This document shows positions 1 through 64,000 of a DNA stretch of 64,000 bases, one piece after another; position 1 is the first letter of the stretch; each line of letters starts with the position of its first letter. Under the pieces are notes generated by a model. The model was not told the DNA's origin. It made no database searches and saw nothing but the letters and a program-made list of their open reading frames with translations. The stretch comes from Bacteroidota bacterium (GTDB lineage: Bacteria; Bacteroidota; Bacteroidia; B-17B0; Aurantibacillaceae), in NCBI GenBank assembly GCA_017303905.1, contig JAFLBH010000001.1, positions 535,809-599,808 of the forward strand, given 5' to 3'. The translations under genes were made by a program, and so were the position numbers.

Positions 1-1
1 G

Positions 2-1045
2 AATGCAAGAAAGACGAAAAGTAATTTTATGTATTTAACAACGGGCATTGTTGCTGCAATTTGTATTTTAAACCGTCCGCTTTGTCTGGTCCTCGCCATA
101 GCGATGATTTTTACGGAGCTAATGGAGAATTATAAAAGCAGGGCATTTGTTTTAGTTCAGACTAAAAAATCTATTTTAATTTTAATAGGGGCTCTTATAA
201 TTTTTATGCCCTGGGTAATCAGAAACTATAAAGTAACAAATGGAGAAATTATTTTACTTGAAAAGCTCGAGCGCAAGGATATTATGGATTATGGACATTC
301 TTTGATTGAATTAAGAAGTATGGTTTCCTGTTTCGGTAATCCTGCGGATTATGGCTGCGAGTTGTTCGTGCAAAGAGCAACAGACAATATCGCAAATAAT
401 AATGCTGGCAGGAACGAAGTACTGTTAGATAATTTTCTCGCTTCCTTTCCCGGTACGGCTTTTCAGGTGTGGAATAGAGATACCTTGAAAAACGTGATAA
501 AGGAATATCTTATTTGTTACGAGAGTTTGTTTAAAAGAAAGGGGAACATTGAAAAGAACAATGTAACAGGAGAGGAAGAGTTTTTAAATTGCAATGAAAA
601 ATTAAGGGTGAGGTATAACACCATGACGAATGAATTTAAGAAAAAGGCTTTTTTAAATTATTATGTATTAACGCCACTCGGACACCTAAAGGATATAGTA
701 TTTCAGAGCAATACAGCGAATATTGCCTGGCTTCAACCAAACGAAGAAGGATATTCTTTTGTTAAAAAATGCATTAAGGCAGTTCTATATTTGATGAACG
801 CTACATTTTATGTTTTGTTTTTTATCGGACTGTTTTCAAAACTATTACCACTATGGTATCGTATTATTTCCGGAATCAGCTTTCTGGTTCTGTTCATAAT
901 TCTTACTTTCGAGTACAGGTATTTTGAAACCAGATACTATTTAATTATTTGGCCATTTATCATCATAAACGGGGTTGCAATACTCTCTTTTTTATATGAA
1001 ACGTGGCTAAAACCCCGTTTATCTCGCCGGAAACAAACAAACTAA
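2..1045 (+). CDS. Membrane glycosyltransferase-like protein, C-terminal part (cut by window edge)
   Basis: The reading frame is open to the first base of the window, so the ATG at 29 is probably internal and the gene starts upstream. The visible 347 residues hold hydrophobic segments near the start (two spans, the second followed by the motif MPWVIRNY), a central soluble part of about 170 residues, and two or three membrane spans near the C terminus. This layout resembles GT-C (ArnT/PMT-like) glycosyltransferases that use polyprenyl-linked sugars, but no catalytic acidic loop is visible because the N terminus is missing. The family assignment is an inference. A short gap of 67 bp separates it from the division gene downstream. 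Confidence 0.55.
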   Translation, partial: NARKTKSNFMYLTTGIVAAICILNRPLCLVLAIAMIFTELMENYKSRAFVLVQTKKSILILIGALIIFMPWVIRNYKVTNGEIILLEKLERKDIMDYGHSLIELRSMVSCFGNPADYGCELFVQRATDNIANNNAGRNEVLLDNFLASFPGTAFQVWNRDTLKNVIKEYLICYESLFKRKGNIEKNNVTGEEEFLNCNEKLRVRYNTMTNEFKKKAFLNYYVLTPLGHLKDIVFQSNTANIAWLQPNEEGYSFVKKCIKAVLYLMNATFYVLFFIGLFSKLLPLWYRIISGISFLVLFIILTFEYRYFETRYYLIIWPFIIINGVAILSFLYETWLKPRLSRRKQTN

Positions 1046-1112
1046 CAATGCTGTTTTAATAATTGTATTCGTAAGCGTAACATTGAGCATAACGGTTTCG
1101 TAATTTTATAAG

Positions 1113-1400
1113 GTGAAAAAGTTTTTAAACATCATTCGAAACAAGTACCTACTTACAATAATTGGCATAATTGTTTGGCTGCTGTTTTTCGATAAAAACG
1201 ATGTTTTTAGTCAGATGGAATTAATGGGCAAGCTTAATAAATTGCGCGCCGATAAAACATACTACTTAGCTGAAATTAAAAATAACCGTGATGCGATTGA
1301 GGATTTAAAGACGAATAAAAAAAGTCTGGAGCGGTTTGCACGCGAAAAGTATCTGATGAAGAAGGACAACGAAGATGTTTATGTCATCGTAAAAAAGTAG
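1113..1400 (+). CDS. Septum formation initiator, DivIC/FtsB family
   Basis: A 95-residue bitopic protein. It has a short basic N terminus, one membrane span at about residues 13-29 and then a coiled coil (about 33-75) rich in Lys, Glu and Leu. The C-terminal pattern ARE-K-Y-MKK-NED is typical of DivIC/FtsB, which joins FtsL and FtsQ at the division septum. The start codon is GTG. The next gene begins 2 nt after the stop with another GTG, so the two are probably co-transcribed and translationally coupled. Length and architecture fit the family well. Confidence 0.85.
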   Translation: MKKFLNIIRNKYLLTIIGIIVWLLFFDKNDVFSQMELMGKLNKLRADKTYYLAEIKNNRDAIEDLKTNKKSLERFAREKYLMKKDNEDVYVIVKK

Positions 1401-1402
1401 TC

Positions 1403-1891
1403 GTGGACTTAGATCAATTTAAAAAGCAGGCTGAAAATCTCAGCAAAGAAAACAAACAGTTTTACACAAAAATTAAACTCAGGAAACCAAAGAACCTGGA
1501 TGAGGTCTTTCATGAGGCGCACGACGAAGCCTTTTCAGAGATTGATTGTTTAACCTGCGCTAACTGTTGTAAAACGACTTCTCCCATTTTTTATCAGAAT
1601 GACATTGAAAGAGCCTCTCATGCTTTACGAATGAAGCCCGGACAATTCATTGAGAAATATTTACGCATAGACGAGGATAATGATTATGTGTTGCAGACAT
1701 CACCCTGTGCATTTTTGGATGGAGATAATTATTGTAGCATTTATGAAAGCCGACCAAAGGCTTGTCGGGAGTATCCGCATACCGACAGAAAAAAAATGAT
1801 TCAGGTAATGGATCTTACCTATAAAAACACATTGGTGTGCCCCGCTGTTTTAAAAATAACAGAACAGGTGAAGCGCGAATTAAAATTATGA
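1403..1891 (+). CDS. YkgJ-family cysteine-cluster protein
   Basis: A 162-residue soluble protein with a GTG start 2 nt after the divIC-like gene. It carries the family's cysteine pattern: C-x2-C-x2-CC near residues 50-56, a single Cys before FLDGDNYC, then SIYESRPKACREYP and a late Cys. The family is thought to bind zinc or an iron-sulfur cluster; the exact substrate is unknown. The 3' end overlaps the convergent mlaF gene by 6 bp. Confidence 0.8.
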   Translation: MDLDQFKKQAENLSKENKQFYTKIKLRKPKNLDEVFHEAHDEAFSEIDCLTCANCCKTTSPIFYQNDIERASHALRMKPGQFIEKYLRIDEDNDYVLQTSPCAFLDGDNYCSIYESRPKACREYPHTDRKKMIQVMDLTYKNTLVCPAVLKITEQVKRELKL

Positions 1892-2644
1892 TTTGGCAGC
1901 TTTAAATACTTGCTGCATGAATTCAGACGCAAAAACAAAATTGTAAAGTTCCTGATTGTCGGCTTTTAAAATTTGATCTTTGGTGCCGGTCCAGTAATTT
2001 TTCCCTTTGTGAATGAACATGATGTTTTCTCCGATTTCCAAAACGGAATTCATATCGTGCGTAATTACTACGGTAGTAATATTGTATTCACGGGTGATAT
2101 CCTGAATTAATTCGTCGATAACAATGGAGGTTTTTGGATCAAGCCCGGAATTAGGTTCGTCACAAAATAAATATTTCGGGTTGTTTGCAATGGCCCTGGC
2201 AAGTGCGGCACGTTTTTTCATACCACCACTTAACTCTGAAGGGTACAAATTATTTCTTCCTTCCAGTTTCACGCGTGATAAACAAAAGTTAACGCGTTCA
2301 TCTTTTTCCTCGCGGCTTAAATCGGTAAACATATCCAGCGGGAATCGCACATTTTCTTCCACGGTTTGTGAATCAAACAAAGCTCCTGCCTGAAACAACA
2401 TACCAATTTGTTTACGAACTTCTTGCTTTTCTTTTGCTTGCAGTGCCGGAAAATTTTGTCCGGAGTATAACACCTCACCGCTATCGAGCGCATGCAAACC
2501 CACCATTAATTTCAAAATGGTTGTTTTCCCACATCCGCTTTCGCCAATCATTAGATTCGTTTTACCGGGATAAAAGGTAAAGGAAACATCATCCACTACT
2601 TTTCGGTCGCCAAAGCTTTTGTGTATGTTTTTAATTTCAATCAA
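1886..2644 (-). CDS. mlaF: Mla-type ABC transporter ATP-binding protein (MlaF-like)
   Basis: A 252-residue ABC ATPase. Walker A is GESGCGKTT at 34-42, followed by the Q-loop MLFQAG, signature LSGGM, Walker B FCDEPNSGLDP and switch His in VVITHD. Its partner is the MlaE-type permease encoded immediately upstream, whose frame overlaps this one by 4 nt (ATGA). Together they would form the inner-membrane core of a phospholipid transport system maintaining outer-membrane lipid asymmetry. No MCE (MlaD) gene is visible next door, so the substrate-binding partner must be elsewhere. Confidence 0.88.
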   Translation of the reverse strand: MIEIKNIHKSFGDRKVVDDVSFTFYPGKTNLMIGESGCGKTTILKLMVGLHALDSGEVLYSGQNFPALQAKEKQEVRKQIGMLFQAGALFDSQTVEENVRFPLDMFTDLSREEKDERVNFCLSRVKLEGRNNLYPSELSGGMKKRAALARAIANNPKYLFCDEPNSGLDPKTSIVIDELIQDITREYNITTVVITHDMNSVLEIGENIMFIHKGKNYWTGTKDQILKADNQELYNFVFASEFMQQVFKAAKS

Positions 2645-3384
2645 TGTGTTAAGAATAACTGAGTAAGTATTAAATTGAAAATTAAAATTAAAATGCTGGT
2701 CATAACAACGGCCTTGGTGCTTGATTTACCAACCTCTAATGCACCACCATCTGTGTAATATCCATAGTAAGAGGCAACAGAGGTAATGATGAAAGCAAAA
2801 GTGACAACTTTTGTAAAGGAGTAATTTAATTTCCAGGGCTCAAAGAAAGCCTGTATACCAAAAATATATTCATAAGACGTGCAAGCTCCTGTTGAAATTC
2901 CCATGATATAACCACCTGCTAATCCCAAGAACATACTAATGGCAATTAGGAAAGGGTTAATAAGAACCGCTGCAATAATTTTGGGTAAGATTAAATAACC
3001 TGCCGAATTAACTCCCATGATTTCGAGGGCATCAATTTGTTCGGTTACCCGCATGGCACCAATTTCAGAAGCAATGTTAGAGCCCACTTTTCCGGCTAAA
3101 ATTAAACTTACAATGGTTGGACAAAACTCTAGCAACATAGATTCACGTGTAGTGAATCCAACCGCGTATAAGGGCACAAGCGGACTTGTAAATCCAAATG
3201 CTGCTTGTATAGTGATTACACCCCCCATAAACACAGAGATGATGGCAACAATGGTTAAAGAGCCAATACCAATGGAGTTGATTTCATAAATGATCTGACG
3301 CCAATAAACAGAAAACTTCTCGGGTTTGCTGAACACCCTGAACATTAACATAAAATAACGGCCGATATGAAAAAAAAGATTCAT
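2641..3384 (-). CDS. mlaE: MlaE-type ABC transporter permease
   Basis: A 247-residue integral membrane protein with five or six hydrophobic spans. The MlaE signature is present: GSNIASEIGAMRVTEQIDAL-MG, then a conserved Pro-rich turn. It is the permease partner of the downstream ATPase, with which it shares a 4-nt overlap, and fits a lipid transporter of the inner membrane. The 54-nt region upstream holds a plus-strand promoter-like box for the divergent small gene. Confidence 0.88.
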   Translation of the reverse strand: MNLFFHIGRYFMLMFRVFSKPEKFSVYWRQIIYEINSIGIGSLTIVAIISVFMGGVITIQAAFGFTSPLVPLYAVGFTTRESMLLEFCPTIVSLILAGKVGSNIASEIGAMRVTEQIDALEIMGVNSAGYLILPKIIAAVLINPFLIAISMFLGLAGGYIMGISTGACTSYEYIFGIQAFFEPWKLNYSFTKVVTFAFIITSVASYYGYYTDGGALEVGKSSTKAVVMTSILILIFNLILTQLFLTH

Positions 3385-3413
3385 TTTGTAACAGATACTA
3401 AATTACTAAATTA

Positions 3414-3421
3414 TATCTTTG
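3414..3421 (+). promoter_or_regulatory. Bacteroidota -7 box for the 54-codon gene
   Basis: TATCTTTG fits the phylum consensus TAnnTTTG exactly. It lies 17 nt upstream of the ATG at 3439. No good -33 TTTG sits at the usual 17-19 nt spacing, so only the -7 half is supported. Confidence 0.5.
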
Positions 3422-3438
3422 AATAATAGATTTATTTA

Positions 3439-3603
3439 ATGAAAACCCGAATCATCCGAAGTATAATAGCTGTAATGATTTTATCATTTACTGCCCTGGT
3501 GTTTCAGGAATGTTTTTTATTCAAGCGTAAAAACAAATGCGATAGCTGTCCGGGTCTTGTAAAAAACAAAAAAGTACGTAAGCCTTCTAAAGGCTCCATC
3601 TAA
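3439..3603 (+). CDS. Small exported Cys-containing protein, 54 aa
   Basis: ATG at 3439 opens a 54-codon frame ending TAA at 3601-3603. The N terminus is basic (MKTRIIR), followed by a hydrophobic stretch to about residue 22, then FQECFLFKRKNKCDSCPG and a Lys-rich tail. It looks like a secreted peptide or small lipoprotein with C25 as possible lipid site, though the residues before that Cys are a poor lipobox. A C-x2-C pair at 34/37 could bind metal or form a disulfide. Support for a real gene is the -7 box 17 nt upstream and placement in a gap between divergent and convergent genes. Its stop overlaps the vanZ-like stop by 4 nt. Function unknown. Confidence 0.6.
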   Translation: MKTRIIRSIIAVMILSFTALVFQECFLFKRKNKCDSCPGLVKNKKVRKPSKGSI

Positions 3604-3983
3604 TCAAGCCATTTTAATAGTTTCTTCTTAAAGAGTAGGGCAACTACACAGCCAAAACTGTTTGCTATTATATCGTACCAGTCTGCACTTCGCTCGCTAA
3701 AAACGGTTGCCTGCATAATTTCTAAGGCGCCTCCATATAAAACGGAAAGTAAGAAGTAGATATAAAACAGTGTATGATTTTGATGATTGAAATGAACCGA
3801 AAAATTAAGCAGACTAACCAACACAAAAAATATTCCGGCATGAACCCATTTATCAAAGCTCAACATTTCGAGCCAGCTTGTACTGGGAATAAAACGTCCG
3901 GGCATGGAGCAAAGGCCAAGGATTAATAAAGCCCATCCAATGCTTAATTTATAGGCGTGTTGTTGTAAGAGTTGCTTTATCAT
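3600..3983 (-). CDS. VanZ-like membrane protein
   Basis: A 127-residue protein with four predicted membrane spans. The family hallmarks are FDKWVHAGIFF after the first span and GALEIMQ followed by ERSADWYDIIANSFG in the last third. VanZ-like proteins are common single-domain membrane proteins of unclear function; the glycopeptide-resistance role of the name-giver should not be assumed. Its start codon lies in the tail of the gcvH terminator, so it is probably transcribed separately or by read-through. Confidence 0.8.
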   Translation of the reverse strand: MIKQLLQQHAYKLSIGWALLILGLCSMPGRFIPSTSWLEMLSFDKWVHAGIFFVLVSLLNFSVHFNHQNHTLFYIYFLLSVLYGGALEIMQATVFSERSADWYDIIANSFGCVVALLFKKKLLKWLD

Positions 3984-4012
3984 AAAATAAAACGTCCCGC
4001 TATTGCGGGACG
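3984..4012 (-). terminator. Rho-independent terminator of gcvH
   Basis: An 8-bp perfect stem CGTCCCGC / GCGGGACG (3993-4000 and 4005-4012) with a 4-nt loop is followed on the minus strand by TTTTATTTTA. It lies 25 nt after the gcvH stop. Confidence 0.85.
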
Positions 4013-4036
4013 GTTAATTATTTTTTAAGCTTCAAA

Positions 4037-4417
4037 TTATGCGCCGATTAATTTTTTATAATCATCTGCAGAAAGCAATCCGTCTACATCAGAAGGATTT
4101 GATAATTCAACTTTAATGATCCAACCTTTTCCGTAAGGGTCGCTGTTAACGCTTTCAGGAGCAGAGTCGATATCTTTGTTCGCCTCTAATACTTTTCCGG
4201 TAACAGGCATAAATAAATCAGAAACGGTTTTAACAGCCTCAATGGTTCCGAACACTTGTTCTTTTTCTACTGTTTCACCAATGGTTGTAATATCCACGTA
4301 AACGATATCACCTAATTCTTTTTGCGCGAAATCAGTGATACCAACTACAGCTGTGTTGCCGCTTACTTTAACCCACTCGTGGTCTTTTGTGTATTTTAAA
4401 TCTGCAGGGAAGTTCAT
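4037..4417 (-). CDS. gcvH: Glycine cleavage system H protein
   Basis: A 126-residue lipoyl carrier protein of normal length. The lipoylated lysine is K63 in [12 protein letters not shown], and the flanking DIVYVD and NSDPYGKGW motifs match GcvH. It shuttles the aminomethyl group between the P, T and L proteins during glycine degradation. None of these partners is nearby; the neighbour upstream is sprA. It has its own promoter and terminator, so it appears to be a single-gene unit. Confidence 0.95.
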
Positions 4418-4434
4418 AATGATAATTTTTTGTA

Positions 4435-4464
4435 CAAATGTATAGGTTTAGTTAATATTTGCAA
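4435..4464 (-). promoter_or_regulatory. Promoter of gcvH
   Basis: On the minus strand a TTG at 4462-4464, a 19-nt spacer and TACATTTG at 4435-4442 match the Bacteroidota consensus TTTG-N17-19-TAnnTTTG. The -7 box is 17 nt from the gcvH ATG. Confidence 0.7.
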
Positions 4465-4477
4465 GTGTCGGTTAATA

Positions 4478-7400
4478 TTATTGTAAATTAATCCTCAAGC
4501 TAAAGCCCCCGTTGATGTTTGAAGTAGGGAAGGATGCCGAAGTTTGAGGTGTTGTTCTAATCCAATCGTAGAATAAACGTAAGTTAATGTTTGGCGTTAA
4601 CTGATAATCGATAGCCGAGCGCAAGGTAATGATATTAGTACCGCCCGTTGGTGTGCTAATTTCATCAACGATACGGCGTACAATAGATACGTTGCGGCGG
4701 TAGCTTAAGTCAACCTTAATATTTAAATCACTTTGTAATGGCTTACCTTGAATCTTCAACTTCTTGATGCTTAATTTTGGATAACGGTAGCCAATACCAA
4801 CTACATATTCCTGACCTTTTGTTTCAATAATTTGCGGACCGGTTAAGTTTAAGTTAACGGTTTTATCTCTCTTAATTTCAAAATTACCTTGCCAGCCCGG
4901 TTTATTAAACTGTAAGTCTACTTTGATTAACGGAGCAAACGCCTCACTAATTACGACAGAGGTAACATTGTAATAAGAGTTAAAGTTAGATGTTTGTTGC
5001 GTACCGAATATAATAGGGTTTTGAATTGGCGAACGATTACTTTGCGCGCCGTTAGACTCGCCGTAAATTAAGTTGTTAGAATACCCGCCAACGGTATATG
5101 TAGAACGATAACTATGACGAAGCGTGATACCGCGGAACATTTTCTTAAACACTTTTAATTTTCCTAAACCATCCCAGGTCACTGTCCAGTTTGGTAATGG
5201 GAAGCCCGGGAACATGTTTTTAGTGTTGTAGTTTCTAATTTTTTTACCGCTATAGGTTTCATAGAATGTTCCGATTAAAACATCTTGTTGCGTTTCGCTG
5301 TAACCATCATAACCGGTACGTAAGTTTCCTGCTAAGTCATAATAAGTGTATTGACCGTTTGAGTTTGGATTGTTAGCACTTAATTCTCTTGCGTAATCCT
5401 GACGTGTACGAATGAATTCTTTAAATAATTCCGATTCTACATTGTTTCCTTTGTCTTTAAACGAACGTCCTAAAGAGAAAATACTGGAGCTAAAGTTTCC
5501 TGTTTCATTAGGGCTTTCATGGAATTCGTAGCGTTGTGTAATTGGATCCCAACGCATGAATTCTGTTAAGTTGTAGCTCTTGTTTTGTGTTCCGTTCAAT
5601 TCAATTTTTAAACTTCCGTGAGGTTCTATGCTGGCGCGATATGTTTTGTTTTCGGTTTTCATTCGCGTATATGGAGAAGTTTGAAATTCAGCTAAGGTTA
5701 ACCAACCATTAGCTAAGGCTTTTGGCCGGATGTCTTCCTGCGAACCTGCCACAAACCCTAAGCCCGGCGCTTGTCCGTCTCTGAAATCCATTCCCATGTA
5801 TTGTGAGCTTGGTCTGAAGTTAGGTAAACCTGTTCCGTTTGTTAATTGATAAGTAACCGAAACGTTTTTAATCATCATAAGAGCACGTGCAAGGAATTCG
5901 CCGATGTCTTTAAAATTATCTGAATTTTTGAATGTGGTTTTGTTACTGTCAACCGGCGCATTATTATTTTTTTCATTCGGCCGTAAACCTTTTCCAGCTT
6001 TCGATTGACCAGAGTTAATTCTCTTAAAATATGGAATTTTATTATAGAGACTAATCATATTGAAAGTACCGGTAAAGTTTTGTGTGTTGGTGTTTTGAAT
6101 TGTGTTTCCAATATTCATCGAATCAACTACAGCAAACGGTCGGCGAGTCCAGGTATAAGTGCCGCCATAGCGATAAGAAAGATTTGCAAAATCAAGGATC
6201 GGAATTTTATTAATAGGTACGTTATAGTTCACATTAAATGCCTGACGGAAAGAAACGTTTTCACCAAAGCCTTTTAGGTTTTGTTTAATGGTGTCTTTCT
6301 TTTCGCGTGTATCAATAGCACCAAATGGTTCTAATACCCGACCTTCATTCGTTGCCGTGTAATCAAACTTTAATGCCTTACATAAATCCCAACGGAAATC
6401 ATAATTACGATTAATCAGGAACTGCTTGTTGTATTGTGTAAGTGTTTTATTTACATCGTTCGTATAGAAGCTGGTAATATCGCGGTTTAATAATTCAGAA
6501 TAGTTTCGTGTCACATCCATGGTGAAACCAAATCGATTTGGTAAAGGCTGTAAATTGAAATCTTTAATCAACGCAAACCATTTGTTTTCGAAGATCTTCA
6601 TTTTACTGAATGGCTTCCACGATTTTGGTTGCAAGTTAAATCCGTAAGTTAAATTACCTCTATATTGTTTAATGAGATTGTGATCAATGTTCACGTTGCG
6701 CTTAAACATTTCGGTGTACGCATAGGTAACAGCGAAATTGGAAATATCCCACGGCATTGGTTTGGCGTTTTTACGCTTTAAACCATCAATGCGCACGTTT
6801 GTGAAATTATAACCCTTACGCCTCGTGTAATCCAGCGCGTTGAATTTTAACTGACGAATTTCATCATCAGAGAAGGCGTCACTTGGAACTAAATTGTCTA
6901 ATTGTACATCGGGCTCAAACGGATTAAATAAAGGTTTGATGCGCGTTTCACCATACGAATAATAGAACGGCAATGACACTTTCCATTTTGCCGGGAAGAA
7001 TTTTCCTAACTGAACTTGTGACGAGAAATCCCAATTCAAAGTTGTTTCTTTACTGCGCTCATTAATTTTCTTTTCAACGCTTCCGAAAAACGGTTTGCTG
7101 TAAGTTCCTGCAATTGAAACGTTTCCTAAATCAGCTAACTTCGCCTGAACTCTTCCGGTTGTTGCCCATCCGCCCTTGTTATTAAATCCGGTTAAGCGTA
7201 ATTCATTTACCCACACTTCAACACTGTGTGGTAACGCGCCATTGTCTTTAGGGTTACGAATACCAATCATGATACTCTTAACAGCACCTAAGTTTGGATT
7301 ACCAACGATGGTGATTTTGTTATTGCCATCAAATGATTCCCAAGGCTTTTGAGTTAAAGCAAGGTCTTTACCCGTTTCGCGATTACGCTCTTCTTTTTTT

Positions 7401-10400
7401 GAGGTTAATAAATCAAAAGGAATAACAAACTCATTTGCGCTTGGCCACACTTTGTATTTATCATTTTCATTGGTGCCATCATAAGAACCGTTTGGCGTTA
7501 ACTGTAAAGGAATTTCGTATTCGTAATAGTTATTGTTGTAATCGGTTCCTAAACGCACAAACACGGTTAAATCACCATCGTTTAATTTTTCATTGTTTAA
7601 TTTTTCTGCGTGAACGAACATTTTTAATTGCTTAAACATTCGCATATCTTGTTCAAGATTTTTGTAAACGGCACGACTATCACCGTCTTTTAAATTCGTG
7701 GTGCGTAACTGTAAGGCTTGTTCGTTTTGTAAAACAAGATTGGTGGTTTGAATGTTTTGTTGTTGTTGAATGCCCGGAGGAATTACATAGTTCACCGGCG
7801 TTTTTTGTCCATTTTCCTGTACGCTTACCGCTGATACGTCAAACGCTGTTGTGTTATCGTCGTTTGCCAAGAACTCACCAGGTTTAGTTAAATCAAATAA
7901 ATATCTTCTCCAATCACTGCGTACTAATTCGAAACGCGCCATACGTAACACAACCGGACGATCAAAACCTTTCATGTAAACACGCATGAAACGAATGGAG
8001 TTAAATCCTTCGATGCCGCCTACCGCGTTTTCAAACTGCGTAATAGGAATTTTAAATTGATACCATTTCACTGTTTTTTTAATTCCTTCTACATCAGCAA
8101 CACCTTCAAACGCATTCACGATAAAGTTGTTTCCTACATTGCTAGGATCTAAATCCTGCTTCGAAATTTTTACGCGGTATTGATAATAGTTTTCTGTCTC
8201 GCTTAAAGTATTATCACGGTTAATGTCTTCAATATTCGGAATGGTAGTAGCGCCAGTAGGATAACCTCCCGCATTTTGACTCTTGTATTGTTCTTCAGTT
8301 GGAGAGTTGCCTTCCATGTTGTTGTACTTGCTGTAACGCATCAAAGTATTTTTATACGTAATGTCGTTATCGTAATCGTCACCACGGAAGAAGTGATAGT
8401 TATCTGAAGAAGGGTCTTGTTTGAATGCGTCAATGAGAGGGATTCCAGATGGAAGTGAGTTTACAATGGAGCTAAACTTAATAATTTCATCCTCATCATT
8501 TAAACCATCATAACCCACATCCTGAGCGGCGCGGTCGTTTTGATCAACCGAAAAAGCATTTACCAATGGTGGAAGTGTTGGCACAACAGCCACATTTGTT
8601 TCAATAGTTGGTAAATTAGAAGATAAGTTAGACGGACCCGGAATACCATTCTCATAACTCATTCTACCATCTTTAATAATATCTTCCGAAACGTTTCCTA
8701 AGTTGATGTATAAATCCCCGGCAGGCGTGTTGTTTTTGTCCATGTCGGGATGTGTATCGCTGTTGTAATCCTCATTAAACGGATCCATCAACCAAAACTG
8801 TACATACTCAATGTTGGCCGCCTGAAAATCGTTTGTTTCTAAACGACGCATGATACCACCCCAACGACTTTGAGGATTGTTAAGCTTACCGTTACTCATG
8901 TTCATGCCCGCGGTTATACCACCAACAGGCGTTACATCCATATTATACGGACCGCGCTCTTCAGGGTAAAAACCAATATCAAAAACAGGAAGTACAACGG
9001 GCTGACCGTTAGGAGGTGTTTTTCCGGGGAACAATTCGGTTTCTAATACTTGACGGAATAAGTTATTGGAGTAAACATCTTTATTATAGTTGCCCGGTGT
9101 TACCCCGCCGCTTTGTTGACGTGTTAATGCAGGATCGATAGTGTACCAGTTAAATCGCGCGCGGTTTTTTCCAACTATAATATCATCCGTTTGACTGGCC
9201 TCAGGGAACAAGGCCGGCTGTCCTTGCGGAATACTGGATAAAAACCAAGCTGAAGGATTACGCACATCAATCAAGGAAATACTTCCTTCAAAGTCATCAA
9301 TGTAAGAGTTTCCATCTTTACCAATAGCCGCCGCATTACCCGGAATTAATTGTGCAAATTCTCCTTGTGTTGTAATGCTGCTCATTTCTTTGGTATCAAT
9401 GAGAGGAATACGATCAATTAATCGCGTTAAAAATGGCGCGTCTGTTTTGTAGTTATAATCTAAACCATAAATAATATTGGATACGGGTTCATCACCCGTG
9501 TTTACTTTTTGTGTTACCGGTTTTTCAGAAAAACGCAAGAAGCTACCACCTAAAGTTAAATCGCGGTTTACTTTAAAGTCGAGACGAGTACCCATTAAAC
9601 TTTTTTGCTGCACATTAAAGAGGGAGTTGCTTTCAACCGACACTTTAATTTGAGCACCACTATTTAAAATACTTTCATTAATGATTTTTACACGACCTAA
9701 TGTGTAATCAACCGTATAATCTGTGTTTTCGGTAAGGCGCACACCGTTAGCTGTAACTACAACAGCGCCTTGCGGAATGTTTAATGCATTTAAGGAAATT
9801 TCGGAGCCGGATGCTGATTTGTAAGAGCCTTTAATTTTATACCTGTTTTTCTCCGGTAATTGCTGAGCAGAAACGCGGGTAGAGTCATATAACTCCTGGA
9901 AAATATATTTGTTGGCAGCAGGGTAATCATTAACCTGATCAAACTTAGAGCGTAATTTTGTACCAAAAGGCTCTATGCTTGTAAAATAAATTCGTCCGTT
10001 AGCAGGATTAATGGTGTAGCCCGGTAAGAAATCGAAAACACCATCCGCAAAATTATCGCCATTCACGCTTAATTTATCGCAGTCTAACACTTGAATTAAT
10101 TGTTTTCCGTTAATAGCACCGAAAGGAATGTAAGGAATGTCAACGCCGGTTTCGATGTTGTTATAGAACACATCTAATTTGAAATCTTGCTGATTTAAAT
10201 TGTAAGCGCCTAATGAATAAACGTTTTTCATCATCAAATCCCAGGTAGGATAACGAACGTTTACGTTAGCGCCTTTCAATAATTTACAGAAGAGTGATTT
10301 GGTGTTATCCGGGAATTGATCACTGAATTCACCCACCTGATAAACTTTACCATTGTAAGTAAATTGGAATGATACCGCTAATACCTGATCGTTGTTTAAG

Positions 10401-11881
10401 GTTTGATTTAAGGAGATAAATCCTAAACGCGTGTTTAATGTATACTCAGTTGCATTCAATCGACGCGCGTTGTAAATCATATCAAAGTCGCGGGACTGAA
10501 CCATGTATTGTCCGTTACTATTACAAGTGTTTGATGCGGTGTTAGTGCTGGCTAATAAACTCGACACCTTACTACCATCGCGGTCTTTTAAAATACCTGT
10601 AACAGGATCAGACATGACGTAATACAAACTGTTGGCACCGTTGTGAGGAATAATTCCAGTACTGTCATACACGGCATAGTTAGAAGGGAAAATACAGGTG
10701 CTTGGTCCGGATGAAGTTGAAATGAACTCCGGCCAAACATTCATAGAGTCTTCACCTAAATCTTCGAACGCAACAACGTTACGTGTTTGCTCGGAGCTTC
10801 CGGTTTGATTTAATACATACACCTCCACTTTATTAATGATGATAGGCGTATTAATAACCGGAAGCGTAGACATCCAACTGTCGTAATTGTTTCTAAAATA
10901 CTGAGCTAAGAAGAAGTGTTTGTTGGCTTCATAGTTATCGCCATTCACATTAAATTGTTGTGTTTGCGCGCCACCCTGAATTGTTACCTCTTGTTTTTTA
11001 CCACGCTGTTGCGAGAAAATAGTTGTAGCTGTTAAACGACCAAACTGTAATTGTGTTTTAATACCAAATAAACTCTGACTACCTGTAATTAAAGAGCTGT
11101 TTAAGGGGAGAGAAACGTTACCTGCCTCAATTTTCTTTATAATCTCATCTTCGTATCCGGTGTAATCTAACTTCACTTGATTTTCCCAATCGAAAGAGGC
11201 TTCGGTGTTATAGCTGGTAGTGATTTTTAATTTGTCACCAATTTTACCAATGAGGTTTAACTGGATGCGCATGTTAAAATCGAAATTCGTAACTTTTTGT
11301 TGACGTTGCGGAATAGCCGGATTTAATGTTTTGTTTCTGTTTAATCCAAAAATTAATTCAGCTGTACCGGTTGGACGAATATCAACTGTGTTACCACCGA
11401 AAATACGGTCAAATAATTCACTGTTCACCTGAAGTTTTGGAACAATTCCTTTACGCGGCTTATTAATGTCTTCCGCTTTTATTTTTGTTCGCCAATAATC
11501 GTGTGTGGCTTTACGGAACATGTAATCCTGATAATCTTCCGCATCCACATAAGTATCCGGTCGGTATTTTAATCCGCCCATATTTTGACTTACATCGTAA
11601 TTACCTGTTTTAGGATCGTAAGTAACTTCAGTTTTGATGTTAGAAGGATTTTCGAGATAAAGCGGATTTTTATCATCGAAAATAGCTTGCGAGCCATTGT
11701 TATCTTTAAAATCGTATGGAAGTTTTACTTCCGGCGTATCGGGCGGGAGCACAACTTTTCCTGAAACATCGTAAAGAGGTTTAAAAAGGTTTTTATTGGC
11801 GTTGGAATTAAAAACTACCCCCATCAGGAATGCTGAGGTAGATCCAAAAACCAAAAATTTCAATAACCCTTTTACTTTCAC
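4478..11881 (-). CDS. sprA: Type IX secretion translocon protein SprA
   Basis: A 2467-residue protein with an N-terminal hydrophobic signal (about residues 5-28), matching the very large outer-membrane barrel that forms the T9SS channel. Recognisable features are repeated barrel-strand blocks, the conserved plug-like blocks around RQQKVTNFDFNMRIQLNLIG and GNAAAIGKDGNSYIDDFEGS, and a C terminus ending in aromatic-poor barrel strands (LRINLQ). The size is close to known SprA proteins of about 2400 residues. It follows ruvA with a 2-nt gap and is probably the last gene of a maeB-ruvA-sprA transcript. No frameshift is visible over 7.4 kb, which argues that the T9SS is functional. Confidence 0.93.
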   Translation of the reverse strand: MKVKGLLKFLVFGSTSAFLMGVVFNSNANKNLFKPLYDVSGKVVLPPDTPEVKLPYDFKDNNGSQAIFDDKNPLYLENPSNIKTEVTYDPKTGNYDVSQNMGGLKYRPDTYVDAEDYQDYMFRKATHDYWRTKIKAEDINKPRKGIVPKLQVNSELFDRIFGGNTVDIRPTGTAELIFGLNRNKTLNPAIPQRQQKVTNFDFNMRIQLNLIGKIGDKLKITTSYNTEASFDWENQVKLDYTGYEDEIIKKIEAGNVSLPLNSSLITGSQSLFGIKTQLQFGRLTATTIFSQQRGKKQEVTIQGGAQTQQFNVNGDNYEANKHFFLAQYFRNNYDSWMSTLPVINTPIIINKVEVYVLNQTGSSEQTRNVVAFEDLGEDSMNVWPEFISTSSGPSTCIFPSNYAVYDSTGIIPHNGANSLYYVMSDPVTGILKDRDGSKVSSLLASTNTASNTCNSNGQYMVQSRDFDMIYNARRLNATEYTLNTRLGFISLNQTLNNDQVLAVSFQFTYNGKVYQVGEFSDQFPDNTKSLFCKLLKGANVNVRYPTWDLMMKNVYSLGAYNLNQQDFKLDVFYNNIETGVDIPYIPFGAINGKQLIQVLDCDKLSVNGDNFADGVFDFLPGYTINPANGRIYFTSIEPFGTKLRSKFDQVNDYPAANKYIFQELYDSTRVSAQQLPEKNRYKIKGSYKSASGSEISLNALNIPQGAVVVTANGVRLTENTDYTVDYTLGRVKIINESILNSGAQIKVSVESNSLFNVQQKSLMGTRLDFKVNRDLTLGGSFLRFSEKPVTQKVNTGDEPVSNIIYGLDYNYKTDAPFLTRLIDRIPLIDTKEMSSITTQGEFAQLIPGNAAAIGKDGNSYIDDFEGSISLIDVRNPSAWFLSSIPQGQPALFPEASQTDDIIVGKNRARFNWYTIDPALTRQQSGGVTPGNYNKDVYSNNLFRQVLETELFPGKTPPNGQPVVLPVFDIGFYPEERGPYNMDVTPVGGITAGMNMSNGKLNNPQSRWGGIMRRLETNDFQAANIEYVQFWLMDPFNEDYNSDTHPDMDKNNTPAGDLYINLGNVSEDIIKDGRMSYENGIPGPSNLSSNLPTIETNVAVVPTLPPLVNAFSVDQNDRAAQDVGYDGLNDEDEIIKFSSIVNSLPSGIPLIDAFKQDPSSDNYHFFRGDDYDNDITYKNTLMRYSKYNNMEGNSPTEEQYKSQNAGGYPTGATTIPNIEDINRDNTLSETENYYQYRVKISKQDLDPSNVGNNFIVNAFEGVADVEGIKKTVKWYQFKIPITQFENAVGGIEGFNSIRFMRVYMKGFDRPVVLRMARFELVRSDWRRYLFDLTKPGEFLANDDNTTAFDVSAVSVQENGQKTPVNYVIPPGIQQQQNIQTTNLVLQNEQALQLRTTNLKDGDSRAVYKNLEQDMRMFKQLKMFVHAEKLNNEKLNDGDLTVFVRLGTDYNNNYYEYEIPLQLTPNGSYDGTNENDKYKVWPSANEFVIPFDLLTSKKEERNRETGKDLALTQKPWESFDGNNKITIVGNPNLGAVKSIMIGIRNPKDNGALPHSVEVWVNELRLTGFNNKGGWATTGRVQAKLADLGNVSIAGTYSKPFFGSVEKKINERSKETTLNWDFSSQVQLGKFFPAKWKVSLPFYYSYGETRIKPLFNPFEPDVQLDNLVPSDAFSDDEIRQLKFNALDYTRRKGYNFTNVRIDGLKRKNAKPMPWDISNFAVTYAYTEMFKRNVNIDHNLIKQYRGNLTYGFNLQPKSWKPFSKMKIFENKWFALIKDFNLQPLPNRFGFTMDVTRNYSELLNRDITSFYTNDVNKTLTQYNKQFLINRNYDFRWDLCKALKFDYTATNEGRVLEPFGAIDTREKKDTIKQNLKGFGENVSFRQAFNVNYNVPINKIPILDFANLSYRYGGTYTWTRRPFAVVDSMNIGNTIQNTNTQNFTGTFNMISLYNKIPYFKRINSGQSKAGKGLRPNEKNNNAPVDSNKTTFKNSDNFKDIGEFLARALMMIKNVSVTYQLTNGTGLPNFRPSSQYMGMDFRDGQAPGLGFVAGSQEDIRPKALANGWLTLAEFQTSPYTRMKTENKTYRASIEPHGSLKIELNGTQNKSYNLTEFMRWDPITQRYEFHESPNETGNFSSSIFSLGRSFKDKGNNVESELFKEFIRTRQDYARELSANNPNSNGQYTYYDLAGNLRTGYDGYSETQQDVLIGTFYETYSGKKIRNYNTKNMFPGFPLPNWTVTWDGLGKLKVFKKMFRGITLRHSYRSTYTVGGYSNNLIYGESNGAQSNRSPIQNPIIFGTQQTSNFNSYYNVTSVVISEAFAPLIKVDLQFNKPGWQGNFEIKRDKTVNLNLTGPQIIETKGQEYVVGIGYRYPKLSIKKLKIQGKPLQSDLNIKVDLSYRRNVSIVRRIVDEISTPTGGTNIITLRSAIDYQLTPNINLRLFYDWIRTTPQTSASFPTSNINGGFSLRINLQ

Positions 11882-11883
11882 TT

Positions 11884-12477
11884 TTATAAATTTTTTAAAG
11901 CCGCTTTTATCAGCTGCTCTACATTATCAGAGCTAATGCCCTGTTGTTTTAAACTCTTTTCAATAGCTTTCTCAGCAGCGGTTCGCGGGAAACCGAGCGT
12001 GGTCAAAGCCATTAACGCTTCCTCTTTATTTTTATTGTATGAAGTACTCAAAATCTGAGAGATACCGCCCTCGTGCTTGCCAAGTTTCCCCTTTAGGTCA
12101 ACTACAATGCGTTGCGCGGTTTTTTCTCCAATTCCTTTAATGCTTTTCAGAAGTGTTACGTTAGCCGTGTTAATGGCGCCTGCGATTTCGGCTGCTGATA
12201 AAGACGAGAGCATTAACATAGCGCTTGCGCCACCTACACCGCTCACAGAAATTAATTTTCTGAATAAATCGCGTTCATCGGTATTGTAGAATCCGTAATA
12301 GCGCGGATTATCATCACGCACAAACACACTCTCAATAAAAACTTTAACTTTTTCTTTTCCTGAAAAAGCAGAGTAAGAATTGAGTGAAATCAGCAATGAA
12401 TAACCGATACCACTGGTTTCAATGGTAACGCTTGCCGGATTCAATTCAGAAATATTCCCCTCTATGTAACTAATCAT
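11884..12477 (-). CDS. ruvA: Holliday junction branch migration protein RuvA
   Basis: 197 residues, the usual length. The N-terminal OB-fold (MISYIEGNISELNPASVTIE) is followed by two helix-hairpin-helix motifs, VSGVGGASAMLML and IKGIGEKTAQRIVVDLK, and a C-terminal domain III of about 50 residues that contacts RuvB. It binds four-way junctions for RuvB-driven migration. The ATG overlaps the maeB stop by 4 nt and sprA starts 2 nt after the ruvA stop. Confidence 0.95.
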   Translation of the reverse strand: MISYIEGNISELNPASVTIETSGIGYSLLISLNSYSAFSGKEKVKVFIESVFVRDDNPRYYGFYNTDERDLFRKLISVSGVGGASAMLMLSSLSAAEIAGAINTANVTLLKSIKGIGEKTAQRIVVDLKGKLGKHEGGISQILSTSYNKNKEEALMALTTLGFPRTAAEKAIEKSLKQQGISSDNVEQLIKAALKNL

Positions 12478-14744
12478 TTTTTATTCTGAGCGTCTAATAC
12501 GGCAATCACAATCATGTTAACTATTTCACGTACGGAACTACCTAATTGAAGTACGTGAACAGGTTTTTTTAATCCCATTAATACCGGACCAATCGCTTCC
12601 GCTCCTCCTAATTCCTGCATCATTTTGTAAGCAATGTTACCTGCTGCTAAATTCGGGAAAATGAAAGTGTTTACGTCCTTATCTACTAAAGTGCTAAATG
12701 GAAATTGTTCTTTTAATAAGTTGTTGTTCAAAGCAAAATTTGCCTGAATATCTCCGTCAACAATTAAGCCCGGATAATTTTTATGTAAAATACTTACAGC
12801 TTCAGCAGCTTTTGCAGGAACCTCTCCGGTGCCTGAACCAAAATTTGAATACGACAACATCGCGATTCTTGGCGTGATATTAAATTGCTTAACTGTATTA
12901 GCAGTTAACACAGCAATATCAGCCAACTCCTGCGCGGTTGGATTGGTATTCATGGTTGTATCGGCAAAGAAGTAGGGACCTTTTTTTGTCATCATGATGT
13001 AAAGTCCGGCCACTTTACTTACGCCTTCTTGTACGCCTATTATTTCTAGAGCAGGTTTAATTGGCGCGCCATATTTACGGGTTAAACCCGAGATCATAGC
13101 ATCGGCTAATCCTAACTCAACCATCATCGCACCAAAATAATTCCGGTCACGCATTAATTTTCGCGCATCGTATTGTGTTAATCCGCGACGGTTACGTTTG
13201 TGCCATAATAAATCGCCAAACTCCATGCGTTTTGCTTCTTCCTCATGTAACCATGGATCGATGATTGGCATGTCGCCTAAATCCAAATGATGCTCTTCAA
13301 TGAGTTTATTAATTTTTTCTTTGTTGCCTAATAAAATTGGTTTCGCGATCCCTTCATCACGTACCACTTGCGCAGCTTTCAGAATTTTATAAGTATCTGC
13401 TTCAGTAAATACAACACGTTTAGGATTACTCTTCGCTTTGTTCGCGAGTGTACGCATTAACTTGTTGTCTTTTCCTAAGCGATTATCTAATTCGTTACGA
13501 TAAGCTTCCCAGTCGGTTATTTTTCTTTTTGCAACACCGCTTTCAATGGCGGCTTTTGCAACTGCCGAAGAAACACATGAGATTAACCGGTTATCGATTG
13601 GTTTTGGAATAATATACTCCGGACCAAAGCTTAAATTTTTAGAACCATAAGCCAGGTTCACATAATCCGGCACCATTTCTTTTGCTAATGCAGCAATTGC
13701 TTTTGTGGCGGCTAATTTCATTTCTTCATTGATGCAAGTGGCTCTAACGTCCATCGCACCACGGAAAATAAATGGAAAACCTAATACGTTGTTTACTTGA
13801 TTAGGATGATCGCTTCGGCCGGTTGCTACAATAATGTCTGGGCGAGAGCTTATCGCGTCTTCATACGAAATCTCAGGTGTAGGATTTGCCAGAGCAAACA
13901 CGATACAATTTTTCGCCATGCTTTGAACCATTTTCTGATTCAAAATATTTCCTTTCGATAAGCCAACAAAAACATCAGCGCCTTTAATGGCTTCTTCTAA
14001 AGTATTGATGTTTGTTTTTTCGCTGGCAAAAAATGATTTGTATTGATCCAAATCGGTTCGTCCCTTATGAATAACGCCTTTGCTATCGAGCATTAATATG
14101 TTTTCCTTCTTAACGCCAACTGCAATGTACATTTTAGCACAAGAGTTAGCAGATGCGCCGGCACCGTTAATCACAAGTCTGATTTCAGACATTTTTTTAC
14201 CGGATATTTCTACTGCATTTAATAAACCTGCAGCGGAAATAATCGCTGTTCCGTGTTGATCGTCGTGCATAAGAGGAATGTTTAATTCTTCTTTCAAGCG
14301 ACGCTCAATTTCAAAGCACTCAGGCGCTTTGATATCTTCAAGGTTAATTCCTCCAAAAGTTGGAGCAATGTTTTTTACTGTATTTACAAATTCGTCAATG
14401 TTTTTGGTGTCAACTTCAATATCAAAAACATCAATGTCAGCAAAAATTTTAAAGAGCAAACCTTTTCCTTCCATTACCGGTTTAGAAGCAAGAGCACCAA
14501 TATCGCCGAGACCTAACACCGCAGTTCCGTTTGATATAACGGCCACCAGATTGCCCTTTGCGGTATAACGATAAGCGTCTTCCGGATTTTTCTCAATTTC
14601 TAAACATGGTTCAGCAACACCGGGAGAATAAGCTAGCGTTAAATCACGTTGGGTACTATATGGTTTGGTTGGAATTACTTCAATTTTTCCGGGCCTGCCC
14701 TGCGCATGATAGTCCAGCGCATCTTCTCTTCTGAATTTGGCCAT
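12474..14744 (-). CDS. maeB: NADP-dependent malic enzyme with C-terminal phosphotransacetylase-like domain
   Basis: 756 residues in the MaeB two-domain layout. Residues 1 to about 425 are malic enzyme: the YSPGVAEPCLEI and DDQHGTAI motifs, an NAD(P) fold with NGAGASANS, and the FALANPTPE segment. Residues from about 430 to the end are phosphotransacetylase-like (SNFGSGTGEVPAKAAEAV, DGDIQANFALN). The enzyme decarboxylates malate to pyruvate with NADPH production; the second domain is usually regulatory, sensing acetyl-CoA, rather than catalytic. It is first in a transcript with ruvA and sprA. Confidence 0.94.
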   Translation of the reverse strand: MAKFRREDALDYHAQGRPGKIEVIPTKPYSTQRDLTLAYSPGVAEPCLEIEKNPEDAYRYTAKGNLVAVISNGTAVLGLGDIGALASKPVMEGKGLLFKIFADIDVFDIEVDTKNIDEFVNTVKNIAPTFGGINLEDIKAPECFEIERRLKEELNIPLMHDDQHGTAIISAAGLLNAVEISGKKMSEIRLVINGAGASANSCAKMYIAVGVKKENILMLDSKGVIHKGRTDLDQYKSFFASEKTNINTLEEAIKGADVFVGLSKGNILNQKMVQSMAKNCIVFALANPTPEISYEDAISSRPDIIVATGRSDHPNQVNNVLGFPFIFRGAMDVRATCINEEMKLAATKAIAALAKEMVPDYVNLAYGSKNLSFGPEYIIPKPIDNRLISCVSSAVAKAAIESGVAKRKITDWEAYRNELDNRLGKDNKLMRTLANKAKSNPKRVVFTEADTYKILKAAQVVRDEGIAKPILLGNKEKINKLIEEHHLDLGDMPIIDPWLHEEEAKRMEFGDLLWHKRNRRGLTQYDARKLMRDRNYFGAMMVELGLADAMISGLTRKYGAPIKPALEIIGVQEGVSKVAGLYIMMTKKGPYFFADTTMNTNPTAQELADIAVLTANTVKQFNITPRIAMLSYSNFGSGTGEVPAKAAEAVSILHKNYPGLIVDGDIQANFALNNNLLKEQFPFSTLVDKDVNTFIFPNLAAGNIAYKMMQELGGAEAIGPVLMGLKKPVHVLQLGSSVREIVNMIVIAVLDAQNKK

Positions 14745-14845
14745 AAAAGTTTAAATTTTTGTGAATAGCGAAAATACGAAAATCTTAGTAAAACGACAGA
14801 TTTTAACCGCGATTAAATAGTCTGAAAATCAATGGTTTAAACGGA

Positions 14846-15724
14846 TTAGTGACGTCTGTCCAGACCCCACAGTAATTTGTTGCGAAGTGTTTCAAAGAAA
14901 TGTTGTCCTTCGAAGGTAATAAGGTTGAAGCGAAAATCGGCTTTTTTGATGCTGATTTCGGAGCCCGACATGATTTGTGTACCTCTTGAATCGAGTGAAA
15001 CATTGAAGCTTTCATTTCGTCCGGCTACTTTAAAACTTAAGGTTTTGTTATTGGAAATGACAATGGGACGAACATTTAAATTGTGTGATGCAATTGGTGT
15101 AAGAATGAAATTATCTGAATCGGGCATCATGATGGGTCCGCCGCAACTTAAGGAATAAGCTGTTGATCCGGTTGGAGTAGAAATGATTAATCCGTCGGCA
15201 AAATAGGAGTTAAGAAAAACACCGTCAACATAAGTATCGATGTTAATCATAGCGGAAGAATCTTTTTTGTGAATGGTAAATTCGTTCAATGCATAATTAA
15301 CATCATCAAATTGTTTTTCGCCGCCAACAATCTCTAATAATTCACGTTTGTCGAGTGAAAACTTCTCCTGAATCAAAAGTGTTACTGCTTTTTCGATATC
15401 GTCTTTTGATACCGAAGCAAGAAATCCAAGGCGGCCGGTGTTTACTCCCAATACAGGAATTCCGGATTTTCTTACTAATGCAACGGTTTCTAAAATAGTT
15501 CCGTCACCACCCAGACAAACCACATAATCAGCTTTGGATTTAAGTGTTTCGTAACAGGAAAAAGTTTTTAAAATGGTGGTAAAACGATATTCTTTACGGA
15601 GGAATTCGTAATACGGTTCATACACAATTAACTTTACCTTTTCTTTTTTGGTAAGCTCAATCAGTTTCTCTAAATAAAGCGGATGATTGTCTTTTGTGTT
15701 GCGCGCGTATACGGCAATTGTCAT
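14846..15724 (-). CDS. nadK: NAD kinase
   Basis: 292 residues from the ATG at 15722-15724, which gives the usual N terminus MTIAVYARN; an upstream in-frame ATG at 15737 lies inside the promoter and is unlikely. The catalytic GGDGT motif is in YVVCLGGDGTILETV, with the NTGRLGFLA and ISTPTGSTAYSLSCGGP motifs of the family. It phosphorylates NAD to NADP, a fitting neighbour for NADP-dependent malic enzyme, although the 100-bp gap suggests separate transcription. Confidence 0.94.
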   Translation of the reverse strand: MTIAVYARNTKDNHPLYLEKLIELTKKEKVKLIVYEPYYEFLRKEYRFTTILKTFSCYETLKSKADYVVCLGGDGTILETVALVRKSGIPVLGVNTGRLGFLASVSKDDIEKAVTLLIQEKFSLDKRELLEIVGGEKQFDDVNYALNEFTIHKKDSSAMINIDTYVDGVFLNSYFADGLIISTPTGSTAYSLSCGGPIMMPDSDNFILTPIASHNLNVRPIVISNNKTLSFKVAGRNESFNVSLDSRGTQIMSGSEISIKKADFRFNLITFEGQHFFETLRNKLLWGLDRRH

Positions 15725-15728
15725 GGCG

Positions 15729-15756
15729 TAAAGGTACAAAATAATTTTTTAGACAA
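15729..15756 (-). promoter_or_regulatory. Promoter of nadK
   Basis: On the minus strand TTG at 15754-15756, a 17-nt spacer and TACCTTTA at 15729-15736 match the consensus with one change in the last base. The box ends only 4 nt before the ATG, so the transcript is probably leaderless or nearly so. Confidence 0.6.
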
Positions 15757-15794
15757 TAAAATGTGTTTTTAGCCTTAATTTAGTGTTTGGTTTA

Positions 15795-16184
15795 ATGGAA
15801 AAAAGCAAAGAAATACGCATTGACACTTACCTCTGGGCCATTCGGATTTTTAAATCACGTACTTTGGCAAGCGATGCGATTAAGGGAGGAAAAATAAAAT
15901 TAAACGATGCGAATGTGAAGGCTGCGCATGTGGTAAAGATTGGAGAAACTTATGCGATTACTATTGGCACGCATAAAAAAATAATTGAAGTGACCGGCTT
16001 AATTGAAAAGCGCGGTAATTATGAAACAGCCAAACAAAATTACATTGATCATTCACCGCCAATAGAAAAAAGTGAAAGACAAGAAAAAGCGTTTTTCACA
16101 ATGAATGTAAAGCATGAAAAAGGAACAGGTCGCCCCACAAAAAAGAACAGAAGAAATTTAGGAAAAGAAGGAGGTTGGTTTTAG
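15795..16184 (+). CDS. S4-domain RNA-binding protein (Hsp15/HslR-like)
   Basis: 129 residues from the ATG at 15795; an in-frame GTG lies 12 nt upstream but the ATG gives the normal start (MEKSKEIRIDTYLWAIRIFKSR). The S4 RNA-binding domain spans about residues 7-75, with SDAIKGGKIKLNDANVK-A--VKIGE. A basic C-terminal tail (RPTKKNRRNLGKEGG) is typical of Hsp15, which binds free 50S subunits carrying stalled nascent chains. It is divergent from nadK and convergent with the PfkB gene, overlapping its stop by 4 nt. Confidence 0.85.
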   Translation: MEKSKEIRIDTYLWAIRIFKSRTLASDAIKGGKIKLNDANVKAAHVVKIGETYAITIGTHKKIIEVTGLIEKRGNYETAKQNYIDHSPPIEKSERQEKAFFTMNVKHEKGTGRPTKKNRRNLGKEGGWF

Positions 16185-17098
16185 TCTAGCTGAAACTGTA
16201 CTAATTCAACAAATTCCTGAACGCGATCGTCAATTTTTTCTTGTGTTAAACCAATTAAACGCTCGGTACCGAAACGTTCAACAGTAAAACTTGCCATAGC
16301 ACTTCCGAAAATAATTGCGCGCTTCATGTTTTCGAATGAAATATCTTGTGTTTTTGCCAAGTAACCAATAAATCCTCCGGCAAAGCTATCACCGGCACCG
16401 GTTGGATCAAACACTTCTTCAAGCGGAAGCGCAGGCGCGAAGAACACTTCTTCATTATTAAATAATAATGCACCGTGCTCACCTTTTTTAATCACTAACA
16501 CTTTCGGGCCCATTTGTAAAATTTTTTGTGCTGCTTTTACCAATGAATATTCGCCAGAAAGTTGACGGGCTTCAGAATCATTAATCGTTAAAACATCTAC
16601 CATGGTTAATGCTTTTTTCAAATCATCCATAGCAATATCCATCCAGAAATTCATTGTATCGAGAACAATTAATTTCGGACGTTTTGTTAGTTGAGAAATT
16701 ACTTTTTGTTGTACGGCAGGAACTAAATTTCCTAGCATTAAAAACTCGGGTGATTTAGCGTTTTCTGGAACGATAGGATCAAAATCTGCTAACACATTTA
16801 GCTGTGTATCCAGAGTATCACGACTATTTAAATCGTTATGATATTTTCCGGCCCAGAAAAAAGATTTCTGACCTTTTTTAATTTGTAAACCGTCAAGGTT
16901 GGCGCCTTGTTTTTTTAGCGTATTTAAAAACTCTTCAGGAAAATCATCTCCGATAACGGAAACCAAATTGATTTTATTATAAAAGTAAGAAGCGGCTAAG
17001 GTAATATAGGAAGCAGCGCCTCCAACAATTTTATCTGTTTTTCCGAATGGGGTTTCGATAGCATCGAAAGCAACTGTACCTACAACTAGTAAACTCAT
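16181..17098 (-). CDS. PfkB-family sugar or nucleoside kinase
   Basis: 305 residues with the ribokinase fold. The N-terminal GG switch is at about 26-27 (KIVGGAASY) and the PfkB signature DPTGAGDSFAGG at 231-242, with D237 as catalytic base and the anion hole GAG. Phosphoacceptor specificity cannot be read from sequence; the family includes adenosine, ribose and fructose kinases. The gene stands alone between convergent S4 and the upstream tRNA-Asn, whose terminator lies between them. Confidence 0.85.
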   Translation of the reverse strand: MSLLVVGTVAFDAIETPFGKTDKIVGGAASYITLAASYFYNKINLVSVIGDDFPEEFLNTLKKQGANLDGLQIKKGQKSFFWAGKYHNDLNSRDTLDTQLNVLADFDPIVPENAKSPEFLMLGNLVPAVQQKVISQLTKRPKLIVLDTMNFWMDIAMDDLKKALTMVDVLTINDSEARQLSGEYSLVKAAQKILQMGPKVLVIKKGEHGALLFNNEEVFFAPALPLEEVFDPTGAGDSFAGGFIGYLAKTQDISFENMKRAIIFGSAMASFTVERFGTERLIGLTQEKIDDRVQEFVELVQFQLD

Positions 17099-17119
17099 TT
17101 TTTTGACTATTAAAGTTTA

Positions 17120-17151
17120 TAAAAAACAAAAGGATGCATTTTGTTGCATCC
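17120..17151 (-). terminator. Rho-independent terminator after tRNA-Asn
   Basis: A 7-bp stem GGATGCA / TGCATCC (17132-17138, 17145-17151) with a 6-nt loop is followed on the minus strand by TTTTGTTTTTT. It is 8 nt past the tRNA 3' end and ahead of the PfkB start, so it closes the tRNA transcript. Confidence 0.85.
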
Positions 17152-17159
17152 TCTTGTCG

Positions 17160-17233
17160 CTCCCCCTCCTGGGCTCGAACCAGGGACCCCGTGATTAACA
17201 GTCACGTGCTCTAACCAGCTGAGCTAAGGAGGA
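17160..17233 (-). tRNA. tRNA-Asn (GTT)
   Basis: A 74-nt cloverleaf on the minus strand. The acceptor stem TCCTCCT / AGGGGGA has one T-G wobble, the D-arm is normal, the anticodon arm presents GTT, and the T-arm contains GGTTCGAGCCC. The discriminator base is G, as expected for Asn. CCA is not encoded, so it must be added after transcription. Confidence 0.96.
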
Positions 17234-17345
17234 ATCTTTCCCAAACTGGGGCTGCAATATTACTATGTATTTTGTAAATAAGCAAAAGAAAAAATTTAAT
17301 TTTTAGGGGTTTTATTGTAAAAAAACCGACTCTTTGGGCATTTTA

Positions 17346-17996
17346 TTAGCGTGGACGGGTGGTAAGCTCAATTTTGGTAATCGGATGAATTTCCCAAGCT
17401 GTTGCACGCCAATTGTTTTTGCCATCGGGACTCGTATTTTGAGCTTGATGCTCATGTTCTTCGTCAAACATTAACCAGCCTTCAATGACTACCCATCTTC
17501 CTAAATACTTGTCGCGCAGGGCTCTGGTAGTCCAGTTAAGCCCCTTTTTTTTCATTTCCTGCCGCCAGCGTGGTGTTACTTCTGCGATAAAACGAAGCGA
17601 TTTGTCTGGATTCATCGGGTCGGTTACCAACTCGATATGCGTATCCCTTAAATCCTTTTCTTTTGTTTTACAATTGCAGGTTTCAATGCCTCCCACCTTC
17701 ACATCATAAACGTAACCAATTACTTTAACGGCTTTTGAAGAACTCCAGCGTTTTTGATCTTCACCTTTTGCTAAAAGTTTTTGTAAAGTAATGGTTGTGT
17801 CAAAATCAGAAGCTTGGGGTAATGCTGTACGGTTTTTTAATTTGTTTAGCTCCTTTATTCGATCCGATTTAGCGTTGCCCTCAATAGGACAGGGTGTAGA
17901 TGAAGTAATTGGTGGCGGACTTTGTGCAAAATTGCAACCAGTGCAAAAAAGTAAAAGAAAAAAGTTAATGAAAAATTTTATAAATGAAACACGCAT
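17346..17996 (-). CDS. Secreted or lipoprotein-like protein of unknown function
   Basis: 216 residues from the ATG at 17994-17996 (MRVSFIKFFINFFLLLFCTGC); a longer frame starts 57 nt upstream but would bury the signal peptide. A basic, hydrophobic signal ends in FCTGC, a plausible though imperfect lipobox. The mature part has a compact domain from about residue 85: KAVKVIGYVYDVK, a CNC pair, DTHIELV, RFIAEVTPRWR, then LGRWVVIEGWL and ATAWEIHPIT. The repeated short beta-strand pattern suggests an OB-like fold, which is only an inference. No operon partners; it sits between two tRNA genes. Confidence 0.7.
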   Translation of the reverse strand: MRVSFIKFFINFFLLLFCTGCNFAQSPPPITSSTPCPIEGNAKSDRIKELNKLKNRTALPQASDFDTTITLQKLLAKGEDQKRWSSSKAVKVIGYVYDVKVGGIETCNCKTKEKDLRDTHIELVTDPMNPDKSLRFIAEVTPRWRQEMKKKGLNWTTRALRDKYLGRWVVIEGWLMFDEEHEHQAQNTSPDGKNNWRATAWEIHPITKIELTTRPR

Positions 17997-18133
17997 AACT
18001 AGAAATGACGAAAAACAAGGGTCGTTAAATAATTTAGTGGAAGTCAAAAACATTTGCTGTTAACTTCATACCACTAAAGTGAAATTTAATAGCAAAATGG
18101 CTCAGATTATTCCCAAGCCTTTCTGCTTTAGTG

Positions 18134-18424
18134 GTGATCCCGGCGGGAGTCGAATGGCGAGGCCATGCTCGCCATCGCGAGTGTTAACCTCGCGACCCAC
18201 AACCAACAGAACATATTCAAACTAATTTAAGTGATCCCGGCGGGAGTCGAATGGCGAGGCCATGCTCGCCATCGCGAGTGTTAACCTCGCGACCCACAAC
18301 CAACAGAACGTATTCAAACTAATTTAAGTGATCCCGGCGGGAGTCGAATGGCGAGGCCATGCTCGCCATCGCGAGTGTTAACCTCGCGACCCACAACCAA
18401 CAGAACGTATTCAAACTAATTTAA
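18134..18424 (-). repeat. Three tandem 97-bp units, each a tRNA-Arg 3' half with a 41-bp double-hairpin insert
   Basis: Units start at 18134, 18231 and 18328 with no spacing between them; units 2 and 3 are identical and unit 1 differs by one base (18213). In plus orientation each unit has 21 nt matching the tRNA-Arg 3' end, a 41-bp insert (18155-18195, 18252-18292, 18349-18389), 17 nt matching the T-stem to anticodon region, and 18 nt of AT-rich spacer. The insert holds two stems: GGCGAG / CTCGCC and TCGCGAG / CTCGCGA. It interrupts the tRNA sequence exactly between T-stem and T-loop. On the minus strand the units lie directly 3' of the intact tRNA-Arg and would be part of its trailer. Confidence 0.92.
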
Positions 18425-18425
18425 G

Positions 18426-18499
18426 TGATCCCGGCGGGAGTCGAACCCACAACCAACAGAACCGGAATCTGTCATTCTATCCAGTTGAACTACGGGACC
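18426..18499 (-). tRNA. tRNA-Arg (CCG)
   Basis: A 74-nt cloverleaf on the minus strand. The acceptor stem is GGTCCCG / CGGGATC, the D-stem GTTC / GAAT, and the anticodon stem ACAGA / TCTGT with loop TTCCGGT, giving anticodon CCG for the CGG codon. The T-arm is GTGGG-TTCGACT-CCCGC and the discriminator base is A. CCA is not encoded. It is the only intact copy among tRNA-Arg fragments on both sides. Confidence 0.95.
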
Positions 18500-18533
18500 A
18501 GTGTAATTAAAAGAACTTTGTATAGGTAAAGCA

Positions 18534-18600
18534 ATTCTATGGGCGAGGCCATGCTCGCCGTCGCGAGTGCTAACCTCGCGACCAGTTGAACTACGCGACC
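18534..18600 (-). pseudogene. tRNA-Arg 5' fragment interrupted in the D-loop
   Basis: Bases 18534-18540 and 18582-18600 joined together match bases 18474-18499 of the intact tRNA-Arg at 25 of 26 positions (acceptor 5' strand, D-stem and D-loop). Between them sits a 41-bp insert placed just after the two conserved D-loop guanines. No anticodon or 3' half follows, so it cannot make a tRNA. Confidence 0.85.
18541..18581. repeat. 41-bp double-hairpin element, D-loop copy
   Basis: It has the same length and stems as the three copies in the 97-bp units, differing at three positions: the first base, the base between the two hairpins, and one loop base. All three changes lie outside the stems. It is GC-rich in an AT-rich region. 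Confidence 0.88.
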
Positions 18601-18716
18601 TTTTTTAATAAAAGAACATCATTAATGCGTCAAAAAGGAGCACAATGAAGCTCAAAGATAATTCAATTATTTCAACTACTTTTATAATAAATTTCACTTT
18701 TTTCCGTTTAAGGATT

Positions 18717-21029
18717 ATGATAAGAAAAGCACTCGTTTTATTCTTGATAGGATTTCAGTTTTCTGCATTATCTCAAGTAAAAGTGGGACAATGGGTAGGG
18801 CATTTAAGTTATAACTCCTGTAATTCAGTAGCAAAAACCGAAGATGCGGTGTTTGTTTCGAATGGAACAGGACTTCTTAAATACAATTTGGATGATAATT
18901 CAATCGATTTGATTAATAAATCAAATGGCTTGTCGGATATTGGCATTCATTTGTTGCGTTACAATGCGGCGAACAACACCTTACTTGTAATATATGACAA
19001 TGCCAACATTGATATTTTAAAAGGGAAGGATTTTTATAATTTCTCAGACATTAAGCGCAAGAGCATTACCGGAAAGAAAAACATTAATGAGGTGCTTTTT
19101 AAAGGAAGCCTGGCTTATTTGTCTTGTGGATTTGGAATTATTGTGTTTGATACCGATAAGCTAGAAATTAAAGACACCTATTTAATTGGACCTAATGGAT
19201 CGTACCTTAATATTTATCAAACTGAATTCACAGATAGTACTGTTTTTGCTGCTACTTCTGTCGGTTTATATAAAGCAAATTTAGGTACGTTATTAAACAA
19301 CTATCAAAACTGGAAAATTGTAAGTGGCATACCTGCAGGAGCATATAATGGAGTAGTAAAATTCAAAAACAAAATAGTAACGAATTTTTCCCCTTACGCG
19401 TCTAATGGAACAGTAAATAGAGACACTTTGTATTCTTATTCGGGTGTAAGTTGGAAAAAAGACACGATTAAAACATTTCCCTATTATGTGCGTAAAATGC
19501 TTCCGAACGGAAATAATTTAGTTTTGATTGATCAATATGGACTTGAGGTTTATAACTCTTCAGAAGCGAGAACAGCATATATTACTACTTATGCGTTTGG
19601 ATATTCAAACATCATGGATGCGTATATCGAATTTTCAAAACCTAAATATTGGATTGCAGATAAAGTGCAAGGATTTATAGAAAGTTCGGGGCCATATCCA
19701 TTTTACCCGAATAATAAAATTTACGTCAATGGTACTCACAGTAATTTTGTAAGTAATATAGACGTGTTCGATGGAAAAGTGGTGACCTCTCCTACAAAAA
19801 TGGATGAAACGGGCTCGCTTAAATTTTCACGCGAAGGCATTAATTTATTGAGTGATGATTCCTGGTCTTATATAAAGGAAACAGTTTACGATTCCATTTT
19901 AGATCAAAACTTTGCGCTTATCGACAGAAAAAATCCATCAAGAATATGGTCTTCAAGTTGGGCACAAGGTTTGTGTCAGTACGAGAATGGACAACTTGTA
20001 AAAGTACATAACAGCATTAACGCTTCTATTCCAACTCTTGCCGGTTTTCCTAACTGGCATCGCACGGCGGGATTATCAATGGATGAGGATGGTAATTTGT
20101 GGATTGGCAGCAGTGACGTTCAAAATTTCTTAACCGTCCGAAAGCCAAATGGCACATTTCAAAATTTTAATTTTAGTTCTATTGCTCCTTATGTAACACG
20201 CGTTTTAGCTGATAAAAACAAACAAGTTTGGGTGTTGTTTCCAAGAGGGAATGGAGTTTGTGTTTATAAGAATAATAATTATGCGAGCCCCAACTCAAGT
20301 AATCATAAGTTTCTTTCAACGGCGGAGGGTAACGGAAAACTTCCCGATCCATTTGTACATTCTATTGCCGAAGACAAAGACGGACATATATGGATAGGTA
20401 CATCAAAAGGTATAGCCGTGTTCTATAATCCTGAAAACATTTTTGAGGGAGGTAATTTTGATTGCCAGCAAATTTTAATTACGCAAGACAGTCACGTACA
20501 AATTTTATTAGAGACTGAGAAAGTAACGGCAATTGCTGTTGACGGAGCAAACAGAAAGTGGATTGGAACAGAAGCTTCCGGTGTGTTTTGTTTTTCACCT
20601 GATGGTCAACAACAAATTTTTCATTTCACAAAAGATAATAGTCCATTGTTTTCTGATTTAATCAATGACATTTCTTATAATGAGGAAAGTGGCGATGTTT
20701 TTATTGGCTCCGATCAGGGAATTCAATCCTATCGTACAATAATAGTAAAGGGAGAGGAAAATTATAATACAGCACACGCTTATCCAAATCCTGTTAAGCC
20801 GGGTTACAACGGAAATGTTTATGTGCGCGGCTTGATGGATGAATCGGTTGTAAAAATCACTGATCTTAACAGTAATTTAGTTTGGGAAACAAAATCGCAA
20901 GGTGGTCAAATCGAATGGAATTTAAAAAACATTACAGGCAAGAAAGTCGCTCCCGGTGTTTATTTAGTTTACTGCGCATTAGCTGACGGCAGTACGTCGG
21001 CCGTTACAAAAATTCTGGTTTTAAACTAA
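18717..21029 (+). CDS. porZ: T9SS protein PorZ (beta-propeller, attachment-complex component)
   Basis: 770 residues from the ATG at 18717, which starts a clean signal peptide (MIRKALVLFLIGFQFSALSQ); a longer frame from 18645 would bury it. The body has repeated propeller blades of the two-component-regulator type (GLWIGS, HIWIGTSKGIAVF, KWIGTEASGVF, DVFIGSDQGIQSY). The C terminus is a T9SS-like sorting domain beginning AYPNPVKPGYNG and ending APGVYLVYCALADG-TKILVL. PorZ is surface exposed and works with PorU, PorV and Por-Q in processing and anchoring T9SS cargo. It is followed after 1 nt by recO, a pairing I recall from other Bacteroidota. Confidence 0.85.
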   Translation: MIRKALVLFLIGFQFSALSQVKVGQWVGHLSYNSCNSVAKTEDAVFVSNGTGLLKYNLDDNSIDLINKSNGLSDIGIHLLRYNAANNTLLVIYDNANIDILKGKDFYNFSDIKRKSITGKKNINEVLFKGSLAYLSCGFGIIVFDTDKLEIKDTYLIGPNGSYLNIYQTEFTDSTVFAATSVGLYKANLGTLLNNYQNWKIVSGIPAGAYNGVVKFKNKIVTNFSPYASNGTVNRDTLYSYSGVSWKKDTIKTFPYYVRKMLPNGNNLVLIDQYGLEVYNSSEARTAYITTYAFGYSNIMDAYIEFSKPKYWIADKVQGFIESSGPYPFYPNNKIYVNGTHSNFVSNIDVFDGKVVTSPTKMDETGSLKFSREGINLLSDDSWSYIKETVYDSILDQNFALIDRKNPSRIWSSSWAQGLCQYENGQLVKVHNSINASIPTLAGFPNWHRTAGLSMDEDGNLWIGSSDVQNFLTVRKPNGTFQNFNFSSIAPYVTRVLADKNKQVWVLFPRGNGVCVYKNNNYASPNSSNHKFLSTAEGNGKLPDPFVHSIAEDKDGHIWIGTSKGIAVFYNPENIFEGGNFDCQQILITQDSHVQILLETEKVTAIAVDGANRKWIGTEASGVFCFSPDGQQQIFHFTKDNSPLFSDLINDISYNEESGDVFIGSDQGIQSYRTIIVKGEENYNTAHAYPNPVKPGYNGNVYVRGLMDESVVKITDLNSNLVWETKSQGGQIEWNLKNITGKKVAPGVYLVYCALADGSTSAVTKILVLN

Positions 21030-21030
21030 A

Positions 21031-21747
21031 ATGCTGGTAAAATCAGAAGCCATTATTTTACAAAACATTAAGTATGCCGATAAAAAGGCCGTGATTAAAG
21101 CATTTACAAAGCAACACGGCCTTCTAACTTTTTCTGCGATAATTACAAAGTCAAGTCAGGCTAAGGTTAAGCCAGCAAGCGTATTGCCCTTAACAGTAAC
21201 AGAATTAAGCTATAATTTAAAACAAAACCGTGACATTCAGTTACTCACCGAGTCAAACATAGCTTATGTTTACGATGACATCTCGCGAAACTATTTAAAA
21301 CTCGCCATCGCACAGTTCATGAATGAGGTGCTTATTAAGTGCATTAAAGAGCATGTTGGTAACGAAGAGTTGTTTGCGTTTGTGGTGAATTCTTATAAAT
21401 GGTTAAACGAAGCAAAGGAAGGGTATTCTAATCTGCATATTTATTTTTTATTGGAGTTAAGTAAACATTTAGGCTTTGAGCCAAACAATAATTATTCGGC
21501 AAACGATAAATATTTTGATACGCGAGAAGGTAAATTTTCTCCGGTTGAATTGGGTTTTCCTCTTGGATTAAACAATCTGCAATCGCAACTTTTTTCACAT
21601 TCACTAAATGAAGGATTAATTGACAAGCCTTTTTCGAGAGCAGAAAGAAATGAATTAATTGAATCTTATTTGGCTTTTTACAAAATGCATGTTGCGGGAT
21701 TTAGCGATTTAAAATCGCCGGCTATATTAAAAGAGCTTTTTGTTTAA
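21031..21747 (+). CDS. recO: DNA repair protein RecO
   Basis: 238 residues with an N-terminal OB-fold (MLVKSEAIILQNIKYADKKAVIKAFTKQHGLLTF) and a helical C-terminal part. It helps RecR load RecA on SSB-coated single-stranded DNA. The family zinc-binding cysteines are absent, as in many Bacteroidota RecO proteins. It starts 1 nt after the porZ stop and overlaps the convergent remB-like gene by 4 nt. Confidence 0.9.
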   Translation: MLVKSEAIILQNIKYADKKAVIKAFTKQHGLLTFSAIITKSSQAKVKPASVLPLTVTELSYNLKQNRDIQLLTESNIAYVYDDISRNYLKLAIAQFMNEVLIKCIKEHVGNEELFAFVVNSYKWLNEAKEGYSNLHIYFLLELSKHLGFEPNNNYSANDKYFDTREGKFSPVELGFPLGLNNLQSQLFSHSLNEGLIDKPFSRAERNELIESYLAFYKMHVAGFSDLKSPAILKELFV

Positions 21748-23345
21748 TAATCTCTGTAAAAATTCCAGATACTGGTTTTAATACCAAAATAAATATAGGG
21801 GTTTTGAAGTTCATAACCCTTATCAGTGGATTCGCTGCGTTGTATGTACCCTAATTCCAATCGCAAATTCATTTGAGGCAAAATAAAATAGGTGAAGCGA
21901 ATATCGCTCTGCAACAAAGTAGTTTTTATTCCTTGGGTGGTTTTATGTCCGTATTCGTATGGACGAGTTGTATAGGATAAAAATATATTTTGACCGAGAT
22001 TCGAACCCGCAGTGTCCTTACCAATTATAGCATAAAGCCCCTGCGCACTAAACATAAACCGGTTTTTTCGATAACTTAAGAAACCAAGGTATTCTTTAAA
22101 GTTAGCTCCAAGCGGATGAGCAAGGGGCTGACCGTAATGCGCGTAATTTTGAGCAACAGAGCCGTGAGTATAAGTATACGGCCTTACTTCGTTATATTCA
22201 GCTTGAAATGTTAAGCCGCGTACTTTAAACACATCTACATACTTTAATCCCAATTGCCATGCTTGCTTGTTAGCCCACCAACCGCGTCTGGCACGAATCT
22301 CGCGTAGCAGAAATTCATCTAATGCTAATTGTCCGTATAGTTTAAGGCAATTAAATAATCTAAAAGAAGAATTGATTCCGATAAAAGCATTATCAGAAGA
22401 GCCCACAGAAAACTCCTGAGGTCTGTACATGATAATGGGATTTAAATAGTTTACGTCGAAGCCTCTATCACGATTAGCCTCTGTTCCTTGCCATATAATA
22501 TTTTCAAACACAGAAAGATTAAACTCCTTGATTGGATTCCAGCTTAAATAATGCATGGTGGCGTATTTGTTTTGGAATTTTGATTTGATGCCGCCTGAAC
22601 CGGTAATGTCATACATCCAAGTATACCATACACTGTATTGCACATTTCCGAAATGCGAATTAATGCGGAAGTAAGGATAATTATTGGCTACATCCGACAA
22701 CAATAGAGAACGATAGCCTTCGCCAATAAAATGTTTACCATTACCAATTTGCAAATTAAAAATCTTATTGGGCGAATAGGATGCTGAGCCGCTGAAATTG
22801 GAATAATTGTAAGAATTACCTGAACGATAAGCCATTCCCAAACCCGGAATAAGCATCGTGTTTTGAATGAATGTATCGGTAAAAAACGGATAGGTTACAT
22901 TACCGGCAAATCCGGTTCCTTCCAATGTAAAATCATCGTTAATGTTTAGTTTAGCATGCAAACCTCCACTTAATTCGTTTACATTTTTATTACTTAAAAC
23001 ATCAAAGCCTGTTTGCAAATCAACAAGTGGCAGAAATTGAAAATTGTATTGATTTCTTTTTGATGGGCCTTCATTAAAAGTTTTACTCAGGAAGAAATTT
23101 TTAATTGTATAGTGATGATAGCCCACACATGAATCATGAAATTGTGTTAGGGAATTAGATAGATAAGGCTTAAAACTCGCATGAAACTCCTTATTAGGAT
23201 ATCTAATACTCCATTCGTCAATAACCTGTGAAGTTTCACTATTCAAGAATATATTACGCGCAATGGGGTTTTCTTGCGAAGAAGAACTAAGGCTTGTTAA
23301 TAGTAAAACAAACAGACAAACTATTTTATTCTTTAGGCTCTTCAA
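21744..23345 (-). CDS. RemB/Wzi-like outer-membrane beta-barrel, copy 1
   Basis: 533 residues with a signal peptide (to about residue 23, SLSSSSQ) and repeated amphipathic strands ending in a C-terminal aromatic (SIWNFYRDY). Family landmarks include QIGNGKHFIGEGYRSLLLSDVANNYPYFRI and HYGQPLAHPLGANFKEY. The family is known as gliding motility protein RemB and is related to Wzi-type capsule assembly barrels that hold polysaccharide on the cell surface. Its start overlaps wecA by 20 bp. A paralogue lies on the other side of wecA. Confidence 0.8.
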   Translation of the reverse strand: MKSLKNKIVCLFVLLLTSLSSSSQENPIARNIFLNSETSQVIDEWSIRYPNKEFHASFKPYLSNSLTQFHDSCVGYHHYTIKNFFLSKTFNEGPSKRNQYNFQFLPLVDLQTGFDVLSNKNVNELSGGLHAKLNINDDFTLEGTGFAGNVTYPFFTDTFIQNTMLIPGLGMAYRSGNSYNYSNFSGSASYSPNKIFNLQIGNGKHFIGEGYRSLLLSDVANNYPYFRINSHFGNVQYSVWYTWMYDITGSGGIKSKFQNKYATMHYLSWNPIKEFNLSVFENIIWQGTEANRDRGFDVNYLNPIIMYRPQEFSVGSSDNAFIGINSSFRLFNCLKLYGQLALDEFLLREIRARRGWWANKQAWQLGLKYVDVFKVRGLTFQAEYNEVRPYTYTHGSVAQNYAHYGQPLAHPLGANFKEYLGFLSYRKNRFMFSAQGLYAIIGKDTAGSNLGQNIFLSYTTRPYEYGHKTTQGIKTTLLQSDIRFTYFILPQMNLRLELGYIQRSESTDKGYELQNPYIYFGIKTSIWNFYRDY

Positions 23346-24420
23346 TTTTTTTTGACCTTGATTTTGCGTAAATAACCCACAAAATAAAAATTCCGCTACA
23401 GGCTAAAACGGCCAATAATGAAAGGCTAGGGTTTAAATAATAACTCAGTAAAGAAACACCAACAGTAACGATACTGAAAATATAAATAACAATTACTGTT
23501 TTAGCATGGGAATACCCACAATCGATTAAGCGGTGATGAATGTGATTACGGTCCGCTTCAAATGGAGATTGACCTTTTATTGTTCGAATAACAAATACAC
23601 GCAACGTATCTGTTAAGGGGTAAACTAATGCAGCAATTGCAAACACAGAGTTTGAAATATGCACCCAAAAATTATCCAAACGATTAACAGGATACTCAAT
23701 CAGTTTTGTGCTTAATACATAAATGAACATTCCAATAATGAGAGAACCGGAATCGCCCATGAATATTTTTGCCGGTGAAAAATTGAACACTAAAAAACCG
23801 AGTAAAGCACCGGATAAAGCAAAGGATAATGAAGCAAGAGTATATTCATTTGCAAAAACAAACCAAGTGCCAAAAAACGTAGTAGCTAAGAAGCCAATTC
23901 CTGCTGCTAAACCGTCAACACCATCGATAAGATTCATGGCATTTACAACAACAATGTAAGTAAATAGAGAAAGAAAGATACTTCCCCACTCGGGAATTCT
24001 CTCTACAAAAAACACACCGTGTAGCCCGGTGATGCGTATATCGCCCATTAAAATAAGAATGAGCCCAACAACTACGTGTGCAAATAATTTTTTTACCGGT
24101 GCGGTACCTATAATATCATCTTTAACACCAACAAAAAACAAAACTAAACTGGTGGCAATAATGATCTTAAATTCTTTTACAGATTCATAGATTTGACTAT
24201 AGTCATGTAAGTCATCGATATTAAACCAAAGGGAAAAGGAAAATAAAGTGGCTGCATAAATAATGATTCCTCCAATAGTTGGAATGGCCCGTTTGTGTAT
24301 TTTACGATCTTCCGATGGTAAGTCGATAAGGTTTTTGAGAATGGCAACTTTAATAAGCGCCGGTGTGGTATATAAAACCACAACAAAAGCCGTTATGAAA
24401 ACTAAAATTAGAAGTACCAT
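23326..24420 (-). CDS. wecA: Undecaprenyl-phosphate sugar-1-phosphate transferase (WecA/TagO family)
   Basis: 364 residues with about ten membrane spans. Catalytic motifs of the MraY/WecA superfamily are present: KRAIPTIGG in the first loop, NAMNLIDGVDGLAAG, FMGDSGSL and the DRNHIHHRL motif that separates WecA-type enzymes from MraY. It transfers a HexNAc-1-phosphate to undecaprenyl phosphate at the inner-membrane face, starting a surface polysaccharide. Its ATG shares one base with the upstream remB-like stop and it overlaps the downstream copy by 20 bp, so the three are tightly coupled. Confidence 0.9.
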   Translation of the reverse strand: MVLLILVFITAFVVVLYTTPALIKVAILKNLIDLPSEDRKIHKRAIPTIGGIIIYAATLFSFSLWFNIDDLHDYSQIYESVKEFKIIIATSLVLFFVGVKDDIIGTAPVKKLFAHVVVGLILILMGDIRITGLHGVFFVERIPEWGSIFLSLFTYIVVVNAMNLIDGVDGLAAGIGFLATTFFGTWFVFANEYTLASLSFALSGALLGFLVFNFSPAKIFMGDSGSLIIGMFIYVLSTKLIEYPVNRLDNFWVHISNSVFAIAALVYPLTDTLRVFVIRTIKGQSPFEADRNHIHHRLIDCGYSHAKTVIVIYIFSIVTVGVSLLSYYLNPSLSLLAVLACSGIFILWVIYAKSRSKKIEEPKE

Positions 24421-25982
24421 TAAAAATCAAAATATGCGTTGTATAAACTCGTTTTAAAACTTAAATATACATAGGCTGTCTTATTAGATGAATCATTAAA
24501 ACCATAAAATTCTTGGTCGCGATACATCAAACCTAAACTGATATTTGTGTTATAGGACGGGTTTATAGTGTAACCTAGCCTTAAATTTACAATATTGTTG
24601 TTATATAACGAATAATTATTGAATGTTATAAACTGATAGTGGTACCGAACATTTATGTTAAAGCGCTTAATTTTCTGGTCAAGTACAAAAAGCAGTTCTT
24701 GTCCGTTTCCGGGTGTAAATCCAATGTGTTGGTTGTAATGGGAATAAGATTGATTGGCGGTGTCGGTTGTAACCGGACTGTTATAAGAACCTTCTGTAAC
24801 AGTATTATATTCCGCCTGCAGAAAGAGATTTTTCACTTTAAATGCATTAAAGTATTTTAACCCGAATTGGTAGCCGTAACCATTTCCAATGGAGTTATTA
24901 TTACTTAAATCATCGGCCATCACCTGAGCATAAGCACTAATACTATTTGTCAGCTTTAAGTTGAGGTCGGCGCCAATCAAAATATTATTCTTGTTGTTTA
25001 ATCCGTAATAGGCAAGGTTGGTATAGATTACTGGATTAAAATATTGCCATTCGAACTGCTGTCTGTTTCTCCTATTAGGAACCTGCCAGATCATTCCCTG
25101 AAAGAACCCTATGTTTAACCATTTCGCTAGATTGGCGCTTAAATATTGGAAAGAGGCAGCCTTTTTCTGAAATAAGGGCTCTGTGTTCGGAACAGTTTTG
25201 TCACTTGCCGGAATCAAATTCATAAACGAAACATACAAGTTCGTGTATTGCAAGCGCCCTTTAAAATATTGTTGCGTGATTCGCACGAATGGGTAATTAA
25301 AAGCATTATCACTTAACAATAGAGAGCGATATCCGTGACCGATTTTGTGCTTGCCGTGTCCGGCCTGAATGTTTAAATTTTTGAATGGCTGGTAAGAGAA
25401 AAAGCCTGACGAAAAGGAATAGTCAAACCCTCTTGTGTTAAACACTTTCCACCTTCCTTGTCCGGGTACCACTTTCGTGTTTTTGCTAAATGCTTCCACA
25501 TAATTTGGGAAGACAGACTGATTTTCGGCAAACATGGTTTCAAAGTAGAAATCTTTACCAACGCTTCCGGCGGCAATGATTCCGCGTGTGTTTGTATAGA
25601 GTCGTCTGAATAGAGTGTCTTCACTGTCGCGGCCCAGTTCTAAATTGAGTAAGGGGTCGACCGTTATATGATACTTTTGATTTTTTGATTTGAACTGAAG
25701 AAGATGATCGTAGAAAACTTTATCCAAAAAGCGGTCTTCGGTTATGTATCTGAAAATCTTATGCGAGTCAGCGACAAATTTATATTTATCCGAAAAAAAG
25801 GGAATGTATGGCTGAATCGCGTTATGTATGGCTGAATCTTTTTTGGCAAGAACCGATTCTGTTAATAGTCCAAAACTATAATCGTTGGGCAGATTGTAGA
25901 ATTGCGCATGAACGAATTTATTTATTGTGAAAATAAATGCGAAGCAAAGGAGTTTTTTTATAGTTGCATTTGGTTTCACCAA
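24420..25982 (-). CDS. RemB/Wzi-like outer-membrane beta-barrel, copy 2
   Basis: 520 residues with a signal peptide (to about residue 26, NKFVHAQ) and barrel strands. It shares the core of copy 1: IQAGHGKHKIGHGYRSLLLSDNAFNYPFVRI and a HYNQHIGFTPGNGQE segment, and a C terminus SLYNAYFDF. The two are clear but divergent paralogues. It sits 14 nt after fcl and directly before wecA, so the operon order suggests a role in export or surface attachment of the fucose-containing glycan. That role is inferred. Confidence 0.8.
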   Translation of the reverse strand: MVKPNATIKKLLCFAFIFTINKFVHAQFYNLPNDYSFGLLTESVLAKKDSAIHNAIQPYIPFFSDKYKFVADSHKIFRYITEDRFLDKVFYDHLLQFKSKNQKYHITVDPLLNLELGRDSEDTLFRRLYTNTRGIIAAGSVGKDFYFETMFAENQSVFPNYVEAFSKNTKVVPGQGRWKVFNTRGFDYSFSSGFFSYQPFKNLNIQAGHGKHKIGHGYRSLLLSDNAFNYPFVRITQQYFKGRLQYTNLYVSFMNLIPASDKTVPNTEPLFQKKAASFQYLSANLAKWLNIGFFQGMIWQVPNRRNRQQFEWQYFNPVIYTNLAYYGLNNKNNILIGADLNLKLTNSISAYAQVMADDLSNNNSIGNGYGYQFGLKYFNAFKVKNLFLQAEYNTVTEGSYNSPVTTDTANQSYSHYNQHIGFTPGNGQELLFVLDQKIKRFNINVRYHYQFITFNNYSLYNNNIVNLRLGYTINPSYNTNISLGLMYRDQEFYGFNDSSNKTAYVYLSFKTSLYNAYFDF

Positions 25983-25996
25983 GTAGATTTAAATGT

Positions 25997-26938
25997 TTAC
26001 CACACCTTCACGCCTTCTTTTTTCTTAAAATCCTCGTATACTGCTTTGATGCCGTCTTCCAGTTCAATTTTATGTTTCCATCCTAAGCTATGAAGGAAAC
26101 TTACATCCATTAATTTTCTTGGTGTGCCATCTGGTTTAGTGAGATCGTGTTTGATTTCGCCTTCGTAACCCACAATTTTTTTGATTAATAAGGCGAGGTC
26201 TTTAATGGTTAAATCTACACCTGTTCCAATATTTACAAATTTGTCGCCCGAATAATTCTTCATTAAAAACACACAAGCATCAGCCATATCGTCGGCGTGA
26301 AGAAATTCCCGCATGGGTGTTCCGGTACCCCACATTTCAACAAAAGGTTCTTTCTTTTCTTTCGCGTCATGAAATTTGCGGATAAGCGCCGGAAGCACAT
26401 GCGAATTATTTAAATTATAATTATCGTTAGGGCCATACAAATTGGTAGGCATTACCGAAATAAAATCACAACCATACTGTCGTTTATACGACTCGCATAA
26501 CTTGATGCCCGCTATTTTTGCTATAGCATAAGGTTCATTGGTATCCTCAAGATAACCGGATAACAAATATTCTTCCTTCAACGGCTGCGGAGCAAGTTTA
26601 GGGTAGATACAAGAAGAGCCCAGAAACATTAACTTCTTTACTTTGTTTTTATAAGCCGCATGAACAACATTGTTTTGAATCATGAGATTTTCATAAATAA
26701 AATCGGCACGATAAACATTGTTAGCCTGTATGCCGCCAACTTTCGCTGCTGCTAAAAAAACATAATCGGGTTTTTCTTTTTCAAAAAAATCATCAACCGC
26801 TTTTTGGTTTCTTAAATCCAATTCAGCTGAGGTGCGTGTTACAAAATGAGTGTAACCTTTTTTTTGCAAGTTGCGATGAATGGCAGAGCCTACCATCCCA
26901 CGATGACCCGCTATATAAATTTTGGAGTTTAGTTCCAC
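25997..26938 (-). CDS. fcl: GDP-L-fucose synthase
   Basis: 313 residues, extended short-chain dehydrogenase fold. The NADP-binding motif is [10 protein letters not shown] near residue 11, the catalytic YxxxK is YAIAK in the segment [10 protein letters not shown], and the SSCIYP and [10 protein letters not shown] motifs are typical of Fcl. It performs epimerisation and reduction of the keto intermediate made by Gmd. It starts 6 nt after the gmd stop. Confidence 0.95.
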
Positions 26939-26944
26939 AGAAAT

Positions 26945-28033
26945 CTATTCTTTATAATTTAAAACTTTGTGACCGCCTTCTAATAAATATTTATCGCGCT
27001 TAAACAATTCAAGATCGCTTGCCATCATTTCTTTGCATAATTGTTCTACGCTGCGTTTTGGCTCCCATCCTAAAATGGTTTTTGCTTTGGTAGCATCGCC
27101 AATCAATAAATCAACTTCAGCAGGACGGAAATACTTTTCATCGATTTCCACAATGGCTTTTCCGGTTGCCTTGTTATATCCTTTTTCATTTACGCCTTCA
27201 CCTTTCCATTCAATAGAAATACCAACTTCACCAAACGACATCTCAACAAATTTTCTTACGGTAATTTTTTTGCCGGTTGCCAAAACAAAGTCATCCGCTT
27301 CTTTTTGTTGTAACATCAACCACATGCCTTCAACGTAATCCTGTGCGTGTCCCCAATCACGTTCAGCATCCAAATTACCTAAGAATAATTTTTCCTGCAT
27401 ACCTAAGCTTATTTTCGCGGCGGCACGGGTAATTTTACGCGTTACAAATGTTTCACCTCTCACCGGACTCTCATGGTTAAATAAAATTCCATTGGCAGCA
27501 AAAATGCCATATGATTCGCGGTAATTTTTCGTAATCCAATAAGCATAAACTTTTGCAACGCCATACGGACTGCGCGGATAAAACGGAGTGGTTTCTTTTT
27601 GAGGTATTTCCTGTACCAATCCAAACATTTCGGAAGTACCGGCCTGGTAAAACTTTGTTTTTTTCTCAAGACCAAGAATACGAATGGCTTCTAAAATACG
27701 AAGTGCGCCAATCGCATCGGCGTTGGCTGTATATTCAGGGGTTTCAAAACTAACTTTCACATGTGATTGTGCGGCAAGATTGTAAATTTCAGTTGGCTGA
27801 ACTTCCTGTATGATTCGAATGAGGTTTGTGCTATCCGTTAAATCGCCATAGTGTAATTTGAAATGCACGTTTTTCTCATGTAAATCCTGATATAGATGAT
27901 CGATACGATCGGTGTTAAACAAGGAACTGCGACGTTTGATGCCATGAACCTGGTAACCTTTGCTCAATAATAATTCCGCTAAATAAGCGCCGTCTTGTCC
28001 GGTAACACCTGTAATTAATGCAATTTTTGCCAT
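26945..28033 (-). CDS. gmd: GDP-mannose 4,6-dehydratase
   Basis: 362 residues. It has the Rossmann motif [12 protein letters not shown], the [13 protein letters not shown] segment, the substrate loop SEMFG and the catalytic YGVAK in [13 protein letters not shown]. It converts GDP-mannose to the 4-keto-6-deoxy intermediate used by fcl downstream. It is the first gene of the gmd-fcl-remB-wecA-remB transcript, a supply and export unit for a deoxyhexose-containing surface polysaccharide. Confidence 0.95.
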
Positions 28034-28125
28034 AGGGGTTTATAGTCCTTTTTGTAAATGAATGTAAATAGCAATATTACGAAAAATTAACGGAAATGCC
28101 TTGCCATTAAAGCCAATTAATTTAT

Positions 28126-28133
28126 TAGATTTG
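28126..28133 (+). promoter_or_regulatory. -7 box of the DUF3098-uppP-truB operon
   Basis: TAGATTTG fits TAnnTTTG and lies 15 nt before the ATG at 28149. Its position inside the longer reading frame argues against a start at 28101. The nearest TTG (28101-28103) is 22 nt upstream, longer than usual. Confidence 0.5.
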
Positions 28134-28148
28134 CATAGTCCGGAGCGC

Positions 28149-28418
28149 ATGTTAAAAGGCAAAAAACCGGAGAAATTAGCAATGAAATCAACTTTTTCAA
28201 AACAAAACTATATTTTATTCTTGGCAGGTCTTATTCTCATTGGCCTTGGGTATTTATTAATGATTGGCGGCGGAAGCGAAGACCCTAACGTTTTTAATCC
28301 GGCTATATTCGATACTCAGCGTATTACTATTGCTCCTATTGTGTGCTTAATAGGATTTGTAGCTATTATTTTCGGTATCATGTGGCGCCCGAAATCAAAT
28401 CAGGAAACATCTAAATAA
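28149..28418 (+). CDS. DUF3098 two-span membrane protein
   Basis: 89 residues from the ATG at 28149; ATG at 28182 (78 residues, [10 protein letters not shown]) is an equally possible start. Two membrane spans flank the conserved loop [26 protein letters not shown]. This small family is found in Bacteroidota next to uppP and the ftsX-like gene; its function is not known. It begins a tight operon with uppP (11 nt later) and truB. Confidence 0.8.
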
Positions 28419-28429
28419 AACTTTCTTAC

Positions 28430-29223
28430 ATGTCGTTTTGGGATGCTTTTTTTATTGCCTTTATTGAGGGCTTAACCGAATTTTTACCTGTGTCATCAAC
28501 CGGACACATGATGATTGCTACTGCACTTTTAGGCGTAGAAGCAACGCCGTTTGTAAAATTATTTACAGTAGCCATTCAACTTGGCGCGATTCTTTCGGTA
28601 GTGGTGATGTATTATAGGCGGTTCTTTAAATCAGTTAATTTTTATATTAAACTTATTGTGGCGTTTATACCTGCAGCCATTGCCGGGTTATTATTAGGCG
28701 ATTATATTGACGCGGCTCTTGAGAATGTGTTTGGAGTGGCAGTAGCGCTATTTGTTGGTGGAATTATTTTGCTATTTGTAGATAAATGGTTTTCGAAAAA
28801 TAGTTTGGATGCTGAAGAGGATATCACCATGATGCGCGCTTTAAAAATTGGCTTGTTTCAGTGTATTGCCTTGTTCCCGGGCATCAGTAGAAGTGGCGCA
28901 ACAATTGTAGGGGGCATGTCACAACACTTAACACGTAAAAATGCTGCTGAATTTTCTTTTTTTCTGGCGGTTCCAACCATGTTTGCTGCCACGGCAAAAA
29001 AATTACTGGATTTTTACAAGGAGGGATTTGTATTGAATCAACACGAAGTTTCATTACTTGTATTCGGGAACATTATAGCTTTTATTGTAGCGATTTTGGC
29101 GATTAAATTTTTTATTGGCGTATTAAACAAGCACGGATTTAAGGGTTTTGGATGGTATCGCATTGTTGCCGGCGCCATTATTATTCTATTGTATTTGCTT
29201 AAAGTTCCATTAAGCATCGTGTA

Positions 29224-29224
<1 letters not shown>
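28430..29224 (+). CDS. uppP: Undecaprenyl-diphosphatase UppP (BacA)
   Basis: 264 residues, about eight membrane spans. The two catalytic motifs are [15 protein letters not shown] near the N terminus and [15 protein letters not shown] in the middle. It dephosphorylates undecaprenyl diphosphate to recycle the lipid carrier for peptidoglycan and surface glycans. Its TAA stop overlaps the truB ATG by one base (TAATG). Confidence 0.95.
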
Positions 29225-29934
<710 letters not shown>

Positions 29935-29991
29935 ACATTCTGTTCTTAATCATTTAGGGTTTGTTTCACTTTTCATTCCCATTTATTCTCT

Positions 29992-29999
29992 TAATTTTG
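29992..29999 (+). promoter_or_regulatory. -7 box upstream of the nucleotidyltransferase gene
   Basis: TAATTTTG fits TAnnTTTG, 22 nt before the ATG at 30022. No -33 motif is found at normal spacing. Confidence 0.45.
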
Positions 30000-30021
30000 T
30001 AGTTTAACTAAACAAGTTCCT

Positions 30022-31032
30022 ATGCGTATTATTATTCCAATGGCAGGCAAAGGCAAGCGTATGCGTCCGCATACCTTAACTGTACCAAAGCCGTTAATTA
30101 ATGTGGCAGGTAAGCCAATTGTTCAACGATTAGTAGAAGATATTACAAAAGTTTGCGGACAAAAAGTAGAAGAAATTGCCTATGTGATTGGTCCGGATTT
30201 TGGCAAAGAGGTTGAACAAAATCTCATTAAAATTGCCGAAGGTCAGGGCGCAAAAGGAAGCATCTATTATCAAGATAAAGCATTGGGAACTGCGCATGCA
30301 ATCATGTGTGCTGCTGATTCTATCACCGGAAAAACAGTCGTTGCATTTGCAGATACTTTGTTTAAAGCCGATTTTGTAATGGATACCGAGAAAGAAGGAG
30401 TTATCTGGGTACAAAAAATCGAAGACCCTCGTCAGTTTGGTGTTGTAAAATTAAACAACAGCGGGGTAATTACTGATTTTGTAGAGAAGCCTGCTGATTT
30501 TGTAAGTGATTTAGCTATTATTGGTATTTATTATTTTAAAGACGGAGATAATCTTAAAAAGGAATTAAAATATTTGTTGGATAACGACATTAAAGAAAAA
30601 GGCGAATATCAATTAACCAACGCTCTTGAAAACATGAAGGGCAAGGGAATAAAATTCGAACCCGGAAAAGTTACAGAGTGGTTGGATTGTGGAAACAAAG
30701 ACGCAACAGTTTACACCAATCAACGCGTGTTGGAATTTGATAAAGGAAAACCATCGTTACGAGGTAAAAATGTTGAAATAACAGGAAGTATAGTTGTAGA
30801 GCCGTGTTTCATTGGTGATAATGTACGCATTTCAAATTCTATTGTTGGTCCGCATGTGAGCATCGGCGCAGGCACAATTATTGAAAGCAGCATCGTAAAT
30901 AACAGTATTATTCAAGCTTCCGCAAAAGTCATCAACAGCAATATTAGCAATAGCATGTTGGGAGAAGGAGCGGAGGTAAAGGGCAAACCGTTAGATTTAA
31001 GTATTAGCGATTACACACAAATAATTGCGTAA
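30022..31032 (+). CDS. Sugar-phosphate nucleotidyltransferase with left-handed beta-helix tail
   Basis: 336 residues. The N-terminal nucleotidyltransferase domain begins IIPMAGKGKRMRPHTLTVPKPLI, with the nucleotide and metal motifs GTAHAIM, FADTLF and VEKP. The C-terminal part from about residue 250 has hexapeptide-type repeats (IVGPHVSIGAGTIIESSIVNNSII). The nearest relatives are glucose-1-phosphate thymidylyltransferases and GlmU-like enzymes; the sugar and nucleotide cannot be set from sequence. It overlaps the TTG start of the next gene by 8 nt. Confidence 0.88.
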   Translation: MRIIIPMAGKGKRMRPHTLTVPKPLINVAGKPIVQRLVEDITKVCGQKVEEIAYVIGPDFGKEVEQNLIKIAEGQGAKGSIYYQDKALGTAHAIMCAADSITGKTVVAFADTLFKADFVMDTEKEGVIWVQKIEDPRQFGVVKLNNSGVITDFVEKPADFVSDLAIIGIYYFKDGDNLKKELKYLLDNDIKEKGEYQLTNALENMKGKGIKFEPGKVTEWLDCGNKDATVYTNQRVLEFDKGKPSLRGKNVEITGSIVVEPCFIGDNVRISNSIVGPHVSIGAGTIIESSIVNNSIIQASAKVINSNISNSMLGEGAEVKGKPLDLSISDYTQIIA

Positions 31033-32767
31033 AGGCATATCATATAGTTTCGTTGTAGGAGTGTTAGTTCCACTTCTCCTGTTATCGGGTTGCAAAACAA
31101 GCGCGAGTGTTTCGGGTAAGGATAAGGGCAAGAAGGGTCTTGACGAAAAGACACAAATCGTTTTCGAAAACCTTTACATCGATGGCTGTACAAAACGCTT
31201 GAGCGGAAAAATAGAGCAAGCGGAAGCTACCTTTGTGCAGTGTTTAAAAATGGATCCCACCAGTGTTCCTGTTAAATACGAATTGGCAAATCTTTACCGA
31301 TTAACAGGCCGAGTAGACGAATCCATTAAATTGGCGAAAGAGTGCATAGATGCCGATCCTAAAAATCAATGGTATCATTTATCGTATATCGACGGACTTA
31401 ATTACAAAAAAGAATATTTGCAAGCGGCAGAAGCGTATGAAAGGTTGATTAAAATTTTTCCTACACGAAGTGATTTTATGGAATCTATGGCCATTTCTTA
31501 CGCCATGGGCCAAAATTTTTCGAAAGCATTTAAGATTTATGAAGATTTGGAAAAGCGTTATGGTACCAACGAGACATTTATAGTCAATAAAATAAAACTA
31601 TTAAAAGAGCAAGGAAAGGCTAATGATGCAGAACAAGAATTGAAGCGTTTGATTTCTACGAATCCTTCCGAATCGCGCTACCATTATTATTTAGCCGAGC
31701 ATTATGAAGACACCAAGCAATTTAATAAGGCTAAGGAAGTATACGATAAAATTTTAAGTATTGATCCGGGAAGTCCTTTGGTGCATTTAGCTTTAGCGAA
31801 TTACTATAAAGAACAAAATAATGCAGAGAAAGCACACGAAGAATTTAAATTGGCATTTGCGAATCCGGATTTAGGAGTAAGAACCAAACTGGACATTTTA
31901 CTTTCTTATTATTCGATTTCGGAGCAATATTCAAATTATGTCGCAAAAGGATATGAACTTTGTGAGATCATGTTAAAGGTTCATCCTGTTGCACCGGAAG
32001 CGCATAGTATTTACGCCGACTTTTTGTTTCGAGATAAAAAAATTGAAGAGGCCCGCGATCATTATCTGATTGCCGCACGTAATGATAAAAATCGTTATGC
32101 AATTTGGGATCAGTTACTGAATGTTGAGGCTGAACTAAATCAATTGGATTCTCTCGAACACCATTCTGCAACAGCCATTGAGTTGTTTCCTAACCAGCCA
32201 TTTCCATATTACATTAATGGCTATGCCAATATTCAGCTCAAAAACTATAACAAGGCTATTGAATCATTTAATGACGGATTAGAATTTGTGTATGATAATA
32301 AAAAGATGATGCTGGAGTTTTACTCTAATTTAGGCGACGCATACCAATACACTAGTCAATTTGAAAAATCAGATAAAGCGTATGAAGACGCTTTAAAAAT
32401 TGATCCGGATAACGCTTATGTGTTGAACAATTACAGTTATTATTTGTCATTACGGAAAGAAAAATTGGAAAGAGCAGAAGTGTTATCAAAGCGCAGTAAT
32501 CAAATTTCTCCTAACAATCCGAGTTTTATTGATACCTACGCATGGATTTTATATCAGCAAAAAAAATATAAAGAGTCGGAAGAGTGGTTGTCGTTAGCCA
32601 TTAAATTGGGATCGAAGCGTCCCGGGATTCTAGAGCATTACGGCGATGTATTGTTTCGTTTAAACAGAATTGATGAAGCGGTTAAGTATTGGAAAGCAGC
32701 ACAAGAAAACGGCGCTAAATCCGAGGAACTGCAAAAGAAAATCAGTGAGAAGAAGGTAAATGACTAA
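31025..32767 (+). CDS. TPR-repeat lipoprotein
   Basis: 580 residues with an unusual TTG start at 31025, the only start that gives an intact signal peptide with lipobox LLSGC (C23). The rest is tandem tetratricopeptide repeats: YELANLYRLTGRVDESI, YYLAEHYEDTKQFNKAKEVYDKIL, NLGDAYQYTSQFEKSDKAYEDAL and about ten more. It is a likely periplasmic scaffold, with no enzyme motif. It overlaps the preceding nucleotidyltransferase by 8 nt and the DUF4292 gene by 8 nt, so the block from 30022 to 34986 is one translationally coupled operon. Confidence 0.82.
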   Translation: MRKGISYSFVVGVLVPLLLLSGCKTSASVSGKDKGKKGLDEKTQIVFENLYIDGCTKRLSGKIEQAEATFVQCLKMDPTSVPVKYELANLYRLTGRVDESIKLAKECIDADPKNQWYHLSYIDGLNYKKEYLQAAEAYERLIKIFPTRSDFMESMAISYAMGQNFSKAFKIYEDLEKRYGTNETFIVNKIKLLKEQGKANDAEQELKRLISTNPSESRYHYYLAEHYEDTKQFNKAKEVYDKILSIDPGSPLVHLALANYYKEQNNAEKAHEEFKLAFANPDLGVRTKLDILLSYYSISEQYSNYVAKGYELCEIMLKVHPVAPEAHSIYADFLFRDKKIEEARDHYLIAARNDKNRYAIWDQLLNVEAELNQLDSLEHHSATAIELFPNQPFPYYINGYANIQLKNYNKAIESFNDGLEFVYDNKKMMLEFYSNLGDAYQYTSQFEKSDKAYEDALKIDPDNAYVLNNYSYYLSLRKEKLERAEVLSKRSNQISPNNPSFIDTYAWILYQQKKYKESEEWLSLAIKLGSKRPGILEHYGDVLFRLNRIDEAVKYWKAAQENGAKSEELQKKISEKKVND

Positions 32768-33656
32768 ACGTCTTTTAATACATACAATTCAATTTTTTGT
32801 AGCAGGCTTGCTACTGCTAACTTCATTCAGCGGCTGTAAGTCGAAAAAGAAAATGAAAAAGAAGGACGACGTGTTGGTAGTTGCCGATACTGTTAACGAG
32901 CGATGCAAGCTTGATTTTAAAAGCTCAAAATCGCTTATAAAGCATATTCGTGCAAGCGAGTTTAATTTTGACTGGGTGTATGCAAAGGCGAATGTTGAGG
33001 CGAACATCGATGGTAAAGAGGAAAGTTTTGACATTAAGGTGAGAATTCGAAAGGACAGTGCCATGTTGGTTTCTATCCAATATTTATTAGGAGTAGAAGT
33101 GGCAAAAATTCTTATCACAAAGGATTCTGTTAAAATGGTGATTTACCCTCGTAAGCAATATTTCAAGGGTGATTATAATTACATCAATGAGCTTTTACAT
33201 GCCGATTTGGATTTTGATTTGTTGCAGGCGGTATTGTTCGGCAACAGTGCCGAGTTTTACGATGATGATTTAAAATTAAAGCCTGTAACCGACCGACAAA
33301 ATTGCCGTTATGCTTTAAGTACCGAACGGAAGTTTAAGTTAAAAAAGATTGAGCAGGGGCAAAAGGAACCTAAAAAGTCATTACAAACGATGACTCTTGA
33401 CCCCCTTACGTTTAAAATTAACAAAAACGAATTTGTGGATGTTGCAACAAATCGGATTTTTACGGCGAACTACGAGAAATATCCGCTGGCAACCGATTCG
33501 GTTTATGCACCACGGCGTGTTAATATTGATATAGTAGCAGAGAAGAAAGTCAACCTTAAAATTGATTATGTTCGTATCGAGAAAAACGAGCCTCAAAGGC
33601 TCACTTTAAATATTCCTGCAAAGTATGAGCCTATGCCAATTAAAAAAGCCGAGTAG
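32760..33656 (+). CDS. DUF4292 lipoprotein (LolA/LolB-like fold likely)
   Basis: 298 residues with signal peptide and lipobox SFSGC (C26). The body matches the DUF4292 family, whose members resemble the LolA/LolB lipoprotein carrier fold: beta strands around FDWVYAKANVEANIDGK, a DFDLLQAVLFGN helix and a C-terminal NLKIDYVRIE-EPQRL. A role in outer-membrane lipoprotein handling is inferred from fold. Position between the TPR lipoprotein and the EnvC-like gene is consistent with envelope maintenance. Confidence 0.8.
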   Translation: MTKRLLIHTIQFFVAGLLLLTSFSGCKSKKKMKKKDDVLVVADTVNERCKLDFKSSKSLIKHIRASEFNFDWVYAKANVEANIDGKEESFDIKVRIRKDSAMLVSIQYLLGVEVAKILITKDSVKMVIYPRKQYFKGDYNYINELLHADLDFDLLQAVLFGNSAEFYDDDLKLKPVTDRQNCRYALSTERKFKLKKIEQGQKEPKKSLQTMTLDPLTFKINKNEFVDVATNRIFTANYEKYPLATDSVYAPRRVNIDIVAEKKVNLKIDYVRIEKNEPQRLTLNIPAKYEPMPIKKAE

Positions 33657-34986
33657 TTGCATTTATGCGACATTGGTTTTTTTATGTTTAATGGTGAGCA
33701 CATCAGTTTATTCGCAAAAAGCAGCTACTCAAAATAAGCAGTCGCTCGAAAACAAAAAGAAAAAGCTTAACGAAGAAATTAATGAGATTAACTCGTTGTT
33801 AAGCGAAACTAAGGCGAGCAAAAAAACCTCCTTAAACCAATTGGTTGCCATCAATAAAAAAATCAGTATTCGTGAGGAGTTGATTAGTACTATTGTTGCA
33901 GAAATACAGCAATTAAACAAAGAGATTAAGCAAAACGAGAGAGAAATTACAAAGTTGCAGGAGAACCTTAAGCGCCTTAAGGATGAGTATGCAAGAATGA
34001 TTTATTTTGCACAGCGTAACCGCGATTCATATAGCCGATTAGTTTTTATTTTTGCTTCCGGAGATTTTAATCAAGCCTATTTGCGTTTAAAGTATTTTCA
34101 GCAATATTCACAATTCAGAAAAAAACAGGCAAATGAGATTGTAACAGCTCAAAAAATATTAAATGAAAAGATCGAAGAACTGAAATCGAAAAAGCACGAG
34201 AAGGATTTATTGTTAGGAAATGAAGAGGAGGAAAAAGGAAATTTAACCAAAGAGAGAGAAGGACAGGAAGTAGTGCTAACGGAGTTACAGAAAAGAGAAA
34301 GACAGCTAAAGGAAGAATTGCAAAAGAAGAAGCGTGATGCGGAGAATTTGCAATTAGCGATTAAGCGCTTGATAGAAGCGGAGATTAAGCGTAAGGCAGA
34401 GCTGGCTGCGAAAGAAGCCGCCGCTGCCGCTGCCGCCAAAAAAGCTGCTGAGAAAAAAGCTGCGAAAGCAAAGAATATGAAGGAAGAAAAGGTGGAGACG
34501 AAAGAAGTAAAAGAAGTGAAGAAAGACGCGACCATGCCTGAATTGAGCGATGAGGCAGTGGAGTTGAGTAATGATTTTGCAAACAATCGTGGTAAACTGC
34601 CTTGGCCGGTAACCAAAGGATATATCTGTGAGCAGTACGGAGAGCATGAACATCCGGCCATTAAAGGATTCATGATGTTTAATAACGGTGTTGAAATTTG
34701 TTCTTCAATTGGAGCTCAGGCGCGCGCGGTTTTTGCCGGAGAAGTTACCGGAATTGCCGTATCCCCAACGGGAGGGAAACTGGTAATTATCCGACACGGT
34801 GAATACTTAAGTGTTTATTCAAACCTTGGTGATGTTTCGGTAAAAACAGGCGACAAAGTAGCGGTTAAGCAACCGTTAGGAACAATATTACACAATGAAG
34901 ATGAAGGAAAATCTTCTATTAATCTTCAAATCTGGAAAGGACAAAAAACCATGGATCCTTCCGGATGGTTATCCGGAATCAAGTAA
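33625..34986 (+). CDS. EnvC-like amidase activator, degenerate LytM/M23 domain
   Basis: 453 residues, starting 32 nt inside the previous gene. After a signal peptide (to about residue 31) come two coiled-coil stretches (about 35-125 and 170-300), an Ala/Lys-rich linker, and a LytM domain from about residue 325. Metal-binding residues of active M23 peptidases are changed: the first HxxxD becomes NNGVEI and the HxH motif reads HGEYLSVYSNL, with Asn in place of the second His. This fits EnvC-type activators, which stimulate septal amidases without cutting peptidoglycan themselves. It is the last gene of the operon and ends against the convergent DUF4296 gene. Confidence 0.87.
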   Translation: MSLCQLKKPSSCIYATLVFLCLMVSTSVYSQKAATQNKQSLENKKKKLNEEINEINSLLSETKASKKTSLNQLVAINKKISIREELISTIVAEIQQLNKEIKQNEREITKLQENLKRLKDEYARMIYFAQRNRDSYSRLVFIFASGDFNQAYLRLKYFQQYSQFRKKQANEIVTAQKILNEKIEELKSKKHEKDLLLGNEEEEKGNLTKEREGQEVVLTELQKRERQLKEELQKKKRDAENLQLAIKRLIEAEIKRKAELAAKEAAAAAAAKKAAEKKAAKAKNMKEEKVETKEVKEVKKDATMPELSDEAVELSNDFANNRGKLPWPVTKGYICEQYGEHEHPAIKGFMMFNNGVEICSSIGAQARAVFAGEVTGIAVSPTGGKLVIIRHGEYLSVYSNLGDVSVKTGDKVAVKQPLGTILHNEDEGKSSINLQIWKGQKTMDPSGWLSGIK

Positions 34987-35328
34987 TTATTTTCGTGAAG
35001 CCTGCATACGGCTTAATTTCTCCAGTGCAATTTCATAAACCTCTCTGAATATTTTCGGATGATGACTATAAAAGTAAAGTGAAGTGTCGAACTCGGCTTT
35101 GGTAATATTGTTATCGAGCAACGGATTAAAGGAATAAACGGTATCTGTTTTTTGTCCGGGCACATTAAGAACATTAATTCCGGAAGCAGATTCAGCCAAC
35201 GTAAAATCAACAATTACATCGCTGAATTTTTCTTTGTCCAACACATGAGCAGGAATTGTGTTTTCATCTTCTTTACATGAAATACCTCCCAGTAATAATA
35301 ATAAAAATAAAAAGCCCCTGTATTGCAT
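34987..35328 (-). CDS. DUF4296 lipoprotein
   Basis: 113 residues with lipobox LLGGISC (C18). The mature part carries DKEKFSDVIVDFTLAES and the helical YSHHPKIFREVYEIALEKL, matching the DUF4296 family of small Bacteroidota lipoproteins of unknown function. It is a single gene, directly abutting the convergent envC-like gene. Confidence 0.8.
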   Translation of the reverse strand: MQYRGFLFLLLLLGGISCKEDENTIPAHVLDKEKFSDVIVDFTLAESASGINVLNVPGQKTDTVYSFNPLLDNNITKAEFDTSLYFYSHHPKIFREVYEIALEKLSRMQASRK

Positions 35329-35390
35329 AACGTAAAGGTATTAAATATTAAAATAGTAAAAGGCTTATTGGTTTCGCTTAAGGAATTTTA

Positions 35391-35421
35391 TGAAATAAAA
35401 AAGGCTGCCAACGGCAGCCTT
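35391..35421 (-). terminator. Rho-independent terminator after the ompH cluster
   Basis: The 9-bp stem AAGGCTGCC / GGCAGCCTT (35401-35409, 35413-35421) has a 3-nt loop and is followed on the minus strand by TTTTATTTC. It lies 20 nt after the last ompH stop. Confidence 0.88.
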
Positions 35422-35441
35422 TAGTTTATATTAAGTGTTAT

Positions 35442-36014
35442 TTATTTTACGCCTGTTTTATTTGGAGCAGGAGTTGTTTTTGGCTTATCTGTGTTAGCGC
35501 TTGGTAAAACAGCGGGAGGCATTGCGTCAAGTTTTTTCTTCACAGGAACGAATACATCTTCGGTTGATTCAAAGTATAGTATTGTTCCGGGGCTTGTATC
35601 CAGCACATATTTATACCCACCTTCTTTGGCAACAGCTTCTATAGCCTTTTTAGCTTTATCAACAATCGGCGCTGTTAATTCGCCTTGTTTTTTTTGATAG
35701 TCTTGTTGCGCTTGCATGCGAAAATCTTCTATACGACGTTGCAATGAATTGATCTCATCTTCTTTTGTTTTTTTTACCAAATCACTCATTGTTGCCTGGT
35801 TTGCCATATAGTCGTTATACTTCTTTTGCAATTCTTCATCCATCTGTAATAATGTTTTTTCCAAATCCTTCATATAGGTTTGTGCCATTTCCTTTGCGGT
35901 TTTCATTTCCGGCATAACATTTACCAATGAATCAAGATCGATGTGTGCAATTTTTTGCGCGTTAATTAAGCTTGTTAACGCTATCAACACAGTTAGAAAA
36001 GTTACTTTTTTCAT
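35442..36014 (-). CDS. OmpH/Skp-like periplasmic chaperone, copy 3
   Basis: 190 residues with signal peptide (MKKVTFLTVLIALTSLINAQ) and the Skp/OmpH pattern KIAHIDLDSLVNVMPEMKTA, long Lys/Glu-rich helices, and KEGGYKYVLDTS near the end. The C-terminal tail is Pro/Thr/Lys-rich. Skp-type trimers hold unfolded outer-membrane proteins for BamA. It is most similar to copy 2 just upstream (16 nt apart), which points to a tandem duplication. Confidence 0.88.
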   Translation of the reverse strand: MKKVTFLTVLIALTSLINAQKIAHIDLDSLVNVMPEMKTAKEMAQTYMKDLEKTLLQMDEELQKKYNDYMANQATMSDLVKKTKEDEINSLQRRIEDFRMQAQQDYQKKQGELTAPIVDKAKKAIEAVAKEGGYKYVLDTSPGTILYFESTEDVFVPVKKKLDAMPPAVLPSANTDKPKTTPAPNKTGVK

Positions 36015-36030
36015 AGCTAAAAATTAAATA

Positions 36031-36618
36031 TTACTTACCGCCGGTTTTAGGAGCAGTAGTTGTTTTAGGTTTTTCAGCGCCATTGTTAGCGCCTGGAATG
36101 TTTGCTAATGGCATAGAATCAAGTTTCTTTTTAACAAGCATCAAAATATCGTCAGCTGGTTCGCTATATAAAACATTTCCGACACTTGTATCTAATACGT
36201 ATTTATAACCGCCTTCTTTAGCAATAGCTTCAATTCCTTTTTTAGCCTTATCCATTATCGGATTTGTAAGCTCAGTGTATTTTTTTCTGTAATCTTGTTC
36301 AGCCTGAGCATTAAAGTCCTGAATACGGGTTTGAAGAGAGTTTAATTCATCTTGTTTAGTTTTCTTTACTAAATCACTCATGTTCGCTTCCGTAGCTAAA
36401 TAATCATTGTATTTTTTTTGCAATTCTTCTTCCATGGCGCTTGAAGTTTTTCTTAAATCAACGAGATAAGTTTCAGCAACAGCTTTTGCTGTCTTTGTTT
36501 CAGGCATCATGCTCACCAATGAATCGAGGCTTATATGCGCAATTTTTTGTGCATTTGCAAAGGTGAAGGCTCCAACTGCTAATAAAGTCAATGCTGCCTT
36601 TTTAATCATGTTTTTCAT
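36031..36618 (-). CDS. OmpH/Skp-like periplasmic chaperone, copy 2
   Basis: 195 residues, signal peptide to FANAQ. It shares KIAHISLDSLVSMMPETKTAKAVAETY, EELQKKYNDYLATEANMSDLVKKTK and KEGGYKYVLDTS with copy 3, so the pair are recent paralogues, while copy 1 is more distant. The predicted role is as above, binding unfolded outer-membrane proteins. The gap to copy 1 is 21 nt. Confidence 0.88.
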   Translation of the reverse strand: MKNMIKKAALTLLAVGAFTFANAQKIAHISLDSLVSMMPETKTAKAVAETYLVDLRKTSSAMEEELQKKYNDYLATEANMSDLVKKTKQDELNSLQTRIQDFNAQAEQDYRKKYTELTNPIMDKAKKGIEAIAKEGGYKYVLDTSVGNVLYSEPADDILMLVKKKLDSMPLANIPGANNGAEKPKTTTAPKTGGK

Positions 36619-36639
36619 AGTTATTGTTTTGTGTGATTA

Positions 36640-37158
36640 TTATTTTTTGTTATATCCTAAGTAAGTTAACACATCGTCGCTTTTATCATATTTAGTATTG
36701 GCGTATAAAATAGCTACTTGCCCTGCTTTATCAATGATGATCGCTAAACCACTGCGTTCAGCCACCGCTTTAACCGCGCTGTAAATTTTATCCTGTAATG
36801 GTTTTACTAGCTCCTGACGTTTCTTAAACAATTCGCCGTCTACTCCAAAGCGCTGTTTTTGCAATTCTTTCACTTCTTTTTCTTTATTGATGATTTCGTT
36901 TTCACGTTTCTTCTTCATGTCATCTGTCAATAAAATAGCGTCAGCTTGATAGGCTTTATATAACTTATCAATCTCATTATATTTTGCTTCAATTTCTTTT
37001 TGCCAGTCAACCGATAATTTATCTAATTCGGTTTGTGCGGCTTTATATTCAGGAATGCTATTCAAGATATAATCCGTGTCAACATAACCAATCTTTTGTG
37101 CGTTTACATTAAATCCGCAAAAAAGAATAATCGCTAAAATTGAAATAATTTTTTTCAT
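36640..37158 (-). CDS. OmpH/Skp-like periplasmic chaperone, copy 1
   Basis: 172 residues from the ATG at 37156-37158, which gives MKKIISILAIILFCGFNVNAQKIGYVDTDYIL; a longer frame from 37200 adds 14 residues before the signal peptide. It has the Skp pattern of two long helices and a short beta segment (AIIIDKAGQVAILYA). It follows bamA by 75 nt. Having bamA and ompH adjacent is a conserved arrangement in Bacteroidota. Confidence 0.88.
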   Translation of the reverse strand: MKKIISILAIILFCGFNVNAQKIGYVDTDYILNSIPEYKAAQTELDKLSVDWQKEIEAKYNEIDKLYKAYQADAILLTDDMKKKRENEIINKEKEVKELQKQRFGVDGELFKKRQELVKPLQDKIYSAVKAVAERSGLAIIIDKAGQVAILYANTKYDKSDDVLTYLGYNKK

Positions 37159-37233
37159 TGTATTTCTGTTTTTATTGTATTCAATCATAACTCGTGCCAA
37201 GATACGTAATATCCTTAAATTAACATTTTTACA

Positions 37234-39780
37234 TTACATCTCGCCCAATTGTCCTCCAATCGTAAAGTGGAACTGTCCTTTACCGTTTCCAATTCCAGGA
37301 TTACCCGGCACATTGTCAAAGCCCCAACCATAATCCACTCCTAATAATCCAAACATTGGTAAAAACACTCTTAATCCAAATCCGGCGCTGCGTTTTACAT
37401 TAAACGGATTGTACTGTTTAAAGCTTTGCCATGAATTTCCTGCCTCAGCAAAACCTAAAACGAAAATGGTTGCTTGCGGATTTAAAGTAACAGGGAAACG
37501 TAATTCCATTGTATAACGTGAGGCAATTGGGTCGCCGGCCGCTGATGATAATGAGTTATCGGTATATCCGCGAAGCGCAATGATTTCTCGTGCAACAAAG
37601 TTTTGATAACCGCTTAATCCGCTTCCTCCTAAATAGAAACGCTCAAATGGCGAGAAACCTACTTCTTTGTTGTAATAGGTTAAGAAACCAAATCCAATTT
37701 TTGTTCTTAGTACTAAATTTCTGGCTTCTTTACCTTCGGCCGCGCGCTTATTGGTTAACTGCGTAAACCATTCTGCAGTAAATTTATATTTCTGATACTC
37801 GATGAATTTGTAACGTTCCTGTGATGATAAATCACTGTAGTTTTTACCGTTGAAACTTGAGTATGGTGGCGTCCACTGACCGTGTACAACAAAATTAGAT
37901 CCGTTCTTCGGATAAATTGGAGCATCCACTGAGCTACGCGAAATATTCATGCTTACGTTGAAATCGTTCGCATAACCTGTAGTTAGAATGAAGTAAGGAT
38001 ATTTGTATAAGTCGTAGTAGTTATAACTGAAGCTGGAATACATTTGGAAATAATCATCCGGCCATTTTAAGCGGCGTCCAAAACCAATGGACCCTCCAAT
38101 AATATTCATCACACTACGATTTGGATTATCTATTTTGATATCGCCTTGTTTAATTTTTTTCTTTTCACCATTAGAAAAAGAAGAGTGGAAGGCGGAAACC
38201 GTTAGAGAGTTTGGTTTTTTACCACCTAACCAAGGTTCAGTAAATGAAATGTTATACGACTGGTAGAATAATCCGTTTGTTTGCGCCTGTACACTTAAAC
38301 GTTGTCCGTCGCCTGTAGGTAATGGTCTCCAGGCATCCTTCTTCAAGAAATTTCTCATCGAAAAATTGTTGAAGGTTACCCCTAAGGTTCCAATAACGCG
38401 TCCACCACCCCAGCCACCGGAAAGAGTGATTTGATCATTTGGTTTTTCTTCCACCGCGTAATCAATATCAACGGTTCCGTCTGCAGGATTAGGCTTCGGA
38501 ACCGGATTCATTTTCTCAGGGTCAAAATAACCTAATTGTGATAATTCACGCACAGTACGCATAATATCTGAACGACGGAATAATTGTCCGGGCCTTGAGC
38601 GAATCTCTCTGTAAATTACGTGATCATTGGTTTTGTCATTTCCACTTACGGTAACTTTGTTAATGATGGCTTGCTTGCCTTCATACATCTGAATGTTAAA
38701 GTCGATGGTGTCGTTGTGGATGTTTGCTTCTTGTGCATTCACCTGGAAAAACAAATAACCGTCATCCATGTATAAGGAGGAGATGTCGTAACCGTTAGGG
38801 TTCATGTTTAACTTTGCGTCTAACTGACTTTGATCAAACACATCACCTTTCTTGATGTTTAAGATCGTATCAAGTTGTCCGCTACGGTATTTTGTATTGC
38901 CAAACCACTTGAATGTACCGAAATAAAACTTGTGACCCTCTTCAATGTAAACATCAATATTAACACGTTTTTTACTTACGAAGTAGGTTGTGTCTTTTAC
39001 AATACGCGCATCACGATATCCCTTACTGTTATATTTTGCAAGAACGGCCGGCAAATCTTTTTGTAGGTTGTCTTCGTGGTATTTTCCGGAGTTAAACGGA
39101 TTGTATATACGGAAAGGTTTACTGTCTTCCATTTTACGACGAAGTTTCCAGTCTGCGAGAACTTCGTTGCCATGGAATTTTAAATTTTTAATTCTTACTT
39201 TTTTCCCTTTATCAACGTTAATGTAGAGAATAGTGTGAGGTGTTTTGGTTAATTTATCCGCCTCCTGACTTACATTCACTTTTACATTATAAAAACCTTT
39301 GTTCACATAATAATCGCGAACGGTATTTTTGACAAAGCCTAACGAGTAATCAGTAATTACTTTCTCTTTTACGAGGCGAATTTTTCCGCGAATCTCATCG
39401 GCTTCATTTTTCTTCACCTTACCGCGAAAAGCAAATTTTGATAAACGTGGACGCTCAGTTACATGTATACGAAGAAAAACATCGTTGCCAATAACTTTCT
39501 CTTGGTAAATCTCAATATCTTCAAACAAACTTTGTTTCCATAATGCTTTAATGGCATCGGTAATTTTATCGCCGGGAATTTGAATAGTTTCTCCAACAAT
39601 TAAGCCGGAAAGTAGGCGAACTACATTTTTATCGGTAAAATTAGCGCCACTAACTTCAATACCTCCAATGGTGTATTTTTGAGGCGCTGTATAATCAGCA
39701 ACACGAACCGAATCGGTTTGTGCGCCTGAATTGAAAATGCATAGGCATAGGAGTGTAAAGAAAATTATGCCTTGCTTCAT
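37234..39780 (-). CDS. bamA: Outer-membrane assembly factor BamA
   Basis: 848 residues with signal peptide (to about residue 20), five POTRA domains (about 33-440) and a C-terminal 16-strand barrel. Landmarks are [16 protein letters not shown], the POTRA-5 to barrel junction [17 protein letters not shown] and the barrel motif [14 protein letters not shown], corresponding to the conserved L6 loop, though the usual VRGF is IALRGY here. It folds outer-membrane proteins. The ATG overlaps the uppS stop by 4 nt. Confidence 0.93.
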
Positions 39781-40517
39781 TTAATTTCGTTTTTAATTTG
39801 TTCGCTGGTTTTACCAAATCTTCTTTCACGCGATTGATAACTTTTAATGGCATCGAAAAATTCTTTTTTTCTGAAGTCAGGCCACAAAGTGTCGGTAAAA
39901 TAAAATTCCGCGTAAGCGAGTTGCCACAATAAAAAATTACTGATGCGATGTTCGCCACTGGTACGAATCATTAACTCAGGATCGGGATATTTTTTGGTAC
40001 ACAAATGTTGCGCAATTGAATTTTCGTCAATCGCATCAATCGCTGTTTTACCTTCTTTTACTTCGGTTGCCAATTGTTTAACCGCTTCAATAATTTCCCA
40101 TTTGGAAGAATAGCTTAAAGCAAGCACTAAAGTTAAACGTGTATTGTTTTTTGTTATTTCAATGGATTGTTGCAACTCATCATAGCAACCTTTCGGCAAA
40201 CTTTTTAAATTGCCAATTGCTTCGAGCTTCACGCCGTTCTTGTTTAATTGCGGAGTTTCCATGCTTATGGTAGCAACCAAAAGTTCCATCAAAGCATCTA
40301 CTTCTTCTTTCGGACGATTCCAGTTTTCGGTGCTGAATGCATAGAGCGTTAAATATTTCACGCCAACTTCTGCGGCAGCTTCAACAATTTCTCTTACCGA
40401 ATTTACACCTTCATGATGTCCGAAGATTCGGTCTTCGCCTTGTTGCTTAGCCCAACGTCCGTTACCATCCATAATGATGGCAATGTGTTGAGGTACTTTA
40501 TCTTTATCAAGGCTCAT
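39777..40517 (-). CDS. uppS: Isoprenyl (undecaprenyl) diphosphate synthase
   Basis: 246 residues, cis-prenyltransferase fold. The catalytic Asp is D17 in [10 protein letters not shown], followed by the GHHEG and ENWNRP motifs and the C-terminal [24 protein letters not shown]. It elongates farnesyl diphosphate to the C55 carrier lipid precursor. It is coupled to bamA by a 4-nt overlap, joining carrier supply with outer-membrane assembly. Confidence 0.95.
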
Positions 40518-40537
40518 GATTGAGTTTCAGAAGGAGG

Positions 40538-40545
40538 CAAATTTA
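40538..40545 (-). promoter_or_regulatory. -7 box of the uppS-bamA-ompH operon
   Basis: TAAATTTG on the minus strand fits TAnnTTTG, 20 nt before the uppS ATG. No -33 element at normal spacing is apparent. Confidence 0.45.
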
Positions 40546-40622
40546 ACAAAAAACGCGTAAAAAGCTTATTTTAAGAGGTAATATATAGAGATAAAAGAGG
40601 TTTTTAATATATTTTATGATAA

Positions 40623-41441
40623 TTACATTCCCGACTGATAGCAAGGTTCAGGCTTAAACTGAATTTTGATGTTTAAGGTTAAACCAAAGAAGTAAAACCA
40701 ATCTTTAGTACGGGGGTTGCCCCTCTGAGAATTCGTTAAATCTCCTCCGTCTAAGGAGCGATTGGAGTAGGCTAATCCCAGTGCGCCATTTGGGGGATTT
40801 ATGTTTAGATTAGGGTAAGTTTTGCTTACATCATCAAGATAATCCGTGAAGGTTTTACGCGGCCCCCATTCTAATCCCAAACCAATCCATTTCGATACAT
40901 TCACTTTTACCCCAATACCAAACGGAACGCCCACTTGCCATAATTTATATTTCTTGGTTTGTCCTTCGGTGCGTAAGGGACGAAGATTTTCCCATTGTCC
41001 GCCGCCTAAGTTTCCTTGCGGATTGAAATTAAAAACATCAATACCCGCGAATAAAAAAATCGAAAATTTGTATTTATCGTTGCTGATTCTGTATTCGAGA
41101 AAATTAAATTCTGCTTGCGCGTAGAATTCATTTATCCGTGATTTGAAATTCAGATTACGACGACGCTGATCCGAATCTTCACTCTGAGAATCATCACCCA
41201 TAATCGTTCCGGTATTAAAACCTGCTCTGAAAGCGTAACGATAATTTGGCGTAAAACGATAAAATAATCCAACGGCAGGCTTCATTAAAAAGAAATGACG
41301 CTTCGGATTTAAATCACCTGTATAGTAAGAACCTCCTAAAAAAATACCGATTTCATGCTGTCTGAAATTTCTGCGGCTGCGCTGTGCGAAAAGGCTTATG
41401 CCCAACACCAGAAATAAGAGTATAAAAACGGCTTTTTTCAT
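40623..41441 (-). CDS. porG: T9SS outer-membrane protein PorG (DUF6089)
   Basis: 272 residues with signal peptide (to about residue 19, ISLFAQ) and an outer-membrane barrel: HEIGIFLGGSYYTGDLNP, YRYAFRAGFNTG, FAGIDVFNFNP and GVKVNVSKWIGLGLEWGPRKTFTDYLDDV. Family and position fit PorG, which anchors the PorK/PorN ring of T9SS to the outer membrane. The order porG-uppS-bamA-ompH is one I recall from Porphyromonas and flavobacteria. It is 105 nt upstream of uppS, so it may have its own promoter. Confidence 0.8.
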   Translation of the reverse strand: MKKAVFILLFLVLGISLFAQRSRRNFRQHEIGIFLGGSYYTGDLNPKRHFFLMKPAVGLFYRFTPNYRYAFRAGFNTGTIMGDDSQSEDSDQRRRNLNFKSRINEFYAQAEFNFLEYRISNDKYKFSIFLFAGIDVFNFNPQGNLGGGQWENLRPLRTEGQTKKYKLWQVGVPFGIGVKVNVSKWIGLGLEWGPRKTFTDYLDDVSKTYPNLNINPPNGALGLAYSNRSLDGGDLTNSQRGNPRTKDWFYFFGLTLNIKIQFKPEPCYQSGM

Positions 41442-41609
41442 TTATTATTAAGGAACGTAAATATCGTTAATTTATTGCATAAAAAGACGCCAAAACGTAA
41501 ACTTAAAATACTGAAAAACAGATATTTAATACACGGAAGCGCTATTTAACTAAACGCACCTAAACGTCAAGCTTCCCGGCCGTGGAAAAATCAGCATCTT
41601 TGTGCTGTT

Positions 41610-42248
41610 ATGTTAAACATTAAAACTTTTACATTCGGACCTTTTCAGGAGAACACTTATATATTGTGGGATGAGACCGATGATGCTGTGATTATTGATC
41701 CGGGAAACACGTCAACTACCGAGCATCAACAAGTAAAAAATTTCCTTGCCGATAAAAATTTGAAGTTAAAACGATTGCTGTTGACGCATGGTCATATCGA
41801 CCATATTGCGGGAAATCGATTCATTTACGACACTTATAAGTTGTTACCTGAAGTGAATGAGCATGATGTTCCGCTGGTACAAAAGCATGTTTCTATTGCC
41901 ATGATGTACGGATTACCTTGTGAAGAATCACCCTTACCGGAAAAATTTTTGAATGAAGGCGAACAAATTAAATTTGGTAATACAGTGTTTGAAATGTTGT
42001 TTACACCCGGGCATTCACCTGGAAGTATTACTTTTTACAATAAAGAAAACAATTTCATCATTTGCGGGGATGTTTTGTTTTATGGAAGTATTGGACGTAC
42101 CGATTTGCCGGGAGGAAATTATGACACATTAATCCGTTCTATTAAGCAAAAATTATTTCCGTTAGGAGATGACGTGAAAGTTTATAACGGTCACGGACCT
42201 GCTACAACGATAGGATTTGAGAGAGAAAACAATCCGTTTTTGGTTTAA
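41610..42248 (+). CDS. MBL-fold hydrolase (glyoxalase II-like)
   Basis: 212 residues of the metallo-beta-lactamase fold. The first metal motif is THGHIDH, with further ligands in TPGHSPGSI, ICGDVLF and NGHGPAT. Length and motifs match the small GloB-like branch, which hydrolyses thioesters such as S-lactoylglutathione or bacillithiol conjugates; the substrate is not certain. It overlaps the convergent dxs gene by 4 nt. A near-consensus -7 box CATCTTTG lies at 41595-41602. Confidence 0.85.
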   Translation: MLNIKTFTFGPFQENTYILWDETDDAVIIDPGNTSTTEHQQVKNFLADKNLKLKRLLLTHGHIDHIAGNRFIYDTYKLLPEVNEHDVPLVQKHVSIAMMYGLPCEESPLPEKFLNEGEQIKFGNTVFEMLFTPGHSPGSITFYNKENNFIICGDVLFYGSIGRTDLPGGNYDTLIRSIKQKLFPLGDDVKVYNGHGPATTIGFERENNPFLV

Positions 42249-44194
42249 GAAACCAAAGATTTAGCTTTTTCGGAGATTAGTTCAATAACTGTTTTAGCAA
42301 TTTGCTTAGGCGAAAAACCGCACTCTTCGTACAATTCATTTTGCTCACCGTGCTCGATAAAATTATCTGGAATTCCTAAGCGTTTTACCTGTGCCTGATA
42401 ACCGTTATCTGACATGAATTCAAGAACTGCTGAGCCAATTCCGCCAACAATCGTTCCGTCTTCTACCGTAATAATTTTTTTGTAGCGACTAAAAACTTCA
42501 TGCAGCATGGCTTCATCGATAGGCTTTGCAAAACGCAAGTCATAATGCGCCGGAGAAATATTTTCTTTTTCTAATTCCGTAATCGCTTTTGTTACTAAGT
42601 TACCCGGATGGCCGAATGAAAGAATGGCAACATCTTTACCATCTTTTATTTTTCTTCCTTTTCCAATTTCTAATTTCTTGAATGGTGTTTTCCAGTCAAT
42701 CATCACACCACTTCCTCTCGGATAACGGATGCTGAAGCTTCCCGGTGTTTCATCCAATTGAGCGGTGTACATCAAATTACGAAGTTCCTCTTCGTTCATT
42801 GGCGCACTCACAATCATATTCGGAATACAACGGAAATAAGCGATATCAAAAGCCCCGTGATGGGTTGGTCCGTCTGCTCCGGCAATTCCTCCGCGATCGA
42901 GACAAAACACCACTTTTAATTTTTGTAAAGCCACATCATGCACCACCTGATCGTAGGCACGTTGCATGAAAGACGAATAAATATTACAGAAAGGAATTAA
43001 TCCTTGTGTAGCTAATCCGGCGCTGAAAGTAACTGCATGTTGTTCGGCAATACCTACGTCGAAAGCTCTGTCGGGCATTGCCTTCATCATGATGTTTAAG
43101 GAACAACCAGATGGCATAGCAGGAGTAATACCCATTACTTTAGGATTTTTCTCTGCTAATTCAACAATGGTATGACCAAATACATCTTGATATTTCGGTG
43201 GCTGAGGTTCTTTCGGAACAACTTTAATAATCTCTCCGGTTTCTTTGTTAAACAAACCCGGCGCATGCCAAACAGTTTCGTTGCCTTCTTCAGAAAACTT
43301 GTAACCTTTCCCTTTTTTGGTAAGTACATGCAGTATTTTAGGACCGGGAATATCTTTTAAATCATTGAGAACTTTCGTTAAACGCACAACATCGTGTCCG
43401 TCAACCGGACCGAAATAACGGAACTGCAGCGACTCAAATAAATTACTTTGTTTAAGGAGAGATGTTTTAATGGAGGATTGCACTTTAGAAACAATCTCCT
43501 GAGCGCTCTTTCCAAAATTACTGAGTTTCCCAAGCATATTCCACACTTCATCCTTCACGTGGTTGTAAGTATGAGAGGTGGTGATATCGGTCAAGTATTC
43601 TTTTAAAGCACCAACATTTGGGTCGATGCTCATACAATTATCATTTAGAACCACTAATAAATTAGCGTGTTCAACGCCGGCGTGATTTAAAGCTTCGAAG
43701 GCCATCCCGCCAGTCATGGCACCATCACCAATTACAGCGATGTGATGTTTATCGTGCAAGCCTTGATATTTTGAAGCAACCGCCATTCCCAGAGCTGCGC
43801 TTATGGAAGTAGAGGAGTGTCCAACCCCAAAAGTATCGTACTCACTTTCGCTGCGTTTAGGGAAACCACTGATGCCTTTATAAATTCGGTTGGTGTGAAA
43901 AATATCGCGGCGGCCGGTAATAATTTTATGTCCGTATGCCTGGTGGCCTACATCCCAAACCAATTGATCGTAAGGTGTGTTGAAGATATAATGGATAGCA
44001 GCGGTTAGTTCAACCACGCCAAGGGAAGCGCCGAAATGCCCGCCTTTAACCGATACAATATCGATAATGAATTGGCGGAGCTCGTTACAAAACTGTTCGA
44101 GCTGGTCTTCTCTTAATTTTTTAAGATCATCCGGACTATTGATTGAGCCTAAAAGTGGCCCCGGAAGTACTCCTGATCCTTTAACAAATTCCAT
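42245..44194 (-). CDS. dxs: 1-deoxy-D-xylulose-5-phosphate synthase
   Basis: 649 residues, full length. The thiamine diphosphate motif is GDGAMTGGMAFEALNHAG, the transketolase pyrimidine domain has AEQHAVTFSAGLA with the catalytic Glu, and the C-terminal domain has DGTIVGGIGSAVLEF. It is the first enzyme of the MEP route to isopentenyl diphosphate, feeding the undecaprenyl carriers used by several genes here. It is a single gene with its -7 box 5 nt from the ATG. Confidence 0.96.
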   Translation of the reverse strand: MEFVKGSGVLPGPLLGSINSPDDLKKLREDQLEQFCNELRQFIIDIVSVKGGHFGASLGVVELTAAIHYIFNTPYDQLVWDVGHQAYGHKIITGRRDIFHTNRIYKGISGFPKRSESEYDTFGVGHSSTSISAALGMAVASKYQGLHDKHHIAVIGDGAMTGGMAFEALNHAGVEHANLLVVLNDNCMSIDPNVGALKEYLTDITTSHTYNHVKDEVWNMLGKLSNFGKSAQEIVSKVQSSIKTSLLKQSNLFESLQFRYFGPVDGHDVVRLTKVLNDLKDIPGPKILHVLTKKGKGYKFSEEGNETVWHAPGLFNKETGEIIKVVPKEPQPPKYQDVFGHTIVELAEKNPKVMGITPAMPSGCSLNIMMKAMPDRAFDVGIAEQHAVTFSAGLATQGLIPFCNIYSSFMQRAYDQVVHDVALQKLKVVFCLDRGGIAGADGPTHHGAFDIAYFRCIPNMIVSAPMNEEELRNLMYTAQLDETPGSFSIRYPRGSGVMIDWKTPFKKLEIGKGRKIKDGKDVAILSFGHPGNLVTKAITELEKENISPAHYDLRFAKPIDEAMLHEVFSRYKKIITVEDGTIVGGIGSAVLEFMSDNGYQAQVKRLGIPDNFIEHGEQNELYEECGFSPKQIAKTVIELISEKAKSLVS

Positions 44195-44199
44195 TATTA

Positions 44200-44207
44200 C
44201 AAATATA
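44200..44207 (-). promoter_or_regulatory. -7 box of dxs
   Basis: TATATTTG on the minus strand is a full match to TAnnTTTG and ends 5 nt before the dxs ATG, so the message should have almost no leader. The upstream -33 position reads TTTAAG, a weak match. Confidence 0.55.
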
Positions 44208-44303
44208 CTACTAAAATACTAATGCTTAAAACGTTATTATAGAAGAATTTAGCATGTAGCGGTTGATAATATATGTTAAACAAACGGGAAGGGGAAAGGT
44301 TCA

Positions 44304-45989
44304 CTACTCAAGCTCAACCTTCAAATTTCTAAAGAGGTATTCTTCCTTTTTGTCGTTCAAAATAAAGGCTTTGATTCTATAATCAGCTCTATTGTTATAA
44401 TGTAACTTACTTTTAAGTTCAATTTTTTGCCATTTGTTTTTTGTGAGTGTAAAAGTTGTTGAATTATAAAACACAGTTGAATCATTGAGGTCGCCCATAC
44501 ATACTAATTGCGCACCAAAAGTTTCTGATAAGGGTTTCAATTCAACTGAAATAGTGGCGCTTTTAAAATAACCTTTAGTTAATTTATTTGGAATGAAGAA
44601 AATGCCGGCGGAATAAAGTTCAAGGGAATCGATTTTATAAGCTTTTTTCCCTTCAATCAATTCTATTTTATTAGGATCAACTTCATCTAAATTGTGATTA
44701 ATAGTCAAGGATTTTTGATGCAGAAGATACCTGTATTCTCTCCAGTCCCAATCATCTTTACCCCAAAAGCAAGTATCCCACGCATACATAAGTTTTAAAT
44801 TACAAAAAACGGATACTATGATTAATCCAATAAGAAATGGTTTCGCCAAACGACTTTTATTTGTTAAAAAAAACTCGGCTAGCGGGAAGGAAAGTAAGCA
44901 ACTTAGTTCAACAAAATTTCTTGCTCCAAACCCACACCCAAAAAAGAAAACATGCCAAGATGCACTCAAATAAGTTATATTAATTACAACTAATAAAATA
45001 GAGGCGTACATGAGTTTTTTTCTTGTGAAGAGTAACAGTGTAATTGAAAGTAAAATCAGATAAAGAGGACTATAAGTTAGTAAACCATTGTGTGGTGAAA
45101 ATAGAAATTCAGTTATTTTGGGATCTGTTAAAAAGGAAAAGGTCTCCTCCTTGTATGAATCAGCAATAAATTTTCCATATGCAAATTTCCAATACAACAA
45201 TTGGGGGGTAAAAATAATTGTAGCAATCAAAGAAGTAGCAACTATATTATTAACGGTAAAAAGAAGTTTAATACGATTTTTTAATTCGCGCAAACCCGAA
45301 ACATTAAAAGCAATGATGGGCAATATGTAAATTATATTGATAGGCCGAATTAGTACAATTAATAAGAAGCAGAATGATAATGCCAAGTAATATTTGACTT
45401 GGTTCATTATTGAATACATATAAATTGCATATAGTGAGGCCGTAATTAAAAAGAAAGAATAGGCATGTGACATTCCGGGTTGAATAGAAGCATAGTAAAA
45501 TGTGTTAGTTCCAGTAAAAACAATTAGTCCACATATGATGGAAACATTGATAGGATAAAAATGCATGAGCAACTTCACTAGAAGCAAAAGACCTAAACAG
45601 GCATAAAAAATTCCGGCAATATCTACTATAAGGTGATTAACCGGCGAGTAACCTGTATTGGGAATGCTAAACATTTTGCATATCCCTAAACCTATAACGT
45701 AAAAAGGGCTTTGTAAAAGGGCGACTCCGTAAGTAAACTTGGTAATTACTTTTTTGTTTTCTCCAAGGGTAAAGCCATATGCAACAATGTGATCCATATT
45801 ATCAGGAAAATTATTTTCAAATCCGTACTGAAATGTGGCGGGTAAATAAACATTGTATCCTGCCGGATCAACAAATAGAGTGGAGTTATAACTACCCGTT
45901 TTGTAATTTTCCTTATTTAAGGAAGAGATATATAACAAAGAAAGGAATAATAAAATGAATGCTGAATATTTCAAAATCCGTAAACTCAA
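44304..45989 (-). CDS. Multi-span GT-C-like membrane protein
   Basis: 561 residues with about ten hydrophobic segments through residue 400 and a soluble C-terminal domain of about 130 residues rich in beta strands (about 430-561). An early acidic periplasmic loop (VDPAGYNVYLPATFQY) occupies the position where GT-C glycosyltransferases have their catalytic Asp. The last domain may be a carbohydrate-binding module; this is inferred. It is the final gene of the O-acetylation operon, 4 nt after the SGNH gene, so it may assemble or modify the same glycan. Confidence 0.6.
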   Translation of the reverse strand: MSLRILKYSAFILLFLSLLYISSLNKENYKTGSYNSTLFVDPAGYNVYLPATFQYGFENNFPDNMDHIVAYGFTLGENKKVITKFTYGVALLQSPFYVIGLGICKMFSIPNTGYSPVNHLIVDIAGIFYACLGLLLLVKLLMHFYPINVSIICGLIVFTGTNTFYYASIQPGMSHAYSFFLITASLYAIYMYSIMNQVKYYLALSFCFLLIVLIRPINIIYILPIIAFNVSGLRELKNRIKLLFTVNNIVATSLIATIIFTPQLLYWKFAYGKFIADSYKEETFSFLTDPKITEFLFSPHNGLLTYSPLYLILLSITLLLFTRKKLMYASILLVVINITYLSASWHVFFFGCGFGARNFVELSCLLSFPLAEFFLTNKSRLAKPFLIGLIIVSVFCNLKLMYAWDTCFWGKDDWDWREYRYLLHQKSLTINHNLDEVDPNKIELIEGKKAYKIDSLELYSAGIFFIPNKLTKGYFKSATISVELKPLSETFGAQLVCMGDLNDSTVFYNSTTFTLTKNKWQKIELKSKLHYNNRADYRIKAFILNDKKEEYLFRNLKVELE

Positions 45990-45993
45990 TTTT

Positions 45994-47640
45994 CTATTGC
46001 GTATTTAAATACCACAATGCATCAAGGGTGAGCATAGAGTCTACACTGATTTTTTTTGATTTAGACTTATCTTCTACTTCTTTAAACCAGGTTTTGTTCT
46101 TTCGAATTATTTCTTTTACTGCATTCAGTGTTAAGTATTTTTTTGCCTTTTCAGGAGAATTAAGTTCATGAATCATGAACCAGGCAGCGTCTAATTTAAC
46201 CATTGAGTCCACGCTAATTTTATTTTTCTCGGCCTTTTCCTTAATGGAGTTTAACCAGGTTGGATTGTTGTATACGGATTCAATAACTTCTTCAATCGTG
46301 ATACCATTGTTTATCGGGCCTTTGTTTTGAAAATACCAATGCGCATCTAAAACTAACATAGAATCGACGCTGATTTTATTTTCTTTAGCTTTTCGCTCAA
46401 TATCTTTCATCCACTGACCACTATTTTTAATGACGTTAATTATTTCCTTTAGTTCTTTTGCAGTAGGCTCTATTTTATTATGAAGTGCATTTAGAGCTGT
46501 TTGAAAAAAACCAAATCCTAGTCTGCTTAAATTACTTTCAGTGCAAACAATTAAAATGAAATCATTTTGAAGCAAATGACGTCTAATATCAATTTCATGA
46601 ATTATTTTTTTGTGCAGAAAAGATGTACTTCTTATTTCAGTTAAATAATACCAGAATTCATTATTTTCAAAAACCTGGTTAGGTAATCCTCTGGAAAAAA
46701 TGTCCCACCAAAAACTGTCTGAAATCACCATACAGCTTTTTTTGTCTTTATTTCTTTGATTAACTACTAGGGTGGGGTAAGCCATTTTTTTGTAATGAGG
46801 CCACTTTAATAAATTAAGACTTAAAATCATATCGTCGTCGGGCGACTCTAACGAATCTTTTTCTTCAATTTTAAGTATTTCAATATTCGGTAAATTACAT
46901 TGTCCTAAATAAGACAAGTGTTTAAAGATTGTATCAGCTGCATATATAGCCTCCAATCGACTCCAGTGAACACCAAGCTGAGGAAACAATAAATGTTTTG
47001 TAGTTTTCTTTTTATTCAGAAATATAGCATTGAAGTCAATGTGATTTATTCCCGCGGATTTTAAAGCTTCCTTGTAAAAATCATAGTTCGTGTTTTCAAC
47101 TTTGGGTAATCTATAATTGTCAGGAATGTACTCAGGATATATTCTTGCCTTGCTAGGCGCGAGAACTATGAGCATTTTTTTCCCAAGCACTTCTAATTCG
47201 GTATTAAGTTGTTTTATTTTTGCAACGGTATCATTCAGTGCGGGATGACCCATAAAAAACACCCCATTCAGCGCATCGATGTAGCCTGTTTCGTATAGAT
47301 AGTTTTCTTTTCCCACTATCACTTTTTCAGCATAGGCCTTTTTAAAGAGCCAGAAACCGATTTGGTTGTGAAGTCTAACCAAAAAATTCCTGAAGCCGAA
47401 TTCTTCTTTCACATAATCATCTGTTGTTTGTTGGTATTTACCGTTAAACCATTCTTCGCTAGTTAATTCGTAATATACTTTGGGAATGAAATATCCTTTT
47501 AATGGGGTAAATGTAAAACAAGGATTAAATTGTTGCCAGTAAACAAACGCGAAAGGAATCAAAATAAGAACCAACAACATTCTTTTAAAGAGGCTGCTGG
47601 TTTTATTTGTATTATTTAAAAATTCCTTTTCGTTGCTCAT
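45994..47640 (-). CDS. AlgX/AlgJ-like SGNH protein with three 26-residue C-terminal modules
   Basis: 548 residues: a membrane anchor at about 18-36, then an SGNH-hydrolase-like domain to about 390. It has the active-site-like VISDSF (S309) and LGVHWSR (H225), but the Asp usually two residues before that His in AlgX is Gly here. Such proteins pass acetyl groups onto exopolysaccharide in the periplasm, working with an MBOAT protein. The C-terminal tail has three copies of a 26-residue module (W410-W435, W462-W487, W518-W543) not belonging to the SGNH fold. It is a paralogue of the gene upstream (12-nt gap). Confidence 0.75.
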   Translation of the reverse strand: MSNEKEFLNNTNKTSSLFKRMLLVLILIPFAFVYWQQFNPCFTFTPLKGYFIPKVYYELTSEEWFNGKYQQTTDDYVKEEFGFRNFLVRLHNQIGFWLFKKAYAEKVIVGKENYLYETGYIDALNGVFFMGHPALNDTVAKIKQLNTELEVLGKKMLIVLAPSKARIYPEYIPDNYRLPKVENTNYDFYKEALKSAGINHIDFNAIFLNKKKTTKHLLFPQLGVHWSRLEAIYAADTIFKHLSYLGQCNLPNIEILKIEEKDSLESPDDDMILSLNLLKWPHYKKMAYPTLVVNQRNKDKKSCMVISDSFWWDIFSRGLPNQVFENNEFWYYLTEIRSTSFLHKKIIHEIDIRRHLLQNDFILIVCTESNLSRLGFGFFQTALNALHNKIEPTAKELKEIINVIKNSGQWMKDIERKAKENKISVDSMLVLDAHWYFQNKGPINNGITIEEVIESVYNNPTWLNSIKEKAEKNKISVDSMVKLDAAWFMIHELNSPEKAKKYLTLNAVKEIIRKNKTWFKEVEDKSKSKKISVDSMLTLDALWYLNTQ

Positions 47641-47652
47641 TCTCTTTTGTAA

Positions 47653-49137
47653 CTATTGTTTATCCAAAAACTCTCTTTGTTCATTGGTGAAAATGTACTT
47701 TGCATCAAGCTCTAGCATTTCTTCAAACGAAATACCTTTTTCTTTCGCTTTTACTTTGATTTGTTTGAGCCATTCAGGTGTCCCTAAAATACGAAGCTTA
47801 TTTTTTTCGGTTAACTCAATAACTTCCGGTCTGCAATAGTCAGTTTCATATACATATATAGCATCGAGTTTTGTCATTTCTTCAATGCTAATATTTTTTT
47901 CAGCTGCTTTAAGTTTTACTGCATTTAACCATGAAGGTGTTTCAAGAATATCTTCAATGATATTTTGAACGTATGCTTTTCGTCGTATTACATTTCGCAT
48001 TTCGTTTTTTAGCGCGTTGTGTGCCTGTTCAATAAAGTTCCAACCGAAATCATGAATGTTACAGTCTGTAGCCATTATAGCAACTATTTTTTGCTTTTTG
48101 ATTTCTTCAATCAGATTAAGTTTATTAACGTCGCGTTGAGGTTCTGATTCAGGATGTACAGTTTGGTTATAATACCAGAATTTAGCTTCATTAAATACGT
48201 TGTTAATTAATCCCTCATAATACAGATTCCAGAAATAGCTATCGCCAATAAACAAAGCGTTTGGTTTTACAAAAGTACTGTCTTCAGTCCATTCATATTT
48301 GGCATATGGCATAGGCAAGGGTTGTACATTTTTAAAGAGATTCATAGCAATGCCGATATCATCATCAGGAGCGATTAAATCATTTGAAAAGGCAATATTA
48401 GCAATGTTGAAATTTTTTAGATTTAGTTTACTTCGGTTTTCAAGATGTCTGGTCAGCGTGTCAAATGAAATTAATGCGCCATAATTACTCCAGTGAATAC
48501 CGGTTTTCGGATATAAATCATATGGTGTTATATTTTTTAACTTCAAAAACCAAGCGTTTAAGTCAATGTAATCAATATCAAGTTTTTTACAGAGTTCAAC
48601 AGAGTATTCGTAATTATTCAGTTTTTTAGTTTCTTGCCAATCGTCAGGAATAAATTCGGGATAAAAGGTGGCTTTTCCAGGCGCAAAAATAACCGCAAGT
48701 GTAATTTTTAATTCTTTAAAGAGATCTTGAAGGTCTTTCAGTTTTTTGAATTTCTCCTCTAAAAGTTCTTTGCCTACAAAATTTTGACCATAGTAAGATG
48801 TGATGTAATTACTTTCGTATAAAAACCCACCTTTTCCCACGACTACCTTATCAACATTAGCTTTATTAAACAAGGAATAATCTACCTGGTTATTTAAGCG
48901 CACATAATAATTTCTAAATCCAAAGTTCTGGTTGAGGTAATCTTCTTCTGCTTTTTGAAAATTGCCATTCAACCATGATGTCGAATTTAATTCTGTTTCT
49001 TTTACTTCAACGAAAGCGCCTTTAAGCGGCTTAATGGTTTTTTTAAGTTTGAAAACAGATTGTAATAATGGCAGAAACAAGGCAAACAGAATGCCAGTCA
49101 ATAATAGAAGATTAAATATGCGTTTCTGTAATATCAC
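47653..49137 (-). CDS. AlgX/AlgJ-like SGNH protein with two 26-residue C-terminal modules
   Basis: 494 residues: a membrane anchor at about 8-28, an SGNH-like domain with FIGDSY (S300) and KTGIHWS (H215), and two C-terminal copies of the 26-residue module (W403-Y428 and W456-Y481). As in its paralogue, the Asp of the usual D-x-H-W motif is absent. It starts 1 nt after the MBOAT gene, and both would act in the periplasmic O-acetylation of a polysaccharide. The two paralogues differ enough that separate substrates or steps are possible. Confidence 0.77.
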   Translation of the reverse strand: MILQKRIFNLLLLTGILFALFLPLLQSVFKLKKTIKPLKGAFVEVKETELNSTSWLNGNFQKAEEDYLNQNFGFRNYYVRLNNQVDYSLFNKANVDKVVVGKGGFLYESNYITSYYGQNFVGKELLEEKFKKLKDLQDLFKELKITLAVIFAPGKATFYPEFIPDDWQETKKLNNYEYSVELCKKLDIDYIDLNAWFLKLKNITPYDLYPKTGIHWSNYGALISFDTLTRHLENRSKLNLKNFNIANIAFSNDLIAPDDDIGIAMNLFKNVQPLPMPYAKYEWTEDSTFVKPNALFIGDSYFWNLYYEGLINNVFNEAKFWYYNQTVHPESEPQRDVNKLNLIEEIKKQKIVAIMATDCNIHDFGWNFIEQAHNALKNEMRNVIRRKAYVQNIIEDILETPSWLNAVKLKAAEKNISIEEMTKLDAIYVYETDYCRPEVIELTEKNKLRILGTPEWLKQIKVKAKEKGISFEEMLELDAKYIFTNEQREFLDKQ

Positions 49138-49138
49138 T

Positions 49139-50566
49139 CTAGAACCTGAAATAAATAAATGGATTAAATCCGGATGAAGTAATTGACGCTAACGATAAAG
49201 TAAATAGACTTATCGCTACTACTGTCGCTAGTAAATTCCCCAAGTTTCCGTAGTAAGAATAGTAAACTTTATTTTGAATGATTTGCCCGAATCTAAAGCT
49301 CGCGAAAAAAGAAAACACAATTGCTAGACCAAAGTAAAACGTAAATTCATTGTCAACGAAGTGTGGCGGCATACTAAAATTGAAAGTGAATAGCTGTTGC
49401 ACAAAATTAAACGCGCCGGCTGTTGTGTCAGCTCTGAAAAATACCCATCCGATAGCTACTAACACAAAACAAATTAGCGTGGAAGCCAATTTCCCGATTT
49501 TTTTGTAAACATCTGCAAGAAACATTCTTTCAAGTACTAACCAAAAGCCGTGGTATATTCCCCAAATAATGAAGGTCCATGCTGCGCCATGCCAGAAGCC
49601 CGATGCTAAAAACACTAGCCATAGATTAAAGTATAAACGCTTTTTGCTTTCCACTTTATTTCCTCCAAGCGGGATGTATAAATAGCTTTTCATCCAGCTT
49701 CCTAATGTCATATGCCATCTCCGCCAAAACTCAGTAATGCTTTGTGATGTGTATGGATTGTCAAAGTTCTCGGGAAATTTAAATCCAATCATTTTACCAA
49801 TCCCAAGCGCCATATCACTGTAGCCACTGAAATCAAAATAAATCTGGAAGGTGTAAGCCAACATGCCGAGCCACGCTAATGAAGTGGTGAGTTCGGTGGG
49901 TGGCATATTAAAAATTTCATCCGCTTTAGCTGCCATAACGTTGGCAATTAATACTTTTTTACCAAGCCCGAGACAAAATCTGTAAAACCCTGTTAGTTTA
50001 TTGTCAATGGTATCGTTCGCGCTTCTGTCGGCAATTTGATCTGAGATTTCATGATATCGAATGATTGGCCCCGCGATAAGTTTAGGAAAGCAAATAATAT
50101 AAAGCTGGTATTGCCAAAAATTATCTAATGGTTTGTGTAAACGACGATAAACATCCACAACATAAGTAATACTTTCAAATGTATAAAAGGAAATCCCAAT
50201 AGGTAAAACAACTTTGGTCCAACTGACTTCTTGCATCCCTGCGGCATTTAAAATTGTATTCACATTTTCTATAAAAAAGTTACAATACTTAAAGTAGAAT
50301 AACATCCCAACGTTTAAGCTTAAAGAAAGAATAAGCCATAATTTTCGTTTTTTATCATCCGCTGCATTATTAAGCAGTTTTACAAAATAAAAATCAACTG
50401 TTGTGGTTAATAGAATGGCAAATATAAATAATGGAGCCCCCCAGGCATAAAAGAAAATACTCGACAATAGTAATACCGGATTTTTGAACGATTTGGGAAC
50501 CAAAAAATAAATCGTCAAAAAAATCGGTAGGAAGTAAACTAAAAATATAACGCTGCTAAATACCAT
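49139..50566 (-). CDS. MBOAT O-acyltransferase (AlgI-like)
   Basis: 475 residues with about ten membrane spans. The MBOAT landmarks are SQSITEFWRRWHMTLGSWM and the active-site His in SGFWHGAAWTFIIWGIYHGFW. AlgI-type proteins carry acetyl groups across the inner membrane to AlgX/AlgJ-type periplasmic partners, here the two genes downstream. It lies 2 nt after the GH16-like lipoprotein gene. Confidence 0.92.
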   Translation of the reverse strand: MVFSSVIFLVYFLPIFLTIYFLVPKSFKNPVLLLSSIFFYAWGAPLFIFAILLTTTVDFYFVKLLNNAADDKKRKLWLILSLSLNVGMLFYFKYCNFFIENVNTILNAAGMQEVSWTKVVLPIGISFYTFESITYVVDVYRRLHKPLDNFWQYQLYIICFPKLIAGPIIRYHEISDQIADRSANDTIDNKLTGFYRFCLGLGKKVLIANVMAAKADEIFNMPPTELTTSLAWLGMLAYTFQIYFDFSGYSDMALGIGKMIGFKFPENFDNPYTSQSITEFWRRWHMTLGSWMKSYLYIPLGGNKVESKKRLYFNLWLVFLASGFWHGAAWTFIIWGIYHGFWLVLERMFLADVYKKIGKLASTLICFVLVAIGWVFFRADTTAGAFNFVQQLFTFNFSMPPHFVDNEFTFYFGLAIVFSFFASFRFGQIIQNKVYYSYYGNLGNLLATVVAISLFTLSLASITSSGFNPFIYFRF

Positions 50567-50568
50567 AT

Positions 50569-52614
50569 TTATTCAATTTCTAATTCTAAAATTTCTCCTA
50601 TTATGTCTTTCTTAGGGAAAGGTATAAAATTTTGTTTGTAAGGTGCGGTTGGCCACCACTCTTCATTATGCCATTCTTGTGTAAACATAATCATCATTTG
50701 ATTATTTGGAATAGCACTCACGTTTTTATCCATTACACATATCACTCTCAACTTATCTTTTTCGGGTCCGATTTTCCAAATGATTTTTTCAGGCTGCCAG
50801 TCTATTTCAAAATAATAATAGGGAGCTTTAAAAATTTCGTCATGAATGGCGGCAGTTTTTACCGACAAGGCTTTGTAATAATGATTCCAGCGATGTAATG
50901 TATATGTTTTCCCATCTACAGTATAATCTTTTGCACCGATATTAAACTCTTTAGGTTCATGGCAAGCCATGTCCCAATTTGTACAGGTTACCATTATTTC
51001 ATTATTGTTGTATGCATTATCGGTTTTGTATTTAGAATTAGAATTGGCATATGATGTTTGCGGCCAGTACTGTGATTCTTTCACTATTTCAAAATCAATT
51101 TCGGAGTAACTGATTGATTTTTTTGAATGTTTAAGAGCTTCATTATTGTCGGGTTCAGATTTGGGAATGTAAGCGATTTCGGCATTACAATCTCGGCGTT
51201 TATTCCATTCGGCATCTTCCTGAAATAATAACCAAAATGCGTTTGTTATTCCATTCCACACATTGTCTTTACTTAGCATTTCCGGAAATTTTATTTTAGC
51301 TCTGAATTTACCATACGTAAATCCAATTCGTGAAGACAAACCCACATGTTCCTTTCTCCATTGTCCGGGTTGTACTGCAGGAACAGTCATGCTAAGTTTT
51401 TTCGATTTAGCATCACTGTTTACGGTTTTACAAGGACAATCGCTGGTGCTTACAAACATTTTTGCCCGTGATTCCTTTGTTTGATATTTTTTTGTGAAAT
51501 CTTCATACTCTGCCTTTGTAAAGTTTTCCCCGGTAACGTCTCGAATTTCGGGCACATTATAAACCGTAAAGTCTTTATCGATATTATGGAAGTACTGTTT
51601 AAATTGAGCTTTGTTATAAAGTTCATGGCTTTCATTACAACTTGAAGTGTAATTCTCAGTAGAGAATTTCGACTTGTTAATAGAGAGCTTGTCAACATAA
51701 ATGCCGGAACCTAAATCCATGACGGCCTTCACTTGTAGTTTTTTTTCTGAAACAAGAACGGTTGTGTTGTTTAATTCAGTTTTGCCTTTATATAAAAAAT
51801 ACCCAAATGGATTTATATATTTTCCGTCTTTGTTTTTTATTTGAACATCGCGCACTTCCATTGGTATTTTACCGATGTCTTCAGGTGATGTAACCACCAA
51901 CATAAAATCATAAATTCCCATACGAGGGTTACGCTTAAAGCGATTGTTTACAGCTTTTGATCTTTGCTTTTCGTCACCAATTCCCCATAAAGCATTTAAA
52001 TAAATTTGCTCTTCTACACTTGTTTCTTCTTCTTTGGCTTTTACAGCAATGTTTTTCATCCAGGCAGGGACTTTTTTGATAAATTCCATTTTGGACTTTA
52101 TGGAATCATCCAATGCTAAATATTTTTGTGGATCAGCACCAAAATATAATTTTTCGTTTCGTGGGTTTCCTTCTATTTTAAAGCTATCCCTTACCAATAC
52201 TTCTTCACCGGGAAAAAGAATTTTTGTTGCCTTAAAGGTATAAACACTATTTGTCCAGCTTCCGTAAAAATTCTCGGAGGCAAAATCTGTAGTATCGTTG
52301 AATTTGTAACTACTGTTCTGATAAAATATTTTGTAGTAGTATTTTTTTACATCAGACGAGTTGTTTTTTACTTTAAAAGAGAAGTTAAAATAGCCATTCG
52401 CGGTTTGAGATTTTGAAGGGATTTCAATCCCATTAAGAACCGCATCCGATAAATCAGCATTGATTTGGTAAAGCGTATCGTTAAGTTTAGTGCTGTAATT
52501 TTCTAATACCGCAAAATCACTTACTACAAAGCCTGTATTATTACAGGCGCTTAAAACAACAGTTACAAGTGCCGAAAGACAAAGACGCGTAAAAAAGGCT
52601 TTAAGCATATTCAT
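50569..52614 (-). CDS. Lipoprotein with a C-terminal GH16-like domain
   Basis: 681 residues with lipobox LSAC (C24). Residues 30-165 look like an immunoglobulin-type beta domain, residues 185-210 hold one 26-residue module of the type found in both downstream SGNH proteins, and residues from about 405 form a jelly roll like glycoside hydrolase family 16. The GH16 catalytic signature E-x-D-x-E is present as EIDFE at 505-509, with the family-like SSRIGFTYGKFRAKIKFP and YYYFEIDWQPEKIIW. It is a likely surface or periplasmic endo-glycanase or transglycosylase, first gene of the O-acetylation operon. The substrate is unknown. Confidence 0.72.
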   Translation of the reverse strand: MNMLKAFFTRLCLSALVTVVLSACNNTGFVVSDFAVLENYSTKLNDTLYQINADLSDAVLNGIEIPSKSQTANGYFNFSFKVKNNSSDVKKYYYKIFYQNSSYKFNDTTDFASENFYGSWTNSVYTFKATKILFPGEEVLVRDSFKIEGNPRNEKLYFGADPQKYLALDDSIKSKMEFIKKVPAWMKNIAVKAKEEETSVEEQIYLNALWGIGDEKQRSKAVNNRFKRNPRMGIYDFMLVVTSPEDIGKIPMEVRDVQIKNKDGKYINPFGYFLYKGKTELNNTTVLVSEKKLQVKAVMDLGSGIYVDKLSINKSKFSTENYTSSCNESHELYNKAQFKQYFHNIDKDFTVYNVPEIRDVTGENFTKAEYEDFTKKYQTKESRAKMFVSTSDCPCKTVNSDAKSKKLSMTVPAVQPGQWRKEHVGLSSRIGFTYGKFRAKIKFPEMLSKDNVWNGITNAFWLLFQEDAEWNKRRDCNAEIAYIPKSEPDNNEALKHSKKSISYSEIDFEIVKESQYWPQTSYANSNSKYKTDNAYNNNEIMVTCTNWDMACHEPKEFNIGAKDYTVDGKTYTLHRWNHYYKALSVKTAAIHDEIFKAPYYYFEIDWQPEKIIWKIGPEKDKLRVICVMDKNVSAIPNNQMMIMFTQEWHNEEWWPTAPYKQNFIPFPKKDIIGEILELEIE

Positions 52615-52625
52615 TACAAGAGTAA

Positions 52626-52633
52626 CAAATATA
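52626..52633 (-). promoter_or_regulatory. -7 box of the O-acetylation operon
   Basis: TATATTTG on the minus strand is a full match to TAnnTTTG, 11 nt before the ATG of the GH16-like gene. No clear -33. The five downstream genes have gaps of 1 to 12 nt and no internal terminator, so it probably drives all of them. Confidence 0.5.
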
Positions 52634-52661
52634 CGTTAAAGCCCTCTAATTATTGTATGAA

Positions 52662-52687
52662 AAAGCCCTTTAAATAAGCAGGGCTTT
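52662..52687 (-). terminator. Terminator after the alpha-2-macroglobulin gene
   Basis: The 8-bp stem AAAGCCCT / AGGGCTTT (52662-52669, 52680-52687) has a 10-nt loop and ends in a short T run on the minus strand. It lies 8 nt after the gene's stop, just ahead of the next operon's promoter. Confidence 0.7.
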
Positions 52688-52695
52688 CTTCATAA

Positions 52696-55600
52696 TTATT
52701 TCGACACTTTTACTCTAATGCCCTCGCTATGACTGGTGAATTCGGGAGCATACATACATTGAATAGTTGTAACGCCATTGCTAAAATCACCGTAATGATT
52801 TACTACTAATGGATATTCAAACACATAGGTTCCTTTGTTTAACCATGAGAAGAAGAAATTAGTAGCGGCATCTCTGGTGCTTTCGTAATAGCCTAAACCA
52901 TCCTGCCATTTGTAACCACTAAATACATTGGTAGGTTCAAAGCCTGCGGCACGCATGTCTTTCATATGAACATAACTCATATCGCGATCTACTCTTAACT
53001 CAATTCTCACCTTAATCTTATCGCCCAATTTTAATTTCGTAGCGGACGTAATTGGTTCAATAACCGGACCGGAAGCTGTATTCTTCTGTAAGAATAATTG
53101 CTTCTTAATTTTTAATGGCGTTTCATGCGGCGTGATTTTATCTAATTGCTCGAAATATTGCCAATAAACTGCGCCATAACTTACACCGGCATCTTTCTTC
53201 ACCACTTTAATTTTGCCCATGCTTTGTGGTTTAATGTCGCCATCTTTCCAAACTTTTTTAAAGTATCCGGTTCCGGCTTCGGCATTTAATGAGGCATCGG
53301 TTTTAGGGTCAAGTTTAATATCCCCGACATGGATTTCGACGTTTGGCTCTGTACTCAACCAATCGCTTCCTTTTAGCAACATAGCGTAAACAGCTTCCGT
53401 GGTTGAGCGCGTCGTTCCCCAATGTTGTGTTTGCTTACTTTTGATTAGCCAGGTTTTTAAATCATCTACCGACTTTGTATCATTCAACACTTCATCAAAA
53501 GCTTCTATCATTAAAGCTTGCATTTCTATTGGAGCATCATACCAGTAATAACCGTAATTCTCTTTCCAATACATGCCCATTTCTTCACTGTTCAATGAGT
53601 TTTCTTTTAGTGATTTTAAAATGTCTTTTGGTGTTTTGGTATCTTCATAACGGTGTAAACTCAAAGCCATCATGCCCTGCATATAACGACTGTTTTGCAA
53701 CCAATACGTTTGCTCCTGTTTTTTATAATACTCAAAATGTTCTTTATGACGAGCCGGTAAATTGATATCAGGGAAGAAACTGCGCATATACATATACTGA
53801 ATTGCCATGTAACTTAAATGGTTTTCTGTTTTGTATTTCGGATTGTGTTTCTTCATCCAATCGAATTCTTCTTTCATTCGGTTGTCGCAATACTCAACAG
53901 CATTGGTAATCATGTTCCATACTTCCGACTCCTGTCTAGTTTTAACTGCGCCGAGTTTATCTAAATGTCCGAAGCCGGTGGTGATATGTTGTGTAATGTA
54001 CCAATCATCCGGACCACCCTCAAACCACCAGAAGCCTCCATTGGAAGTTTGTGCTTTCTTTAGTTTGCGGAAGGCACGACTTAACTCATTACTCATTTTA
54101 TTCAAATCGAATAATAAGCCTACACGTTTTTTATTTTCGCTTTCGCTTTTTGCATTTAATACCCAAGGTGTTTCCTCTAACAATAAAGCTTTTAATTCCT
54201 GGTTTTTTTCTAAGTTAGACACAAGCGCATCGGTATTCATCATTTTCCAGGTATCAAATACTTGTTTAATTTTTGGTTTGGAGTTAACTACATGCGACGC
54301 TAAACTGTTGGCGTAATAGCGAGCAAAAGTTTGCTCGGCACATTCATAAGGATATTCCATTAAGTAAGGAAGCGCCTGAACAGCATACCAAGCAGGATTC
54401 GCTGTAAACTCTAAAGTGTACGAATGATTTTTTAACGTGTTCGAATTATTATTCTGACTAATAAATTTACCAAACGAAAAATCCTTTGTTTGATTGCTGC
54501 GAATTGGCAGGGGCATGCTTTCGGTAACCAGCATACGGTTAGTCAACACCGGCAAGGCCATCTCTTCACCATCACTAAAGGTTCCGGCTTTTGCTACTAC
54601 TTTGTATTTAATAGCCTGAACATAATCCGGAATCGCGATGTTCCATTCTATAGTGGTGCTTAAGCCTTTCTTTACGGAGAATTCTCTGAAACCAATGGTT
54701 GGGAAATTGCCATGTAAGGCTTCAATAGTTTGCGCAGAAATTTCTTTGTCGGTTAAAGCATCGTATAATTTTAATTCAGCACTACCTTTTAATTCGTTTC
54801 CCGACAAATTAGAAATCTTGGAAATGAAAGTCATTTTATCGCCTTCGCGGAAGAAGCGCGGCGCATTTGGCATTACCATTAAATCTTTTTGAGTAACCAC
54901 TTCTTTCTGGAATTGACCGATTTTTAAATCTTTTGTATGCGCCAATCCCATCACTTTCCACTTGGTTAAACTTTCTGGCACAGTAAACTTGATAACAGTT
55001 TCGCCCTTTTCATTTGTTTCCAATGCAGGGAAGAAGAAAGCTGTTTCATTAAAATTGCTTCTTGCTTTTACATTACCCAGTTCGTCTTCTTTTCCTTTTT
55101 TACCGTCTTTTCCTCCCGCGTTTTGTGCTATACCGCCAACACCGGTTGCTGTTGCATCATTAGCCTCTTCTTCTTTTGCTTCACCGTTTTTGTCGGCTTT
55201 GGATTTTTCTCGCATCACCGATTTTTTTGGAGCAGCGCTTTTAGTTTCAACCGGTGATTCATCACCGCTTTTCGCATCCATTTCTGCGGCTGCCAATGGC
55301 ATAGCACCTTCTTCGGCGTAACCCCTGCCATAGCCATAATTACTATAAAAATACAAGCCGAAGTAATTAAGATAATCGTGGTAACGCGACGGTACACTTG
55401 CGTAATCATGCGGTAAATTATTGTATTCACTCGAATTAGTCTGACGGCCGATAGCACTGCTCCAATTTAAACGCGCATAGTAATTTTGATACACACTCAG
55501 ATACCAATAATTAGAACGAAAAGCATCCAAAGAAGCATCATACATGGCCGCCATTAACTCCGCCACTTGTTTATCACCTTTTTTGTCTTTAATCGTGAGT

Positions 55601-58600
55601 TTCCATTCTTCTTCTTGTCCCGGTAATAACTTATTTCGGAACGTCGAAAATTCGATGTCTAATTCTTTATTGGTATAAGGAACAGAAATGATTTTGTTTT
55701 GATGGTAAAAGCGGTTGTTCTTTATAAATGTAGTGTGAAAAGAAACATTTCCGCGGTAATCTTCAACCACCGAAATATCATTTGGCTTCATGGAGGCATT
55801 AATCATTTTGGAATCAACAATTTTCCCTTTATGTTCCAGCTCATTGAGATAATTTGTAGAATAGCCTGAATTCAGAATAAACGATATTTTTTCTCCCGGC
55901 TCTGCTTTGTGTTTGTCGGTATAAAACCATTGCGGACTTACTTCCGGAGATTCATTTCCTCCCATTTTAAATAAAGTAAAGTATTGGAAAGCTTTTATTT
56001 CTTCACCAAACTTGTCTTTACAAATGGCTTCAATAACATATTGACCTGCTTTTTGAGATTTTAATTCGGCGGCTAAATCATATTCTGTTTTACTGCCGGT
56101 GTCAAAAGCTTTTTCAAGCACTTTGGTTTCTTTCTCCCATTTATATTTATTTAATTCATCCGCATACAAATCATTCGGAAAGGTTTTATAATATTCTTCT
56201 TTGGTTAAGATATGTCTGTCGGCTTGGGCCCATAAACGATTTCTAAAAACCTTTTCGGGTTGCTTTAATCGATAAACTACAAAGCTTCCTTTAGTTGCTT
56301 CGGCTACTCCATTTAAATTATTAGTGCGTATACTGATTGGTTTTATTTCGTTTTGATTAATAATATCATCAGCATCCACATTTAATTGTAAATCCTGATA
56401 ACCAACCGTTACATACGCCTGCGAGCTATGCGTTTCTCCATTAATGTCTATGACATCAGCATAAATTTCGTATTGATAAGTTGCCTGGCTTTTCTTCGAA
56501 ACACTTTCATCAGGCAATGCTTTAAATTTAATGATGTAAGTGCCGGTATCGTTTGTTATGGTTTCTCCATTTGTAATTTCAGTTTCTTGCGATTGGGTAT
56601 AATACGGACGGTACCACCACCACCAATACGGGTAGTTAACGCGTCTAACTACGCGGTAACTCACTTTAGCGCCATCAATAACATTACCGGCGTAAGCTTT
56701 GGCTAAACCTGTAACAGTAACTTCATCATTGATTTTGTAAGAACCAACTACCGGATTAAAATTCACTTCAAATTTCGGACGTTTATAATCTTCAACCGAA
56801 ATATAAGCGGTGCCATGTCCGTCGGTAATGTGCATTTGTCCGTTTAATACACCTTGCGGCGCAATGAATTGTCCACTTACCGAACCGTACTCGTTTGTTG
56901 TTAAGTTCTGTTCGGATATTTTCTGATAGTTCACGTCATAAAATACAACGGTAACCGGATAGTTAGCTTTAATTTTGAAATTGTCGTTGTTTTTACCTTC
57001 TAAAACAATGCCTTTAAAATAAACGGTTTGTCCGGGACGATAAATCGCACGATCAGTAAAATAATGCGAACGTATCTGGGTGTATTGGTTATCGTAAGGC
57101 TTGTACGTGTAGTAACTATTGTTGTTAAAGTAGGTATCATTTCCATTTATTAATTCAACGAAAAAAGAACGATCGTTATCGTTTTTATAACTAATGTTGA
57201 AATAACCTTTATCATCCGATTTTAAACTCTCGCCTTTTTTAATCTCATAATCACGAATGGTATAATTGTATTTTTCATGCCACAATTGAACCTGAATGTT
57301 CTTTAATGGCTCACCGGTTTGACGATTTAAAGCATAGAAATCGTAAGTACCGTCTTCTTTGCGACGTTCAATGCTGGCTATGTCTGAAACAATGCACTGC
57401 GCATAAGAAACAAGGTTGCTGCTATATTTAAAATCAGGATTTACAGAGCCTAAAATCATATAATAACCTGCCTGCAATTCGGGCATTTTTATTTCGAGGT
57501 TATGACTTTGATAATCGCCATCATTCGGAATTTCCTGCTCAAATGATTTTACCACTGGTAACGATAGTAATTTGTTATATAATTTTTCGCCGTATTCTTT
57601 GCGGTGAATTTTTCTTAATTCAAGATTCGAAGTTTTTACAACTTTGAAATAAAGTTTGTTTAAATTAGTTGAAGTGATAAGGGCGCGGAATGGTTTGTTG
57701 ATTTCATTCACCTCCTCAATGCTTAGGTTCATCGATTTTGCCTCAATGCTTGAAATAAGATTCTTGCATTGCGCAGCACCATAAGAATCCGGAAACTTTT
57801 TAATAGCCTCAAGGCAAGTTTCTTTAGCGGTTTTTTTATGCCACTTAAAATCATCACCTGCTAAAGGCTTATAAAGAGAAGATTTTTGTAAATACCAATT
57901 GGCGATTTTATAATCGATTTCAGTAACGCGCGGACTGGAAGCAAATTTCGATTGCAAACCTTTTAATGTGCTGAAGTAAAGTGTGTCTTTTTTAGAATTT
58001 TGCGATTCATTATACACATGCTCCAAACGAATTAATTCAACGTCAATTAATCCATCGGGCTTAGAATCATTTTGGTGAAAACGTGTTAAGTCTTGCAATA
58101 ATCGTAAACCGTAATATTTTGTCTCTAAACTATCACTCGGATTTGTGATGTTGGCATTTACAAACTCCGGATAGGCCTTCAAATAAATATCATCGTTAAC
58201 GGTGAAACGGTTTGCAGGACGCGTGATGTCTGGCTCACTGTTTAAGAAAAAAGTTAAGGCGCGATGTGCGAGGAAATCATAGAGTGTAGGGCGCCATTGG
58301 CGGCACTCTTTTGTTCCCTTCACGATCACTTCATCATAAATATCAATTTTAGTTCTTTTTAAACTATCAGCGTTGTCTAAGGAAGCTTTATAGTTTTTGA
58401 TGGTTGCATCGGTAATGGTTTTTAAATCCCATGTGGTGATATCATCATTTTTAAAATTAACGGTGGAGCTTCTTTCGTAAAATCTCCAGCGATTATTTTG
58501 AAAATATTGCCAATAGGCATCCGCCAAAATACTTTGTAAAACAGGTTTTACCGGAAATTTGGAAGCTTCCGCCTCATCCCTCAACTTCACGATTGATTTT

Positions 58601-58905
58601 TCCAACGAAAATTCTTCTTTTACACTTTCAAACTTCATGCGGTGCAATACGGCCTTTACAAATTGAGGCGCGTTGTTCTCCGTTTTTGCTTTAGCATAAA
58701 TAGCTTCTACTATTTTGAGTGCCGATTCAGTTAATCCTTTGTTTTCACAGCTGTCTACACGTTTCCATAATTTTTCGTAATTGTCGCCTTTGCTTATCAT
58801 AATTTCAATTGGTTTAGTGAAATAATGGCTAAAAAAGCCCATGGAAATAATGCCGGTAGCAATGCAGATTAATACTACGGTTATCAATTTTTTCATTTTT
58901 GCCAT
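52696..58905 (-). CDS. Alpha-2-macroglobulin family protein with thioester
   Basis: 2069 residues with an N-terminal membrane anchor (about 5-28); M4 at 58896 is an alternative start. The order is a helical N-terminal region, macroglobulin-like beta domains, a charged Ala/Lys/Glu-rich stretch at about 1200-1280, the conserved ARSNFNETAFFFPAL block, and the thioester domain with CAEQ at C1522-Q1525. Bacterial alpha-2-macroglobulins trap proteases in the periplasm; the charged stretch occupies the bait-region position and the CxEQ ring binds the attacker. Many bacterial copies sit beside pbpC; no penicillin-binding protein is visible here. It appears to be a single-gene unit. Confidence 0.88.
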   Translation of the reverse strand: MAKMKKLITVVLICIATGIISMGFFSHYFTKPIEIMISKGDNYEKLWKRVDSCENKGLTESALKIVEAIYAKAKTENNAPQFVKAVLHRMKFESVKEEFSLEKSIVKLRDEAEASKFPVKPVLQSILADAYWQYFQNNRWRFYERSSTVNFKNDDITTWDLKTITDATIKNYKASLDNADSLKRTKIDIYDEVIVKGTKECRQWRPTLYDFLAHRALTFFLNSEPDITRPANRFTVNDDIYLKAYPEFVNANITNPSDSLETKYYGLRLLQDLTRFHQNDSKPDGLIDVELIRLEHVYNESQNSKKDTLYFSTLKGLQSKFASSPRVTEIDYKIANWYLQKSSLYKPLAGDDFKWHKKTAKETCLEAIKKFPDSYGAAQCKNLISSIEAKSMNLSIEEVNEINKPFRALITSTNLNKLYFKVVKTSNLELRKIHRKEYGEKLYNKLLSLPVVKSFEQEIPNDGDYQSHNLEIKMPELQAGYYMILGSVNPDFKYSSNLVSYAQCIVSDIASIERRKEDGTYDFYALNRQTGEPLKNIQVQLWHEKYNYTIRDYEIKKGESLKSDDKGYFNISYKNDNDRSFFVELINGNDTYFNNNSYYTYKPYDNQYTQIRSHYFTDRAIYRPGQTVYFKGIVLEGKNNDNFKIKANYPVTVVFYDVNYQKISEQNLTTNEYGSVSGQFIAPQGVLNGQMHITDGHGTAYISVEDYKRPKFEVNFNPVVGSYKINDEVTVTGLAKAYAGNVIDGAKVSYRVVRRVNYPYWWWWYRPYYTQSQETEITNGETITNDTGTYIIKFKALPDESVSKKSQATYQYEIYADVIDINGETHSSQAYVTVGYQDLQLNVDADDIINQNEIKPISIRTNNLNGVAEATKGSFVVYRLKQPEKVFRNRLWAQADRHILTKEEYYKTFPNDLYADELNKYKWEKETKVLEKAFDTGSKTEYDLAAELKSQKAGQYVIEAICKDKFGEEIKAFQYFTLFKMGGNESPEVSPQWFYTDKHKAEPGEKISFILNSGYSTNYLNELEHKGKIVDSKMINASMKPNDISVVEDYRGNVSFHTTFIKNNRFYHQNKIISVPYTNKELDIEFSTFRNKLLPGQEEEWKLTIKDKKGDKQVAELMAAMYDASLDAFRSNYWYLSVYQNYYARLNWSSAIGRQTNSSEYNNLPHDYASVPSRYHDYLNYFGLYFYSNYGYGRGYAEEGAMPLAAAEMDAKSGDESPVETKSAAPKKSVMREKSKADKNGEAKEEEANDATATGVGGIAQNAGGKDGKKGKEDELGNVKARSNFNETAFFFPALETNEKGETVIKFTVPESLTKWKVMGLAHTKDLKIGQFQKEVVTQKDLMVMPNAPRFFREGDKMTFISKISNLSGNELKGSAELKLYDALTDKEISAQTIEALHGNFPTIGFREFSVKKGLSTTIEWNIAIPDYVQAIKYKVVAKAGTFSDGEEMALPVLTNRMLVTESMPLPIRSNQTKDFSFGKFISQNNNSNTLKNHSYTLEFTANPAWYAVQALPYLMEYPYECAEQTFARYYANSLASHVVNSKPKIKQVFDTWKMMNTDALVSNLEKNQELKALLLEETPWVLNAKSESENKKRVGLLFDLNKMSNELSRAFRKLKKAQTSNGGFWWFEGGPDDWYITQHITTGFGHLDKLGAVKTRQESEVWNMITNAVEYCDNRMKEEFDWMKKHNPKYKTENHLSYMAIQYMYMRSFFPDINLPARHKEHFEYYKKQEQTYWLQNSRYMQGMMALSLHRYEDTKTPKDILKSLKENSLNSEEMGMYWKENYGYYWYDAPIEMQALMIEAFDEVLNDTKSVDDLKTWLIKSKQTQHWGTTRSTTEAVYAMLLKGSDWLSTEPNVEIHVGDIKLDPKTDASLNAEAGTGYFKKVWKDGDIKPQSMGKIKVVKKDAGVSYGAVYWQYFEQLDKITPHETPLKIKKQLFLQKNTASGPVIEPITSATKLKLGDKIKVRIELRVDRDMSYVHMKDMRAAGFEPTNVFSGYKWQDGLGYYESTRDAATNFFFSWLNKGTYVFEYPLVVNHYGDFSNGVTTIQCMYAPEFTSHSEGIRVKVSK

Positions 58906-59100
58906 AATTTCTTTTTCTATTTAGATGTTAAATACCAATGATTTCCATAAAAACCCGTAAGTATTTTCGCTATTGTTGTATTTATTTGTCAGTTAATGCG
59001 TTATTCAGGACGGGAAGTAGAATTTTGCTATCAAATTTGCCACAAATATTTAAATAAAAGTATAGTAAAATCAGCAAAAAAATCACGAAATTTAGAAACT

Positions 59101-59108
59101 AACCTTTG
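59101..59108 (+). promoter_or_regulatory. -7 box of the mutAB operon
   Basis: AACCTTTG differs from TAnnTTTG at the first base. It ends 6 nt before the ATG at 59115. A TTG at 59106 that could open a longer frame lies inside this box and is not a likely start. Confidence 0.4.
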
Positions 59109-59114
59109 CAATTT

Positions 59115-59639
59115 ATGGAAGCATTTATCGAGATTTTAAAGATTATTTTACCGGCGGGCGCTGTTTTTTTGGCCGTGTATTATTTAGTGAAACGTTTTTT
59201 TGAAAACGAGCAGAAACGTCGCGATCACGAATTAAAGAAAAACGCGCAAAATATGATTACGCCACAAAAAATTCAAGCGTATGAGCGTATCGTGATTTTT
59301 TTAGAGCGCATCAATCCAAATAATTTAGTAATTCGTGTGCACAAACACGGAATGAATGCCCGTCAATTACAAACAGAATTAACGCAGGCCATTAAATCGG
59401 AGTATGAACACAACATCTCTCAGCAAATTTTTGTTTCTCATAATTCTTGGGAATTAGTTAAAACTTCGAAGGAAGAAATTATTAAACTCATTAATATTTC
59501 TGCCAGCAAAGTGGCGCCGGATGCGCCGAGTAACGAATTAGCTATGATGATTTTAAACATTGCTGCTAACGTGGAGAAAAAATTACCGCACGAAATTGCT
59601 TTAGAATACATTAAGAAAGAAATTGCACAGATATTTTAA
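59115..59639 (+). CDS. Conserved single-span membrane protein of unknown function
   Basis: 174 residues from the ATG at 59115. One N-terminal membrane span (about residues 6-26) is followed by a charged helical region and a conserved soluble domain: PQKIQAYERIVIFLERINPNNLVIRVH, a LQTELTQAIKSEYEHNISQQIFVS segment, WELVKTSKEE and an amphipathic end. I recognise it only as a family found upstream of mutA in Bacteroidota. It ends 2 nt before mutA, so a link to the B12-dependent mutase, such as assembly, is possible but not shown by the sequence. Confidence 0.78.
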   Translation: MEAFIEILKIILPAGAVFLAVYYLVKRFFENEQKRRDHELKKNAQNMITPQKIQAYERIVIFLERINPNNLVIRVHKHGMNARQLQTELTQAIKSEYEHNISQQIFVSHNSWELVKTSKEEIIKLINISASKVAPDAPSNELAMMILNIAANVEKKLPHEIALEYIKKEIAQIF

Positions 59640-59641
59640 TT

Positions 59642-61009
59642 ATGCAGAAACTTTTTACCGAGTTTGAAGGAACCAACAGTCAGAAATGGAAGGATCAGAT
59701 TGTAAAGGATCTGAAGGGAATTGATTTCAATCAACTCATTTGGAAAACACATAATGGAATTTCAGTAAATCCATTTTACACTACAGAGGACATTAAGGAA
59801 AAAAAAGAACCGCTGTTTAGCGAGTCGGATTGGGATATCTGTGAACACATATTGGTTAAGGATGAAAAGCAGGCAAATCAGAGAGCGATTAACGCTTTAA
59901 AAAACGGAGCATCCGGACTCTCATTCTACATTCATCAAAAAATTAATACAGCTGCATTAATCAAGGATATTTCTTTGGAGCACATTTATTCTAATTTCTT
60001 TATTAGCAATGACGCTTTACATGTATTAGAAGATTTAAAAAGCATATATGGAACTAAAAACGCATTTGAAAATAAATTAAAATGTTTCGTAAACATTGAC
60101 CCGATTTGTTTGTATGCCTATTATGGAGAGTGGCACGACAATCAGGAAGCGGATATGGAGGTGCTGAATAAATTAGTTCACATTCCGATTAACGCGAGTT
60201 TATACGAAGAGGCCGGCGCCAGCACCGTAAATGAATTAGCATTCGCGCTTTCTCATGTGAATGAATATTTTCATTTTCTCAATGAAAAAGGAAATTTAAA
60301 AGACAAAACTATTCATGCGATTTTTTCGATAGCTCCTGATTTTTTTACTGAAATCGCTAAGCTGCGCGCTTTCCGTAAACTTGTCGCGTTGTTGCAGGAA
60401 TCATATGGCACTAATTTCCCGCTTCATATTCACGCTGAAACTGCACAGTTGGATAAAAGTGTGATGGATGTTTACACAAACATGTTGCGCACTACCACAG
60501 AAGCGATGAGTGCCGTGATAGGAGGTGCTAATAGTTTAAGTGTACTGCCATATAATGAAGGTTTCTCCGAAGTGAATGAGTTTTCATCGCGCATCGCACG
60601 AAATCAGCAGCACATTTTAAAAGACGAAAGTTATTTAAACAAGGTGAATGATATTGCGGCGGGTTCGTATTACATTGAAAGTATTACCGACCAATTGGCA
60701 GAAAAAGCCTGGGAACAATTCAAGTCTATTGAAGCGAAAGGTGGATTCATCGCGTGTTTAAAAAATAATTTTATTCAGACTTTAATTTCGGAAGGTGTGA
60801 GTACGCTAATTCATGAAGTTAAAGAAGGAAAGTTGGTTTTAGTTGGCGTAAATAAATTTCAGAACAAAGCTGAGAAGGTTGCTGCAGTTCCTGAAGGACT
60901 ATCAGTAAAAAATTCGCAAGCAGAAATCACACCCATTCGTCCGATACGTTTGGCAAAATCCTTCGAGGTAGAAAATTTTAAGTCGGCAAACCCATTAGCA
61001 TCGAACTAA
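59642..61009 (+). CDS. mutA: Methylmalonyl-CoA mutase small subunit
   Basis: 455 residues. It covers only the TIM-barrel substrate domain (SDWDICEHI, EAGASTVNELAFALSHVNEYF, AVIGGANSLSVLPYN) and lacks the C-terminal B12-binding domain found in longer small subunits, consistent with a non-catalytic partner. Together with MutB it interconverts methylmalonyl-CoA and succinyl-CoA. It ends 3 nt before mutB. Confidence 0.92.
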   Translation: MQKLFTEFEGTNSQKWKDQIVKDLKGIDFNQLIWKTHNGISVNPFYTTEDIKEKKEPLFSESDWDICEHILVKDEKQANQRAINALKNGASGLSFYIHQKINTAALIKDISLEHIYSNFFISNDALHVLEDLKSIYGTKNAFENKLKCFVNIDPICLYAYYGEWHDNQEADMEVLNKLVHIPINASLYEEAGASTVNELAFALSHVNEYFHFLNEKGNLKDKTIHAIFSIAPDFFTEIAKLRAFRKLVALLQESYGTNFPLHIHAETAQLDKSVMDVYTNMLRTTTEAMSAVIGGANSLSVLPYNEGFSEVNEFSSRIARNQQHILKDESYLNKVNDIAAGSYYIESITDQLAEKAWEQFKSIEAKGGFIACLKNNFIQTLISEGVSTLIHEVKEGKLVLVGVNKFQNKAEKVAAVPEGLSVKNSQAEITPIRPIRLAKSFEVENFKSANPLASN

Positions 61010-61012
61010 ATT

Positions 61013-63130
61013 ATGCGTAAAGATTTTTCTAACATAAAATATAAAAGCACTTCGCCTTCGGTGAAAGCTGCTTCTTCCACATTTACAACAGCGGAGCAAA
61101 TCGAACTTAAATCTGTTTACACATCACAGGATACACAAGGTCTTGAACATTTAAGTTTCGGTGCAGGCACTCCTCCGTTTTTACGCGGACCGTATTCAAG
61201 TATGTATGTACAAAGTCCGTGGACGATTCGTCAATACGCTGGATTTAGCACGGCTGAAGAAAGTAACGCTTTTTATAGGAGAAATTTAGCAGCGGGACAG
61301 AAAGGTTTGTCTGTTGCATTCGATTTAGCAACACACCGTGGTTACGACAGCGATCACGAGAGAGTTGTTGGTGATGTTGGGAAAGCAGGTGTTGCTATTG
61401 ATTCAATATTGGATATGAAAATATTATTTGATCAGATTCCTTTGGATCAAATGAGCGTATCCATGACCATGAATGGAGCTGTGTTACCAATATTAGCATT
61501 TTATATTGTTGCCGCAGAGGAGCAGGGCGTTAGTATGGATAAATTAAGCGGAACCATTCAAAATGATATTTTAAAAGAGTTCATGGTGCGCAACACGTAC
61601 ATTTATCCGCCGGCCTCCTCAATGAAAATTATTGCAGATATTTTTGAATTCACATCTCAGAAAATGCCGAAGTTCAATTCTATTTCTATCAGTGGTTATC
61701 ACATGCAAGAGGCAGGAGCAACTGCAGATATTGAGTTGGCGTATACTTTAGCGGATGGATTGGAATATATTCGTACCGGTATTAAAGCGGGATTAGATAT
61801 TGATGCTTTTGCGCCGCGTTTATCGTTTTTCTGGGCGATAGGCATGAATCATTTCATGGAAATTGCGAAAATGCGCGCTGCCCGTATGTTATGGGCAAAG
61901 ATGGTAAAACAATTTAATCCTAAATCAGCGAAGTCGATGGCGTTGCGCACGCATTGCCAAACAAGTGGTTGGAGTTTAACTGAGCAAGATCCATTTAATA
62001 ACGTTGCGCGTACGTGCATTGAAGCTTTAGCTGCTGCTATGGGTCATACGCAAAGCTTACACACGAATGCCTTAGATGAAGCCATTGCTTTACCAACGGA
62101 TTTCAGTGCGCGTATTGCACGTAACACGCAAATTTATTTGCAGCAGGAAACCAATATTTGCAAAGTAGTGGATCCTTGGGCGGGCTCTTATTATGTAGAG
62201 TATTTGACCAATGAAATTGCACATAAGGCCTGGGCATTAATTCAGGAAGTGGAAGAATTAGGTGGAATGGCAAAAGCGATTGAAACCGGCATTCCGAAAA
62301 TGCGTATTGAAGAAGCGGCAGCAAGAAAGCAAGCGCGCATAGATAGCGGTAAAGATATTATCGTTGGCGTTAACGCATTTAAAACCGATGAAAAAACAAA
62401 CATCGAAATTCTGGAAGTTGACAACACGAAAGTTCGTCAGCAGCAAATAGAGCGTTTGAATAAATTAAAAGCGGAAAGAAATAATGCGGAAGTTCAAAAG
62501 GCCTTAGCTGCATTAACTGAAGCTGCAAAAAGCGGACAAGGCAATTTGTTAGCACTGTCAATAGAGGCGGCAAGGGTAAGAGCCACGCTCGGAGAAATTT
62601 CATTTGCGTTGGAGCAAGTGTACGGCCGTTATAAAGCCAACATTCGTTCTATTGCCGGAGTATATAGTAAAGAAATCAGTATGGATAAAGATTTTGCAAA
62701 GGCACGCGAGTTAGCGGATAAATTCGCTGAGAAAGAGGGCCGTCGTCCACGTATTATGATTGCAAAAATGGGACAAGACGGGCACGATCGTGGTGCAAAG
62801 GTAATTGCGACTAGTTTTGCCGATATGGGATTTGATGTGGATATCGGTCCGTTGTTTCAAACACCTGCTGAAGCGGCCAAACAAGCTGTAGAGAACGACG
62901 TTCATATTTTAGGTGTTAGCAGCTTAGCGGCAGGACATAAAACATTGGTACCTCAGGTAATCGAAGAATTAAAGAAATACGGTCGCGAAGATATCATGGT
63001 AGTAGCCGGCGGCGTAATTCCGCAACAGGATTACGACTTTTTATTTAGAGCGGGTGTAAGTTTTGTGTTTGGTCCGGGTACAGTGATTGCGAAGAGCGCC
63101 CAGGAAATTTTGCATAAAATGATTGGGTAG
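61013..63130 (+). CDS. mutB: Methylmalonyl-CoA mutase large subunit
   Basis: 705 residues. The catalytic TIM barrel ([48 protein letters not shown]) is followed by a linker helix and the B12-binding domain with [11 protein letters not shown], where H591 is the lower axial ligand. It is the adenosylcobalamin-dependent catalytic chain, rearranging methylmalonyl-CoA to succinyl-CoA in propionate metabolism. It is last in the operon. Confidence 0.96.
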
Positions 63131-63148
63131 TAAAATAATGGTTTTAAA

Positions 63149-63574
63149 CTAACTCGTGTGATCACTTACGATAACCCACTCGCCCTTTATTTTCCTCCAG
63201 AGTAAAGTATAGTGACCGCCAACATCTTTGTCTTTCTTTTTCAAGTACCATTTTCCTATCACATAAATAGCGTCTTTCCCTAATTGCTCAATACTGTAAT
63301 TGGTGAAAGTAAGCTGCCCCATGGCTTCCTGGTTGGGATAGCCTTTTTTGTAATTTTCGAGCGTATTTTTCCAGCCATACGTAATACCCTTACTGCCGAT
63401 AAATTTCAAACTATCGCTGTTCCAATAATACTTCATGAAACCTTCAATATCAAAACTATTCCAGGCCGCTTCTTGTTTTTTCATGTTTTCAATAACAGCA
63501 TTACGGCCGTTACTTTGAGCGTTAAGTCCACAGCTCAAGCAAATCAACGAGACTATCAAAAGCAATTTTTTCAT
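63149..63574 (-). CDS. Secreted NTF2-like protein (DUF4440 type)
   Basis: 141 residues with signal peptide (MKKLLLIVSLICLSCGLNAQ). The cone-shaped NTF2 fold is suggested by AAWNSFDIEGFMKYYWNSDSL, SKGITYGW-NTLENYKKGYP and the C-terminal HYTLLWRKIKGEWVIVSDHTS. This family includes many unrelated enzymes and binding proteins, so no function is given. It is convergent with mutB. Confidence 0.78.
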   Translation of the reverse strand: MKKLLLIVSLICLSCGLNAQSNGRNAVIENMKKQEAAWNSFDIEGFMKYYWNSDSLKFIGSKGITYGWKNTLENYKKGYPNQEAMGQLTFTNYSIEQLGKDAIYVIGKWYLKKKDKDVGGHYTLLWRKIKGEWVIVSDHTS

Positions 63575-63606
63575 TATTTAACGTATTTAGCCCTAAACTA
63601 GTGATT

Positions 63607-63635
63607 TTTGGAATAGTTAAAAAGTACTATCTTTG
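63607..63635 (+). promoter_or_regulatory. Promoter of the metH leader
   Basis: TTTG at 63607-63610, a 17-nt spacer and TATCTTTG at 63628-63635 match the Bacteroidota consensus in both halves and in spacing. Transcription should begin a few bases downstream, ahead of the riboswitch. Confidence 0.85.
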
Positions 63636-63652
63636 TGTAAGTTCTTTACAAC

Positions 63653-63821
63653 GCTTATTACGAAAGGCAGAGGGACACGCCCGATGAAGCCTTACCAACC
63701 CTAGATAGTTGGTAGTTCTCAGTTCAGAGTTGGTAGAGTACATCTACGAACTACGAGCTAAAAACTACAAACTAATAGAAGGTGGGAAATCGTGTTCCGG
63801 TATAGCCGGAAGCAAATAAGC
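63653..63821 (+). promoter_or_regulatory. SAM-I (S-box) riboswitch upstream of metH
   Basis: The leader closes with a 7-bp P1 stem GCTTATT / AATAAGC (63653-63659, 63815-63821). P2 is AAGGC / GCCTT, enclosing the conserved core AGAGGGACACGCCCGATGAA. ACC / GGT opens P3, followed by the segment AAGGTGGGAAATCG and a P4 hairpin TTCCGG / CCGGAA (63795-63800, 63806-63811). This layout and the core match the SAM-I class, which turns off methionine genes when S-adenosylmethionine is plentiful. P3 carries an extra imperfect stem of roughly 70 nt. Confidence 0.88.
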
Positions 63822-63860
63822 CGGAAATAAATTAGTTTACAATAAAACAATTATACAACT

Positions 63861-63898
63861 AATCCCTTCCGGAATAACCTGAAGGGATTTTTTATTTT
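63861..63898 (+). terminator. Intrinsic terminator between the SAM-I aptamer and metH
   Basis: A 9-bp perfect stem AATCCCTTC / GAAGGGATT (63861-63869, 63881-63889) is followed by TTTTATTTTA directly before the metH ATG. It is the likely off switch of the riboswitch. The TTCCGG at 63867-63872, overlapping its 5' arm, can also pair with CCGGAA at 63821-63826 just after P1, which would break the terminator stem. Confidence 0.8.
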
Positions 63899-64000
63899 AT
63901 GCATATGGCCTCAATAGAACAAGAATTAGAAAAACGCGTATTGGTAATTGATGGAGCAATGGGCTCACTCATTCAGCAATACAAATTAACAGAGGAAGAT
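63899..64000 (+). CDS. metH: B12-dependent methionine synthase MetH, N-terminal fragment (cut by window edge)
   Basis: Only 34 codons are in the window. The peptide MHMASIEQELEKRVLVIDG continues AMGSLIQQYKLTEED, the start of the homocysteine-binding barrel (LDGAMGTMIQ pattern) of MetH. ATG at 63899 is chosen; ATG at 63905 is an alternative. The SAM-I riboswitch upstream agrees with methionine synthase, and the B12 requirement is shared with mutAB nearby. Confidence 0.85.
   Translation, partial: MHMASIEQELEKRVLVIDGAMGSLIQQYKLTEED

Follow-up and report, generated by a model that had tools for sequence, protein, structure and literature searches.

The tandem array beside the tRNA-Arg(CCG) gene of the window, the 64,000-nt stretch of a Bacteroidota genome analysed here, is probably what is left of a GIY-YIG homing-type element, now ORF-less and tandemly amplified. 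Elements of this kind would target tRNA genes and restore an intact copy of the tRNA. Similar break-ins are present at many other tRNA genes of this bacterial family. Genomes and loci are denoted by G and L numbers, respectively, with G000 being the genome of the window.

The intact tRNA-Arg(CCG) (18425-18499, minus strand) was identified by both ARAGORN and Rfam. Three tandem units of 97 bp were located on its 3' side on the same strand (18134-18424). Tandem Repeats Finder (18134-18445, period 97, 3.2 copies, 99% match) and a repeat search (three copies, spaced by exactly 97 bp) agreed with the initial annotation, which had exactly described three 97-bp units with a 41-bp insert at the T-stem/T-loop boundary, two of them identical and the third differing by one base. 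Each unit was composed, in minus-strand order, of an 18-bp trailer, tRNA nucleotides 38-54 (GTTCTGTTGGTTGTGGG) beginning directly 3' of the anticodon, the 41-bp insert exactly at the boundary (GTGGG^TTCGA), and nucleotides 55-75. Unit 1 (18328-18424) adjoined the intact tRNA and was identical to unit 2 (18231-18327), which differed by one base from the distal unit 3 (18134-18230; trailer, nucleotides 38-75 and double hairpin). The tRNA 3' end of unit 3 met the original 3' flank at 18133 (CACTAAAGCAG, minus strand). The insert formed a double hairpin, TCGCGAG..CTCGCGA / TGGCGAG..CTCGCCA, and occupied 18349-18389, 18252-18292, and 18155-18195 in units 1, 2, and 3, respectively, all on the minus strand.

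The tandem array was therefore real as first described, but a fourth copy of the double hairpin (18541-18581, minus strand) had been overlooked. This copy was inserted in the D-loop, after G19, of an upstream 5' tRNA-Arg fragment, which consisted of nucleotides 1-19 with one substitution and the original 5' flank (18582-18600) and continued as nucleotides 20-26 (ATAGAAT, 18534-18540), both on the minus strand. A 34-bp leader with a boxA-like AAGTTCTTTT (18500-18533, minus strand) preceded the intact tRNA. The order on the minus strand was thus 5' flank, nucleotides 1-19, double hairpin, nucleotides 20-26, leader, intact tRNA, and three units. None of the fragments around the intact gene was called a tRNA by ARAGORN or Rfam. 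In the window and ten tRNA loci, the inserts contained no RNA family besides tRNA and no intron family was matched; a group I intron in the tRNA was rejected as a candidate, with no intron ribozyme found there. Elsewhere in the window, a SAM riboswitch was located at 63652-63822 (RF00162, 65 bits).

The origin of this arrangement was revealed by the corresponding locus of a close relative (L011 in G087), which had the same gene order, was about 95% identical, and contained one plain tRNA-Arg(CCG). The 5' flank of this single gene, ATGTTCTTTTTATTAAAAAA, matched the flank of the 5' tRNA-Arg fragment of the window, and its 3' flank, CACTAAAGCAGAAAGG, matched the flank of the last unit. Because the original flanks were carried by the outer fragments, these fragments are the original gene, with an intact copy placed between them. 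In the initial annotation, the units were seen as additions to an original, intact tRNA; the comparison with the empty site reverses this assignment and makes the broken gene the old one. The original gene was split around the anticodon, with nucleotides 27-37 missing. In a pairwise alignment with the empty site, the window contained an additional 101 bp on the D-loop side and an additional 291 bp (3 × 97) exactly at the T-stem/T-loop boundary. The flanks of the intact copy, a leader and a trailer, were unlike those of the single-copy gene, and the 34-bp leader did not occur in this form at the empty site; the intact tRNA is best explained as a restored working copy. In G000, partial tRNA copies under a strict definition were located beside their own gene at 9 of the 33 tRNA loci, while none was found in 1056 control pairings of a tRNA with a foreign locus, at loci without such a stub. 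A chance origin of the tRNA-Arg stubs was thereby excluded.

The empty site also bears on a possible function of the array, for which a decoy of tRNA halves and a processing array had been proposed initially. The units share the strand of the tRNA, no obvious terminator separates them from it, and the 366-nt stretch (18134-18499) folded better than shuffled sequences (z of -4.9), as would be expected of a functional RNA, either a structured trailer or a tRNA-half decoy, processed from the tRNA transcript. However, the fold follows from the perfect repeats and the hairpins, the 5' acceptor strand is missing from the units, and no conserved counterpart of the array was identified. Since the whole arrangement was missing from the closest relative, a conserved decoy is unlikely, nothing suggests a conserved function of either kind, and a functional RNA is very improbable. 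An assembly artefact of copy number is extremely improbable. The number of units is that of the assembly; one unit differed by one base, the G000 assembly comprised only 6 contigs, and similar tandem units occurred independently in other genomes.

When the other tRNA loci of G000 were compared with those of G087, seven further loci differed in the same manner as tRNA-Arg(CCG). At tRNA-Phe, a 126-bp insert was located exactly at CCTGG^TTCGA and was composed of a tRNA 3' end, a new terminator, and the double hairpin; a search for the source of the new trailer in relatives gave a convincing match for the hairpin part only. In G087, the hairpin was missing from all eight tRNA loci, with the exception of a shared copy 3' of Arg-TCT, which indicates that most of the G000 insertions are recent. 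In both relatives, a long tandem repeat of 8 bp (gttaggag) was located directly upstream of tRNA-Arg(TCT) (L131 and L163).

BLAST and a covariance model detected about 18 copies of the 41-bp element in G000. Eight tRNA loci (Phe, Met, fMet, His, Asp, Arg-ACG, Arg-TCT, and Arg-CCG) accounted for 12 of them, and 6 were located elsewhere. The suggestion of a tRNA-targeting mobile repeat in the initial annotation therefore held in outline, as the hairpin is dispersed and resides in tRNA fragments at these eight loci. The copies at tRNA loci interrupted a partial duplicate of the adjacent tRNA, except for one in a duplicated 3' flank at Arg-TCT, and were located in the D-arm or D-loop when the fragment was upstream and at the T-loop boundary when it was downstream. 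Among 14 independent hairpin sites, 8 were at tRNA loci, which is far beyond chance by a rough estimate (of the order of 1e-17) in which tRNA genes and 150 bp of flank at either end make up 0.3% of the genome. For 17 of 19 tested hairpins at tRNA loci across genomes, the junction was also present nearby in a second, uninterrupted copy, compared with about 2 of 18 copies elsewhere. A general coupling of the hairpin to flank duplication was accordingly rejected, as it holds at tRNA loci and fails elsewhere. In G052 (L200/L214, C63:59073), an 85-bp tandem duplication carried a non-tRNA hairpin in its second copy, which shows that duplicated flanks can occur with the hairpin away from tRNAs as well. 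A viral origin of the hairpin was rejected, as no match was found among 2.9 million viral contigs.

The two 7-bp stems of the hairpin pair were nearly invariant among 36 distinct copies. Several changes affected both sides of a stem and kept the pairing (T-A to C-G, G-C to A-T, C-G to A-T, and G-C to T-A). Past the stem, an unpaired G was invariant in the first hairpin, and a C was present in the second hairpin of all copies but one. The eighth pair covaried, being Watson-Crick in 27 and 26 of 31 distinct loop pairs of the two hairpins, where 15 were expected (permutation p at most 5e-5), and the loops were otherwise hypervariable. The nearly invariant stems and the covarying pair indicate that the hairpin is under structural constraint.

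These features recall REP hairpins, and the double hairpin might be an independent transposon-like repeat, REP/REPIN-like or moved by another enzyme, with a preference for tRNA loops. The partial tRNA duplication would then be made by the insertion, or be retained by selection, as cells without a spare copy would die, and the GIY-YIG genes would be fellow travellers. REP/REPIN sequences associated with RAYT (Y1) proteins share paired imperfect hairpins with a bulge, conserved stems, and variable loops. The copies away from tRNA genes, mostly at (A/T)TG^TT sites, and the nearly uniform orientation of the copies at tRNA loci are also consistent with such a repeat. However, no RAYT was associated with the palindrome of the window: the two Y1 (RAYT-like) genes of G000 (L116, C1:1771402; L117, C5:325232) were each flanked by repeated palindromes of their own (AAAAAGTCCCGTAGGGACGACCT; CGCCCTTTAGGGCG), and mobilisation by RAYT/Y1 was rejected. 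The 5'-foot GTAG of REP sequences was present only in the Asp, Arg-ACG, and Arg-TCT copies of G000. The rarity of duplication at non-tRNA copies, together with the perfect congruence of the hairpin type with the GIY-YIG clade and the hairpin beside the ORF in 7 of 7 clade members, both described below, further argue against an independent repeat, which is rather unlikely.

Evidence for a GIY-YIG homing-type element also comes from the nuclease genes of the family. In G000, 7 of 8 free-standing GIY-YIG genes were located within about 190 bp of a tRNA. The usual order was tRNA, terminator, GIY-YIG gene, second tRNA 3' end with hairpin, and terminator, and some of the ORFs extended into the displaced tRNA piece. 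The clade associated with the double hairpin consisted of small genes at tRNA-Arg, -His, and -Lys of related genomes, each with a displaced tRNA fragment. A nuclease of this clade was located 3' of tRNA-Arg(CCG) in G005 and G041 and 5' of it in G017; in all three genomes, the displaced tRNA-Arg fragment contained the hairpin pair. The two sides of the window array look like these two arrangements minus the nuclease gene. Among the seven members closest to the query, the hairpin type of the window was found beside the ORF in 7 of 7. The GIY-YIG loci surveyed were partly hand-picked, and the unbiased top matches were mostly from a tRNA-less clade. The clade gene and the hairpin co-occurred across 65 genomes (6 of 7 compared with 4 of 58, Fisher p = 1.7e-5). 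The highest-scoring GIY-YIG genes of the family belonged to another clade, of which 4 of 29 were closely downstream of a tRNA, and the association with tRNAs is therefore clade-specific.

In a tree of 39 proteins, the hairpin type, assigned by eye, required 11 changes, which was the minimum possible, compared with a mean of 27.9 after shuffling. The double-hairpin clade formed one branch (SH-aLRT 99), apart from the GIY-YIG genes not near tRNAs, and comprised eight members with the hairpin type of the window and three with other stems. Intact tandem units of a GIY-YIG gene and a tRNA fragment were found at Val and Met loci (L252, L254, and L255), and decaying second copies at Lys and Pro loci (L292 and L293). 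No phage homologue of these nucleases was found at E <= 1e-3. The G000 tRNA-Arg(ACG) locus was considered as an internal deletion of a GIY-YIG element, for which the alignment gave no support.

Every long tRNA stub seen contained a hairpin, of a type that agreed with the neighbouring nuclease clade. This observation also weighs against replication slippage or unequal recombination, by which parts of the tRNA loci would have been duplicated with no homing element and the hairpins captured later in dead pieces. The 97-bp units are clean tandem copies, and in L270 a stretch comprising 45 bp of native 5' flank and tRNA nucleotides 1-15 was likewise cleanly duplicated in tandem, as slippage would produce. 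The new leader, trailer, and terminator sequences, however, are unlike the empty site, and slippage as the sole origin is improbable.

For a homing-type element, the following course of events is proposed by analogy with phage SegB. A complete element would carry a free-standing GIY-YIG endonuclease gene, whose product would cut the tRNA gene in the T-loop, D-loop, or anticodon arm. Repair would leave an intact tRNA beside the inserted gene and displace the old tRNA piece, which would be capped by hairpins of the type proper to the nuclease clade. At tRNA-Arg(CCG) of G000, a nuclease gene would once have been present and since have been lost on both sides, leaving the restored tRNA between a 5' and a 3' fragment, each bearing a single hairpin pair. 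The 3' fragment and its hairpin pair would then have been amplified to three units. Within the locus of the element itself, the hairpin perhaps spoils the cut site; alternatively, it may serve as a binding site. Two observations count against a remnant: no GIY-YIG gene was present on either side of tRNA-Arg(CCG) in the window, and the leader and trailer pieces had no other occurrence, and hence no source, among the loci compared. In addition, the hairpin may move without a nuclease, as about 6 of the 18 G000 copies and most copies in G055 and G057 were not at tRNA genes.

Several known systems share parts of this architecture. SegB of phages T4 and T6, a free-standing GIY-YIG homing endonuclease, cuts inside tRNA genes at RAWTSGAAC, and through recombination SegB of phage T6 causes a tRNA segment to be amplified in tandem (PMC13096335). 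The reverse complement of this site, GTTCSAWTY, would by our own reading correspond to the T-loop sequence. The likeness comprises a small free-standing GIY-YIG enzyme at tRNA genes, a motif that reads as T-loop sequence, tandem amplification of a tRNA segment, and, as for a SegB-like homing element, presence and absence alleles at the same site in close relatives. The present elements differ in being located on bacterial chromosomes, with ORFs of about 85-90 aa, displaced tRNA fragments, and clade-specific hairpins. In Allomyces mitochondria, a GIY-YIG ORF is inserted in a gene, the function of which is restored, and the original atp6 end is displaced; that case concerns a protein gene in fungal mtDNA, whereas many bacterial tRNA genes are affected here. 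Double-hairpin elements of fungal and algal mitochondria also consist of two adjacent short GC-rich hairpins and are dispersed, apparently mobile, and found in structural RNA genes. Their two hairpins and dispersed copies match in architecture only, and the hairpin type here is tied to a nuclease clade. Rickettsia palindromic elements, which insert in frame in protein genes, are likewise short palindromes, and a 39-bp double hairpin was found in frame in two open reading frames here (L099, 1504-1542, 597 aa; L103, 307-345, 289 aa), but their sequence is different and the present hairpins are concentrated in dead tRNA pieces. Tyrosine-integrase elements at tRNA 3' ends similarly reconstitute the tRNA that they enter, with a displaced 3' end left behind. 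Such an element was rejected, since neither a tyrosine integrase nor a fixed attachment core was found; the inserts were about 70-400 bp long, noncoding or with GIY-YIG only, and the duplicated part varied with each tRNA.

Other irregularities were observed at tRNA loci. A second type of insert behind tRNAs (L168, with two tandem copies, L167, L173, L178, and L179) was noncoding, about 150-170 bp long, and located between duplicated tRNA 3' ends, often with a duplicated terminator. Several copies had a segment complementary to the tRNA trailer, such as AAATGAAAACCC / GGGTTTTCATTT in L178, and no Rfam family was matched by this type. Dead tRNA-Val and tRNA-Leu copies (L158, L241, L252, and L173) had the whole anticodon stem-loop exactly replaced by a palindrome, TCCCGA..TCGGGA or CCCCGATTTTATCGGGG. 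The terminator hairpins of displaced or new tRNA copies had exchanged inner parts (L125, and L128 compared with L161): TCCCGATAGCAATCGGGA was located inside the terminator loop of the G000 tRNA-Val 3' fragment (L125), and TTGCAGAAATGCAA in L128 corresponded to GTGCCTCTGGCAC in L161 between the same AACC/GGTT arms of tRNA-His.

The nuclease type and its link to tRNAs are already known from phages, and mitochondria, Rickettsia, and REP systems offer known examples of short mobile palindromes. In a partial literature search, which is not proof of novelty, no account was found of GIY-YIG elements on chromosomes by which tRNA pieces are displaced and whose hairpins are specific to the clade. As a tentative proposal, somewhat beyond what we would assert, these loci on Bacteroidota chromosomes could represent a new class of tRNA-gene elements that are self-compensating. 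A particular terminal hairpin, single or double, would belong to each GIY-YIG clade and be recognised by its protein or the repair route; the broken tRNA would be rebuilt; and ORF-less derivatives such as the array would spread or amplify in trans like MITEs.

The tRNA genes are essential and mostly single-copy in these genomes, and yet in this lineage a large share of them has probably been broken and rebuilt by small nuclease-bearing elements. Such elements would also explain the small tRNA-adjacent GIY-YIG ORFs with C-termini running into tRNA sequence. If confirmed, the finding would extend SegB-type tRNA-targeting homing from phages to bacterial chromosomes, give a concrete origin for tRNA fragments beside tRNA genes, and provide a case in which the joint divergence of a protein clade and a DNA or RNA hairpin can be tested.
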